Below are positions 1 to 48,549 of a stretch of 48,549 nt of DNA, one piece after another. The notes beneath the pieces were generated by a model. That model was not told the origin of the DNA. It saw nothing but the letters and a program-made list of their open reading frames with translations, and ran no database searches. The stretch spans positions 1 through 48,549 of the forward strand of contig CALGKJ010000153.1 in NCBI GenBank assembly GCA_937930535.1. Direction: 5' to 3'. How positions within the stretch are numbered: position 1 is the first letter of the stretch; each line of letters opens with the position of its first letter. The position numbers and the translations under genes are program-made. The DNA is from an uncultured Clostridia bacterium. Lineage in GTDB: Bacteria > Bacillota > Clostridia > Lutisporales > Lutisporaceae.

Positions 1-2
1 GC

Positions 3-428
3 AAGATTGAAGATTATAGTAGGAATATTGAGTATTTATTAAGATTATGTGCTTTTAAATATTTCATAAAATTTGAAGATAGTAAATTTAAGATAGAAGG
101 TTATAAGAATATGAATAAGTTATTAAATGACTTTTCGCAAATTGCACTTAATTTTGATGATAAGGCTATTGCTGAATATAAAAGTAGTATTGAAAATTTT
201 ATAAATTTATTAAACGGAAAAGTATCAAAACAAATAACTTTGTTGGAAAGCCTGTTTACAGTATTAGATAAGAAGCATTTATGTATACATATTACTCCAC
301 AGGTATGTGATAGCATACTTGGTATTGATGCTTATAAGAATACAATTAGGCAAGGAAATGCAACAAAATCAGCTATAGAAACAAAATTAAAGGTGGTATA
401 TGATGCAATACTTAAGTATGCTAAATAA
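3..428 (+). CDS. Partial helical protein of unknown function, first visible gene of an ATPase/HNH module
   Basis: The reading frame is open from the left edge of the window to a TAA at 426-428, so the N-terminus is missing. An internal ATG at 111 exists, but coding-like sequence continues upstream of it without a stop, so I treat the gene as truncated by the window. The visible 141 residues are rich in Lys, Ile, Leu and Asn and look mainly alpha-helical. I see no catalytic motif, signal peptide or membrane segment. The stop lies inside the start region of the next gene (about 26 bp overlap), so the two are translated together. By position it would be the third component of the ATPase/HNH system, possibly a sensor or structural subunit; that is inference. 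I do not recognise the family. Confidence 0.6.
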   Translation, partial: KIEDYSRNIEYLLRLCAFKYFIKFEDSKFKIEGYKNMNKLLNDFSQIALNFDDKAIAEYKSSIENFINLLNGKVSKQITLLESLFTVLDKKHLCIHITPQVCDSILGIDAYKNTIRQGNATKSAIETKLKVVYDAILKYAK

Positions 429-1338
429 AATAAGTGAGCACATTGAAAAATCTGAACGTAAGAATTGGATTATTGTAGGTGATAATTCGAGTGGAAAGTC
501 CGAGTTACTTAGAAAAATTGTTAATAAGATGAAACCAGACGTTTACTATATAGATTCGGTTAATCGCTATTTTAATGTAAGTAATATAAACTTATCTAAA
601 GATATTGTGGATTATAGAATTTCAAATACAGAAATAGTAAATACCAGAGTAGATAATAAGTTTTATAATTTACTAGATAGCTTTGGTGAAAATGAGCATA
701 TAGAACGATTGTATCCATTATATCAAAAAAGGCTAAGAAACTTGCTAAAAGATTTTCTTGGCATAAATTTAAATATCGAGAGAGAAAAACTACAAGATGG
801 ATTTGGCTATGGTGAAGTTAAGGTAAAAATAGATAGTCAAGAGATAGAACTATCTAGTGGTTATCAAGCCATTATTCGAATATTTACAGAACTCATTTTT
901 TATAATGAACATCTTATGACTAGCGGTTTGGTTGTTATTGATGAAATAGATGAATTTTTATCTCCTAAATATGCTGCAAGAATTTTAAATTTTTTAACTA
1001 AACAATTTTCAGACAACTATTTTGTAGTAAGTACACATTCTAGCGATTTAGTAGCTAACAGTAATGATTGTAATATTGTTACATTGGAGAAAAATAATTT
1101 TAGTATATTAGATGGTAATGATTTTACAACTTTAACAGATGTAAATACCTTATTTAGTAAGCTATTCGGAAGTGTGCAAAAAGATATTAATACAATAGAT
1201 GACCAGCTGCAAAGGCTATTTGATCTAAAGATTATAGATAGTTGGACACAAAAAGAAGAAGATGAGTTAAATGAAATAGGTTATGATAAGTTAACGCCAG
1301 TACAAAAATTGATTTATAAACAAATTCAGGGGTGGTAA
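403..1338 (+). CDS. Compact ABC-type ATPase (OLD/SMC-like), candidate defence-system ATPase
   Basis: A 311-residue P-loop ATPase. Walker A GDNSSGKS is at residues 26-33, an ABC-type signature LSSGYQ at 150-155, Walker B LVVIDE at 176-181 followed directly by a D-loop-like segment, and the switch His in VVSTHSSDL at 212. The order and the signature place it in the ABC/SMC/OLD-type ATPases rather than classical AAA+. There is no long coiled coil, zinc hook or Toprim domain, so it is short for an OLD or SMC-type protein. ATG codons at 400 and 403 are both in frame; 403 gives better spacing from the GGTGG at 392-396. It overlaps the upstream gene and ends 5 bp before the HNH gene. ATPase plus HNH pairs are known in Septu (PtuA/PtuB) and in retron effector modules. 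A role as an ATP-dependent sensor controlling the nuclease is inferred. Confidence 0.75.
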   Translation: MQYLSMLNKISEHIEKSERKNWIIVGDNSSGKSELLRKIVNKMKPDVYYIDSVNRYFNVSNINLSKDIVDYRISNTEIVNTRVDNKFYNLLDSFGENEHIERLYPLYQKRLRNLLKDFLGINLNIEREKLQDGFGYGEVKVKIDSQEIELSSGYQAIIRIFTELIFYNEHLMTSGLVVIDEIDEFLSPKYAARILNFLTKQFSDNYFVVSTHSSDLVANSNDCNIVTLEKNNFSILDGNDFTTLTDVNTLFSKLFGSVQKDINTIDDQLQRLFDLKIIDSWTQKEEDELNEIGYDKLTPVQKLIYKQIQGW

Positions 1339-1343
1339 TTAAA

Positions 1344-2114
1344 ATGAATACCCTTACAATACTAGAGATACCATCGTTTGTTCCAAACTACGATAAAAAT
1401 ACAAATTATGGGTGTAAAGGTTTAAACGCTGATAATTTATTAGATTTACTATATAGCACTACCGACGGTTACTGTATGTATTGCTATAGTAAGATATATA
1501 TTGATTCAAAAAGATTTGGGCACCTAGAACATTCCATTGAGAAGAGGCATTCTTCTGTAAGATTAGAGGAATGTGTTCCCAATATAGGATTAGCTTGCCC
1601 AAAATGTAATCAATCTTTTAAAAAAGTAGGAGATAAGGGGCAAGTATTTACAAAGAAGCAAATTGAAAGTTATGAGCAGGTTGCATGCACCCAAGAAAAA
1701 TGTACAGATGAATGTTCGGCTTATAAAAAGCTTAAAAGAATTTATTTAAAAAAAAGAAAAATTATTCTGCAACCTATGGGAATTACTTTTGGAAATCATA
1801 TATATAAGATTCAATATAATCTACTTAAATTATTGTTTGAGCCCAGCATATCAGTACCTTATACAGACGAAGAAAAAGAATTTATTAATCAGCATATTTT
1901 AAGATTTAACTTAAATGATTCAAAGTACAGAACTAGAGAATTACTTAAGTTTTGTGAAGATGTGATAAATGGGGATGCCCACCTAAGGAAAGGAAAGTAC
2001 AATAATTATATTGTAGATTTATTTATGGATAAACTTAAAAATTTAGATGAGAAATCAAGGCTAAAATTATGTGGTGCTATTTATATAATAGGAAAGAAGA
2101 AAAGAATTATATAA
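1344..2114 (+). CDS. HNH endonuclease with zinc-binding cysteines (PtuB-like), candidate defence effector
   Basis: A 256-residue protein with an HNH/zinc-finger nuclease core near the N-terminus: CxxC at residues 44-47 (CMYC), HLEH at 60-63 carrying the expected His/Glu, Asn 80, and CPKCN at 85-89. This is the CxxC ... H-E/D-H ... N ... CxxCN layout of HNH nucleases, with the four Cys likely holding a structural zinc. A further Cys cluster follows at about 113-123. The remaining residues are Lys-rich and helical. GTG 1332 is in frame, but ATG 1344 lies 8 bp after GGGGTGG and is preferred. It follows the ATPase by 5 bp in one operon. By analogy with PtuB of Septu and retron-linked HNH proteins it would cut nucleic acid when the ATPase is triggered; the trigger is unknown. 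Confidence 0.75.
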   Translation: MNTLTILEIPSFVPNYDKNTNYGCKGLNADNLLDLLYSTTDGYCMYCYSKIYIDSKRFGHLEHSIEKRHSSVRLEECVPNIGLACPKCNQSFKKVGDKGQVFTKKQIESYEQVACTQEKCTDECSAYKKLKRIYLKKRKIILQPMGITFGNHIYKIQYNLLKLLFEPSISVPYTDEEKEFINQHILRFNLNDSKYRTRELLKFCEDVINGDAHLRKGKYNNYIVDLFMDKLKNLDEKSRLKLCGAIYIIGKKKRII

Positions 2115-2126
2115 CGCCATATATGA

Positions 2127-2306
2127 TCAACTTTCGAAGGACAAAACAGAAATGGTAAATGCGTACTGGACTTTCGTAGCACAGATTATAAATTCAATAC
2201 CATAGAAGTGCTTGTTGCAAAGTTTAACAAAAGGGCTATACGAGTTTATGAAAAGTTAGGCTTTGAAAAAATAGATGAATTTATTTGGTGTATAAATAAT
2301 GAATAA
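2127..2306 (+). pseudogene. GNAT-family N-acetyltransferase, 3' remnant
   Basis: Reading in frame from about 2127 to the TAA at 2304-2306 gives the C-terminal end of a GNAT acetyltransferase. The diagnostic part is IEVLVAKFNKRAIRVYEKLG, the beta-strand plus the N.RAI..YEKLGF signature that closes the acetyl-CoA-binding fold. No start codon or acetyl-CoA loop is left. The fragment begins about 12 bp after the HNH gene, so the defence-like module appears to have been joined onto, or to have replaced the front of, an older acetyltransferase gene. Confidence 0.6.
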
Positions 2307-2448
2307 AAGGATTTTATTTTCATCGGGAAGACTTACTAAAATATTTGAGACTACTACTGGCAAAAACATAAAGTTTAAAACTGTATTAGAAATAAACTAC
2401 GATAAAAACAAAATGCAAAATATCATTTCCAATCCACACCCAATCTGA
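2299..2448 (+). CDS. Short hypothetical ORF overlapping the GNAT remnant
   Basis: A 49-codon frame begins at ATG 2299 inside the last codons of the GNAT fragment (ATGAATAA overlap) and ends with TGA at 2446-2448. The product is basic and polar with no membrane segment or motif that I recognise. There is no clear Shine-Dalgarno, so translation would depend on coupling to a gene that is now broken. It may be another remnant or not coding at all. Confidence 0.2.
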   Translation: MNKRILFSSGRLTKIFETTTGKNIKFKTVLEINYDKNKMQNIISNPHPI

Positions 2449-2454
2449 TATAAT
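2426..2454 (+). promoter_or_regulatory. Candidate promoter of an antisense antitoxin RNA
   Basis: TATAAT at 2449-2454 is preceded by TG at 2446-2447 (extended -10). A weak -35 TTTCCA lies at 2426-2431 with a 17-bp spacer. A transcript starting near 2461 would run to the hairpin and T-run at 2551-2594, giving an RNA of about 135 nt. It would be antisense to the 3' untranslated region of the toxin-like ORF on the other strand and would just reach the end of its coding region. Confidence 0.4.
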
Positions 2455-2464
2455 ACAAGAAATG

Positions 2465-2497
2465 CACAAAATAAAAATAGGGTGCGTCAACACCCTA
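2465..2497 (-). terminator. Terminator of the toxin-like transcript
   Basis: Read on the minus strand, TAGGGTG and CACCCTA (2491-2497 and 2478-2484) form a GC-rich stem followed by TTTTTATTTT. It lies about 90 bp downstream of the toxin-like ORF and would end its mRNA. Confidence 0.5.
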
Positions 2498-2550
2498 TAG
2501 TACACAATTCTAGTTGCTTAGGCAACTGGCATCACTATTTAGTAGTTAAT

Positions 2551-2594
2551 AAAAAATAGTAGCGACCATTTGCGTACGGGGCTACTATTTTTTT
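2551..2594 (+). terminator. Strong hairpin terminator, usable on both strands
   Basis: AAAAATAGTAGC (2552-2563) pairs with GCTACTATTTTT (2581-2592) around a 17-nt loop, followed on the plus strand by a T-run and a second T-rich stretch. On the plus strand it would end the candidate antitoxin RNA. On the minus strand the same hairpin forms just after the toxin-like stop codon. Confidence 0.6.
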
Positions 2595-2668
2595 GAGATT
2601 TTTTCTATAAGTAACACTATTAATGTTAATAATGCCACTAAGAATAAATCGCCTTGAAATAGTAACAT
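2585..2668 (-). CDS. Candidate type I (holin-like) toxin peptide, possibly frameshifted
   Basis: A 27-residue hydrophobic peptide, MLLFQGDLFLVALLTLIVLL then a charged Lys-rich end. A single membrane helix with a basic tail is the pattern of small type I toxins of Firmicutes (Fst, TxpA and Hol_Tox-like). The strong Shine-Dalgarno AGGAAGGTGA (2691-2700 on the minus strand) is placed for ATG 2685, which opens a different frame encoding only 15 residues. The two frames would join into one 32-residue toxin with a one-base change near 2668. So this is either a frameshifted toxin gene or one translated by coupling. The downstream hairpins and the opposing promoter fit a type I locus. Confidence 0.4.
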   Translation of the reverse strand: MLLFQGDLFLVALLTLIVLLIEKISKK

Positions 2669-2914
2669 AAAAACGCATTACTCATATGTATCACCTTCCT
2701 TCCGAAAAGAGCTATTTTGCAGCCATATGCAAACTTTACCAAATAGCCCTACACCCAAATACACATTGAAAATTGCTACTTATTGTTATACAATGAAATA
2801 GATTGCAATAATAATTGCAATCGCAATTGTAATAATTATCGCACTATAATTTATACTCTCACTATTTAGAAAACTATGCAAAAATGAAAAACTAAAAATT
2901 AAGGAGTGGTTCAA

Positions 2915-3643
2915 ATGTCAATTATAAAAAGATTCTCAGATATCATGGCATCAAATATAAATGCATTATTAGATAAAATGGAAGACCCTTCAAAAATGAT
3001 AGATCAAATATTGAGAAATCTTCAGGATGACCTTAATAAGGTTAAGGCAGAAACAGCAGGCGTAATGGCTGACGAAGCAAGAGCAAAAAGAGCTCTTGAC
3101 GAGTGTGCAGCAGAAATAAACAAAATGCAGGACTACGCAGCACGTGCAGTAAAAGCAGGCAATGATGATGATGCAAGAAAATTCCTTGCAAAAAAGGCAC
3201 AATTGACTGCAAATGAGGCAGAGCTGAGAAAATCCTATGAGCTGGCAGCAAGCAACGCCATAAAAATGAGACAAATGCATGACAAGCTGGTATCACAAAT
3301 AGATGAGCTAAATGCACGCAGAGACTCTATAAAGGCTAAAATGGCAGTAGCAAAGGCACAGGAAAAAATCAACAAAATCGGCAGCAGTGCAGCGGACGCG
3401 GCAAACAACCTAAGTGCATTCGGCCGTATGGAAGCAAAAGCCGAAAGAATGTTAGATCAAGCTGAAGCTATGGCAGAGCTTAATAAGTCAAAGGAAGATG
3501 ATTTTGACGGTTTATTGAACAAGTATGACACTCCAACTGCTGACGTTGAGGATGAGCTTAGTGCACTAAAGGCAGGTATGAACACTAATGTAGAGGACGA
3601 ACTGGCTAAATTAAAGGCTACTACTCTTAAAGAAGAAGTATAA
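2915..3643 (+). CDS. pspA: Phage shock protein A / IM30 (PspA) homologue
   Basis: A 242-residue, almost wholly helical, Ala/Lys-rich protein starting MSIIKRFSDIMASNINALLD, the typical amphipathic N-terminus of PspA/Vipp1/IM30. It continues into the DPSKMIDQILRNLQDDL segment and long coiled coils to about residue 150, with an acidic tail. The family binds stressed membranes through ESCRT-III-like helical assemblies. GTG 2906 is in frame but overlaps AAGGAG (2901-2906), so ATG 2915 is the start. The following zinc-ribbon and SPFH-type genes match the B. subtilis ydjF-G-I order, supporting a cell-envelope stress operon. No recognisable sigma-W promoter was found by eye. Confidence 0.9.
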   Translation: MSIIKRFSDIMASNINALLDKMEDPSKMIDQILRNLQDDLNKVKAETAGVMADEARAKRALDECAAEINKMQDYAARAVKAGNDDDARKFLAKKAQLTANEAELRKSYELAASNAIKMRQMHDKLVSQIDELNARRDSIKAKMAVAKAQEKINKIGSSAADAANNLSAFGRMEAKAERMLDQAEAMAELNKSKEDDFDGLLNKYDTPTADVEDELSALKAGMNTNVEDELAKLKATTLKEEV

Positions 3644-3759
3644 AAGAAGAAACATAAATATAATTATGAAACATAATTATTGAGTAAGATGGCTGTAGCT
3701 TTTTATTACTAAAAAGGTTAACAGCCATTGCTGTATAGATACCGATAGGGGGAATTGTT

Positions 3760-4896
3760 ATGGAAAACCAAACAATGCAGGAGGAAAGCTCACAGGTATA
3801 CTTATGTTCAAGCTGTGGAGGCAATATGGAGTTTGACATAAAGTCTCAAAAGCTGAAATGTCCTTATTGTGGTGAGGAAACAGACATAAGCGGTGACAAA
3901 AGTCAGGTAAAAGAGTATGATTTTAATGATGTACTTGGTAGAGAAGCCAGTCACGAGTGGGATAAAGAGGTAAGTGTCGTAAAATGTGATAGCTGCGGAG
4001 CGGAAACAGTAGTTGACAAGCACCAGACTGCCTTGCACTGCGGCTACTGCGGTTCATCTCATGTACTGGAAAGCAAGCAGTCAGCAGGAATAAAGCCAGA
4101 AGGTATTATTCCTTTCAAAATAGATAAGCATAAAGCAAAAGAAATCTTTGATAAATGGATACGCAGAAGATGGCTGGCTCCAAACAAGCTTAAAAGCTTA
4201 TACCAGAGTGATAAGATGATATCAGTATACATACCCTACTGGACATACGACGCTCAGACTTACAACGACTACACAGCAGAGGGCGGAGAAGTTTACTATG
4301 TTACAGTAAGGAGAAATGGTAAAAATGAAAGACAGCGCAAAGTACGCTGGCATAGAGTAAGAGGAAGCTTTGACAGATTCTTTGATGATGTACAGGTAAA
4401 TGCATCAAAAAACTATGATGCCCCGCTTATGCGAAAGATAGAGCCATATAATACAAAGGAAGTAGAGCCTTACAAGCCCCAGTACATATCCGGCTATATG
4501 GCTGAACGCTATAGCCTTGGGGTTGTAGAATGTTTTGAGGAAGCAAAGGGCAAAATTAATGATGAGCTTGTAGCCGAGGTACGTTCAAGAGTACTGAAAA
4601 GATACGACGAGGTAAGAAGCATCCATATTAATACCCATTACAGCGATGTAAAATATAAGCATATACTACTGCCTTTATGGACAGCACAATATGATTATAA
4701 CGGTAAAAAATACAGATACATGATAAATGCACAAAATGGCACGATTTCAGGAAAATCACCTCTAAGTGCTGTTAAAATAGCAATACTTGTAGCTCTTGCC
4801 TTGGCGGCAGTAGGTGCATATTTCTACTTTAGAGGAGACGAGGCTTTTTCTGCATCACAAATTATGCTTCTAAGTGAATTTGTTAATATGATGTAA
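3760..4896 (+). CDS. Zinc-ribbon membrane protein of the PspA operon (YdjG-like)
   Basis: A 378-residue protein with two N-terminal CxxC...CxxC zinc ribbons: CSSCGG/CPYCGE at about residues 16-38 and CDSCGA/CGYCGS at about 75-97. A central beta-rich region with aromatic and basic residues follows, and one transmembrane helix (AVKIAILVALALAAVGAYFY) lies near residue 340 with a short tail. It starts 117 bp after pspA with GGGGG before the ATG. In B. subtilis the matching gene ydjG lies between pspA (ydjF) and ydjI. Its likely role is a membrane partner in PspA-dependent stress response; the mechanism is not evident from sequence. Confidence 0.75.
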   Translation: MENQTMQEESSQVYLCSSCGGNMEFDIKSQKLKCPYCGEETDISGDKSQVKEYDFNDVLGREASHEWDKEVSVVKCDSCGAETVVDKHQTALHCGYCGSSHVLESKQSAGIKPEGIIPFKIDKHKAKEIFDKWIRRRWLAPNKLKSLYQSDKMISVYIPYWTYDAQTYNDYTAEGGEVYYVTVRRNGKNERQRKVRWHRVRGSFDRFFDDVQVNASKNYDAPLMRKIEPYNTKEVEPYKPQYISGYMAERYSLGVVECFEEAKGKINDELVAEVRSRVLKRYDEVRSIHINTHYSDVKYKHILLPLWTAQYDYNGKKYRYMINAQNGTISGKSPLSAVKIAILVALALAAVGAYFYFRGDEAFSASQIMLLSEFVNMM

Positions 4897-4928
4897 GATT
4901 ATGAGAATATAAAACGGAGGGAATGGCA

Positions 4929-5996
4929 ATGGGGATTTTCGGTAATCAATTATTGAACGTTATAGAGTGGAATGAAACCAGAGATGATATTTTATTTTGG
5001 AAATGGCGCAACAAGGAAATAAAAAGAGGCAGCAGGCTGATAATAAAGCCGGGGCAGGACGCTATATTTATTTATAACGGCAAGGTTGAGGGGATATTTA
5101 AAGACGAAGGCAACTACGAAATAGAAACAGATATAGTACCCTTTCTTAGTACATTAAAGGGCTTTAAGTTTGGCTTCAACAGCGGTCTTAGAGCCGAGGT
5201 TCTATTTGTAAATACAAAGGAATTCTTGGTTAAATGGGGGACCAAGAATGCAGTTAATATTCCTACGCCAAGGATGCCGGGAGGTATTCCAATACGCAGC
5301 TTTGGAACATTTAGTGTAAAAGTTGATGATTACTTGATGCTTATAGATAAAATAGCCGGCATCAAGCAGGAGTTCAGTGTAGATGATGTTAAGGAACGTG
5401 CTTTGGCTCTTTTGGATCAGCTTCTTATGAAATGGATCAGCAAGGAAGGCAAGGATATGTTTAACCTACAGGCAAACGCCTACGATATATCCAAGGGCAT
5501 AAAAATAGATTTGGATATGGAGCTTATAAAAATAGGCTTGACCCTAACTGACTTTACAGTGTCCAGCTTTAACTATCCAGAGCAGATACAAAAAATGATA
5601 GAAAAGAATGCATCCTACGAGATGGTTGGAGATCTATCCAAATACCAGCATATTGGTGTAGTGGATGCAATGCAGAACAACTCTGGAAACGGCATGGCTA
5701 GCACCGTACAGGCAGGTGTCGGCATGGCAATGGGTCTGGAAATGATGAACCGTATGACCAAGCCTGTTGAATCACAGAATACAAATGCTAATGCAAAAGC
5801 AAGCGGTACAGCATGTACAAACTGCAATCAGCCAGTTCCTGATAATGTAAACTTTTGCAGCAACTGCGGCACAAAGGTAGTAAGACTGAGGGAAGAAGCA
5901 CCAGCAGCTCCGCAAAAGAAATTCTGTTCAAACTGCGGCGCAAAGATAGAAGATAATGCAAAATTCTGTGCCGGATGCGGCAATAAGGTAGAATAG
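4929..5996 (+). CDS. SPFH-domain protein with C-terminal zinc ribbons (YdjI-like)
   Basis: A 355-residue protein. It starts MGIFGNQLLNVIEW and has an SPFH/virion-core-like fold through about residue 245, with conserved-looking segments such as RLIIKPGQDAIFIYNGK and VKWGTKNAVNIPTPR. A Gly/Met-rich linker follows, then two zinc ribbons, CTNCNQ...CSNCG and CSNCG...CAGCG (about 297-352). ATG 4923 is only 2 bp from GGAGG (4916-4920), so ATG 4929 is preferred. It follows the YdjG-like gene by 32 bp and is last in the operon before the interrupted terminator at 6005. SPFH proteins build membrane microdomain scaffolds; a PspA-recruiting role is suggested by the conserved gene neighbourhood. Confidence 0.8.
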   Translation: MGIFGNQLLNVIEWNETRDDILFWKWRNKEIKRGSRLIIKPGQDAIFIYNGKVEGIFKDEGNYEIETDIVPFLSTLKGFKFGFNSGLRAEVLFVNTKEFLVKWGTKNAVNIPTPRMPGGIPIRSFGTFSVKVDDYLMLIDKIAGIKQEFSVDDVKERALALLDQLLMKWISKEGKDMFNLQANAYDISKGIKIDLDMELIKIGLTLTDFTVSSFNYPEQIQKMIEKNASYEMVGDLSKYQHIGVVDAMQNNSGNGMASTVQAGVGMAMGLEMMNRMTKPVESQNTNANAKASGTACTNCNQPVPDNVNFCSNCGTKVVRLREEAPAAPQKKFCSNCGAKIEDNAKFCAGCGNKVE

Positions 5997-6004
5997 ATAG
6001 TTAG

Positions 6005-6147
6005 AAGGATTGTCCTTGGTACATTATAGATTAGCAACTCTAAAACTCAAAATACTTTTCGTTAAGAGTTACTAATCTATTTGTGAAAAACAACTAGAAG
6101 TTTTAATTTTGAAGTTGTTTCTCTATATCAATGACAATCCTTTTTTA
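6005..6147 (+). terminator. Terminator of the pspA operon, split by a repeat element
   Basis: AAGGATTGTC at 6005-6014 is the exact reverse complement of GACAATCCTT at 6133-6142, which runs into a T-run. A 10-bp terminator stem with a normal short loop would be expected; instead the arms are 118 bp apart. The material between them is a complete double-hairpin repeat (6026-6127). The simplest reading is that the repeat landed in the terminator loop. Confidence 0.6.
6026..6127 (+). repeat. Double-hairpin repeat, subtype A, copy 1
   Basis: Two adjacent hairpins. In the first, ATAGATTAG-C-AACTCT (6026 onward) pairs with AGAGTT-A-CTAATCTAT (ending 6080). In the second, AAACAACT pairs with AGTTGTTT and the copy ends TCTCTATA at 6127. 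Related copies lie at 7288-7388, 24038-24133 and 32494-32606. The element is non-coding. Confidence 0.7.
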
Positions 6148-6209
6148 AAAAATCTGAATAACGGCGAGGCACAACGAAAAAAACAATAAACAAAGGGAGT
6201 GCAGGTTAA

Positions 6210-6647
6210 TTGGAAGCAGTAATTATAGTAGGCATACAAGGCTCGGGCAAATCAACCTTTTGCAGGGAGAATTTTTATGATACCCATGTAAGAATAAATC
6301 TTGATATGCTGAAAACTCGAAAAAAGGAAAAGCTCATACTGGATGCATGTATTGCCGCAAAGCAATCCTTCGTAGTTGATAATACCAATCCAACTGCTTT
6401 AGACAGGGAAAAATATATTGCACCAGCTAGAAGCAATTATTTTAAAACAAAAGCATATTATTTGCAGACAGATATCAATGATGCTATACAAAGAAACAAC
6501 CAAAGAGAAGCACAAAAGAGAGTGCCAGAGTCAGCTATCAGAGGCACATTGAATAAGCTTCAGCCTCCTGCCTATGAAGAAGGCTTTGACGAAATCTACA
6601 TAGTTACTATTGGCGATAATAACCTATACTATATAAAGAAAGCATAA
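6210..6647 (+). CDS. Small P-loop nucleotide kinase (polynucleotide kinase/AAA_33-like)
   Basis: A 145-residue protein with Walker A GIQGSGKST at about residues 8-16. INLDMLK (about 31-37) is the strand ending in Asp that in PNK/zeta-type kinases binds the phosphate acceptor. VVDNTNPT (about 55-62) is a Walker-B-like strand with the DNTN motif, followed by an Arg-containing lid at about 95-105. These are features of the AAA_33/polynucleotide-kinase-like clade acting on nucleic acid ends or small substrates; the actual substrate is unknown. The start is TTG 6210, placed 10 bp after AGGGAG. It is monocistronic, with a terminator at 6719-6747. Confidence 0.7.
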   Translation: MEAVIIVGIQGSGKSTFCRENFYDTHVRINLDMLKTRKKEKLILDACIAAKQSFVVDNTNPTALDREKYIAPARSNYFKTKAYYLQTDINDAIQRNNQREAQKRVPESAIRGTLNKLQPPAYEEGFDEIYIVTIGDNNLYYIKKA

Positions 6648-6718
6648 AAAATATGCGTAGAAAGCTGTTTAAAAACCTTTTCCATTGCCATAAGGATGAA
6701 GAGCTAATAATGGGTATA

Positions 6719-6747
6719 ACGTCAGGCGGTTTGCTGCCTGACGTTTC
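6719..6747 (+). terminator. Rho-independent terminator
   Basis: ACGTCAGGC and GCCTGACGT form a perfect 9-bp stem around a 7-nt loop, followed by TTTCCTATTTATTTT. It ends the kinase transcript. Confidence 0.7.
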
Positions 6748-6793
6748 CTATTTATTTTGCATTGTAGCTTTTACAATTTGGATATGATATATA

Positions 6794-7162
6794 GAATACA
6801 ATACACAAGGGGAAGCTGTAATAAAAAGCGAAATAATCTCTGTATTTGACCTGCTATGTAAGGATTATTCTGACAAGCTTAGGACATTAAAAAGCACTGA
6901 AAAACTTAATGGTGATGAAATGAAATATGTAAAGCATGGTGCAGCTCTTGACTTTGTGATTTATTATAAATTTAATAAGCAGCCGATATTGCTTATAGAA
7001 GTAGATGAATTTGCCTTCCATGAAAATAATCCAGAGCAATTAAAGAAAGATAAGCTGAAAAACAGCATTTTAAGCAGTTATGAGCTGCCCTTTATGCGGC
7101 TTTCAACTAACGGAAGCGGAGAAGCGCAGAAAATAAGAGATAGGCTGGATGTGATATTATAA
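6794..7162 (+). pseudogene. Endonuclease-fold (DUF2726-like) C-terminal domain, remnant with internal deletion
   Basis: One frame is open from 6794 to the TAA after 7159. Its start, SEIISVFDLLCKDYSDKL, looks like the opening of the domain, and its end carries LDFVIYYKFNKQPILLIEVD, HENNPEQLKKDKLKN and LPFMRLSTNGSGE. These match the C-terminal restriction-endonuclease-like module attached to many SF1 helicase/AAA proteins, in which D...E-x-D are metal ligands. The conserved middle of about 50 residues is missing between the two parts, and there is no helicase or good start upstream (ATG 6920 is internal). So it is a decayed gene with an in-frame deletion. Confidence 0.5.
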
Positions 7163-7287
7163 TAATAGACTTTTACTTGCGTATTCTATGGCAGCAGATA
7201 ATATTAAAGAAATAATTAGAAAGTATGCACATGAAGATGGAATTTTCATAAACGAGTTTTCCCAAAATTATAAAAAACTATATCTTT
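7163..7287 (+). other. Gene-free stretch with a short unassigned ORF remnant
   Basis: A short frame (ATG 7188 to TAG 7287-7289, 33 residues, charged and helical, open upstream to about 7160) looks like a gene fragment but I cannot assign it. Its last bases touch the repeat that begins at 7288, so the repeat may have truncated it. Confidence 0.25.
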
Positions 7288-7388
7288 AGATAACCAACTC
7301 TAAAACTCAAAAAACTTTTCGTTAAGAGTTGCTAATTTCTTTGTGAGAAACAACAGGAAAAATTCAATTTTGAAGTTGTTTCTCTATA
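7288..7388 (+). repeat. Double-hairpin repeat, subtype A, copy 2
   Basis: Begins AGATAACCAACTC and shares the internal CTTTTCGTTAAGAGTTGCTAAT with copy 1. Its second hairpin is GAGAAACAAC...GTTGTTTCTC ending CTATA at 7388. The first arm reads GATAACC rather than GATTAGC, so its first hairpin is less perfect than in copy 1. Confidence 0.7.
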
Positions 7389-7593
7389 GTGGAGGTCACT
7401 TTTATTCGATTAATAAAGTTCATAAATAATGCTCTTGGCACCAGCCTAGTGCATTATTTTTTTCCAGTCATAGCTTAGAGCAAAATTATAACTATCCCAT
7501 AAATAAGTTAGACTCTATGGTTGCTTCCCTATAAATATATCAAATATGGCACATAATAAATTTAAGAATGATTAGAGGGAGGCGGGCAGTCTA
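7389..7593 (+). other. Intergenic stretch with terminator and partial subtype B repeat
   Basis: AAATAATGC (7424-7432) and GCATTATTT (7451-7459) followed by TTTTT make a terminator. At about 7495-7534 the segment ending GGTTGCTTCCCTATA resembles one arm of the subtype B repeats at 21960 and 23414, so it is probably a degraded copy. The rest holds the leader of the histidine kinase gene with GGGAGGCGGG upstream of its ATG. No other gene is seen. Confidence 0.4.
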
Positions 7594-9165
7594 ATGAAAC
7601 AAAAGCAAATTAAATATCGACTGTTTTGCTTTTTCCTTATCATGGGAGTACTATTTTTTGTATCAGGAGTACTAAAGCTTTATTCAGACAGCAGCTTTAA
7701 AAGCATTTCTGTTCTAAACTCATACCATGAGGGTTTCGTATGGATTAATCATAAGACGGTGGATATTTTCAATGCCACTAAAGATTATTACATGACCCAA
7801 ACTCTATCATTATTTTATGAAACCTACAAAAGAATTATTATAGCCGTTGAAGTAATAATCTTACTACTGCTTAGCTTTATCATAGCACTTATACTATACA
7901 TTAAAAAGATAAGTAAAATGAAGGCTGAAATACTAAGAAACCATAAAAAGCTGACACAACTTTATAATGAGCTTACAGATGCAGACGCCAGATTGAAGCA
8001 GCAGCTTGAAGAGCTTAAAAAAACTCAAAAAAGTCTGATTCGTAGTGAAGAACGATATTCACTGCTTTTTGAAAAGATGCTTAATGGTTTTTTTGTTTTT
8101 GAGCCTATAATGAATGAAGAAGGTAAGCTTATTGATATTCGATTTTTAGATATAAATCCAGGTTTTAAAAACCAGACTCATATAAATACGGATAAGATGA
8201 TTGGGAAAACATGGATAGAGGTTTTTGGATATCCCAACAGAGATTTACATATATATCACAATATTTTATATACTGGAGAGTCTGGACATTTTGAAACCTA
8301 CTATGCATACGGAGATATATATTATCTGGTAAATGCCTTTAAAATAGCTGATAATCAGATAGGCGTGGTATTTGATAATATTACTGAATACAAACAAGCG
8401 ATTAAGCAAATAACTATGCTTAATGAACACTTGGAGCAAAGGGTAATTGACAGAACCGACGATATCCAAAATGTAGTAAATGAGCTTGAGGCATTTGCCC
8501 ATACAGTATCCCATGACTTAAAATCTCCTATAAGAGCAATAGATGGATATACCAGAATCTTGATAGAAGATTATGGAGAAGAGCTGGGCGAAGATGGAAA
8601 TGAAATACTGAAAAATATTAGAAATATTTGCAAAGAGATGATAGAAATGATAAACAAGCTTTTGAAGTATTCAACTACGTCAAAGGCAGACATAATCAAA
8701 GAGCAGGTTGATATTGAAGAAATATTTAAGTCTATATTTAGTGAGCTTGAGCTGGTACATCAGGATAGAGATATCAGGCTTATTATAGAAACAAGACTGC
8801 CCACAGTTTTCGCTGACAGAGTAATGCTCAGACAGGTTATTTATAATATTTTGTCAAATGCGGTAAAGTTTACAAAGTACAGAGAAAAGGCATTTATTAC
8901 TGTTGGCTGTACTATAACTGTAGAGGAATATATATTTTACGTAAAAGATAATGGTGCAGGCTTTGACATGGATTTTTCGGGAAAGCTTTTTGGCATATTT
9001 GAAAGGCTCCATACCAGTGACGAGTTTGAGGGAAGCGGCATAGGACTTGTAACCATTAAAAAGATTATACAAAAGCATGGAGGAAGAGTATGGATCGAAG
9101 GTGAACCCGAGGTTGGTGCTGTCGTTTACTTCACTCTTCCTGTTGCGAAGGGTAAAAACATATAA
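7594..9165 (+). CDS. Sensor histidine kinase with PAS domain and shortened external sensor
   Basis: 523 residues. Transmembrane helices lie at about 11-29 and 80-103, a coiled-coil linker at 110-150 and a PAS-type domain at about 152-268. A HisKA domain has the phospho-acceptor in FAHTVSHDLKSP (His 307). The HATPase core runs to the end, with N-box NAVKF, DNGAGF (G1) and GSGIGL (G2). The outside segment begins VLNSYHEGFVW (about 40-50) and ends LSLFYETYKR just before helix 2. These are the two ends of the ABC-substrate-binding-like sensor domain found in many clostridial kinases, but the roughly 200 residues normally between them are gone. It is followed by its probable partner regulator. Confidence 0.85.
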   Translation: MKQKQIKYRLFCFFLIMGVLFFVSGVLKLYSDSSFKSISVLNSYHEGFVWINHKTVDIFNATKDYYMTQTLSLFYETYKRIIIAVEVIILLLLSFIIALILYIKKISKMKAEILRNHKKLTQLYNELTDADARLKQQLEELKKTQKSLIRSEERYSLLFEKMLNGFFVFEPIMNEEGKLIDIRFLDINPGFKNQTHINTDKMIGKTWIEVFGYPNRDLHIYHNILYTGESGHFETYYAYGDIYYLVNAFKIADNQIGVVFDNITEYKQAIKQITMLNEHLEQRVIDRTDDIQNVVNELEAFAHTVSHDLKSPIRAIDGYTRILIEDYGEELGEDGNEILKNIRNICKEMIEMINKLLKYSTTSKADIIKEQVDIEEIFKSIFSELELVHQDRDIRLIIETRLPTVFADRVMLRQVIYNILSNAVKFTKYREKAFITVGCTITVEEYIFYVKDNGAGFDMDFSGKLFGIFERLHTSDEFEGSGIGLVTIKKIIQKHGGRVWIEGEPEVGAVVYFTLPVAKGKNI

Positions 9166-9217
9166 TAATGCAGTAATATGTCGTAATACAGCTTTGTACT
9201 GTAAAGAGGTGTCATCG

Positions 9218-10339
9218 GTGTTAAAGGTAATGATTGTTGATGATATGGATATTGGGAGACGAGAGCTAAAAAGATTGAAGCTATGGGGGGAGGAAATAGG
9301 CTTTTTCATTGCAGAAGAAGCAAAAAACGGGCAAGAAGCATTAAAAAAGCTGGAGGAAAACCCAATTGACTTGATAATAACGGATATAAAGATGCCCAAA
9401 GTGGATGGTATTGAGCTGCTTAAAATAGTATCAGATAAAAAGCTTTGCTCCTGTGTAGTTTTACTCAGTGATTATAGTGAATTCAACTATGCCAGACAGG
9501 GATTAGTTTTGGGAGCCTTTGACTACATGGTAAAGCCCGTTAATGAGGAGGATTTGAACAGAGTACTCCAGCGAGTGAAAAAGTTTATTTTGGATAAAAG
9601 ACATGAACAGCAAAGTATTACGCAGCTTAAGCAAAGGCTTGCAGAAAAGATGGAGACCTTTTTTCCACAAGCAGAGGTAAATCAGATTGTGGAGCTTATG
9701 GAGGCTGGCGACGAAAAAGCTGTAGAATATGCAGATCATATAGTAGATATAGTCTATCTAAACCTGAATCAAGATTTAATTAAGACCATAAGTATGCTTA
9801 ATAACATAATGTATGAAATTGTTAATAAACTGCTTAAAACTTACGAGTGGTTAGAGAAATTTATAGATATACGACAAATAGAAATAATAGATTTTTTAAG
9901 ATTTAAAGATATAAACTCCATTAAAGACGTCTTTATTTCAGCCGTTGAAAAAATAATAAAGCTGCAGAAAATACTGCAATATGGTACTCAAGAAAAGGAT
10001 ATAATAAATCAGATTTGCAGATACATACTTGAAAATATTGATGAAGAACATTCCATGAAAGGTGAACTTTCCCTAAAAGCCGTTGCTGATGCACTATATA
10101 TAAATAAGTCATATATCAGCGAAGCTTTTAAGCAAAAAACAGGAATGTCCTTTACTGAGTATCTAACTATTGTGAAAATGGAGAGAGCAAAAAAATTAAT
10201 TGCTGACGGCAGATTAAAGACTTATGAAATCGCCGGTCAGCTAGGCTTTAAGGACATAGAATATTTCAGCAGACTTTTTAAAAAGTATATAGGCTTTTCT
10301 CCTACGGAATACCGCAAAAACATTCTGGAAAAGAACTAA
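9218..10339 (+). CDS. Response regulator with AraC-type DNA-binding domain
   Basis: 373 residues. The receiver domain starts MLKVMIVDDMD (acidic pocket Asp 8/9), with phospho-acceptor Asp 56 in LIITDIKMP and the Lys of YMVKPVNEEDL. A helical linker follows to about 260, then a C-terminal AraC/XylS double helix-turn-helix (LKAVADALYINKSYISEAFK, then IAGQLGF, YFSRLFKKYIGFSPTEYR). The start is GTG 9218 with AGAGGTG just before it; GTG 9209 is an in-frame alternative. It lies 52 bp after the histidine kinase and is probably its cognate transcription factor. Two hairpins (10346-10367 and 10390-10446) follow. Confidence 0.9.
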   Translation: MLKVMIVDDMDIGRRELKRLKLWGEEIGFFIAEEAKNGQEALKKLEENPIDLIITDIKMPKVDGIELLKIVSDKKLCSCVVLLSDYSEFNYARQGLVLGAFDYMVKPVNEEDLNRVLQRVKKFILDKRHEQQSITQLKQRLAEKMETFFPQAEVNQIVELMEAGDEKAVEYADHIVDIVYLNLNQDLIKTISMLNNIMYEIVNKLLKTYEWLEKFIDIRQIEIIDFLRFKDINSIKDVFISAVEKIIKLQKILQYGTQEKDIINQICRYILENIDEEHSMKGELSLKAVADALYINKSYISEAFKQKTGMSFTEYLTIVKMERAKKLIADGRLKTYEIAGQLGFKDIEYFSRLFKKYIGFSPTEYRKNILEKN

Positions 10340-10389
10340 AATAAATACCCGAAAATTTTCGGGGTATAAACCTGATATATTTCATTCTT

Positions 10390-10446
10390 AAACAAAGGAT
10401 AATTATGTACTATATTCCTATAGTGCAGAATTATCCTTTGTTTTTA
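10390..10446 (+). terminator. Rho-independent terminator after the two-component operon
   Basis: AAACAAAGGATAATT (10390-10404) pairs perfectly with AATTATCCTTTGTTT (10429-10443) and is followed by a T-run. A second short hairpin with CCCGAAAATTTTCGGGG lies at 10346-10367. Confidence 0.75.
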
Positions 10447-10474
10447 AATATTAATAATTAGCAGGTGATAAATT

Positions 10475-10843
10475 ATGAAGCAAATAGAGGTATTAATAGT
10501 AGAGGATTCGGTTTATTCAGCAGATTTGAATGTAAGAGTACTAAGGAAGGCAGGATTTACTATACAGCATAAAGTTGTTGCAAGTAAAAAGGCGATGCAG
10601 AAAGCTCTTGCGGACAAGCAATGGGATGTTATTTTAAGTGATAACAATATGAGGGGGTTTAATGCCCTTCAGGCACTCGAAGTCAGAAACCAATCAGAAC
10701 CGTTGATACCATTTGTCATAGTTTCGGAGGATATAAAGGAAGGGGATTTAAGAAAGGCAACTGAATGGGGCTGCAATGCTTACATATCCAAGGAGAATCT
10801 GGATGAGCTTGGACAACTGGTTGCTCAGATGCTTAAGGTATAA
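10475..10843 (+). CDS. Single-domain response regulator (CheY-like receiver)
   Basis: A 122-residue receiver domain with no output domain. Acidic residues Glu 10/Asp 11 lie in LIVEDSVYS, the phospho-acceptor Asp 56 in VILSDNNMRG, Ser in FVIVSEDI, and the conserved Lys in AYISKENL. It starts at ATG 10475 after GCAGGTGA. It sits between the two-component operon and the GGDEF-EAL gene, so it may pass a phosphorelay signal to one of them; this is inferred from position only. Confidence 0.85.
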   Translation: MKQIEVLIVEDSVYSADLNVRVLRKAGFTIQHKVVASKKAMQKALADKQWDVILSDNNMRGFNALQALEVRNQSEPLIPFVIVSEDIKEGDLRKATEWGCNAYISKENLDELGQLVAQMLKV

Positions 10844-10909
10844 GCTGAGCTTAGCCGTGTAGGATCTAGATTTAAAGTATACTCTGAACTTGAAAGGGGA
10901 AGCCTTGTT

Positions 10910-12643
10910 ATGAAGAAAGAAGAGGGTAATAAAAATAATAATCAGGACGGAAGCTTATACAAGAAACCTTGTAAGGTTATTTCAAAATATAGTGGACTTG
11001 AAACAAAGTATATACCTTTAAGAATATCAATTATTTATGTGTTTATAGGAGTTTTATGGATACTGTTGTCTGATAAACTTATGTGGGCATTGATTAAAAA
11101 TAATAAAACACTTACAAAAGCTAGTATGGCAAAAGGCTGGATATATGTACTAATTACAGGAATAATGGTCTATCATATGGTTAACTGTGCTCTAAAGAGG
11201 GTAGGAGATGCCGAAAATAAGCTGTATAGCAGCTATCAGGATTTGAGAGACGCAAATATGGAGCTGGCAGCAGCTTATGAGCAGATATCCGGGTCGCAGC
11301 AGCAGCTAAAGCTTCAATATGAGGAGCTTAAGGAATATGAAAAAGAACTGCATTATTATGCATATTATGATCAGCTTACCGGGGTTCAAAACCGACTTGC
11401 ACTTATAAAGAATATGAACAAAATCCTGGGGGACAGCAGAAAAATTGCGCTGCTTATTATAGATATTGATAATTTCAAGCTGATAAATGATACTATGGGA
11501 CACAGCTTTGGGGATGATTTACTGATACAGGTAAGTAAACGATTTGAAAGCATTTTAGAAGACCATGCGGCAATGTACAGGCTCAGCGGAGATGAATTTG
11601 TGATACTGCTCAGGGACTTTGAAGAGGTATCCGCTGTTGAAGGGCTTGCTATAAAGCTTTTAAACAGCTTTAAGCTCAGGTTTGATATAAATAATCGCAG
11701 TGTATATATAACTGTAAGTGTTGGTATAGCACTATACCCAGAGCATGGAGACAATCTGGACGAGCTTCTTAAAAGCTCGGATATAGCCTTATATAAAGCT
11801 AAGGAATCAGGAAAAAACAGAATAGTATTCTTTAATAAGCCTATGAATGAGGCGGTTACAGAAAGAGCATTTATTGAAAAACATTTAAGAACAGCCCTTG
11901 ATAATAATGAGTTTGAGCTGTATTATCAGCCTCAGCTTGACATAGCAAGTAAAAAGGTGGCAGGCTTTGAAGCCTTGATAAGATGGAACAGTCCAGAGAT
12001 GGGACTGGTGTCGCCGCTTAAGTTTATAAGTATAGCCGAGGATACCCATTTGATTATTCCTATTGGAGAATGGGTGTTAAAAAGCGCATGCATGTTTATA
12101 AAAAAGCTGCACCAGCAAGGACATGACCAGTTGTCAATATCGGTAAATATATCTATGCTTCAACTTCTTCAAGAGGATTTTGTAGAAAAGGTAATGGAAA
12201 TTGTTGATTGGACTAAGCTGAATCCCAATTACCTTGAGCTTGAAATAACAGAGTCAATATTAATGGAATCCTATGAAGCTATAGCAGAGAAGCTAAAGCT
12301 GTTAAAAAGCAGGGGAATAAAGATTGCTCTGGACGATTTTGGCAAAGGCTATTCTTCTCTGAATTATTTGAAATTGCTTCCAATATCAACCTTGAAAATA
12401 GATAAATCCTTTGTTGATACAATTGAATCCGTAGATAAAAGTAAATCCCTTACGGATCTTATTGTGAGAATTGGAAGGCTTATGGGGCTGTGTGTGGTAG
12501 CCGAAGGTGTAGAAAGCCAAGAACAGCTGGATTATCTGATAAAGCACAGGTGTAATAAAATCCAAGGATATTTTTTCAGCAAGCCAATAAGAGAAGAAAC
12601 AGTTATCAAGACTTTAATGGAGGGGGATTGGGATATTCATTAA
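10910..12643 (+). CDS. Membrane-anchored GGDEF-EAL cyclic-di-GMP enzyme
   Basis: 577 residues with two transmembrane helices (about 38-56 and 76-95), a coiled coil to about 148, a diguanylate cyclase domain at 150-310 and a phosphodiesterase domain at 325-575. The cyclase motif is SGDEF (226-230), a variant usually compatible with activity. The EAL domain has EAL at 354-356, NISMLQL, LEITES, DDFGKGYSSL, the Lys of TLKIDKSF and AEGVES, so its catalytic residues look complete. It could make or degrade c-di-GMP; an intact EAL domain favours degradation as at least one activity. It lies 66 bp after the single receiver gene, upstream of a chemotaxis receptor. Confidence 0.9.
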   Translation: MKKEEGNKNNNQDGSLYKKPCKVISKYSGLETKYIPLRISIIYVFIGVLWILLSDKLMWALIKNNKTLTKASMAKGWIYVLITGIMVYHMVNCALKRVGDAENKLYSSYQDLRDANMELAAAYEQISGSQQQLKLQYEELKEYEKELHYYAYYDQLTGVQNRLALIKNMNKILGDSRKIALLIIDIDNFKLINDTMGHSFGDDLLIQVSKRFESILEDHAAMYRLSGDEFVILLRDFEEVSAVEGLAIKLLNSFKLRFDINNRSVYITVSVGIALYPEHGDNLDELLKSSDIALYKAKESGKNRIVFFNKPMNEAVTERAFIEKHLRTALDNNEFELYYQPQLDIASKKVAGFEALIRWNSPEMGLVSPLKFISIAEDTHLIIPIGEWVLKSACMFIKKLHQQGHDQLSISVNISMLQLLQEDFVEKVMEIVDWTKLNPNYLELEITESILMESYEAIAEKLKLLKSRGIKIALDDFGKGYSSLNYLKLLPISTLKIDKSFVDTIESVDKSKSLTDLIVRIGRLMGLCVVAEGVESQEQLDYLIKHRCNKIQGYFFSKPIREETVIKTLMEGDWDIH

Positions 12644-12705
12644 TATTCGCTGGCAAGATATTATTTGATAGTTTCTTTAAAGTATATAATTTGGGGGAGA
12701 ATTAA

Positions 12706-14739
12706 ATGAAAATAAAAGCAAAATTATCAGTTTTTATAATCGCTATTATGTTTATTACCATAACTACAATGAGTGTGATTGTAATGCTGAAATCAACGGA
12801 CACCATATCCGCACTAACTGAATCAGCCATGATGGAGCTAAACAAAACTAATTTAAACCTTATACGTTCCTTAAAAGATAATGAATCCATGAATATATCC
12901 ATAATAGCAAGCCAAAACGAGGTTGAGCAGCTACTGAAAAAAAGAATGTCAGGAGATGCGGAAGGCTTTGAAGAGCTTCAAGCAAAGTTAAATTTAAGCT
13001 TTGACAAGCTGGTTAAAGAGGCTGGAAATGTAGAACACATTTTTATAGTTGATACTAATGGTATTGTTGTTGCTAATAGTGATAGAAATTTGTTAAATAC
13101 AGACTTGAAGGATAGAGAATATACAAAAAAGGTGCTGGCTACAGGCAAGCCCGGTATAAGTGAAACTTTAAAGTCCAAGTTTACAGGTGCATATGTAATA
13201 GCTTTTGTGCATCCTGTAAAGGATGGGGATAAGTTGATAGGCTTTGCAGCATCCGCAGTTAAGGCTGACAGCTTGGTAAATTATTTGAAGGAATCCAAAG
13301 TATTAGGCACCAAGTCAAGCTATGCATATATTGTGGACGAGAAAGGTACTATGTTGTACCATCCCACTAATGAAAAGATAGGAAATCCTGTAGAAAATGA
13401 AAAAATAAAGGCTGTTGTAAGCAGACTACAAAATGGCGAAAAAGTAGAGCCTGGGTATACAGAATACGATTTTCAAGGCAAGCGTAAAATGGCTTCCTAC
13501 AGTGTTGTACCTGAGACAAACTGGACTATGGTGCTGGTTGGAGATGTAAATGAAGTTATGCAGCCAGTCAGAGCTATGTCAAACTATATAAGTATTACTG
13601 GATTTATAGCTGTTGTTATAGCCCTAGGTGTGAGCTTTTTGATTGCAAGAATGATAGCAAATCCTATAATTAAGCTGACAGAGCTGATTAATAAAACCGC
13701 AGATTTGGATTTAAAGTATGATGAGAACTATGTATATCTGACGAAAAACAAGGATGAAACTGGAACCATAGCAAAAGCAACATTCCAAACTAGGCAGGTA
13801 CTAAGAGAAATGGCAGATAAGCTGATAGCTGTTTCCAATACAGTGTTGAACAATGCAGAGATGCTTGAAAAGCTTTCTGTAGATGTACAGGAAAATGCCT
13901 ATAACAACTCAGCAACAACTCAGCAGCTATCTGCGGGTATGGAAGAAACAGCGGCATCCTCTGAACAGATAACTGCTACAGTTGCAGAAATAGACAGTAA
14001 TGTAGGAACAATTGCAGACAAGGCTAAGGAAGGAGCAACAATATCAAATCAGATCAGCGATAGAGCTGTAACGCTTAAAAAGGAAGCTATGGATTCAGCC
14101 GGTAATGCAAAAACAATATATAACAGCGTAAGAGGAAAAATGGAAAATGCTATAGAGCAAACTAACACTATATCACAAATAAGCCTTTTAGCTGAGACTA
14201 TATTGTCTATAACCAGCCAAACAAACCTATTGGCATTAAATGCCGCAATCGAAGCAGCTAGAGCTGGAGAAGCCGGAAGAGGCTTTGCGGTAGTAGCTGA
14301 CGAAATAAGGAAGCTGGCAGAGGCATCCTCAAACACTGCATCGGGTATACAGGATATAGTAAAGAATGTGTACTCCTCTGTAGGACACATGAAGGAAAAT
14401 TCGGAGGCTATATTATCCTTTGTTGATAAAAATGTTTTGGCAGATTATGAAAAGCTGGTTAAGGTAAGTGAACAGTATAGTGATGATGCATTTGTGGTTA
14501 ACGAATTAATGTCAAAATTTGAAGCAGCCGCAGATCAGCTCAGCACGTCTGTATCAAGCATTTCTACTGCGATGACAGAGGTAGCGGCAACTATAAATGA
14601 GGGAGCAAAAGGAGTTCAGGATATAGCAGAGAAGACCTCAGATATTGTAGATAAGACGCAGATGGAAGTAAAAATGGCTGATGAAAATACACAAGGAGCA
14701 AGAGAACTACAGGAACTGGTAAAGAAGTTTAAGATATAG
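12706..14739 (+). CDS. Methyl-accepting chemotaxis protein with Cache-type sensor
   Basis: 677 residues. An N-terminal transmembrane helix (about 6-28) is followed by a large external dCache-like domain to about 290 ([20 protein letters not shown] and [20 protein letters not shown] are the typical repeated strands). A second helix lies at about 292-314, then HAMP. The cytoplasmic signalling hairpin has its tip at about 503-525 ([36 protein letters not shown]). It senses small ligands such as amino acids or organic acids and signals to CheA; the ligand is unknown. GGGGGAG precedes ATG 12706. It may share a transcript with the GGDEF-EAL gene 60 bp upstream. Confidence 0.9.
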
Positions 14740-15077
14740 GATTTATAGAGAAACAACTTCAAAATTAAATTAAAGGCAGAGGCAAGTGATACAGTTACTT
14801 GTCTCTGTATTTTCTGTCTGTGCATATATTATATATGTCTTGGCAAAATATGAATAAAGTCAAGGGTGATTGTTTTTGATTTTTACAACCCAAAGCTTCT
14901 AATATTTGTGGCAAAATTAGCACTGATACTATTAAGTTGGCTTGAATACAATAAAAAGTAAGGGTATAATAGATTTGTTCGTCATTTGTCTGCCTTTATA
15001 ATATTTAGGGCGGTCAGGACTAAATTAGAAACTATAAAATTTTATAAATTATTAAAAACAAAGAACGGAGTGATTTG
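14740..15077 (+). other. Intergenic: half repeat, terminator and gpmI promoter
   Basis: 14743-14768 matches one arm of the subtype A repeats (TATAGAGAAACAACTTCAAA) with no second arm. GCAGAGGCAAGT (14776-14787) and ACTTGTCTCTGT (14797-14808) form a terminator for the chemotaxis receptor gene. A strong promoter follows at 14942-14970. No gene is seen. Confidence 0.5.
14942..14970 (+). promoter_or_regulatory. Near-consensus vegetative promoter upstream of gpmI
   Basis: TTGAAT at 14942-14947 and TATAAT at 14965-14970 are separated by exactly 17 bp. The leader to the gpmI start is about 100 nt. Confidence 0.65.
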
Positions 15078-16649
15078 ATGGAAAAGAGACCTGTTGTACT
15101 GGTTGTAATGGATGGTATAGGCATAAATCCAGATGAGTATGGCAATGCAGTTAAAGCTGCTCATACACCAACCTTAGATTTGATAATGAGCAATCATTCT
15201 CATACAGCAATAAAAGCTCATGGAACTGCTGTTGGACTTCCTTCTGATGATGATATGGGCAACTCTGAGGTAGGACATAATGCCTTAGGCTGCGGTCAAA
15301 TCTACAGTCAGGGTGCCAAGCTGGTAAATGAATCAATAGCAAGCGGTAAGATGTATGGCTCAGAAACTTGGAACAATCTGATTGATAATTGTAAGGAAAA
15401 GGAATCCACCTTGCATTTTATCGGTCTTTTATCTGATGGTAATGTACATTCAAATATTGCACATCTTAAGTCTATGATTACCAGAGCAAAGGAAGACGGA
15501 ATCAAAAAAGTGCGTATACATGCACTGCTGGACGGCAGAGATGTTTTGGCTACTTCTGCATTAGATTACGTGGATGACCTTGAAAAGCTGCTTAAGGCAC
15601 TTAATGACGATACCTTTGATGCTAGAATAGCAAGCGGCGGCGGCAGAATGGTTATTACTATGGATCGTTACGAAGCAGACTGGGATATGGTACGTCTGGG
15701 ATGGGAAACCCACGTTTTAGGTAAAGGCAAACAGTTCGCCACAGCAAGCGAAGCAATATCTGCATATAGAGCAGAGTTTGATGTAATAGATCAGGATTTA
15801 CCTCCTTTTGTTATTGCAGAAAATGGCGACCCTGTGGGTACAATCAACGATAATGACAGCGTTATTTTATATAATTTCAGAGGCGACCGTGCGATAGAAA
15901 TAAGCATGGCATTTGATTATGATGATTTTAATAAATTTGACAGAGGCAGAAGACCTAATGTGATGTACTGCGGAATGCTGCAATATGACGGAGATTTAAA
16001 GCTGCCTAAAAACTATCTGGTTGCACCGCCGGAAATCAAAAATACATTATCAGAGCATTTAGTAAAGCACCAGATAAAGCAATATGCAGTTTCTGAAACT
16101 CAAAAATACGGTCACGTTACATATTTCTGGAATGGAAATAAGAGTGGAAAATATGACGAAGCCTTTGAAACCTTTGAAGAGATACCTTCAGATAATGTTT
16201 CCTTTGATGAACGTCCTTGGATGAAGGCAGCGGAAGTAACTGACAAGCTTATTGGTGCCCTGAGATCAGGAAAATACAGCTTCCTCAGAGCTAATTACCC
16301 TAATGGTGATATGGTAGGACATACAGGCAGCTTCAGGGCTACCAAAATTGCTGTAGAAACAGTAGATTTATGTCTTGCAAGACTGTTAAAGGTAGTGGAT
16401 GAAACAAATGCTGTTCTTGTAATCACTGCCGATCATGGAAATGCAGATGAAATGCTGGAAAAAGCAAAGGGCGGTGCTGCAAAGGCAAAAACCAGTCACA
16501 CACTTAATCCTGTTCCGTTTATCATATACGATAAACACAATAAGCACATATTAAAAGAAGGCAGCTTTGGACTTGCCAATATAGCAGCAACTATTACAAC
16601 ACTGCTAAATATCAGCCATCCTGACTGCTGGGAAAAAAGCATGATTTAA
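15078..16649 (+). CDS. gpmI: 2,3-bisphosphoglycerate-independent phosphoglycerate mutase
   Basis: 523 residues, normal length for iPGM. It interconverts 3- and 2-phosphoglycerate in glycolysis, using two metal ions and a phosphoserine intermediate. Key segments are VVMDGIG (metal Asp 12) and DDMGNSEVGHN (catalytic Ser 63). Others are HALLDGRDV, the GGRMVITMDRYEADWDMVRLG region, RADYPNGDM-like RANYPNGDMVGHTG, and ITADHGNADEM with the second metal site. TTG 15075 is in frame, but ATG 15078 has the better spacing from CGGAGTG. It is alone here, not in the usual gapA-pgk-tpiA cluster. A terminator follows at 16657-16697. Confidence 0.95.
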   Translation: MEKRPVVLVVMDGIGINPDEYGNAVKAAHTPTLDLIMSNHSHTAIKAHGTAVGLPSDDDMGNSEVGHNALGCGQIYSQGAKLVNESIASGKMYGSETWNNLIDNCKEKESTLHFIGLLSDGNVHSNIAHLKSMITRAKEDGIKKVRIHALLDGRDVLATSALDYVDDLEKLLKALNDDTFDARIASGGGRMVITMDRYEADWDMVRLGWETHVLGKGKQFATASEAISAYRAEFDVIDQDLPPFVIAENGDPVGTINDNDSVILYNFRGDRAIEISMAFDYDDFNKFDRGRRPNVMYCGMLQYDGDLKLPKNYLVAPPEIKNTLSEHLVKHQIKQYAVSETQKYGHVTYFWNGNKSGKYDEAFETFEEIPSDNVSFDERPWMKAAEVTDKLIGALRSGKYSFLRANYPNGDMVGHTGSFRATKIAVETVDLCLARLLKVVDETNAVLVITADHGNADEMLEKAKGGAAKAKTSHTLNPVPFIIYDKHNKHILKEGSFGLANIAATITTLLNISHPDCWEKSMI

Positions 16650-16656
16650 TTATTTA

Positions 16657-16697
16657 CCACCTTTCTGGAATATCAGAAAGGTGGTTTTAAATTTTTT
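16657..16697 (+). terminator. Rho-independent terminator of gpmI
   Basis: CCACCTTTCT and AGAAAGGTGG pair perfectly around an 8-nt loop, followed by TTTTAAATTTTTT. Confidence 0.8.
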
Positions 16698-16717
16698 GCT
16701 GAATATAAATAAAAATA

Positions 16718-16747
16718 TAGACAAATACACCATATATCTATTATAAT
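16718..16747 (+). promoter_or_regulatory. Promoter upstream of the DUF2087 regulator
   Basis: TAGACA at 16718-16723 and TATAAT at 16742-16747 with an 18-bp spacer, about 58 bp before the ATG at 16805. Confidence 0.45.
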
Positions 16748-16804
16748 ATAGACATAATTGAAAATATCTAAATAATCATAAATAATATAAGGATGTGTTA
16801 GTAA

Positions 16805-17560
16805 ATGAATATCTCAGAACGATTTTGGAATGCCTCATTAGAGGAGCTTAAACGTGGATACAGTCAAGAAGGAGATTACTATATATGTCTGCTTTGCGGC
16901 AAAAAATTCGAGCAAGGAATAATATACCCTGAGGGCGATATCCTTTATGAAGCTAAAAAGTATATCAGTATTCATATACAAAAGACTCATGGTTCGGTAT
17001 TTGAGTACCTGATTCAGATGGATAAAAAAATCACCGGACTGACAGAGCACCAGAACAATCTTCTGCGCCTGTTTTACCAAGGCAAAAGCGATCAGGAAGT
17101 ACAGAAGGAAATGGGTATAGGAAGTACATCAACTATACGTAATCATCGCTTTGCATTAAAGGAAAAGGAACGTCAATCCAAGGTATTTTTAACCATGATG
17201 GAGCTTATAAAGGAGAAGGACAAAAATGCTCCTGCTTTTGTAGAGGTTCATAAAACAGCTACAATGGTAGATGAACGCTATAATGTTACAGTGGATGAGT
17301 ACGAGAAAACAGTTAAAAAATATTTTCCAGAAGGTTCACAAGGGTATCTAAAAACCTTTGACATGAAGGAGAAGCATAAATTGGTGATTTTGAGGGAAAT
17401 TGTCAAGAGATTTGAGAGAGAACGTATCTATAATGAAAAGGAAGTCAATGAGATACTAAAAAGTGCTTATGATGATTTTGTAACCCTCAGAAGATATCTA
17501 ATAGAATATGGATTTTTAGACAGAAAACAGGATGGAAGCCAATATTGGCTAAAAGAATAG
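16805..17560 (+). CDS. Transcriptional regulator with zinc-finger-like N-terminus, HTH and DUF2087
   Basis: 251 residues. CLLCGKKFEQ (about 28-37) with HIQKTH (about 58-63) forms a Cys2His2-like finger. ITGLTEHQNNLLRLFYQGKSDQEVQKEMG (about 78-106) is a LuxR/sigma-4-like helix-turn-helix. The C-terminal part, KLVILREIVKRFER to FVTLRRYLIEYGFLDR, is the DUF2087 module common in small Firmicute regulators. It is likely cytoplasmic and DNA-binding, but its target is unknown. It has its own promoter and shares a bidirectional terminator with the convergent CAP-domain gene. Confidence 0.75.
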   Translation: MNISERFWNASLEELKRGYSQEGDYYICLLCGKKFEQGIIYPEGDILYEAKKYISIHIQKTHGSVFEYLIQMDKKITGLTEHQNNLLRLFYQGKSDQEVQKEMGIGSTSTIRNHRFALKEKERQSKVFLTMMELIKEKDKNAPAFVEVHKTATMVDERYNVTVDEYEKTVKKYFPEGSQGYLKTFDMKEKHKLVILREIVKRFERERIYNEKEVNEILKSAYDDFVTLRRYLIEYGFLDRKQDGSQYWLKE

Positions 17561-17579
17561 CATGTAAAGCAGCCTTTAT

Positions 17580-17621
17580 AAATAAATAGCTCCTGCACTT
17601 TGATGCAGGGGCTATTTATTT
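17580..17621. terminator. Bidirectional terminator between convergent genes
   Basis: AATAAATAGC-t-CCTGCA pairs with TGCAGG-g-GCTATTTATT. T-rich tracts lie on both sides, serving the regulator on the plus strand and the CAP-domain gene on the minus strand. Confidence 0.75.
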
Positions 17622-17637
17622 ACAGTCTCACAACTGA

Positions 17638-18495
17638 TTATTTAGGCTTGCTTACGAACATCTGTGTGAACATGTTTCCGTACTGCCCGCCTTTTTTGAT
17701 TCCTATTCCTATGTGAGTAAAATCAGGGCTTAATATATTTTTTCTATGTCCTGGTGAGTTCATCAACGCATTATGGGCATTTTGAACAGTTTGATTACCG
17801 GCTATATTTTCTCCTGCCTGTACATAGCTTATATTAAAGGATTTCATCATATCAAAGGGACTGCCATACTTTGGAGAGTTATGGCTGAAATAGTTATTGT
17901 CAATCATATCTTGAGACTTTATTCTAGCCACATTAGTTACTTTCATGTCTATCTGTAAGGCTGGCAGGTTATTTTGAGCCCTTGCAGCGTTTAACAATCT
18001 TAACATTTCCTGCTCCTGAGAGCTTAAGGCTGCTGAGTCTGTTTGAGCATCAGGTGTTTTAACAGCCGTTGAGCCAGGAACGTTTGTTCTTTCCGCAGGA
18101 GGTGCATCCACAGCCGCCTCAGGTGAAGCAGGAGCAGGCTGTGGAGTTTTGTTTTCAACTACCACCGGCTTGGTTTCCTGCTTTGGAACAAAGCCTATTT
18201 GATTATTGGGCATACGTACAGCATACCAATCTGCAACCTGACTAACTACATCCAAGGTATTGCCCTTGTTTGTTGTTTGCAAAACAGGAGAATTATATGT
18301 GCAGCCTGTTCTTACACTGGCTTTATCAGCAGTAATTTTCACCCTTTGAATATCTCCCATTTCAAATGCAGAGGATTCTACTCCTTCTATAGGTCTCGTA
18401 TTTTGAGGTCTCACTTCATGATCAGGGCGAGGCGCACATGAGGCAGAAAAAATCATAAGCAACACAAGTGTTAATATAATAAATCTAATTTTCAT
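17638..18495 (-). CDS. Secreted CAP/SCP-domain lipoprotein with SH3b domain
   Basis: 285 residues. The N-terminal hydrophobic signal ends in a lipobox-like SAS-Cys (about residue 20), suggesting a membrane lipoprotein; the -3 Ser is unusual, so simple secretion is possible. An SH3b-like domain (about 52-105, ADKASVRTG...QVADWYAVRM...IGFVPK) is followed by a Pro/Ala linker. The CAP domain (about 158-284) has conserved His of YFSHNSP, Glu of AGENIAG and His of SPGHRKNIL. The family is abundant in spore-forming Firmicutes (YkwD-like). The ATG at 18501 abuts AAGGAGG, so ATG 18495 is chosen. Confidence 0.85.
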   Translation of the reverse strand: MKIRFIILTLVLLMIFSASCAPRPDHEVRPQNTRPIEGVESSAFEMGDIQRVKITADKASVRTGCTYNSPVLQTTNKGNTLDVVSQVADWYAVRMPNNQIGFVPKQETKPVVVENKTPQPAPASPEAAVDAPPAERTNVPGSTAVKTPDAQTDSAALSSQEQEMLRLLNAARAQNNLPALQIDMKVTNVARIKSQDMIDNNYFSHNSPKYGSPFDMMKSFNISYVQAGENIAGNQTVQNAHNALMNSPGHRKNILSPDFTHIGIGIKKGGQYGNMFTQMFVSKPK

Positions 18496-18795
18496 AAACA
18501 TACCTCCTTAATTTAGTTTTAATACAATTTCATATTATTAATATTTGAAAAAACGATAACTTTTATTTTGAGATATATTGAAATATATTGAAACTTAAGG
18601 CTTGATAACAAAAATATTCCCTGAATTCGTAGATTAATATGAATAAAATAAGGTAATAAAAAGAAATATTATAAAAAATTATAAAATTAATGATTTAATA
18701 TTGAATAATGTGGTATAATATAAGTATCAGGATAAACACTGCTTTTATAAAAAATTGTATATAAGCTTACAGGTGTTTAATTTAGGAGGCATTTA
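18496..18795. promoter_or_regulatory. Divergent intergenic region with cold-shock gene promoter and leader
   Basis: It separates the minus-strand CAP gene from the plus-strand cold shock gene. An extended -10, TGGTATAAT at 18711-18719, lies 77 bp before the cold shock ATG, leaving a leader of about 70 nt. Long leaders of cold-shock mRNAs often act as thermosensors, but no conserved cold box was recognised. The remainder is AT-rich with no gene. Confidence 0.4.
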
Positions 18796-18999
18796 ATGAA
18801 ATCAGGTACAGTAAAATGGTTTAATTCAGAAAAGGGATTTGGATTTATCGAAGTTGAGGGCGAAAAGGATGTTTTTGTTCACTTCAAGGCAATCCAGGGA
18901 AATGAAGGACGAAAGAACCTTGAAGAAGGGGAAAGAGTCCAATTTGAAGTAGAGCAAGGAACTAAGGGACCTCAAGCTTCTAATGTTATAAAGCTCTAA
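18796..18999 (+). CDS. csp: Cold shock protein, CspA/CspB family
   Basis: 67 residues covering one complete cold-shock domain. RNP1 is KGFGFIEV (about 13-20) and RNP2 is VFVHF (about 27-31). The [14 protein letters not shown] start is typical. It binds single-stranded RNA and DNA as an RNA chaperone. AGGAGG lies 8 bp before ATG 18796. A terminator follows at 19019-19046. Confidence 0.95.
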
Positions 19000-19018
19000 T
19001 AACGACCAGCGGTAATTG

Positions 19019-19046
19019 CCACCTTTGTTAAGGTGGTTTTTATCTT
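19019..19046 (+). terminator. Rho-independent terminator of the cold shock gene
   Basis: CCACCTT and AAGGTGG around a 4-nt loop, followed by TTTTTATCTTT. Confidence 0.75.
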
Positions 19047-19099
19047 TAATCGCAGATACATAAGATGCATAAGATATATATAGGGAGGAGAAATTTTTA

Positions 19100-19591
19100 G
19101 TGAAAAAAAATCATAGAATTAAGAGAACCATATCAGCAAAACAATTTATTACAGAGTTTGGAGAAGATTTTTCTAAGCATATGAAGCAAAGACTTCTGGA
19201 GCTGGGAACAAGATGTGTTTTTACAAGGGGAGACGAAAAATACCTACTGGATTTAAAACATATTGAGCACATCAAGTATGACTGCGGCAACGATTCTCAG
19301 GATGGCAAGGAAAAATGTCAAAAGGAGCCTGTTTATGGTCAGCTTCTTGTAAATGAAGGTACTCTATATTTTTCAGGAAAATGCTTGGAAAATTCGTCTT
19401 ATATGCAAGTGCCTGTCGTAAATGAAATCTATGACGGTCTAAACAGCAACGATATACTTACTGAAAAGGATGTTCAAGCTAAAAAGCTGGACGATACTAA
19501 TATTGATTATGTTATAGATAATATATTGGAGGTATGTCCTAAGGTATCCCCTGAACATTTGGCCATACTAGCAAAATATATCGATAAGTAA
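19100..19591 (+). CDS. Hypothetical cytoplasmic protein
   Basis: 163 residues, basic N-terminus, no signal peptide or membrane segment. Three Cys lie in a loose cluster (DCGNDSQDGKEKCQ and SGKC, about 60-94). The C-terminus (NIDYVIDNILEVCPKVSPEH) looks helical. I do not recognise the family. The start is GTG 19100, 9 bp after GGGAGGAG. It is flanked by terminators on both sides, so it is monocistronic. Codon use looks like its neighbours, suggesting a resident gene. Confidence 0.65.
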   Translation: MKKNHRIKRTISAKQFITEFGEDFSKHMKQRLLELGTRCVFTRGDEKYLLDLKHIEHIKYDCGNDSQDGKEKCQKEPVYGQLLVNEGTLYFSGKCLENSSYMQVPVVNEIYDGLNSNDILTEKDVQAKKLDDTNIDYVIDNILEVCPKVSPEHLAILAKYIDK

Positions 19592-19680
19592 AGCTGATAA
19601 AGTGTTATCTGCATAAATTGCTGCTGCAATACAAATAAGCCTCTTGGATACAGCAGCCTGTCGATTTAAGAATTATAAAA

Positions 19681-19722
19681 CAGACACCATCTTTGATTTA
19701 TAAAAGATGGGTCTGTTTTTTT
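19681..19722 (+). terminator. Rho-independent terminator
   Basis: CAGAC-a-CCATCTTT pairs with AAAGATGG-GTCTG (one bulge), followed by TTTTTTT. Confidence 0.75.
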
Positions 19723-19815
19723 ATTATATTATCAGATTAAAGAAGGAAAATATAGCAAATGTATTGAAATAATAAGCGTAGATAATCGAAGCAAATATGT
19801 AGGAGTGAAACTTAT

Positions 19816-20574
19816 ATGAAATTAATTTCGTGGAATGTAAACGGGCTTAGAGCTTGCGTTCAGAAGGGTTTTTTGGAGTTTTTCAAGGAAGTGGATGCAG
19901 ATGTATTTTGCATACAGGAAAGCAAGCTTCAGGCAGGGCAAATAGAGCTGGAGCTGAATGGATATCATCAATACTGGAATTATGCTGAAAAGAAGGGATA
20001 TTCCGGTGTAGCTGTATTTACCAAGACTGAGCCCATAAGCTGTAGCTATGGTATAGGAAAGGAAGAGCATGACAAGGAAGGCAGAGTAATAACTCTGGAA
20101 TTTAAGGACTTTTATTTTATAACAGTATATACTCCAAATTCACAGCAGGAACTGGCAAGGCTGGATTACAGGATGCGGTGGGAGGATGAGTTCAGGCATT
20201 ATGTCAAAGCATTGGATAAGATGAAGCCAGTTGTTATGTGCGGCGATCTTAATGTAGCTCATGCAGAGATAGATTTAAAAAATCCTAGTACAAACAGGAA
20301 AAATGCAGGCTTTACCGATGAGGAAAGAAACAAATTCAGTGAGCTTCTCAGTTCAGGCTTTATTGATACCTACAGATATTTTTATCCTGATAAAAAAGAT
20401 GCATACACTTGGTGGTCTTACAGGTTTAATGCAAGAGCAAAAAATACAGGATGGCGTATAGACTATTTCTGTGTTTCCGAAAGGCTGAAAAATAGACTGC
20501 TTGATGCAAAGCTTCACCCAGAAATTTTAGGCTCTGATCACTGTCCTGTTGAATTAATTTTGAAAGAAGATTAA
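19816..20574 (+). CDS. xth: Exodeoxyribonuclease III (AP endonuclease)
   Basis: 252 residues, typical ExoIII/EEP-fold length. Motifs in order: [20 protein letters not shown] (metal Glu), [32 protein letters not shown] (catalytic Asp/Asn), GWRIDYF and [10 protein letters not shown] (catalytic Asp-His). It acts in base excision repair at abasic sites and 3' blocked ends. The GH13 gene follows 10 bp later and is probably co-transcribed, although functionally unrelated. Confidence 0.93.
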
Positions 20575-20584
20575 GGAGGATATT

Positions 20585-21874
20585 ATGGCTAAAAATACAA
20601 ACCCATCACTTAAAAACATGATAATGTACTCTGTATATGTGAGAAATCACGGAGAAAACGGAAGCTTTAAGGACGTAGAAAAGGATTTGCAGAGAATAAA
20701 GGAGCTGGGTACAGACATTGTTTGGCTGATGCCAATACATACCATAGGAGTAAAAAATAAAAAAGGATCTCTAGGCTGCCCATATGCAATTGAAAACTAC
20801 AGAGAAGTAAACCCAGAGTACGGAACCTTGGAGGATTTTAAGAGCCTTATTGAAAGTACACATGCATTAGGTATGAAATTAATAATAGACGTAGTATACA
20901 ACCATACATCACCGGATTCATGGCTGGTTAAAAATCATCCTGAATATTTCTACAAAACTGAAAACGGAAGCATGGGAAACAAGGTAGGCGACTGGACAGA
21001 TATAGTAGATCTTGACTATAACAACAAAGAGCTTTGGAGCTATCAGATTGAAACACTAAAATATTGGGTGTTCCTAGGCGTAGATGGCTTCAGATGTGAT
21101 GTTGCCTCCTTGCTACCTCTGGATTTCTGGCTTAAAGCCAGAGCAGAATTAACAGACATAAATCCCGATACCATCTGGCTTGCCGAAAGCGTACACCCAG
21201 AATTTATGCTGACAATGAGAAAAAACGGCTTTGCAGGACTGTCAGACAGTGAGCTATACCAAGCCTTTGATATAACCTATGACTATGACGTTCACGCAGA
21301 GTATCTGGGATATATGCAGGGAAAGCTTTCACTAAAAGAATACATAAGCAGAGTCTCATTTCAGGAAGCTATTTATCCTGAAAACTATGTTAAGCTGAGA
21401 TTTTTAGAAAACCATGATCAGCCAAGAGCTAAAAAGCTTATTCCAGATGAGGAAGCACTTAATATATGGACAGGCTTTTTCTACTTTCAAAAAGGCTGTG
21501 CACTGCTTTATGCAGGTCAGGAGGCTCAAAACACCAATACTCCAAGCTTGTTTGATATAGACAAGGTGGATTGGAGCGGTATAAAAGAGGATTATATAGA
21601 GCTTTTGAAGGTGCTTGCAGATATAAAGAGAAAGCCGATAATGTCAAAGGGCTTTTATGAAATATACACAGACAGCAGCAAGGATGTAATAATAGCGTCC
21701 TACGAAAGCAAACAAAGCAAGCTTATTGGAATATTCAATGTTGCCAAGGAGCAGGGAGATATATGCTTAAGCATACCTGATGGGGAGTACACTAATCTAA
21801 TCGACAAAAACAAACTGCTTGTCAAAGGCGGCAAGCTGGAGCTTGCAAACAAACCAATAATAATAGAAGTTTAA
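20585..21874 (+). CDS. GH13 alpha-amylase-family glycosidase, intracellular
   Basis: 429 residues with the four GH13 regions: I DVVYNHT, II GFRCDVAS (nucleophile Asp), III WLAESV (acid/base Glu), IV FLENHDQPR (transition-state Asp). There is no signal peptide, so it probably acts in the cytoplasm on maltodextrins or similar alpha-glucosides. The C-terminal beta domain is short. Specificity (amylase, neopullulanase, oligo-glucosidase) cannot be decided by eye. It starts at ATG 20585 after AAGGAGG, 10 bp downstream of the exonuclease gene. Confidence 0.85.
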   Translation: MAKNTNPSLKNMIMYSVYVRNHGENGSFKDVEKDLQRIKELGTDIVWLMPIHTIGVKNKKGSLGCPYAIENYREVNPEYGTLEDFKSLIESTHALGMKLIIDVVYNHTSPDSWLVKNHPEYFYKTENGSMGNKVGDWTDIVDLDYNNKELWSYQIETLKYWVFLGVDGFRCDVASLLPLDFWLKARAELTDINPDTIWLAESVHPEFMLTMRKNGFAGLSDSELYQAFDITYDYDVHAEYLGYMQGKLSLKEYISRVSFQEAIYPENYVKLRFLENHDQPRAKKLIPDEEALNIWTGFFYFQKGCALLYAGQEAQNTNTPSLFDIDKVDWSGIKEDYIELLKVLADIKRKPIMSKGFYEIYTDSSKDVIIASYESKQSKLIGIFNVAKEQGDICLSIPDGEYTNLIDKNKLLVKGGKLELANKPIIIEV

Positions 21875-21913
21875 AAATAAGCCACGGGGTGAACCTGTGG
21901 CTTATTTTTTTAA
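21874..21913 (+). terminator. Rho-independent terminator after the GH13 gene
   Basis: AAATAAGCCAC at 21875-21885 pairs with GTGGCTTATTT at 21898-21908, followed by a T-run. Confidence 0.85.
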
Positions 21914-21959
21914 AATAAATCACAGGGATTGTTTGAAGTGCTTATGAACATAATAATAT

Positions 21960-22070
21960 ATATGGGGAAGCAACCACAAAACTTAACTTATTCAAGGGTT
22001 AGTTATTGCTTCCCTTCTAGGTTTTTAGCTTTAGTATAATTTGAGTTTTAAGCTAAAAACCCTATACCAC
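21960..22070 (+). repeat. Double-hairpin repeat, subtype B, copy 1
   Basis: The first hairpin is GGGAAGCAA (21965-21973) with TTGCTTCCC (22006-22014). The second is TAGGTTTTTAGCTT (22018-22031) with AAGCTAAAAACC-c-TA (22050-22064), one bulge. A second copy with the same order and orientation lies at 23414-23518. The pair brackets the MFS transporter gene. Confidence 0.7.
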
Positions 22071-22090
22071 AAAATATTAAGGAGATGCTT

Positions 22091-23290
22091 ATGTGTAAGG
22101 AATCAAAAATTTTGCTGCTTATAAGCGCTTTATTTACTTTTGCAATAGGATTATCAGGTATATTTATAAATGTGTTTTTCTGGAAGCAGACTAATAATTT
22201 TAAGGTTATAGTAATATATAATCTCATCCATTATATTGCAACACCAATATTTTTTATAGTGTCAGGAGTAATTGCCAAGAGAAAAAACGGAGCCTGGTCC
22301 TTAAGAATAGGATTAGTTATATTTGCTTTATTTTATGCATTAATATTATTGTTAGGAAACAAAGGGAACATCTATATATACCTTCTTGGCTTCGTATATG
22401 GCATGGCAACGGGCTTTTACTGGCTGGCATTTAACACCCTATGCTTTGATTTTACCAGCATCAACAACAGAGATACCTTTAATGGCTTTAATGGAAGCTG
22501 TGCTGGGGTAGCGGCAGCAGTAGCACCTATTACCTCCGCATATATAATAAGCACCTTCAAGGGTATGAAGGGCTATAACATAGTATTTGCCATTACTCTT
22601 TTAATCTTTGTTATACTGGTCTTCATTAGTATGCTGCTCAGATGCAAAAGCTATGGCAGCAGATTGGATCTAAAAAAATCCTTTAAAAGTGATTGCAGAG
22701 AATGGGGCATTGTCAGAAAAACAACTGTACTTTGGGGATTTAGGGATGTTACTATAGTCTTTGTAATAAATATACTGATATTGGAAACAACAAAAAGTGA
22801 GCTGTCAATAGGAAAGTTTGCCCTTATTGGTGCTTTAATATCATCAGCCTCATATATTTTGGTACAAAAGCTTATAAAGCCGAGACGCAGAAGACTTTCC
22901 ATCACTATAGGCACAATAGGCTCTTTTTTAGCAGTTACAGGCTTGATACTACGGATAGACAATAGAATGCTGCTTTTATATGTGGTATTGGATGCACTGT
23001 TTCTTCCATTTTTTATAATACAGCTTTCATCTTCTACATTTAATGTAATAGACAAAGCTCATGAAAATGATATGAGAGTAGAATACATGATTAACAAGGA
23101 TATTGCCATAAATACAGGAAGAATAATAAGCTCAATAATTCTATTGATATTACTAACTACATCCGAAGGCTTGTCAAGCTTGAAAATATATCTGGCTTTT
23201 ATCGGCTTGATGCCGATTATTGCAGCTTATTTTCTCCGAAGACTGAAAGGGCTTGACGGCAGCTGCCAGCAAGGAGAAAAGAGCTCCTAA
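22091..23290 (+). CDS. MFS-type membrane transporter, substrate unknown
   Basis: About 399 residues with roughly twelve hydrophobic helices, a Gly-rich fourth/fifth helix region (GFVYGMATGFYWLAFNTLCF) and basic cytoplasmic loops (KRKNGAWSLR between helices 2 and 3, KPRRRRLS mid-protein), consistent with the major facilitator fold. No substrate signature is visible. ATG 22085 overlaps AAGGAG (22079-22084), so ATG 22091 is chosen. It is flanked by the two subtype B repeats and followed by a terminator at 23303-23351. Confidence 0.75.
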   Translation: MCKESKILLLISALFTFAIGLSGIFINVFFWKQTNNFKVIVIYNLIHYIATPIFFIVSGVIAKRKNGAWSLRIGLVIFALFYALILLLGNKGNIYIYLLGFVYGMATGFYWLAFNTLCFDFTSINNRDTFNGFNGSCAGVAAAVAPITSAYIISTFKGMKGYNIVFAITLLIFVILVFISMLLRCKSYGSRLDLKKSFKSDCREWGIVRKTTVLWGFRDVTIVFVINILILETTKSELSIGKFALIGALISSASYILVQKLIKPRRRRLSITIGTIGSFLAVTGLILRIDNRMLLLYVVLDALFLPFFIIQLSSSTFNVIDKAHENDMRVEYMINKDIAINTGRIISSIILLILLTTSEGLSSLKIYLAFIGLMPIIAAYFLRRLKGLDGSCQQGEKSS

Positions 23291-23302
23291 CCATACCAGC
23301 AA

Positions 23303-23351
23303 GATAAACCATGTATCAGATTATTGCTTCTGATGCATGGTTTATTTTTTA
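23303..23351 (+). terminator. Rho-independent terminator of the MFS gene
   Basis: ATAAACCATG (23304-23313) pairs with CATGGTTTAT (23336-23345), extended by ATCAGA/TCTGAT inside, and is followed by TTTTTTA. Confidence 0.75.
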
Positions 23352-23413
23352 TAAAAATGCTGGTTAGGGGATCTGGTTGAGAGTCATATATTATATACAA
23401 GCTTAATATAAAT

Positions 23414-23518
23414 ATAGGGAAGCAGCTATAAAACTTAGTTTATTCATAAGCTGGTTATTGCTTCCCTTCTAGGTTTTTAGCTTGGAATAATCTAAGCTTT
23501 AAGCTAAAAAACCTATAG
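23414..23518 (+). repeat. Double-hairpin repeat, subtype B, copy 2
   Basis: Starts TATAGGGAAGC and ends CCTATA. The hairpins are GGGAAGC...GCTTCCC and TAGGTTTTTAGCTT...AAGCTAAAAA-ACCTA. The stems match copy 1 closely while the loops differ, as expected if structure is conserved. Confidence 0.7.
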
Positions 23519-23586
23519 CTTATACAAGAAATATTCAAAATAAAGAGCTTGGCAAACAGCATATAATATGTGAAGGGAGTATTGCT

Positions 23587-23799
23587 ATGTCTACTAATAA
23601 CACATATATTCAACAAAATCCTGGATTAAAATGCCCAAGATGCGAATTTAACATTCAAATGGATATTGCTGCCTCACTTTCTTGTGCACCGATTATTTGC
23701 CCTTTATGTGCACTTAACCTTGCTATAAATCATGGTGCATCTGAGGAAGGATTAACTGCTTTATATTATCTGAAAAATGGATTAGATAAGGCTGAATAG
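23587..23799 (+). CDS. Small zinc-ribbon protein
   Basis: 70 residues. CPRC (about 16-19) and CPLC (about 38-41) give a CxxC...CxxC zinc ribbon, followed by a helical tail (EEGLTALYYLKNGLDKAE). It starts at ATG 23587 after GAAGGGAG. It is monocistronic. The role is unknown; small ribbons of this type often bind protein partners or nucleic acid. The structured element at 23832 follows 32 bp later. Confidence 0.6.
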   Translation: MSTNNTYIQQNPGLKCPRCEFNIQMDIAASLSCAPIICPLCALNLAINHGASEEGLTALYYLKNGLDKAE

Positions 23800-23831
23800 T
23801 CAGGGTGGTATTCTATAAAAATAATGGCAGT

Positions 23832-23970
23832 TTAACGAATGGTCAGAAGGGAAGTCCTCCATTTCTATAAGTGGGGGTGAATATACTAAAAAAGTAAGTT
23901 TCAGTGGGGGTATAAATCCCCTTCTGAACTCGTTAAAATCACGATAGTGCAACGTAGTTGTAATATCGTA
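23832..23970. other. Structured non-coding element with nested inverted repeats
   Basis: The outer arms TTAACGA (23832-23838) and TCGTTAA (23930-23936) are perfect, and TCAGAAGGG pairs with CCCTTCTGA just inside. Inside is a 9-bp hairpin CCTCCATTT/AAGTGGGGG with a 4-base loop, and an alternative GGGG/CCCC hairpin. A separate hairpin (ACGATA...TATCGT with inner CAAC/GTTG) follows at 23941-23969. The whole could fold as a branched RNA or be the ends of a small palindromic mobile element. No protein is encoded. Confidence 0.45.
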
Positions 23971-24037
23971 TTTTATAGCTTTTCTGTATGGATGATTATA
24001 TAATGGTTTTGGTACAATATATGAGAAACATATTATG

Positions 24038-24133
24038 GAGAAACAACTTCAAAAATAAGCTTATTAAGTTGTTTCTCACAAAGAGATTAGCAACTTTTAA
24101 CGAAAAGTATTTTGAGTCTTAGAGTTGGTTATC
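24038..24133 (-). repeat. Double-hairpin repeat, subtype A, copy 3 (reverse orientation)
   Basis: Reads GAGAAACAACTT...AAGTTGTTTCTC, then GATTAGCAAC...GAGTTGGTTATC, the reverse complement of the order in copies 1 and 2. It ends 21 bp before the msrA start codon, so it lies in the msrA leader. Confidence 0.7.
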
Positions 24134-24154
24134 GATACAAAAGGAGCTGTAGCA

Positions 24155-24721
24155 ATGAATAATACAAAGGTTAATCAAGCATATGAAGTGGCAATATTTG
24201 CAGGCGGATGCTTTTGGTGTATGGTTTCGCCCTTTGACATACTGGATGGCATAAAGGAGGTAAAGTCGGGCTATATAGGAGGGCACAAGGAAAACCCCAC
24301 CTATAAGGATGTAAAATCCCAGACCTCGGGACACTACGAAGCTGTAAAAATAGTTTATGACCCATCAGTAATAAGCTATGACAAGCTTTTGCAGGCATTT
24401 TGGAGACAAGTAGACCCCACCGATGAGGGCGGACAGTTTCAAGATAGAGGAGAGTCCTACAGAACCGCTATATTTTATACCACAGAAGAACAAAAGCAAA
24501 AAGCACAAGCCTCTAAAAAACAAATGGACGAGTCAAAAAGATTCGCAGATCCTATAGTAACACCCATATTAGAGGCAACAACCTTCTACGATGCTGAGGA
24601 ATATCATCAGGACTTTTACAAAAAGAGTCCTATAGAGTATAAAGAGGATAGAAAAATTTCCGGAAGAGACGAGTTTATAAAAAAATATTGGGGCGAGGAG
24701 TATTATGACATATATGATTAA
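24155..24721 (+). CDS. msrA: Peptide methionine sulfoxide reductase MsrA
   Basis: 188 residues. The N-terminal catalytic motif GGCFWC is at about 17-22. It is followed by [46 protein letters not shown] and YRTAIFY, all standard MsrA blocks, and EEYHQDFY near the end. It reduces methionine-S-sulfoxide in oxidised proteins. No MsrB domain is fused. TTG 24125 is in frame but lies in the repeat; ATG 24155 follows AAAGGAG by 8 bp. A deleted second copy of its 3' end lies at about 26548-26610. Confidence 0.93.
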
Positions 24722-24739
24722 ATGTAGATATCAGAAAAA

Positions 24740-24772
24740 GACCGATATATCATGATATATCGGTTTAATATT
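24740..24772 (+). terminator. Terminator of msrA
   Basis: ACCGATATATCATGATATATCGGT is a near-perfect palindrome (24741-24764) followed by a T-rich tail. Confidence 0.65.
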
Positions 24773-24803
24773 TATAGAATAATCAATTCTATAACAAGGA
24801 TTT

Positions 24804-25277
24804 TTAAAGATTAGACATAAATTCATAGATTTTCCATGAATTATTTTCGTCTTTTTTCATTTTTACATAAGTTATTTTGTTTCCGTCGGTGGGATCATCC
24901 GTTACAAATCTACTTGGGTTATCCTTATAATCAATTAACAATTCTACTTTAAAATAGTACTCAGCACTATTTGTCGCATTTTGTCGAGGTGTCTCTACTA
25001 TAGAATTTACTGTTATAGCATTAAAGGATTGCTCCCAAAATATTGAGATATCTTCGTATTTGGCAAATTTTAAAGGATACAAGTAATCATAGGATGTCTT
25101 ATAATCCTTCGTATCTAGTCCCTTATAATACATAGCAATAATGTTTTTGCAGTTTTCTATTTCATTACTATTTATATCACCACTACTATTAACAGCCTTT
25201 GGCGTTAGTTTATAGTATAGTAGTGTTCCCGTAGATATTAGCAATAAAATTACTATGATAAATATTGTTTTTTTCAT
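24804..25277 (-). CDS. Membrane-anchored or secreted protein of unknown function
   Basis: 157 residues. The N-terminus MKKTIFIIVILLLISTGTLLYY is an uncleaved signal or single transmembrane anchor. The remaining domain, outside the cell, is an alpha+beta module with NIIAMYYKGLDTKDYKTSYDYL and a closing SWKIYEFMSNL, reminiscent of NTF2-like small lipoprotein domains. I do not assign a family. ATG 25277 follows TAAAGGAGTT. It lies 10 bp downstream of the broken amidase-domain gene and is probably in the same transcript, so it may be its partner. Confidence 0.6.
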   Translation of the reverse strand: MKKTIFIIVILLLISTGTLLYYKLTPKAVNSSGDINSNEIENCKNIIAMYYKGLDTKDYKTSYDYLYPLKFAKYEDISIFWEQSFNAITVNSIVETPRQNATNSAEYYFKVELLIDYKDNPSRFVTDDPTDGNKITYVKMKKDENNSWKIYEFMSNL

Positions 25278-25287
25278 ACTAACTCCT

Positions 25288-26439
25288 TTATTGATTATAT
25301 CCATTAATGCGAATATATCTAAACTCTGCATAGCTATAATCTTCTAATTTTTTATCTCGTACAGGTGAAGAATGCTGTGTTAATAGCGGCAATCTTGAAG
25401 TATACCAGCTTGTATATGTACCTGTTACTACTGCACTATGACCATAGTCTGAGGCTCCTGGGAACTTGAATTGGACAATATCACCGTTTTGAGGTGCATC
25501 TGGAAGACCATTTATATATACAGAAACATTTGGACCACCTGTATCGGTATTTGCGCTAGCATAACTATGGAACGCTACCACTCCTGTCCATGACGAAGTC
25601 CAGTTATCATTTGTCCAATTGGTATCATTATTACCAGTATAATACCAATTGCTAGTACCGCTAGTATCATTTGTTATCCCACCTGCTCTAAGTGCCTATG
25701 AAATAAAATTTGTACAGTCATAATTTCCGGGATACTGTTCAAAATTTATATAGTACGGATTATATTTTGTTTTTGCGGTATCTGTATAGTCATAATTATT
25801 ATATGCGTAGTTATAAGCGTTAGTTCTATTATATGATCCAGTAGTAAGAGTTGTCATTGTACGTTCGATGTTTTCGTCAGGTGTATTTGATAGATTTTTA
25901 ATGTCTACATAATTTTTCTTTGTTGTTTTTTCTAATTCCTCATATGTAGTATGCTCTAAAACCATATCTAAATCATCATAGAATATATCTTCAGCTATTT
26001 TCCATGTATCATCTAATAGTGATAAGGTTATATTGTGTTTAATAGTGCTATCAGTAGTTACTCCATCGCTATGTATTTGCTTCATATATTCTGTTACGCC
26101 AACATATGCATTGTTATTAACGATCTTGATATCATCAAAAGACAACTCAATTTGACAGTCTCTATATATTCTGTTCTTAAGTTTCATATCTTTTAAATAG
26201 TACTGAAACTTCTTATCTTGTTTAACTTTAGTTTTACTCTGAGGTAAAAAGAAGTTATCTAAGTTAGGTTGCTTTTGGTCTTTAAAAATACTTTCTTTTG
26301 AATCAAAATATTGTTTCAATTTTTCTTTAATGGCATAATTACTTAAATCATTGTTTATTGAAGATGCTGATACAAAGTGTATTAAGAGTGTACTTAACAA
26401 CAAAACAAGAACAAGTATTAACGATATTTTTTTCTTCAC
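25288..26439 (-). pseudogene. Secreted amidase-domain (Amidase_6-like) protein, interrupted by one in-frame TAG
   Basis: A 383-codon gene with a signal peptide (KKISLILVLVLLLSTLLIHF, cleavage near VSAS), an NTF2-like N-terminal region, and a C-terminal putative amidase domain. That domain contains the repeat-rich NAYNYAYNNYDYTD and PYYINFEQYPGNYDCTNFIS, then GGITNDTSGTSNWYY, and after it GDIVQFKF and YGHSAVVTG with the catalytic-type His. Codon 248 (25696-25698) is TAG exactly where homologues read NF-I/V-S-Gln-A-L. The frame is intact on both sides, so a single CAG-to-TAG change explains it. The start is GTG 26439 after AAGGGGAG. Such proteins hydrolyse cell-wall or peptide amide bonds. Confidence 0.75.
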
Positions 26440-26547
26440 CAAAATCTCCCCTTTTGTATAAAAAATTTGAAATGTATACATATTATAACAATAATTTATT
26501 TGCCTGTAAATAGCAAATGGTAATACATACATATTACCACGATTGGA

Positions 26548-26640
26548 GTATCATCAAGAAACTTATAAAAAATATTGGGGCAATGAGTATTATTACATAT
26601 ATGAATATGTGTTGATACTAAATGTTAAGGGACTGTTACA
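26548..26640 (+). pseudogene. msrA: Second msrA 3' fragment, internally deleted
   Basis: GAGTATCATCAAGA at about 26551 matches the EYHQD codons of msrA (24600-24612), and TATAAAAAATATTGGGGCAA plus GAGTATTAT-ACATATATGA match its last codons (about 24672-24718). About 65 bp between these two parts are missing, and the frame then reads past the old stop. This is a duplicated and decayed end of msrA, placed on the other side of the two minus-strand exported-protein genes. Confidence 0.6.
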
Positions 26641-26666
26641 AAATGCATAAATCAGCCCCAATATGC

Positions 26667-26716
26667 AAGAGTCATGTATAAAAGGAATCTAATTCCTAAT
26701 TTATACATGACTCTTA
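26667..26716. terminator. Long perfect hairpin between msrA remnant and peptide gene
   Basis: AAGAGTCATGTATAAA (26667-26682) pairs perfectly with TTTATACATGACTCTT (26700-26715), and AGGAAT/ATTCCT continue the stem, leaving a tiny loop. It can act as a terminator for the minus-strand peptide/regulator transcript. The stem of about 21 bp is unusually long for a simple terminator. Confidence 0.5.
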
Positions 26717-26785
26717 TTCATTTAGGATTTATAAATATTATTTTTTTCATACTAACCATCTATGCAGACTTGGCATACAGCCTTA

Positions 26786-26935
26786 TTACTTTTGAACCGT
26801 ACTAACATACGGAGCTGTAATATTTTTTAAGTGTATAGGCTCTCCCTCGTCTACTGCAAAAGCAATATTTGTTATAGATATAAGCAATATTGAGATTAAT
26901 AACAGTGTCAGCATGGATTTAATAATTTTTTTCAT
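26786..26935 (-). CDS. Secreted signalling pro-peptide (Phr-like), partner of the TPR regulator
   Basis: 49 codons, MKKIIKSMLTLLLISILLIS then ITNIAFA and a 22-residue polar tail VDEGEPIHLK...VSTVQK. A basic start, a hydrophobic core and the AxA cleavage site AFA give a clear export signal. The gene begins inside the 3' end of the TPR regulator (17-bp overlap) with GGGGG (in the regulator's codons) about 8 bp before the ATG. An exported short peptide overlapping a Rap/RRNPP-type TPR gene is the hallmark of Phr, PapR, NprX and clostridial Qsp peptides. The active form would be a C-terminal oligopeptide cut after secretion and re-imported; the exact residues are unknown. Confidence 0.7.
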   Translation of the reverse strand: MKKIIKSMLTLLLISILLISITNIAFAVDEGEPIHLKNITAPYVSTVQK

Positions 26936-28190
26936 ATCTAATGCCCCCATATTCTAATAATTTCTCATAAATTAATCCAAGACATTCACGTAAGCCGCTA
27001 ATATAATCTTCGCTGTTAGATGCCTTGGTTAAGTCTAATATTACACGAGTAAGGTCTTTTAGGCAAGGCAAATTATATGCTGAATTTGTTATAAAACTCT
27101 TAAGTCTAAATATTAAAGTATATTTATTTATGTACTTACCTTTAGTATTTAACAGTGCATCAAAATACTCCTTATATGAGCTTTCGTTTCCTAAATCCAT
27201 TTGTATTTCTGCAGCAGTCTGAATACAAGTTAAATGATTAGATAAGTCGTATTGCTTTTCATTTGTTTCTATGGCTAAATCAACATATTTTTGGGCATTT
27301 TCATAATCCTTCATTTTTCTATATAGTTCACCTAAATTGTTGTATGTTACTACGGCAGGTGATAAATTAACCTCATCAGGATAGGTTAAGGCTTCATTAT
27401 AGTAATGAAGTGCATCTTTAAACTTATTTATCTTTTTATAGCTCAGCCCTATATTACAATTTGCCCCTGCCTTCTCAAAATTCTTAGTAGCATAATCTGC
27501 CGCCTTTTCAAAATGTTCTCTTGATGTACGATATCTAGCACCATATAAATATGTAATGCCTCTCCAATAATAGTAGTAATACATGGTATTATTGGACAGC
27601 TTGCTTTTATGTATTTGTACAAGTTCATCTACATATTTAAACCTCTTTTCAGCTTTTTCACGCATATATTCACAATAAAAAACATATGCCTGCTCACACC
27701 AGTAAAACACCTGCATATCTATTTCGCCTTTAGGCAGTTCCTCAATGGCAATCTCATAACATTCAATGGCTCTGGTAATCTTATTGGTATAATGGTAGTT
27801 TCTTGCCATTGCTCTGTATAACATAGCAACCTCTAGCTGCATTCCTTCCTTTTTGCAAAGCTTGCGAAGCTTCTTAATGGTATACTCATCCTCCACATCG
27901 TTATACAGCCTTATGTTATCATATATACTATTTACAAGGGCTTTTAGCTGTCCCTCCAATGTCAGGACTACCTCGTAATAGCTGATATTTAGTGCTATGG
28001 TTATAGCACATCTAAAGTTGTCTGACTCTATTTTGTCTCTGCTGAGATAGGACTTAAAGGTATTAAATTGTATGGACATATTAGATTTAGCATAAAAAGT
28101 CTCTATATCCGCATATCGCTCCAGTATAGCTTTTTTTACCTGAGGACCTTCACCAAGTATTTTAATATCTTTTCTCGTAATCTTTTTCAT
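26919..28190 (-). CDS. TPR-repeat regulator of the RRNPP/Rap type
   Basis: 423 residues. The N-terminal region (1-70, TRKDIKILGEGPQVKKAILE to NFRCAITIALNIS) is helical and could be a degenerate HTH, though I see no clear Xre motif. From about 110 on there are at least six tetratricopeptide repeats, for example YRAMARNYHYTNKITRAIEC, CNIGLSYKKINKFKDALHYY and YNNLGELYRKMKDYENAQKY. RRNPP proteins bind imported oligopeptides in the TPR groove and change DNA binding or phosphatase partners. ATG 28190 is preceded by GGGTGG. A promoter lies at 28221-28249. The secreted peptide gene overlaps its end. Confidence 0.8.
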   Translation of the reverse strand: MKKITRKDIKILGEGPQVKKAILERYADIETFYAKSNMSIQFNTFKSYLSRDKIESDNFRCAITIALNISYYEVVLTLEGQLKALVNSIYDNIRLYNDVEDEYTIKKLRKLCKKEGMQLEVAMLYRAMARNYHYTNKITRAIECYEIAIEELPKGEIDMQVFYWCEQAYVFYCEYMREKAEKRFKYVDELVQIHKSKLSNNTMYYYYYWRGITYLYGARYRTSREHFEKAADYATKNFEKAGANCNIGLSYKKINKFKDALHYYNEALTYPDEVNLSPAVVTYNNLGELYRKMKDYENAQKYVDLAIETNEKQYDLSNHLTCIQTAAEIQMDLGNESSYKEYFDALLNTKGKYINKYTLIFRLKSFITNSAYNLPCLKDLTRVILDLTKASNSEDYISGLRECLGLIYEKLLEYGGIRYEKNY

Positions 28191-28220
28191 ATATAATACC
28201 ACCCTGTAATTTATGTGCAT

Positions 28221-28249
28221 ATTATAGCATAATATGGCAATAGCAACAA
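28221..28249 (-). promoter_or_regulatory. Promoter of the TPR regulator/peptide operon
   Basis: On the minus strand TTGTTG (28249-28244) and TATAAT (28226-28221) are separated by 17 bp, ending about 30 bp upstream of the regulator start. Confidence 0.55.
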
Positions 28250-28376
28250 GGCACGATTTGTGCGAATTTTACTATTTTTTCCTTTTATGATAAACTATCG
28301 TATTTTAGAATAAATAAAAGATACCTCATAAAATTTTAGGCTTATAAATTAGGGAATAAAATGTGTAAATATATGG

Positions 28377-28405
28377 TTGACTATCCATGTATTTCATGGT
28401 AAAAT
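28377..28405 (+). promoter_or_regulatory. Promoter with an operator-like palindrome in its spacer
   Basis: TTGACT (28377-28382) and TAAAAT (28400-28405) are 17 bp apart. The perfect inverted repeat CCATG-TATTT-CATGG occupies 28385-28399, within the spacer and touching the -10 box. A protein bound there would block RNA polymerase. The promoter drives the secreted protein gene at 28476 and lies opposite the TPR regulator. Confidence 0.6.
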
Positions 28406-28475
28406 CTTTGAGAAATGCATTTCTTTAAAATATGTATAGTAGAATAAGAAAAAATATATGAAATGAGGAGAAATA

Positions 28476-28916
28476 ATGAAAAATAGAAAATTTAGTTTGA
28501 AAATTTTGGCACTTATGATAGCAATTAGTTTAATACTTTCAATTAATGTTAATATTGTATCAGCATCTACTTTGCCTTTTGATATAAAAGGGGAGGATGT
28601 GTCATCCGAAATAGGAACTAGAGTAGCAAATGTAATAAAAGTCAGTGCTGCAAAAAGATCTGATAACCAAGTTAGAATTAATTGCTTAAATATTGGGGTA
28701 GACACATTTGATAAGGTTACATGTAATGTTATGATAGTTAATAAGAGTGGTATTGTACAGTACAATAAAACTATTACATTTACAAATATTTTTCCGTTAA
28801 TATCTCAATATGTTGATATTTATGTAGCAAATTGGGCAACGGTATACGTTTCAAACATTCAATGTTATGATGGGACGGATTATGGTGTACTGCCAGACTT
28901 TTCCTTGAGTAATTAA
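28476..28916 (+). CDS. Small secreted protein of unknown function
   Basis: 146 residues. A signal peptide (KNRKFSLKILALMIAISLIL to about VSAS, residue 31) is followed by a beta-strand-rich mature part of about 115 residues with two Cys that could form a disulphide. The composition resembles short exported clostridial proteins, but I cannot name the family with confidence. ATG 28476 follows GAGGAG. It is divergent from the TPR regulator and has a promoter carrying an inverted repeat, so it is a good candidate target of the peptide system. Confidence 0.65.
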   Translation: MKNRKFSLKILALMIAISLILSINVNIVSASTLPFDIKGEDVSSEIGTRVANVIKVSAAKRSDNQVRINCLNIGVDTFDKVTCNVMIVNKSGIVQYNKTITFTNIFPLISQYVDIYVANWATVYVSNIQCYDGTDYGVLPDFSLSN

Positions 28917-28949
28917 GTTATTTTTAAGTAAATATTCACCTATAATTTT

Positions 28950-28990
28950 AAGACACTCAATAATCTATATATAGATTATTGGGTGTCTTG
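28950..28990 (+). terminator. Rho-independent terminator
   Basis: AAGACAC-t-CAATAATCTATA pairs with TATAGATTATTG-g-GTGTCTT, a nearly continuous long stem, after the small secreted protein gene. The T-run is weak. Confidence 0.6.
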
Positions 28991-29024
28991 TGGTATTAAT
29001 ATAAGAGGAGTGAAGTAAAACAAA

Positions 29025-29447
29025 ATGAAGAAATTACAATTTGCTGATTTCCATATCAGCCATACTGAGCAATTATTTAAACAATTTGTTGATATAATTA
29101 TAACCATACTTGAGCATGGATTACCCCTTGTGCAAATTGACGCACTAGAAGATGATATCTCACGCAATTATTTAAAAAATGGAATTGAATTAGTTAAGGA
29201 TGGGCTAATGCCAGCTTATGTTGAGGTCATGCTGGAATATAATTTTATCAGGCTAATAAATCAAGGAGAAATTTCTGATCAAACTCTGATGGATTTATTG
29301 CTTATTAAAAAAGTAATACCGATTATTCAAACACAAAATTTAGAAACATTTTTAGATTTAAATAATCATTTTTGCTCCATGCAAATAAAAGTAGAAAATA
29401 ACAAGAGATTGAACAAATACCTTCCAGAACATTGCAGATGTATTTAA
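29025..29447 (+). CDS. Hypothetical cytoplasmic helical protein
   Basis: 140 residues, no signal peptide, predicted mostly alpha-helical with regularly spaced Leu/Ile. The segment LVKDGLMPAYVEVMLEYNFI, followed by DQTLMDLLLIKKVIPIIQTQ, suggests an all-helical bundle. I do not recognise the family. It starts at ATG 29025 after AGAGGAG. It is the only gene between 24.7 and 31.7 kb, apart from the regulator, whose product seems to stay in the cell. Confidence 0.55.
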   Translation: MKKLQFADFHISHTEQLFKQFVDIIITILEHGLPLVQIDALEDDISRNYLKNGIELVKDGLMPAYVEVMLEYNFIRLINQGEISDQTLMDLLLIKKVIPIIQTQNLETFLDLNNHFCSMQIKVENNKRLNKYLPEHCRCI

Positions 29448-29861
29448 GCTGTAATTTATTAAAATATTTGGCAGACATCTATATGACTAATTACTATCAT
29501 AAGTCTATCAAAACACACGTTAATAACTATAAAGGTTGAAAGTAAATGGGCAATATGTTAAAATATAACTATAAAAAGGAGATATCTTATACTAATAGTG
29601 TTACTACTGTATCGGTTTCCTTATCTGTAGCTGGGATATTTCTTTACTAATAATCATATTTACGTTACTCTATATTGATACATGCGGGTATCGGCAACGT
29701 TCGAGACGAGTTTAATACATTATGCAAGAAAAAGTACTTGAGAATGGCAATGGAATCCATCCTGCATGAGTAATAGTAACAATTAAGGATGTTGCAGGTG
29801 TTGTTGGAATGATGACGGCAGAATTAACGCTATATATAATAAGTTATAGGGGAGGCTGGTT
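29448..29861 (+). other. Gene-poor stretch with an orphan promoter and ORF remnants
   Basis: A consensus promoter TTGAAA (29536-29541) / 17 bp / TAAAAT (29559-29564) is followed at 29575 by AAAAAGGAGATATC, but no intact gene starts there. Fragmented frames follow, one from about 29655 to 29770 ending MAMESILHE, and a hydrophobic segment before it. This looks like a decayed gene that I cannot identify. Confidence 0.35.
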
Positions 29862-30395
29862 ATGTTTAAGAGGATATTAATTACTTTATTTTTATTGACT
29901 GCACTCATTTCACTTTTTGGGTGCAAAAACGAAGGAGGTCTTGACGTGCCAAATGTGACAATAATAGGTGGTGGTAAGACAATTGGATACCATAAGACAA
30001 TAATTAAGAAAGATGATAATGTTAATAACAACGAAAAGATAGCTGATATTTTTAAGGGGCTTTTAGTTGAGCAATCTGAACTTGTTTTGGTTAAAGCAGA
30101 TGAAACTATAGAGATAAACTTCGAAAGCATACCGCCTAAAAAGGTCATTCTTTATGATCATTATATACATGAGTCTGATGGCACAAATAAGTTTGGTAAA
30201 GCAAATGTTAGAGAAATACAATTTGATGGCAATACATATTCATTTAAGCTAGGAAGAGCTTCTACAGAATTATTAGAATCGGATTTAAGCGGGTATAAGT
30301 ACAGAGGATTAAGACTGCGTTGTGAATGGGATAATTATGAATACGAATATGCATTTGTAGTTAAAACATTAAGGATACCTGACGCATCAAGTTAA
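29862..30395 (+). CDS. Lipoprotein of unknown function
   Basis: 177 residues. The signal sequence MFKRILITLFLLTALISLFG is followed by Cys 21 (lipobox LFGC), so the mature protein should be lipid-anchored outside the membrane. The mature part has a Gly-rich start, then a beta-rich domain ending YEYEYAFVVKTLRIPDASS. No catalytic motif is visible. ATG 29862 follows GGGGAGG. It lies between the decayed region and the long leader of the NCHSYAW protein. Confidence 0.65.
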   Translation: MFKRILITLFLLTALISLFGCKNEGGLDVPNVTIIGGGKTIGYHKTIIKKDDNVNNNEKIADIFKGLLVEQSELVLVKADETIEINFESIPPKKVILYDHYIHESDGTNKFGKANVREIQFDGNTYSFKLGRASTELLESDLSGYKYRGLRLRCEWDNYEYEYAFVVKTLRIPDASS

Positions 30396-30733
30396 TTTGT
30401 ATAACTATATTTTGAAGGGCAACGAACTAGATTTTAACGAGTACTATATGGTGAAGCGGGTCTAAGATAGTAAGCTAAATAGGAAAAAATGAATAAATTT
30501 GATTAAGAAGTAGGGGTGAAGTCGAATTGCTTAGCCTTGAAATATAACAAAATTAACTCTCAGAGTTTTCGAGAGCGTACATTTAATGTGAAGAGGTGAT
30601 TAAATTGAGAGCTTAAAAAAGTCCGTACAAAACCAAATGCCAGAGGAGGACTACTAAATTAAGGATATAATAAGAATGGCGGTTATTCAACTTTAGTCAA
30701 ATTAACCTATATAAGTTAGAAAGGAAGATACAA
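30396..30733 (+). other. Gene-free stretch before the NCHSYAW protein
   Basis: No convincing gene or promoter was found. Several short frames each start after a Shine-Dalgarno-like GGGG or GAGG and stop within 30 codons, which suggests a decayed coding region. A small hairpin CTCTC-agagttttc-GAGAG lies at about 30557-30575. Confidence 0.3.
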
Positions 30734-31711
30734 ATGAGAAAGAAATTTCTATTATTTATAGCAATATGCTTAACGTTAGTTCTTAGTTTGCCATTATCAA
30801 CAGTTTTCGCTAAATCGTCAAATGGCTTAGATGGTAATGCAAGAGATGAAAAATCAATAACTAAACCGTATGAATATCCTGTAAAATTAAAAACTGAACA
30901 ATGGAAAAAATTTAAGTCTAGAACAGAAAAAATTGAGGCATGTGCGATTCCAGAATCTATCTTAAATAATATGAAAACAAAGTCATTAGTAGAAACTGTA
31001 ATGAATTATCCATTATTAGGAGAATTGGTTTCAAGAGATACTAGGCAAGAAGGATTCGATGCAGTACATCGTGTTTTTAATGGTTTACAAGAATTGGTAA
31101 AGAGAACTGACGCAATATCTGAGCTAGAACAATATCAGAATAAGATAAGCTCTTCAAAAACAAAAGACTCCAGAGTAATTGCTGATGAAGTCTATGTTGA
31201 AATTCTGCTTGAATGCATTGCTCCTAAAAGTAGTATCGTTACTCCCACATTTACTACCAGTTATGTAACTACACCTAACGGCACGAAAGTATCAACCCAA
31301 TATAATCGGACTTGGAGTGATAATGGCATTACAGCAGTCCAAGCGGCGGCGATACAAGCTGATTATGAAGCAATGTATCCTAATGCAACAGTAGTAGGAC
31401 CTGAGAATCCTGCATATAATTGTCATTCATATGCATGGTATTTAGCAAGTTCATATAATATGCATTGGATTAATGCCCCAAATGCATATATGACAGATGG
31501 TAGTTATATTAAAACTACAGGTGCAGTTGGGTGTAAAGTATGGTATGGTGCAGGAGACCATTCGGGCATCGTAATCTATGTTGGAGGAGGATCAGGTCCA
31601 AATGTAAATGTTAGGTCAAAGTGGGGAGCATTGGGATTATTTGAACATAATATAGTCGACTGTCCGTATACTGAAGGAAGCTATAGTTGTACTTTCTGGA
31701 AAAGACCCTGA
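30734..31711 (+). CDS. Secreted protein with Cys-His (NCHSYAW) hydrolase-like domain
   Basis: 325 residues. A signal peptide (RKKFLLFIAICLTLVLSLPL, cleavage near VFA at about 26) is followed by a helical region to about 165 and a C-terminal domain from about 185. That domain contains NCHSYAWYLASS, ending with AGDHSGIVIYVGGGS, SKWGALGLFEHN and CPYTEG. A Cys-His pair arranged CH...H with a following SKWG motif recalls papain-like/NlpC-type secreted hydrolases, but assignment is by eye. ATG 30734 follows GAAAGGAAG. Together with the amidase-domain gene it makes two candidate wall-active or effector enzymes in the island. Confidence 0.6.
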   Translation: MRKKFLLFIAICLTLVLSLPLSTVFAKSSNGLDGNARDEKSITKPYEYPVKLKTEQWKKFKSRTEKIEACAIPESILNNMKTKSLVETVMNYPLLGELVSRDTRQEGFDAVHRVFNGLQELVKRTDAISELEQYQNKISSSKTKDSRVIADEVYVEILLECIAPKSSIVTPTFTTSYVTTPNGTKVSTQYNRTWSDNGITAVQAAAIQADYEAMYPNATVVGPENPAYNCHSYAWYLASSYNMHWINAPNAYMTDGSYIKTTGAVGCKVWYGAGDHSGIVIYVGGGSGPNVNVRSKWGALGLFEHNIVDCPYTEGSYSCTFWKRP

Positions 31712-32068
31712 TTTTAATTTCGAAATCCATTCTTATATTCAAACATTTAAATGAACGTTTTTTTATTTCAGAGAAAAAAGCACAGGAGAGTAAGAATCTA
31801 AACTGTTAATATCCTTTTAGAAATGATACCTTAGAAATCTGTAAATTACAATTAACAAATTGAGGTTATAAGTTAACAACTTAATGCCTTAGTTCTTTAC
31901 TTTTATATGAATTATTATCACCAATCTATCAAACACATATTGTAATTTATCCGCAAAATCAATATACTAAAACTATAGATAACCAACTTCAAAATTAAAA
32001 GCTTTCCAGTTGGTTATCTATAAGAACACAAAAATTATTTTATATAGCATAAGAAGGAAATGATAAAT
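31712..32068 (+). other. Intergenic stretch with a short single-hairpin repeat
   Basis: No gene is seen. TATAGATAACCAACT (31974-31988) pairs perfectly over 15 bp with AGTTGGTTATCTATA (32008-32022). This is a solo hairpin built from the outer arm sequence of the subtype A repeats. The rest is AT-rich. Confidence 0.5.
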
Positions 32069-32398
32069 ATGATTATAGGAATAATAACCATAATAGCAAC
32101 CTTAATACTAAGCACATTAGCCGCAATAGCAGGCTTTGCCAGCATAAATATTACAAGCTCCGGCAGAGCTTCCTTGACATGCTCAATATTATTTCTTATA
32201 TCAAATATCAGCAATCCAGCGTCATACAGCTATATAATGTTCAAGCTGCTTACTATAGCTTATATTACTATTGTTTATTTTATTTTCAGCACATCCAACC
32301 ATTTCATTATTTCCTTGGATATAGCCTTTTTCTTTAGCATACTTATGCTTATTCTTCATCAAGCCCTTAAAATGTTTGAATCCCTCTCTGTAAAATAA
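32069..32398 (+). CDS. Small integral membrane protein
   Basis: 109 residues with about four hydrophobic helices (IIGIITIIATLILSTLAAIA first) and almost no charged residues until the C-terminal KMFESLSVK. ATG 32060 is in frame but only 1 bp from AAGGA; ATG 32069 is preferred. Function is unknown. It lies between the exported-protein island and the SecA-like gene, with a repeat copy in between. Confidence 0.55.
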   Translation: MIIGIITIIATLILSTLAAIAGFASINITSSGRASLTCSILFLISNISNPASYSYIMFKLLTIAYITIVYFIFSTSNHFIISLDIAFFFSILMLILHQALKMFESLSVK

Positions 32399-32493
32399 GT
32401 TCTGAAATAAAAAGCATAAAAAAAGATGCGCCTGTTATGTAGTACCAGGTTAGCTTTATTTTGCTTTTTTGATTTTCACCTTATTAAAATGCC

Positions 32494-32606
32494 TTAGCTA
32501 TATAGAGAAACAACTTCAAAATTAATATTTCCAGTTGTTTCTCACAAAGAGCTTAGAGACTTTTAGTTGAAAAGTATTTTCAACTTTAAAGTGTCTTAGC
32601 TATATA
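32494..32606 (-). repeat. Double-hairpin repeat, subtype A, copy 4, with flanking direct repeats
   Basis: The order GAGAAACAACTT...AGTTGTTTCTC, then a hairpin around AGTTGAAAA-gta-TTTTCAACT, matches copy 3. The second hairpin has diverged while keeping pairing. TTAGCTATATA occurs at both ends (32494-32504 and 32596-32606), which could be a target-site duplication or a part of the outer stem. Confidence 0.65.
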
Positions 32607-32623
32607 TTACAGGAGGGAAGCAT

Positions 32624-35023
32624 ATGTTTGAAAAATCATCAAAAATAAATAATATCCTTAAAAATCTTCATAATACAGTAAATTACAATATAGATCCATA
32701 TAAAAAAATAATAAAGGAAATAAACCGCATTAAGCTGGATTCCTTAACCGACTGTCAGCTTAAGCAAATGTCAAAGTCCCTTAAGGACAGAGTCAGAAAA
32801 GGAGCTGTATTAAAGGACTTGCTGATCGAAGCCTATGCTTTGACCAGGGAGGTATCTGCGCGTGTATTAACAATGATACCCTTTGACACACAGCTTATGG
32901 TGGGTATAGCTCTGCATGAGGGAAAAATATCAGAAATGCAGACTGGAGAAGGCAAAACTCTGGCGGCAGTAATGCCTGCATTTTTAAATGCCCTTACAGG
33001 TAAGGGTGTCCATATACTAACCGTTAATGACTATCTGGCTCAGAGAGATGCAGAGCTTATGAAGCCAGTATATGACTTTCTTGGGGTCACAGTCTCCTAT
33101 ATCAAGGAAGGTATGGATACAGTCCAAAGACAAAAAGCTTACTCTGCCGATATAACTTATCTGACTGCCAAGGAAGCAGGCTTCGACTATTTGAGAGACT
33201 TTCTTTGTACAGAAAAGGAAAATCTGGTACACCGCCCATTTAATTATGTAATTATTGACGAAGCAGACTCTATTCTAATTGATGAAGCTAGAGTACCCCT
33301 TGTGATTGCAGGAAATGTAGAAGGAGATTATCACAATAAACAAGGACTGTCTGCTATTGTGAGAGAGCTTAGGGCTAATTTGGATTATGAAATAGATCAG
33401 TATGAAAGCAATGTATATCTTACTGATACAGGGCTTATACATGTAGAGGATATTTTGGGATGCGGAAATATTTATGATCCTCAAAATCTGGAGCTGTTGA
33501 CGGCACTTAACTGCGCACTTCATGCTGAGCTGCTGCTTAAAAAGGATAGAGACTATATCGTAAGAAACGATAAAATAGAGCTTATTGATGAGTTTACAGG
33601 TCGTATAGCTGATAAGCGGCATTGGCAGGATAATCTTCATGCCGCTGTGGAAGCCAAGGAGGGCTTACAGCCCCAAGCCAAGGGGGTTATATTAGGATCC
33701 ATTGCCTTGCAGTACTTTGTAAAGCTGTACCCAGTAATATCAGGTATGACAGGAACAGCTAGGACAGCAGCAGCGGAGCTTAGAGACTTTTACGATTTGG
33801 ATGTAGTAGTTATACCAACAAATAAGCCATGTATACGCAAGGAGCATCCGGATTTAATCTTTACCCATAAAGAGGCAAAGGAAAAAACAATTATAAGCAA
33901 AATAAAGAAGCTGCATATGACAGGTCAGCCGGTGATGGTCGGTACAGCAAGCGTTGAAGAATCAGAAAAGCTGGCAGAAGAGCTGATAAAAGAGGGACTA
34001 ACCTGCAATGTACTTAATGCTAAAAATGACGAGATGGAAGCGAAAATAATCGCAAAAGCGGGTCAGATAGGTGCAGTAACCGTATCAACAAATATGGCAG
34101 GCAGAGGTACAGACATAAAGCTGGGCGGAGGCAATGCGGAGGAACATGCTGCGGCAGAGGCATTAGGAGGCTTGTATATAATAGGAACCAGCCGTCATGA
34201 AAGCCGCAGGATAGACAACCAGCTTACAGGAAGAGCCGGACGGCAGGGTGATCACGGAGAAAGTCAGTTTTTTGTCAGTTTTGAGGATGAATTGGTAAAA
34301 CGCTATGATATTACAAAGCTTTTTCCTTTCAGCAGTGTACCTGATAAACAGGAAAGCCCTATAGATAATCCAAGTATAAGAAAAGAGCTGGAAAGAGGAC
34401 AGCGTATTATCGAAGGCTATAACTCTGATGTAAGAAGACAGCTATATAAATATTCCTTTATAATCGAGCAGCAGCGAAGAATAATACACAGTAAACGTCA
34501 GGACATATTAATGGACAAAATGACTCCAAAGCTTTTAGAAGTCAAGGCGGCAGAACGTTATTCACTGCTTTGCAGACAGCTTGGAGCAGAAACATTGCAA
34601 AAAGCTGAAAAGCAGCTTGCCTTGTACTATATAAACAAATGCTGGGCAGACTATCTGGACTATATATCATATATACGTGAAAGCATACATTTGCAGGTAA
34701 TAGGAAAAAACAGCCCTCTGCATGAATTTAATAAGCTTGCCGTAGAGGCTTTTGTAAAGCTGCTGGAGGAAATAGAAACTGAAATAGTAGATAAATTTAA
34801 TACTGTAGAAATTACAAGGTATGGAATCAATATGGAGAAGGAAAACCTCAAAGCTCCATCCTCAACCTGGACATACCTCATTAATGACAGCGCAGACCAG
34901 TTCAGCAATCTGCCGCACCTGATAAAAGCAGCAGCAACTTATATATCAGGCACACTCTTTAGCTTACAGTCACTTTATAAATGTATTTTGGGCAAAAAGA
35001 AATTTGACCAAAAAGAGCATTAG
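32624..35023 (+). CDS. SecA-family preprotein translocase ATPase, accessory (SecA2-type) paralogue
   Basis: 799 residues with the SecA DEAD motor: Walker A MQTGEGKTLAA (about 107-117), TVNDYLAQRDA, Walker B VIIDEADSILIDEAR, ISGMTGTA, TNMAGRGTDIKLGGG, and QLTGRAGRQGDHGESQFF. The preprotein cross-linking and helical scaffold domains are recognisable, but the C-terminal zinc tail (CxCx8CH/C) is absent and the last 60 residues are atypical. The N-terminus is also shorter than in a housekeeping SecA. No SecY2 or Asp genes adjoin it. It probably pushes a subset of exported proteins through SecYEG; the exported-protein island just upstream offers candidates. Confidence 0.85.
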   Translation: MFEKSSKINNILKNLHNTVNYNIDPYKKIIKEINRIKLDSLTDCQLKQMSKSLKDRVRKGAVLKDLLIEAYALTREVSARVLTMIPFDTQLMVGIALHEGKISEMQTGEGKTLAAVMPAFLNALTGKGVHILTVNDYLAQRDAELMKPVYDFLGVTVSYIKEGMDTVQRQKAYSADITYLTAKEAGFDYLRDFLCTEKENLVHRPFNYVIIDEADSILIDEARVPLVIAGNVEGDYHNKQGLSAIVRELRANLDYEIDQYESNVYLTDTGLIHVEDILGCGNIYDPQNLELLTALNCALHAELLLKKDRDYIVRNDKIELIDEFTGRIADKRHWQDNLHAAVEAKEGLQPQAKGVILGSIALQYFVKLYPVISGMTGTARTAAAELRDFYDLDVVVIPTNKPCIRKEHPDLIFTHKEAKEKTIISKIKKLHMTGQPVMVGTASVEESEKLAEELIKEGLTCNVLNAKNDEMEAKIIAKAGQIGAVTVSTNMAGRGTDIKLGGGNAEEHAAAEALGGLYIIGTSRHESRRIDNQLTGRAGRQGDHGESQFFVSFEDELVKRYDITKLFPFSSVPDKQESPIDNPSIRKELERGQRIIEGYNSDVRRQLYKYSFIIEQQRRIIHSKRQDILMDKMTPKLLEVKAAERYSLLCRQLGAETLQKAEKQLALYYINKCWADYLDYISYIRESIHLQVIGKNSPLHEFNKLAVEAFVKLLEEIETEIVDKFNTVEITRYGINMEKENLKAPSSTWTYLINDSADQFSNLPHLIKAAATYISGTLFSLQSLYKCILGKKKFDQKEH

Positions 35024-35098
35024 TAAAAGCCTGCAAAGATTTTTGCCATATAGTATTTTTAATATTTAATTTGTATAATTATATTGGGGGTGAAGATT

Positions 35099-36619
35099 GT
35101 GGAAAAAATAAAAAAACTAAATGAGATATTCAAGGAAATCTATGAGCTTCAGGCAAGCAGCAGCAGGCTGGAGTGGGTGCTTTATACAACAGGCTATGAC
35201 TTTGGAGTTGAAAAGGAATATGAAAAGATAACCAATGCTTTAAAAAACAAGGACAGCTATGCACATATACTCAAATGTATGGAAGCGGATATATCCACGG
35301 AAGATAAAAGAAGAGCAGAGATAGTAAAAAATCTTTTTAAGCCCTATCACCTGTCTGATGAGCTGAATAAGCTTGATATTGAAATTCAAAAAAAGGTAAA
35401 TGAGCTGTCAAAAATACTTAATACCTTCCGATACACCTTGGAGGGACGAGAGATTTCATCGGTTGAGATTAACCAGATATTAAGCAATGACAGCAATAGA
35501 GAAAGAAGAAAGCAAGCATATTTTGCAAGAAACCAGATAAATAAGCCTATGGTAGACGGAGGCTTTATTGACTTGATCAACTTAAGAAAGGAATATGCAA
35601 GGCTTCAAGGTTCGGAAAACTTTGTTGCCTATATGCTGGAAGCCAATGAGCTTGACAAAGATACCTTTGACAACTGGCTGCCCCAGCTTCATGATATTCT
35701 GCCTAAAATGAATCAGGTAAGAGAAAGATATGCGAAGGAATTTTTAGAGGATGACCGTATAATGCCTTGGGATGAGCTTTACATAGATTCCAGACTTGCA
35801 CCATCCCTGAACAGCAGTGTTGATATGTCAAGCTACTACAGCAACATCAAGGAGCTGTTTGACATGTTCGGCATTGATATATCAAGGTTTAATATAACCT
35901 ACGATATTTTTCCCAGAACCAATAAATCACAGTGGGCATATAATTTTCCTATAGAAACAGCCAAGGATTCCAGAATACTAGCCAATGTTAAAAGCAAGTA
36001 CTTTGAATATGGTACTTTACTGCACGAAACAGGACATGCCATTCACTCCTTTTTGCTTGACCCTGCTGAAACAATACTCAATCAAGGAGTAAGCGGAATA
36101 ATAAGTGAGGGTATTGCCAACCTGTTTCAGAGCTTTTTATATGAGCCCATATTTTATAATAAATTTTTCAAGGATTCCGATACAGCAGGCAGGGAGTTTA
36201 AGCTGTTAAAGGAATATAGAAATCTTACTTCCCTGAGAGCGTTAAACAGAATATTCTTCGACCACAGCTTATACAAAAACAACATACAAAGCTTGGAGGA
36301 TATTTATGCTCTTTATTGGAAAAACCAGAGGGAAGTACTACAGGAGGAGCCTTTTGGGACAGAACCTCCTTGGGGCTTTGTGATCCACTACACGACCCAT
36401 CCTATTTATTTTCATAACTATTTTATGGGAGATGTAAGCTGCAAAATGCTGTCCAAGGTTTTTGAAAGCAGATTTGGAGCCAAGATGACAGAAAAGCCTT
36501 TGGAGTTTGGCAGCTTCCTGATAGATGAGGTAATAAAGCCGGCAGGCATGTACAGGTATAATGATTTATTTAAACGAATAAGCGGAGAAGATTTTTCATT
36601 AAGGTTTATGTTGGATTAA
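35099..36619 (+). CDS. M3-family oligoendopeptidase (thimet/PepF-like)
   Basis: 506 residues. The zinc site HETGHAIHSF (HExxH) is at about 312-321, with the third ligand Glu in ISEGIANLFQ about 28 residues later. The C-terminal signature region WGFVIHYTTHPIYFHNYFMG is also family-like. It is cytoplasmic and cleaves short peptides. The protein is slightly shorter than PepF (about 600). The start is GTG 35099 after GGGGGTGA; GTG 35090 and TTG 35084 are in frame but overlap that site. Confidence 0.85.
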   Translation: MEKIKKLNEIFKEIYELQASSSRLEWVLYTTGYDFGVEKEYEKITNALKNKDSYAHILKCMEADISTEDKRRAEIVKNLFKPYHLSDELNKLDIEIQKKVNELSKILNTFRYTLEGREISSVEINQILSNDSNRERRKQAYFARNQINKPMVDGGFIDLINLRKEYARLQGSENFVAYMLEANELDKDTFDNWLPQLHDILPKMNQVRERYAKEFLEDDRIMPWDELYIDSRLAPSLNSSVDMSSYYSNIKELFDMFGIDISRFNITYDIFPRTNKSQWAYNFPIETAKDSRILANVKSKYFEYGTLLHETGHAIHSFLLDPAETILNQGVSGIISEGIANLFQSFLYEPIFYNKFFKDSDTAGREFKLLKEYRNLTSLRALNRIFFDHSLYKNNIQSLEDIYALYWKNQREVLQEEPFGTEPPWGFVIHYTTHPIYFHNYFMGDVSCKMLSKVFESRFGAKMTEKPLEFGSFLIDEVIKPAGMYRYNDLFKRISGEDFSLRFMLD

Positions 36620-37059
36620 TATAGAGTGTTTCTCTATATAGAGTTATTTCTCTATAATTATGTAAAGCACGAATTACTGTTATATAATTTAAAATACATT
36701 AGGGTTAGAGGAATGCTATTGTTTAAGACGACAGCGTTCCTTTATTTTTTTACATATAATAAAAAATTTTAATTATATGTAAAAAAATGAAGGAATTTCT
36801 TAAAATATAAAGAAATAATTAGGTGTTACTATTTGGTGTCTAGAGAGCCTTACAAACATGCCTTTTTTATACACTGTAATAGTTATTTACGTTCATATAC
36901 AGTTTATGCTACTAACTATTGAATAAAGGGCTGACCTATACAAGCTGCAAAAGCATAGCCGCAAAGAAGCCAGCTCCACAGGGGATATGATTTTTATTGC
37001 TTAATACAGTATTTTAGGCAGTGAAGTAATTATTATTATATTTGAGAGGTTGTGAATCT
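36620..37059 (+). other. Intergenic: degraded repeat, terminator, long AT-rich inverted repeat
   Basis: 36622-36658 has three TCTCTATA/TATAGAG blocks, probably a decayed subtype A repeat. AGGAATGCT (36709-36717) and AGCGTTCC (36733-36740) with a T-run form the peptidase terminator. TTTTTTACATATAAT and ATTATATGTAAAAAA (about 36746-36786) form a second, all-AT inverted repeat. No gene is seen. Confidence 0.45.
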
Positions 37060-39081
37060 ATGAAGGTAAAAAATTTTGGGGTAGCAAAGAAAATTACTTT
37101 AATGATGGTACTGTGCATATTATTATCTATAATTTTAATTGTAAGCATTACTATTTTAAGTATAAGGAAAATCATGTATTTATCAATGGATAATAATGCA
37201 AGAAAAATATCCAGACAGGTGATAGAACAAATAGGAGTGCAGGCACATATGGGGGAGGAAGCGGAAAAAAAGCTGGAGGATGATCTGTATAATGCGGCAT
37301 ACAGTATTGCATATATTGAAAACTACACAAATGAGCTGTTGCAGGAAATAAGCAAAGATACGAAAATAGCGGAAATAAATATAGTCAGTGATAAAGGCAT
37401 AATAATATTTTCAAATATGGAAGATAACTTGCATTATGAATATAATGAGGATCATGCAATTCAAGGCATATTAAAGGGTCAGACAATAAAGCTTGTAGAA
37501 AAAGTTAGAAAAAGTACGGTTGACAACAAGTTATATAAATATGCAGCAATAAAGATTCCCAATAGGAATCTAGCTTTGCAAATCGGTATGTCCGCAGAAT
37601 ATGTTGAAAGTATAAATGGGAAACTTTCAGTCCAAAATGTAATTACGAGTATACGAGATACCGAGGATATAGAATATATCAGGATAACTGATAAAGATGG
37701 GATAATAACCGAAAGTACCAGTGAAGGGGATATTGGCAGAAGTATAGAAGCTTCAGAACTGGAAGCATTAGTACAAGCTGAAAGCGGAATTTCCAAGATA
37801 AGCTTTGATAAGCTTATTAACAAAACTGTGTATATGGCTGTTGTGCCCATTCAAGATTCAGCAGGTGAACTGACTGGGATCATTAATGTAGGGGTATCTA
37901 TGAAATCCATTTCAAATTCGGTGCAAGACATATTGCTTAATGCAGCTACAATAATTCTGGTGGTATTTACCATCTTACTTATTGTTACCGTAGTAATGGC
38001 AAGGAGAATAACAAGACCCATAATCAAGCTTTCAAAATATGCCGAGTGCATAGCTGATGGTGACTTAACAGTCAAGGAAGAAATTAAGCTTACCAATGAT
38101 GAGATCGGGAAGCTGGTCACAACCTTTAATTATATGATAGACAACCTAAAGAACATAGTAAAAGGAATATTGAATACTTCAAATGATTTATCAGAGACAA
38201 GCTGTCAGGTAACTACATCTACAAAACAGGTTGTGAGCGTTTCTGAGCAAATAGCAGCATCTACTGATGAAATAGCCAAAGGTTCCTATGAGCAGGTGAG
38301 AATTACAGGTGATGCCAGGAGTAATGCGGTAGATATTGATAAGTCTATAAGGGACTTAAATGATGGAATCAAACTAATTAGAAGCAAGGCTGATACAATG
38401 ATAGATATGTCCAGTATAAGCAAAAGAGACATGTCGGAAATGAGCAGTCAAATTGACTCCATAATGCAGTCTTCCACAATATCCAGCAATACCATAAAAG
38501 AGCTTATAGACTGCTTAAACAAGATTGACAGCATCACTGATGTTATAAACAGCATTGCAAGCCAGACAAATTTGCTTGCGTTAAATGCTTCCATTGAGGC
38601 AGCGAGAGCTGGAGAAAACGGCAGAGGCTTTGCGGTGGTTGCTGATGAGGTAAAAAAGCTTGCAGAGGAATCACTGCAATCGGCTAAAAGCATTACACAG
38701 CTTATACAGCAAACTCAACAAAAAAGCAGCCAGACAATAGCCGCAATAGATGAGAGTGTTGAGCAATCCTTAAAGGGTCAGCAAATTGTAGGCAGGGTGG
38801 AAAAATCCCTGGAGGATATAATAACTTCCATAGAGGCTATAGCTGAATCCTTCGGCAGCTATGAAGCTGTTAATAAAGAGGTTAAAACGCAAACAGAGGC
38901 TTTTATAAAGCAGGTGGAAAATATAGAAGAAATATCACAAAGGGCAAGCGAAAGCACACAGGAGGTGGCAGCATCCACAGAAAAGCAGGTTGCTGCACTT
39001 CAACAAGCGGTATCAGCCATTGAAGATATCAGCAGTAAGGTTGAACAATTAAGAACAATGTCAAATAGGTTCAAGCTTTAA
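37060..39081 (+). CDS. Methyl-accepting chemotaxis protein
   Basis: 673 residues. A first transmembrane helix lies at about 10-34. An external Cache-like domain follows to about 290 ([20 protein letters not shown] and [20 protein letters not shown] strands). A second helix lies at about 293-317, then HAMP ([20 protein letters not shown]). The signalling hairpin has its tip at [20 protein letters not shown] and [18 protein letters not shown]. It carries the same signalling core as the 12.7 kb receptor but a different sensor, so it reads another ligand. The start is ATG 37060 after GAGAGG (in-frame TTG 37042 upstream is less likely). A terminator follows at 39084-39117. Confidence 0.9.
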
Positions 39082-39083
39082 CA

Positions 39084-39117
39084 GAAATCCATGCAGTTTT
39101 ACTGCATGGATTTCTTG
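39084..39117 (+). terminator. Terminator of the second chemotaxis receptor gene
   Basis: AAATCCATGCAG pairs perfectly with CTGCATGGATTT around a 5-nt loop, followed by CTTGTATG (weak T-run). Confidence 0.65.
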
Positions 39118-39276
39118 TATGAATTTACGATGAATTATACTTTATAGAAAAATTATGAGTATCTCATCAGAGCTTTGCTTTGCAATATATAAATAAAGAA
39201 TTCTGTCTTGACAGATGGGGGCACTAGAATGTTGATGGTGAAATATTGAAGATGAGTATATGGAGGAATTGGCATA

Positions 39277-39325
39277 ATAAGGAGCAGTGCTGCACTATAG
39301 AGTTAGTGCAGCACTGCTCCTTAAA
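39277..39325 (-). terminator. Strong terminator of the plsC-like gene
   Basis: AAGGAGCAGTGCTGCACT (39279-39296) and AGTGCAGCACTGCTCCTT (39305-39322) form a perfect 18-bp stem with an 8-nt loop, just after the minus-strand stop codon. Confidence 0.7.
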
Positions 39326-39326
39326 T

Positions 39327-40040
39327 TTATAAAGACTTGCTTATTATTTCCTTTACCTTGTCGGGAAGCTCAGCCTCCTCTTCCTTTGATAAATTTGCAG
39401 TTTCAATTGGCGGATGTATATACAACTCCACCTGGGCAGGCTTTATTTTATTGTCATTTTGCTCCATAATCTTGTATGAGCCTTTGATCGTAACGGGAAC
39501 TATGGGTACTTTGGCTTTAGTTGCAAGCTTAAAGCTTCCGGGTTTAAACTCCCCCATTTTATTACTTTTGCTTCTTGTTCCCTCTGGAAATATTACAAGG
39601 GAATGACCGTCCTTTAGTATATCTATTCCCTCAATAATAGCCTGTGAGGATTTTCTTGGACTGCTTCTATCCATAAAGACGCAATTCAAATGCTTCATCC
39701 AAGCACTAATCAGCGGCATCTTTTCTGTTTCGCTTTTTGCTATATAGCCCTTTGGCTTATCAATATAACCTAAAAGCAATGGAATATCAAAATTGCCCTG
39801 ATGGTTGCTTACAAATACAACTGCTCCCTCCTTGGGCACATTTTCCTGTCCTTCTACCTTAACCGTAGCTCCACTCATTTTAACTTGTGACACTGCCCAT
39901 TTGGAAGCCAATTTATGCACAAGCTTATCTTTTTCCAAAGGGTCAAGAAATTCTCCAAGACGCTTTACCTTGTACATTGCAGGTATTTTTACTATCAGAC
40001 TGGCTGCCAGGTTTGTATACCATGCTACTGTTCTAAGCAT
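39327..40040 (-). CDS. plsC: 1-acyl-sn-glycerol-3-phosphate acyltransferase (PlsC family)
   Basis: 237 residues. The acyltransferase motif NHQGNFD (NHxxxxD, about 91-97) is followed by FMDRSSPR (motif II), VIFPEGTRSK (motif III) and VPIVPVTIKG (motif IV). It transfers an acyl chain to lysophosphatidic acid to give phosphatidic acid at the inner face of the membrane. A hydrophobic N-terminal segment probably associates with the membrane. ATG 40040 follows GGAGGT; longer in-frame starts upstream lack a ribosome binding site. Confidence 0.85.
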   Translation of the reverse strand: MLRTVAWYTNLAASLIVKIPAMYKVKRLGEFLDPLEKDKLVHKLASKWAVSQVKMSGATVKVEGQENVPKEGAVVFVSNHQGNFDIPLLLGYIDKPKGYIAKSETEKMPLISAWMKHLNCVFMDRSSPRKSSQAIIEGIDILKDGHSLVIFPEGTRSKSNKMGEFKPGSFKLATKAKVPIVPVTIKGSYKIMEQNDNKIKPAQVELYIHPPIETANLSKEEEAELPDKVKEIISKSL

Positions 40041-40215
40041 ATTTACCTCCACGAACAAATTAAAATTATTATACACAAAACATATATAATTATAGTACAT
40101 ACTGGTTAAGTATAAAAGCCCTATATTTGACAAATAAAGATATTATTCTATAATTTTACTCCTATTTAGCAAAATAGCTCAAGATTACTCTTATTATGGA
40201 GTATGTTTAAAAAAG

Positions 40216-41142
40216 CTAAATATGAGCATTAAGCCATAAAAGGATATCCTGCATTACCTGATCTCTATTAACTTCGTTTAGCATTTCGTGACGACCATCC
40301 TTATAAAGCTTTAAAGTGAGATCTTTTATTCCCAAGGTTTCGTATAGATTCTTAAGGTTAGTGGGTCCCTTGCCAAACTTTCCTACAGGATCTTTATCAC
40401 CCGATATAATATATACTGGAAGCTCCCTTGGTATTCCATTTAGGATGTTTTGGGTATGAAGATTTTTTAGTCCGCTGATAAAGTCATAAAAGAAGCTGGT
40501 AGTAAACACAGTTCCGCAGTATGGATCCTTTATGTATTTATCAACCTCATCTGGATCACTGCTCAGCCAGTCAAACTGGGTTCTGGCAGGTTTAAAGGCT
40601 TTATTGAAGCTGCCAAAGGACAATTTGTTAAGAAAATCGCTTTTTGCTCTGGCTCCATGCTTTTTAAGCTGCTGCCTTGCCAGAAATATACCAAGACCAG
40701 CCTCAAGCCCCTGTCTGCCGTTGCTGCCAGAAAGAATAACTCCCTTTAATGTACTGCCGTAAGCTGATATATACTGCTGTGCTATAAATGAGCCCATGCT
40801 GTGTCCGAATAAAAATATTGGCAGCTTTGGATAGGACTTTCTGATTATTTCATTAAGCTGGTATTGATTTTTTACCATCCAATTAAAGCCGTCCTCACCG
40901 ATATAGCCTATGTTTTCAATACTTTTGGCAGTCTTGCCATGTCCCCTATGGTCATTGGCATATACTACATAACCTTCGTCGGTCAGTACTTGTGCAAGTC
41001 TCTCATATCTCGCCGCTGTTTCAGCCATTCCGTGGGCTATCTGTAATATACCCTTTATGTTTGCAGCTTCATCGGGACTCCACTTATAAACAAACATTTC
41101 ATAATTTTGAGGATCGGTAAAAGTGAAATTTTCCTTCTTCAT
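40216..41142 (-). CDS. Alpha/beta hydrolase, monoacylglycerol lipase/lysophospholipase-like
   Basis: 308 residues. The nucleophile elbow FGHSMGS is at about 98-104 (Ser 101), the oxyanion-region motif IAHGMAETAARY at about 37-48, and DHRGHGKT at about 66-73. The acid Asp lies in IISGDKDPVG and the catalytic His in DGRHEMLNE. This is the Hydrolase_4 pattern of lysophospholipases. No signal peptide. It lies upstream of the acyltransferase on the same strand, so the pair may recycle lysophospholipids. ATG 41142 is used; TTG 41145 is the adjacent alternative. Confidence 0.85.
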   Translation of the reverse strand: MKKENFTFTDPQNYEMFVYKWSPDEAANIKGILQIAHGMAETAARYERLAQVLTDEGYVVYANDHRGHGKTAKSIENIGYIGEDGFNWMVKNQYQLNEIIRKSYPKLPIFLFGHSMGSFIAQQYISAYGSTLKGVILSGSNGRQGLEAGLGIFLARQQLKKHGARAKSDFLNKLSFGSFNKAFKPARTQFDWLSSDPDEVDKYIKDPYCGTVFTTSFFYDFISGLKNLHTQNILNGIPRELPVYIISGDKDPVGKFGKGPTNLKNLYETLGIKDLTLKLYKDGRHEMLNEVNRDQVMQDILLWLNAHI

Positions 41143-41360
41143 CAAAACGCCCCCCCTGATTATCCTATAATTTTAAGTTATAGATTCTTGCTATTTTTTA
41201 TGAATCCTCTTTTGTATCAATATTTTATGGACGGAAAAGCTTATGATGAGCTTTTAAAGCTGGTCGGTTTATTGTTTTTGTTGCATTTTCTGGAATAAGA
41301 TGTTATATTAAAATAGTTAGCATACGAAATATTAGGACACAAAATAAAGGCGGTGAGTAA

Positions 41361-41825
41361 ATGACAAATGATGGAATGGGCTCGCAGATATCCCTGCTTA
41401 TAAGAGAAATAAAATCCTTAACCTCACAGCATCTCAGAAACAGAATGAAGGATTGCGGCTTGACCGTGCCCCAAATGATGATAGTGGGAATACTATCCAA
41501 GGGTGGAAAAATGAAGGTGAGCGATATAAGCAGCGAAATGAGCCTGGCAAACAGCACCGTATCGGGTATACTTGACCGACTGGAAAAGCTGAACATTATA
41601 AAGAGAGTACGAAGCGAAGAAGATAAGAGAGTTGTGTATATTGAGCTATTCGATAAAACCAAGGATATACACGAGGAATTTATGAAGGATCTTAATGAAT
41701 TCATGGACAGCTTGGTTATATCAGCAAATAAGGAGGATATAAGAGATATACTCAGGGGACTCCAAAAGCTGAGAGAACTGCTGCTAAAGCATGAGCTTCC
41801 GGCAAAACATGCCGAAGCTGATTAA
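41361..41825 (+). CDS. MarR-family transcriptional regulator
   Basis: 154 residues with a winged helix: LTVPQMMIVGILSKGG, VSDISSEMSLANSTVSGIL (recognition helix about 63-75) and the wing RVRSEEDKRVVYIEL. N- and C-terminal helices form the dimer interface. It starts at ATG 41361 after AAGGCGGTGA and lies 42 bp upstream of the two ABC exporter genes, so it probably represses that operon and responds to a transported compound. Confidence 0.88.
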   Translation: MTNDGMGSQISLLIREIKSLTSQHLRNRMKDCGLTVPQMMIVGILSKGGKMKVSDISSEMSLANSTVSGILDRLEKLNIIKRVRSEEDKRVVYIELFDKTKDIHEEFMKDLNEFMDSLVISANKEDIRDILRGLQKLRELLLKHELPAKHAEAD

Positions 41826-41867
41826 ACAGAAAAAACAATACGAACATCCATTGATGGGGGGAATAAT

Positions 41868-43595
41868 ATGATTAAATTATCCAGATTTTTAAAGCCCTAT
41901 ACCGCATTTATAACAGGCGTTCTGGTTCTGGTGTTTTTGCAGACACTTTCTGACCTTTATCTGCCAACTCTTATGTCAGACATTATTGACAGAGGGGTTA
42001 TGAGCGGTGACACTGGCTATATTATGCGAATGGGCGGACTAATGCTGCTTATAGCGGCAGGCGGAGTTTTATGTGCGGTTATTGCCAGCTACCTATCCTC
42101 AAAGGCTGCGGTAGGCTTCGGAAAAATAGTCAGAAACCAGATATTCAGCAGGGTAGAGAGCTTTTCACTCCATGAGTTTGACAAAATCGGCACATCTACT
42201 CTTATTACCAGAACAACAAATGACGTTACACAGGTTCAGACAGTTACAATACTTATATTAAGAATGATGGTAATGGCACCAATGATGGCAATAGGAGGCA
42301 TCATTATGGCATTATCAAAGGATAAGCCCCTGACCTTGGTTCTTGCAGTAGCTATTCCGTTGCTGGCGCTATCTATTACCTTGATTGCATTAAAGGGCAT
42401 ACCGCTTTTTAAGCGTATTCAAACCAAAATAGATAAAATAAATCTTGTACTTAGGGAGAAGCTTACAGGCATCCGAGTAATACGTGCCTTTAACCGTGTA
42501 GAGCATGAAAAGGTACGTTTCGATGATGCCAATGAGGATTTGACCACTAATTATATAAAAATTAACCGCATAATGGCATTTCTTATGCCGGTATTAATGC
42601 TGATTATGAATTTTACCTCTGTTGCCATTCTTTGGTTCGGGATAATACGTATAGACAGCGGAAGCATGGAAATGGGTTCATTAATAGCCTTTATACAATA
42701 TGCAATGCAGATTATGTTTGCAGCCATTATGTTCTCCATGATGTTTATTATGGTTCCCCGCGCTCAGGCGGCGGCTGCCAGAATAAACGAGGTTCTTGAA
42801 GTTGCTCCGGGGATTGTTGATGCAGAAAAAGTTAGGGATGACAGCAGCAAAAAGGGTTATGTAGAGTTTAAGGATGTTACCTTCAGCTATCATGGTGCTG
42901 AACAGCCGGCTCTCAGCAATATTTCCTTCAGTGCCAGACCTGGGGAGGTAACAGCAATAATAGGCGGAACAGGATCAGGCAAATCAACGCTCTTAAATCT
43001 TATACCACGCTTTTATGATGTTGACAGCGGAAGTGTGCTGGTTGATGGTATAGATATACGTGAAATGTCCCAGCAGGCTTTGCGTAATAAAATCGGCTTT
43101 GTACCCCAAAAGGCTGTGCTTTTTTCGGGAACAATTACTGAAAATCTTAAATTCGGAAAAAATGATGCCAGTGATGAAGAAATAAGACATGCGGCAGAGA
43201 CAGCACAGGCAATGGAATTTATATCCGAAATAGAGGGAGGCTTTGAGCATGAAATCGCTCAGGGCGGTACAAATGTATCGGGAGGGCAAAAACAGCGTCT
43301 TTCCATAGCCCGTGCTTTGGTAAAAAAGCCGGAAATTTATATATTTGATGACAGCTTTTCTGCTCTGGATTTTAAGACTGATGCAAAGCTCAGGGCAGCA
43401 CTTAAAAAAGAAACCGCAGAGGCAACTGTGCTTATAGTTGCACAAAGAGTCGGCACAGTAATGGATGCGGACAGGATTATTGTTATGGATAACGGAAAAA
43501 TCGTTGGAATGGGAACACATAAGGAATTATTGAAAATATGCGAGGTATACCGTGAAATAGTAGCCTCACAGCTTGGTGAGGAGGAGATAGCATGA
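41868..43595 (+). CDS. ABC exporter half-transporter with degenerate catalytic site
   Basis: 575 residues: six transmembrane helices (about 15-300) then a nucleotide-binding domain. Walker A is GGTGSGKST (about 366-374), Q-loop VPQKA, signature VSGGQKQRLS, Walker B EIYIFDD and H-loop-region VAQRVG. Asp replaces the catalytic Glu after Walker B, and the switch His is Gln, so this subunit's own ATP site is non-hydrolytic, as in heterodimeric exporters of the BmrC/TM287 type. The stop overlaps the next start (ATGA), indicating translational coupling with the canonical partner. Confidence 0.9.
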   Translation: MIKLSRFLKPYTAFITGVLVLVFLQTLSDLYLPTLMSDIIDRGVMSGDTGYIMRMGGLMLLIAAGGVLCAVIASYLSSKAAVGFGKIVRNQIFSRVESFSLHEFDKIGTSTLITRTTNDVTQVQTVTILILRMMVMAPMMAIGGIIMALSKDKPLTLVLAVAIPLLALSITLIALKGIPLFKRIQTKIDKINLVLREKLTGIRVIRAFNRVEHEKVRFDDANEDLTTNYIKINRIMAFLMPVLMLIMNFTSVAILWFGIIRIDSGSMEMGSLIAFIQYAMQIMFAAIMFSMMFIMVPRAQAAAARINEVLEVAPGIVDAEKVRDDSSKKGYVEFKDVTFSYHGAEQPALSNISFSARPGEVTAIIGGTGSGKSTLLNLIPRFYDVDSGSVLVDGIDIREMSQQALRNKIGFVPQKAVLFSGTITENLKFGKNDASDEEIRHAAETAQAMEFISEIEGGFEHEIAQGGTNVSGGQKQRLSIARALVKKPEIYIFDDSFSALDFKTDAKLRAALKKETAEATVLIVAQRVGTVMDADRIIVMDNGKIVGMGTHKELLKICEVYREIVASQLGEEEIA

Positions 43596-45760
43596 GTGAA
43601 GGTTCAAGAAATACAAAAACACATGCTCCGTCCCAGCGCAGAGGCGGTATCGGAGGCGGACATGGCTTTGGAATGCCTGTAGAAAAGGCAAAGAACTTTA
43701 AGGGAACCTTAAAAAGATTGCTTGAATATTTAAAGCCAAATAGAGTACATCTTATTATTGTTTTGGTTTTTGCAATCCTAAGCACTGTATTTGCAATAGC
43801 TGCTCCTAAAATAACCGGAAAGGCTATGAACAAGCTGGCAGATGGCTTTATTGCAAGAACAGTTATACAACAGATGTCGGAAATGCAGGAAAAAACAGCG
43901 GAGCAGATAATAAATATGATGACTCAGGGACAAGGTCAGACTACTGCAACACCTTCTGTAGACCCTGAGGCAGTTAAGGCTGTACAGGAATTTATGGCAC
44001 TGCCAAGAATAGACACAGTAGAAAGTGCGGAGGAAAAGGCTCAAATACTAGAAAAGCTGATTGTGCTGGGTGAAAAAATGCCTAATAATCAGCAAGACTC
44101 CCAAAACAGTAAAAAGATGACTCAAGACCAGCTTGATAATGCCATAAGAACAGTGAGAGAGACAAATGGAAAAATAGATTTTAACTATATACGCAATATA
44201 CTTTTGATGCTGGCAGGGCTTTATATAATCAGCTCCCTTTTCAGCCTTACTACAGGGTTGGTAATGTCAGGGGTTGCTCAAAAAACAGTATACGACATGC
44301 GCAGAGATGTTGACAGCAAGCTTTCAAGACTTCCATTGAAATACTTTGACTCAAAAACCCACGGTGAAATATTAAGCCGTGTAACCAATGATATTGATAC
44401 AATATCTACCACACTACAGCAGAGTCTTACACAGCTTATTACCTCTGTGGTACAGCTATTGGGATATGTGATAATGATGCTTACAATAAGCCCCATGCTG
44501 ACTTTGCTAGTGCTTGCTACAATGCCCCTATACGGCTTCGCAACAGTATTCACAGCTAAAAAATCCCAAAAACATTTTGCTGACCAGCAAAAGGAAATGG
44601 GACAGCTTAGCGGACATGTAGAAGAAATGTATACAGGACACAAGATTGTAAAAGCCTTTGGACATGAGAAGCAGTCAATAGAAAAGTTTACTGCTGTTAA
44701 TGACAGACTGTACGAATCCGGCTGGAAAGCACAGTTTATATCAGGCATAATGTTCCCATTGATGAGCTTTATAGGCAATCTTGGCTATGTAATAATATGC
44801 ATAGTAGGCGGTATCTGGATGACTAAAAACAGACTAAATCTGGGGGATATAACTGCATTTATACAGTATTCAAGATCCTTCACTCAGCCAATAGCACAAA
44901 CTGCCAATATAGCCAACATCATTCAATCTACTGTTGCCTGTGCGGAACGTGTATTTGAAGTGCTTGACGAAAAGGAAGAGCTTGCTGACAATGAAGAAGC
45001 AAAGCTGATAAAACAGCCAAAGGGTGAAGTAAGCTTTGAAAATGTAGATTTCAGATATGTGGAAGAAACTCCCCTTATTGAAAATATGAATATAAAAGTA
45101 AAACAGGGTGATACTATTGCAATTGTAGGGCCTACAGGCGCAGGAAAAACTACCCTTGTAAATCTGTTAATGCGTTTTTATGAAATCAACAGCGGTAAAA
45201 TAACCATTGACGGAGTTGATATAAGAGAGATTAAGCGCAGCAGCCTGCGCAGCATGTTTGGAATGGTGCTTCAAGATACCTGGCTGTTTAATGGAACTAT
45301 AAGAGAAAATATAGCCTACGGACGTGAGAATGCCACAGAAGAGGAAATAGTAAGAGCGGCAAGGGCGGCACATGCAGACCACTTTATACGCACACTGCCT
45401 GAGGGCTATGATACAGTTTTAAATGAAGAAGCTACTAATATCTCACAGGGACAAAAACAGCTTTTGACAATCGCAAGAGCGATAATGGCAAATCCTGCTA
45501 TATTGATTCTTGATGAAGCTACAAGCAGTGTTGACACAAGAACAGAAATACTGATACAAAGGGCTATGGCTAACCTTATGAAGGGCAGAACAAGTTTTGT
45601 AATCGCTCATAGATTGTCTACAATACGTGAAGCGGAGCTTATACTGGTAATGAATCAGGGAAGCATCATTGAACAGGGAAATCATAAGGAGCTTCTGGCA
45701 AAGGGCGGCTTTTATGCCGAGCTTTACAACAGCCAGTTTGCAGGCAGTGAGGCTGTATAA
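43592..45760 (+). CDS. ABC exporter half-transporter, catalytic subunit of the heterodimer
   Basis: 722 residues, long for a half-transporter. After helix 1 there is an extra segment of about 100 residues (roughly 90-195) that is polar, Gln/Met-rich and probably extracellular. The nucleotide-binding domain has Walker A GPTGAGKTT, signature ISQGQKQ (variant of LSGGQ) and Walker B ILILDEATSSVD with an intact catalytic Glu, plus His in IAHRLS. The variant signature pairs with the partner's degenerate Walker site, giving one active and one degenerate composite site. Likely a drug, lipid or peptide exporter under MarR control. Confidence 0.9.
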   Translation: MSEGSRNTKTHAPSQRRGGIGGGHGFGMPVEKAKNFKGTLKRLLEYLKPNRVHLIIVLVFAILSTVFAIAAPKITGKAMNKLADGFIARTVIQQMSEMQEKTAEQIINMMTQGQGQTTATPSVDPEAVKAVQEFMALPRIDTVESAEEKAQILEKLIVLGEKMPNNQQDSQNSKKMTQDQLDNAIRTVRETNGKIDFNYIRNILLMLAGLYIISSLFSLTTGLVMSGVAQKTVYDMRRDVDSKLSRLPLKYFDSKTHGEILSRVTNDIDTISTTLQQSLTQLITSVVQLLGYVIMMLTISPMLTLLVLATMPLYGFATVFTAKKSQKHFADQQKEMGQLSGHVEEMYTGHKIVKAFGHEKQSIEKFTAVNDRLYESGWKAQFISGIMFPLMSFIGNLGYVIICIVGGIWMTKNRLNLGDITAFIQYSRSFTQPIAQTANIANIIQSTVACAERVFEVLDEKEELADNEEAKLIKQPKGEVSFENVDFRYVEETPLIENMNIKVKQGDTIAIVGPTGAGKTTLVNLLMRFYEINSGKITIDGVDIREIKRSSLRSMFGMVLQDTWLFNGTIRENIAYGRENATEEEIVRAARAAHADHFIRTLPEGYDTVLNEEATNISQGQKQLLTIARAIMANPAILILDEATSSVDTRTEILIQRAMANLMKGRTSFVIAHRLSTIREAELILVMNQGSIIEQGNHKELLAKGGFYAELYNSQFAGSEAV

Positions 45761-45783
45761 ATAAATTAAAGGGAGAGTGTAAA

Positions 45784-47013
45784 GTGAAAAATATTTTATT
45801 TGATAAGTACGCTAAGCTAATGGTGAAAACTGGTATAAATCTGCAAAAGCATCAAACTCTTGTCATAACCTCACCCATAGAATGCGCATGGTTTACGAGA
45901 ATCGTAGCAGAAACAGCATACAAGGAAGGTGCAAGAGAGGTTGTAGTGCAGTGGGTAGACGAATTACTCAATAAGATTAAGTTTATGAATGCCCCAGAGG
46001 AAGTCTTTGATGAGTTTCCAGAATGGAGAAAGGAATTTTATTTATCCAATCTGCATAAAGGAGCGGCTTTTCTATTTATTTCAGCAGAAGATCCTGAGCT
46101 TATGAGTGACGTTGACCCCGAAAGAATAGCCAGAAATAGCAAGGCTGTAGGTACTGCCCTTAAAGAATACCGTGAGAGTGCTATGAACAACAGACATGTG
46201 TGGAGTATTGTATCTATTCCTACCAAATCTTGGGCAAAGAAGGTATATCCTGATGCCACAGATGAGGAAGCAGTAGATAAGCTTTGGGAAGCAATATTCA
46301 AGGTTGTAAGGGCAGATAAGGATGATCCGGTTGCAGAGTGGGAAAAGCATAAAAGCCAATTAAAAGTCAGAATGGATTATCTGAATTCCAAGCAGTTTAA
46401 ATATATGCATTTTAAAAATTCTTATGGTACTGATTTGAAGCTTGAGCTTCCCCAAGACCATGTATGGTTCGGCGGAGCAGATTATACACCAGAGGGACGA
46501 GAGTTTATGGCCAATATGCCTACGGAAGAAATATATACTGCTCCAGTGAAAACTGGAGTAAACGGCAAGGTAGTAAGCTCGCTGCCCTTGAACTTGAATG
46601 GTACGCTGGTTGAAGATTTCTCCCTTACCTTTAAGGATGGCAAGGTAGTTGAATTTACTGCCGAGAAAGGCTATGAAAGCCTTAAGCGTCTTATCGAAAG
46701 GGATGACGGCTCCTGTTACCTTGGTGAAGTAGCTTTAGTTCCCTACGATTCGCCGATTTCAAATTTAAAAACCATATTCTATAATACACTATACGATGAA
46801 AATGCAGCCTGCCATCTTGCACTAGGCAATGCTTATCCTATATGTATAAAGGACGGAGAAAAGCTGGACGGCGAAGAGCTGAAAAAACGTGGACTTAACA
46901 GCTCCATAGCACATGAGGACTTTATGATAGGAACAGCGGATCTTGATATTATGGCTGTTACTCATAATGGGGAAGAAGTGCCTGTATTTATAAAAGGAAA
47001 TTTTGCATTTTAG
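45784..47013 (+). CDS. M29-family aminopeptidase (AmpS/thermophilic type)
   Basis: 409 residues. Recognisable M29 segments include the N-terminal LMVKTGINLQKHQTLVI, the metal-ligand region GEVALVPYDSPIS (Glu), NAACHLALGNAYP (His), and the closing DFMIGTADLDIMAVTHNGEE (His/Asp). The enzymes remove N-terminal residues using two metal ions in the cytoplasm. The start is GTG 45784 after AGGGAGAG, 23 bp after the ABC subunit, so it may be in the same transcript although functionally unrelated. A terminator follows at 47019-47067. Confidence 0.9.
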   Translation: MKNILFDKYAKLMVKTGINLQKHQTLVITSPIECAWFTRIVAETAYKEGAREVVVQWVDELLNKIKFMNAPEEVFDEFPEWRKEFYLSNLHKGAAFLFISAEDPELMSDVDPERIARNSKAVGTALKEYRESAMNNRHVWSIVSIPTKSWAKKVYPDATDEEAVDKLWEAIFKVVRADKDDPVAEWEKHKSQLKVRMDYLNSKQFKYMHFKNSYGTDLKLELPQDHVWFGGADYTPEGREFMANMPTEEIYTAPVKTGVNGKVVSSLPLNLNGTLVEDFSLTFKDGKVVEFTAEKGYESLKRLIERDDGSCYLGEVALVPYDSPISNLKTIFYNTLYDENAACHLALGNAYPICIKDGEKLDGEELKKRGLNSSIAHEDFMIGTADLDIMAVTHNGEEVPVFIKGNFAF

Positions 47014-47018
47014 ATTAG

Positions 47019-47067
47019 AGAGAGTGTTGCAAAACTACTTTAATGTAGATTGCAATGCTCCTTTTTT
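47019..47067 (+). terminator. Rho-independent terminator
   Basis: GAG-a-GTGTTGC pairs with GCAATGCTC, with an inner CTAC/GTAG pair, followed by CTTTTTTA. Confidence 0.6.
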
Positions 47068-47250
47068 ATATAAAAATAGAAAACAGCTCAAAAAAAGATG
47101 AAGATTTTTTATCATCTCTTGGGCTGCTAGATTTTGGGTACACTTAAATAAGCCATCTGTCTTTTGAAGCTATCGCCAGTTTTTTATTTGATAGCAGTAA
47201 ATTTAAGATAGAATTTTAAGTACCTTAGACATATAGTTGCTCAAAGAGTC

Positions 47251-47676
47251 TTACTTATTTAAAGCTGTGACAGAGGGTGCGACATAATAAACCAGTTCGA
47301 ATTTGTCGGTTGTTATTAGCTCGCCAACTGGAACCCACTGATATTCATCGTGCTCCTCCAGATTAAGCTTTACTTCCTCGTCGCCAGTTAAATTGCAGAC
47401 ATAAACCAGAGTTGTAAATACCTTGTCTTTTTTTTCATCGTAGTTTGAAAACTCGTAAGCGATTCTATCTATCTCAACATTTAAACCTACTTCCTCAAGA
47501 ACCTCTCTTACTGCGGCATCTCTGGGCAGCTCGTTTTTCTCTACTGTTCCGCCGGGAAAATCCCATTTTTCTGGCTGTACATTGAGTACACCACCTTTTC
47601 GATACTTGCATCGTTTTGCAATCAAGACTTCACCTTTGCCGTTATGTACGATGGCATGAGCAATTAAACCATTCAT
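47251..47676 (-). CDS. NUDIX hydrolase
   Basis: 141 residues. The complete Nudix box is at about 42-64 (GGTVEKNE, then REVLEEVGL), matching G-x5-E-x7-REUxEExGU. KWDFPGG just before it and QWVPVGEL later are typical. It hydrolyses a nucleoside diphosphate linked to another moiety; the substrate is unknown, and MutT-like or NTP-scavenging roles are possible. ATG 47676 follows GGAGGGG (minus strand). Confidence 0.9.
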   Translation of the reverse strand: MNGLIAHAIVHNGKGEVLIAKRCKYRKGGVLNVQPEKWDFPGGTVEKNELPRDAAVREVLEEVGLNVEIDRIAYEFSNYDEKKDKVFTTLVYVCNLTGDEEVKLNLEEHDEYQWVPVGELITTDKFELVYYVAPSVTALNK

Positions 47677-47759
47677 TTTTTAGCCCCTCCGAATTATAAT
47701 TTTCATTTGATAACTACACTTATCATTAATTATAGCATAAAATAAATAAAATGTAATTA

Positions 47760-47871
47760 TTATACAGTGACTACTGTGTCTGATATTCTACTTATTCTTT
47801 CCAATAGAGCACTGCTCATTAAGTAATGCCCATCATTGCTTGGATGAAGCAAATTGGTGTTAGTATAATAT
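47760..47871 (-). pseudogene. SGNH/GDSL hydrolase, 3' fragment cut by the IS element
   Basis: On the minus strand one frame runs from the insertion point to a TAA at 47762-47760 and encodes NLLHPSNDGHYLMSSALLER and a short tail. LHPSNDGHYLM is the C-terminal catalytic block of SGNH/GDSL esterases (block V, with the catalytic His). The frame continues right up to the first base of the IS end (47872). The rest of the gene should lie on the far side of the IS, beyond the window. Confidence 0.6.
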
Positions 47872-47919
47872 TGTAGACACGAAAAGCCGAACACTTTAAA
47901 ATAAGTAAATAGGAAGGAA

Positions 47920-47928
47920 GTGTCTACA
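47920..47928 (+). promoter_or_regulatory. Inverted copy of the IS end covering the orfA initiation region
   Basis: GTGTCTACA is the exact reverse complement of the IS tip TGTAGACAC at 47872-47880. In a transcript entering from outside, the two would pair and place the Shine-Dalgarno GGAAGGAAG and the ATG at the base of a stem. A transcript starting inside the IS would lack the left arm. Confidence 0.45.
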
Positions 47929-47929
47929 G

Positions 47930-48202
47930 ATGGCAAAAGGTCAAAAGCATTATACCTATGAATTTAAGAATACTATAGTAGAGTTGCATAGCTCAGGTAA
48001 AACAATTGCGGCTCTGAGCAGTGAATATGGCATATCAAAATCAACTATCGTAGGATGGACAAATAAGAGCAAACCTGTAGTAGTGGAGAAAGACAAATTT
48101 GTTACTTCAGCTGATTATCAAACAATGCTTAAAAGAATGGCTCAGCTGGAAGAGGAGAATGAAATATTAAAAAAAGCCATGGCCATATTCACAAAGAAAT
48201 AA
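47930..48202 (+). CDS. IS3-family transposase OrfA
   Basis: 90 residues. The helix-turn-helix (YTYEFKNTIVELHSSGKTIA to YGISKSTIVGWTNKSK) is followed by a leucine-zipper-like coiled coil (LKRMAQLEEENEILKKAMAI). It starts at ATG 47930, 10 bp after GGAAGGAAG. The heptamer A-AAA-AAA at 48169-48175, in the zero frame, is a canonical -1 slippery site that gives the OrfAB transposase by frameshifting. Confidence 0.88.
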   Translation: MAKGQKHYTYEFKNTIVELHSSGKTIAALSSEYGISKSTIVGWTNKSKPVVVEKDKFVTSADYQTMLKRMAQLEEENEILKKAMAIFTKK

Positions 48203-48549
48203 ATACAATATTTAAGTTCATCGATAATCATAAACATATATACCGTGTAAAGTTAATGTGCAAGGTTCTAAAGGTTTCTAGAAGTTCATATTACAAATAT
48301 CTGACCAAGTCTCTAAGTCCTAGAGCTATTGAAAATAAAAGTTTTGAAGATAAAATACTAGCTGTATATAAAGAATCCAAGAAGCGATATGGAGCTCCAA
48401 AGATTCATAATACTCTAATTGAAAATGGTAATAAAATCAGCCTCAAAAGAGTTCAAAGGCTAATGCGTAAATTAGGCATTAGATCTATTGTCATGAAGAA
48501 ATTTAGACCACAGTCCTCAAAGTCCAAAGTTGAGGATAAGGTAAACATT
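48175..48549 (+). CDS. IS3-family transposase OrfB, partial (window end)
   Basis: In the -1 frame relative to orfA, the sequence is open from 48175 to the end of the window, running through HKHIYRVKLMCKVLKVSRSS, ESKKRYGAPKIHN and KRVQRLMRKLGIRS. These are the N-terminal HTH_21 part and the approach to the DDE catalytic domain of IS150/IS3 transposases. The catalytic core itself lies outside. It is expressed as an OrfAB fusion after slippage at 48169-48175. Confidence 0.85.

Follow-up and report, generated by a model that had tools for sequence, protein, structure and literature searches.

In the AloR-AloP systems of Paenibacillaceae, a receptor with an HTH and a TPR domain is directly followed by a signal-peptide ORF of 32-50 aa (PMC7425212). 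P. terrae carries 40 Alo receptors, 27 of them with a peptide (PMC7425212, Voichek et al. 2020), and cross-effects between Alo systems have been described (PMC7425212). Qsr-Qsp in C. acetobutylicum and QssR-QssP in C. saccharoperbutylacetonicum likewise have a signal-peptide ORF behind an HTH + TPR receptor (PMC7376267, PMC7206700), and AimR-AimP again combines an HTH + TPR receptor with a pro-peptide. For Rap, loss of the HTH is thought to have been the founding step (PMC12700828).

The window analysed here, a stretch of 48,549 nt of DNA from an uncultured Clostridia bacterium, contains a receptor/pro-peptide pair that has this layout in common with AloR-AloP, Qsr-Qsp, QssR-QssP and AimR-AimP. 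A preliminary description of the window had proposed a receptor resembling those of RRNPP systems, paired with its own secreted pro-peptide, and this proposal is well supported by the anatomy of the genes, by paralogs in the same genome, by relatives and by the predicted fold. We conclude that the pair is very probably an RRNPP-type receptor/pheromone cassette that serves as one cell-cell signalling channel, with the pheromone most likely formed by the first residues of the secreted tail. Systems of this kind are already known, with comparable expansions in Paenibacillus (PMC7425212). What is new is the subfamily and its presence in uncultured Clostridia, an N-terminal DPxG layout with repeated pheromones, a family-restricted promoter element and repeated HTH loss.

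Anatomy of the receptor/pro-peptide pair

The following features were located at the pair, all on the minus strand:

28221..28249, minus strand: putative promoter of the receptor, read from the sequence; the same layout occurs 5' of most paralogs
26919..28190, minus strand: receptor (regulator) gene, 423 aa, read from the sequence; the genome has 32 related loci
27969..28151, minus strand: XRE-like HTH domain at the N-terminus (residues 14-74), predicted from AlphaFold2 models and structural matches
26946..27959, minus strand: TPR superhelix at residues 78-415, the predicted peptide-binding domain (Pfam TPR, AlphaFold2, matches to Rap, NprR and AimR)
26944..26948, minus strand: ribosome-binding site GGGGG of the peptide gene, read from the sequence and lying inside the receptor gene
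26786..26935, minus strand: pro-peptide gene, 49 aa; 24 of 29 paralogous loci, and relatives, have a homologous ORF
26855..26935, minus strand: signal peptide, residues 1-27, ending in ...AFA^, read from the sequence; the AFA/SFA site is kept among paralogs
26789..26854, minus strand: predicted secreted tail, 22 aa; the presumed processing would yield a pheromone from the first 6-8 residues, VDEGEPIH, at about 26831-26854
26667..26716, minus strand: hairpin with a 15-bp stem downstream of the peptide gene, a possible operon end without a clear T-run

The receptor and pro-peptide genes have 17 bp in common, at 26919-26935 by coordinates recomputed from the sequence. The 423-residue minus-strand TPR protein, the 17-bp overlap and the 49-aa ORF that were first noticed in the window proved exact in every detail when the sequence was rechecked, and the AFA site, the 22-residue tail and the position of the peptide's ribosome site within the regulator gene were all confirmed. 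The signal peptide of the 49-aa protein, MKKIIKSMLTLLLISILLISITNIAFA, is of textbook form, and the cleavage junction reads ...NIAFA^VDEGEPIHLKNITAPYVSTVQK, so that the 22-aa tail is VDEGEPIHLKNITAPYVSTVQK. Purine-rich ribosome sites of the AGGGGG type occupy the same position at most paralogs. Upstream of the receptor, the putative promoter consists of a -35 element TTGTTG (28244-28249), a 17-nt spacer and an extended -10 element TGcTATAAT (TATAAT at 28221-28226); at the other end of the unit, many paralogs carry a hairpin with a T-run at the place equivalent to that of the window hairpin.

A GCAC-N5-GTGC dyad at 28251-28263, just upstream of the receptor -35, is a possible operator; none was seen in the paralog upstream regions examined. 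Just downstream of the pair, an amidase-like secreted gene (25288-26532, minus strand) contains an in-frame TAG (CTNFIS*ALRAGG), beyond which the same frame continues. Amber recoding was considered for this gene and for some paralogs that also have an in-frame TAG, and was rejected since no PylS scored above the cut-off and one receptor paralog, L026, proved to be a frameshifted pseudogene; given the lack of a PylS match, the TAG of the amidase gene is probably a nonsense mutation. The window further contains dispersed imperfect palindromic repeats of ~105-125 bp, MITE- or REP-like, which also occur in most other contigs read from this genome. They form two families, A (6008-6131, 7266-7391, 24009-24161 and 32484-32624) and B (21951-22077 and 23404-23524), and no Rfam match was found anywhere in the window, these two families included.

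Predicted fold of the receptor

Pfam TPR_12/1/2/8 scored above cut-off in the receptor; Pfam, NCBIfam and PHROGs otherwise gave only TPR-level or insignificant matches, with no HTH profile and no named RRNPP family. An AlphaFold2 model built from six input sequences reached a pLDDT of 91.3 and a pTM of 0.84. Its best matches in VIA-align include RapJ-CSF (Z 24.5 over 316 residues, rmsd 4.2), phi3T Rap (Z 24.5) and RapF (Z 23.6), and NprR (Z 21.6 and 20.6) and AimR (Z 18.6) are likewise among them. TPR superhelices are a common fold, and TPR proteins outside RRNPP likewise scored high (MalT, Z 24.4; LGN-type, about 20). Thus the fold supports peptide sensing but does not prove it.

When residues 1-78 were modelled alone (pLDDT 84.8), the DNA-binding domains of SinR, ImmR, PrgX, PlcR and ComR were matched at Z 6.7-7.9. 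Foldseek on the HTH region returned probabilities up to 0.98, with no E-value below 0.1. Profiles and model together predict a receptor with a C-terminal TPR superhelix, and an N-terminal XRE-type HTH is present at the level of the predicted fold only. This HTH-like N-terminal domain distinguishes the window receptor from Rap, which has no HTH and is characterized by an N-terminal 3-helix bundle.

Receptor copies in the same genome

The genome is a draft of 4.69 Mb in 252 contigs, 97.2% complete with 3.7% contamination. A genome-wide search gave 36 receptor matches, 34 of them strong, and these correspond to 32 receptor loci once split hits are joined and L010 and L023, two contig-end fragments of one gene (100% over 141 bp), are merged; this count is approximate because the draft is fragmented. 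The window locus is one among these roughly 32, not a lone pair.

At 24 of the 29 loci with a readable 3' flank, inspection found a signal-peptide ORF after the receptor. An adjacent short ORF with a Sec signal peptide, a trait of RRNPP(A) systems, therefore occurs at the window and at 23 further loci of its own genome, and in relatives as well. The homologous peptide ORFs span ~41-73 aa and most lie at -16 to +6 nt from the receptor stop; six loci have tandem double peptide ORFs, while five receptors are orphans. An automatic test for a simple signal-peptide ORF at -35..+30 nt from the stop was positive for 27 of 36 receptor genes from this genome and relatives, versus 3 of 261 control genes (other genes on the same DNA), and these three look spurious. 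The receptor-peptide pairing is not due to chance. With ~32 receptors, 24 of which are accompanied by a peptide gene of their own, this genome is among the most signal-rich of the bacteria seen.

In a maximum-likelihood tree, 13 full-length paralogs of this genome, including that of the window, form one well-supported clade and thus reflect a lineage-specific expansion. Two receptors are present in G001, a genome of the same genus that is 80% complete. Assembly duplication was rejected as the source of the copies, the closest full copies, L030 and L031, differing strongly (dS 0.38). A mobile-element origin was also rejected: there were no matches on phages or viral contigs, and plasmid matches were of a generic TPR kind only. 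Within neighbourhoods of up to 15 kb, no gene family recurs beside the pairs save at one syntenic locus, probably ancestral, that carries DUF1003 and an RNA-methyltransferase gene. The duplicated unit is therefore the pair plus its promoter, and shared neighbouring target genes were rejected.

Two receptor genes of this genome, L012 (contig C61) and L026 (C40, a frameshifted pseudogene), are broken next to intact peptide genes, and are possible senders without receivers.

Distribution of the family and loss of the HTH

In kinship and genome searches, close homologs were confined to the family of the window's own genome, a lineage of Clostridia. Beyond that family, 391-398 genomes sampled from the class and phylum yielded partial, TPR-level matches only, the first class/phylum scan having scored at most four candidates per genome. 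From these sequence searches, the subfamily appears confined to one Clostridia family and amplified in this species. The small ORF, which the preliminary description had singled out for a check in relatives, is present after most of the receptors examined (2/2 in G001, 2/2 in G003, 2/3 in G005 and 2/3 in the MAG PL23a_bin.55), and the pair is thus not refuted by this check. L086 (JAJGRE010000002.1) is G005:C8, and 'Calditrichales bacterium MX18-03' and G005 are the same record; the kinship search puts it in the window's own clostridial family, and its NCBI taxon label looks wrong.

Four receptors in G003, G009 and G005 (L042, L065, L069 and L071) lack the HTH. They fall into two separate clades, which points to two independent HTH losses. 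A start-codon artefact was rejected as the cause, because the upstream frames hold no HTH and promoter-like sequence directly precedes the short start. Both HTH-less receptors of G003, L042 and L069, are followed by pro-peptides with repeated putative pheromone segments.

Position of the pheromone in the pro-peptide

We aligned 34 tails at the cleavage site. D is present at +2 in 22/34, D at +5 in 28/34, P at +6 in 33/34 and G at +8 in 22/34, and the resulting xDxxDPxG element directly after the cleavage site is the strongest conservation across genera. At the other end of the tail, only a terminal K/R is frequent (23/34). The window tail deviates from the element, with E in place of D at +5 and H in place of G at +8; it has no W, and DPWG occurs in three paralogs.

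In L042 and L069, the first 6 or 7 tail residues are repeated at the exact C-terminus. The two copies in L042 (VDDVGL...VDDVGL) differ by four nucleotides, all synonymous, and those in L069 (VHDTTPD...VHDTDPD) have four synonymously different codons and one nonsynonymous difference. Repeats such as these arise in 12/200,000 and 27/50,000 shuffled tails. In the window's own genome, the L029 pro-peptide contains its DPYN element twice.

Since xDxxDPxG sits at the tail start and L042 and L069 copy that same segment to the C-terminus, the pheromone most likely comprises the first 6-8 tail residues, here about VDEGEPI, and the C-terminal end is a less likely site. The repeats come from relatives with HTH-less receptors, a caveat for the HTH receptor of the window. 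The preliminary description had placed the signal at the C-terminal end of the tail, and on this point it looks wrong.

A pheromone at that end of the tail in the same system, such as one formed by the final 5-9 residues of APYVSTVQK, would nevertheless follow the usual Phr/AimP/AloP layout, most known RRNPP pheromones being C-terminal (PMC10075063; PMC9765709); phi3T AimP, for one, ends in its own signal SAIRGA. In own-genome paralogs the C-terminal half is also partly kept, with a P-K/I/Y-x motif besides the terminal K/R. We regard this alternative as rather doubtful, given that the strongest cross-genus conservation is N-terminal and that the C-termini of L042 and L069 are themselves copies of the N-terminal segment. 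Pheromones away from the C-terminus also have precedents, in the internal AEPTWGW of QspB (PMC7376267) and in PhrH and PhrK (PMC7425212). A DPG motif is widespread in mature peptides of the AimR type and of the Paenibacillaceae subfamily 08 (PMC12700828), a parallel to the tails described here that is suggestive only.

Conserved positions spread over the whole 20-residue tail, which is longer than a typical pheromone of 5-8 residues, and a cysteine is frequent at +11, as might be expected if the small secreted peptide were an effector, bacteriocin-like or acting at the cell surface, under control of the adjacent TPR regulator. Such a role is improbable: modification, transport and immunity genes do not recur next to the pairs, peptide and receptor were duplicated together at 24 loci, and in some pro-peptides a short segment is repeated, as it is in known pheromone precursors (PMC9765709).

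In the tandem tails of four loci, 23.8 synonymous changes over 49.5 sites compare with 24.2 nonsynonymous changes over 184.5 sites (odds ratio 6.2, p = 5e-7). This purifying selection shows that the small ORFs are translated genes. That they are non-functional or passively inherited open frames is hardly credible: all copies do have one ancestor and some are degenerate (the third at L011, the second at L017), but the synonymous excess is strong and the motif is kept across genera at 25-40% receptor identity.

A putative promoter element shared among receptor genes

In most paralogs of the window's clade, TTGtaa-N17-TGcTATAAT precedes the receptor. When the whole genome was scanned for CATAAAATGCTATAATA, allowing one mismatch at most, eight sites were found, and all eight lie 5' of receptor paralogs. 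The same scan found two sites and one in two other clostridial genomes. The window's own promoter fits the shared element only loosely. This family-restricted element suggests autoregulation or cross-regulation among the copies, for which Alo offers a precedent (PMC7425212); it could also be inherited similarity without regulation.

Proposed mechanism

The promoter, receptor, pro-peptide and hairpin would make up a self-contained operon. The 49-aa pro-peptide would leave the cell through Sec, signal peptidase would cleave it behind AFA, and a second cut would free a short pheromone from the first 6-8 tail residues (VDEGEPI or near). This pheromone would be re-imported, presumably via an Opp permease; the genome encodes four oligopeptide-type binding proteins (PF00496), which would permit peptide import. 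Binding of the pheromone to the TPR superhelix of the adjacent receptor may then change DNA binding by the N-terminal HTH. The most likely direct targets would be the operon's own promoter and the promoters of its paralogs, since it is only there that the common promoter element was found. The 32 receptor loci would owe their origin mostly to duplication within the lineage; each has a tail variant of its own, several have two peptide genes and some are orphan receptors. Export, the second cleavage, import, peptide binding, DNA binding and regulation are all steps that we infer.

A more far-reaching reading, which we put forward tentatively, is that of a new RRNPP subfamily whose N-terminal xDxxDPxG pheromone is released by signal peptidase and one trim, and whose ~32 receptors in one uncultured clostridial species form a single cross-regulating network of ~24 signal variants through a family-specific promoter/operator common to the operons, with HTH-less branches that have arrived at the Rap layout more than once.

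Comparison with known systems

Dozens of parallel peptide channels per genome are reported only from Paenibacillaceae in the literature that we found. With another expansion now seen in a distant, uncultured lineage, different lineages can be compared when asking why one cell needs so many channels. The code by which a TPR groove recognizes its peptide could be learned from the ~24 receptor/peptide pairs that this one genome holds within a single family, a natural data set that is equally suited to asking whether an operator is common to paralogous channels. Relatives whose pheromones are repeated provide a concrete, cheap prediction of the mature peptide, and the pheromone layout is the part most worth testing.

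The subfamily appears undescribed; it was compared with AloR, Qsr and QssR through their published descriptions and with NprR at the level of fold. Its kinship with Rap, NprR, AimR and Qsr, as named in the preliminary description, is one of analogy. AloR-AloP resembles it in the massive expansion within a genome, the orphan receptors and the occasional double peptide genes. Unlike the present system, whose host belongs to the class Clostridia by its kinship to named Clostridia MAGs, Alo is reported essentially only in Paenibacillaceae; moreover, no spo0E-like or other recurrent gene was found downstream here among ORFs of at least 60 aa. The AloP13 pheromone is the last six residues, SHGRGG, whereas here the conserved element lies right after the cleavage site.

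Qsr and QssR have 8 and 5 paralogs per genome, far fewer than the ~32 here (PMC7376267, PMC7206700). Qsp, compared by description, has a conserved L-P-W near its C-terminal end, in contrast to xDxxDPxG at the tail start; the AEPTWGW of QspB, with its conserved P, is loosely like the DPWG of three paralogs. AimR structures matched the receptor model at Z about 18, and HHalign against a single phi3T AimR gave a probability of 34.7% over 57 columns. AimR-AimP are phage systems, whereas no relatives of the present pair were found on the phages or viral contigs searched, and phi3T AimP, with a C-terminal signal and no DPG, is unlike the tails here. The highest structural similarity is to Rap-Phr and NprR-NprX (RapJ, Z 24.5; NprR, 21.6). 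In HHalign, Rap of pLS20 aligned with the generic TPR part only, at 17% identity over 192 columns, and it is the HTH-less members in relatives that repeat the Rap layout.
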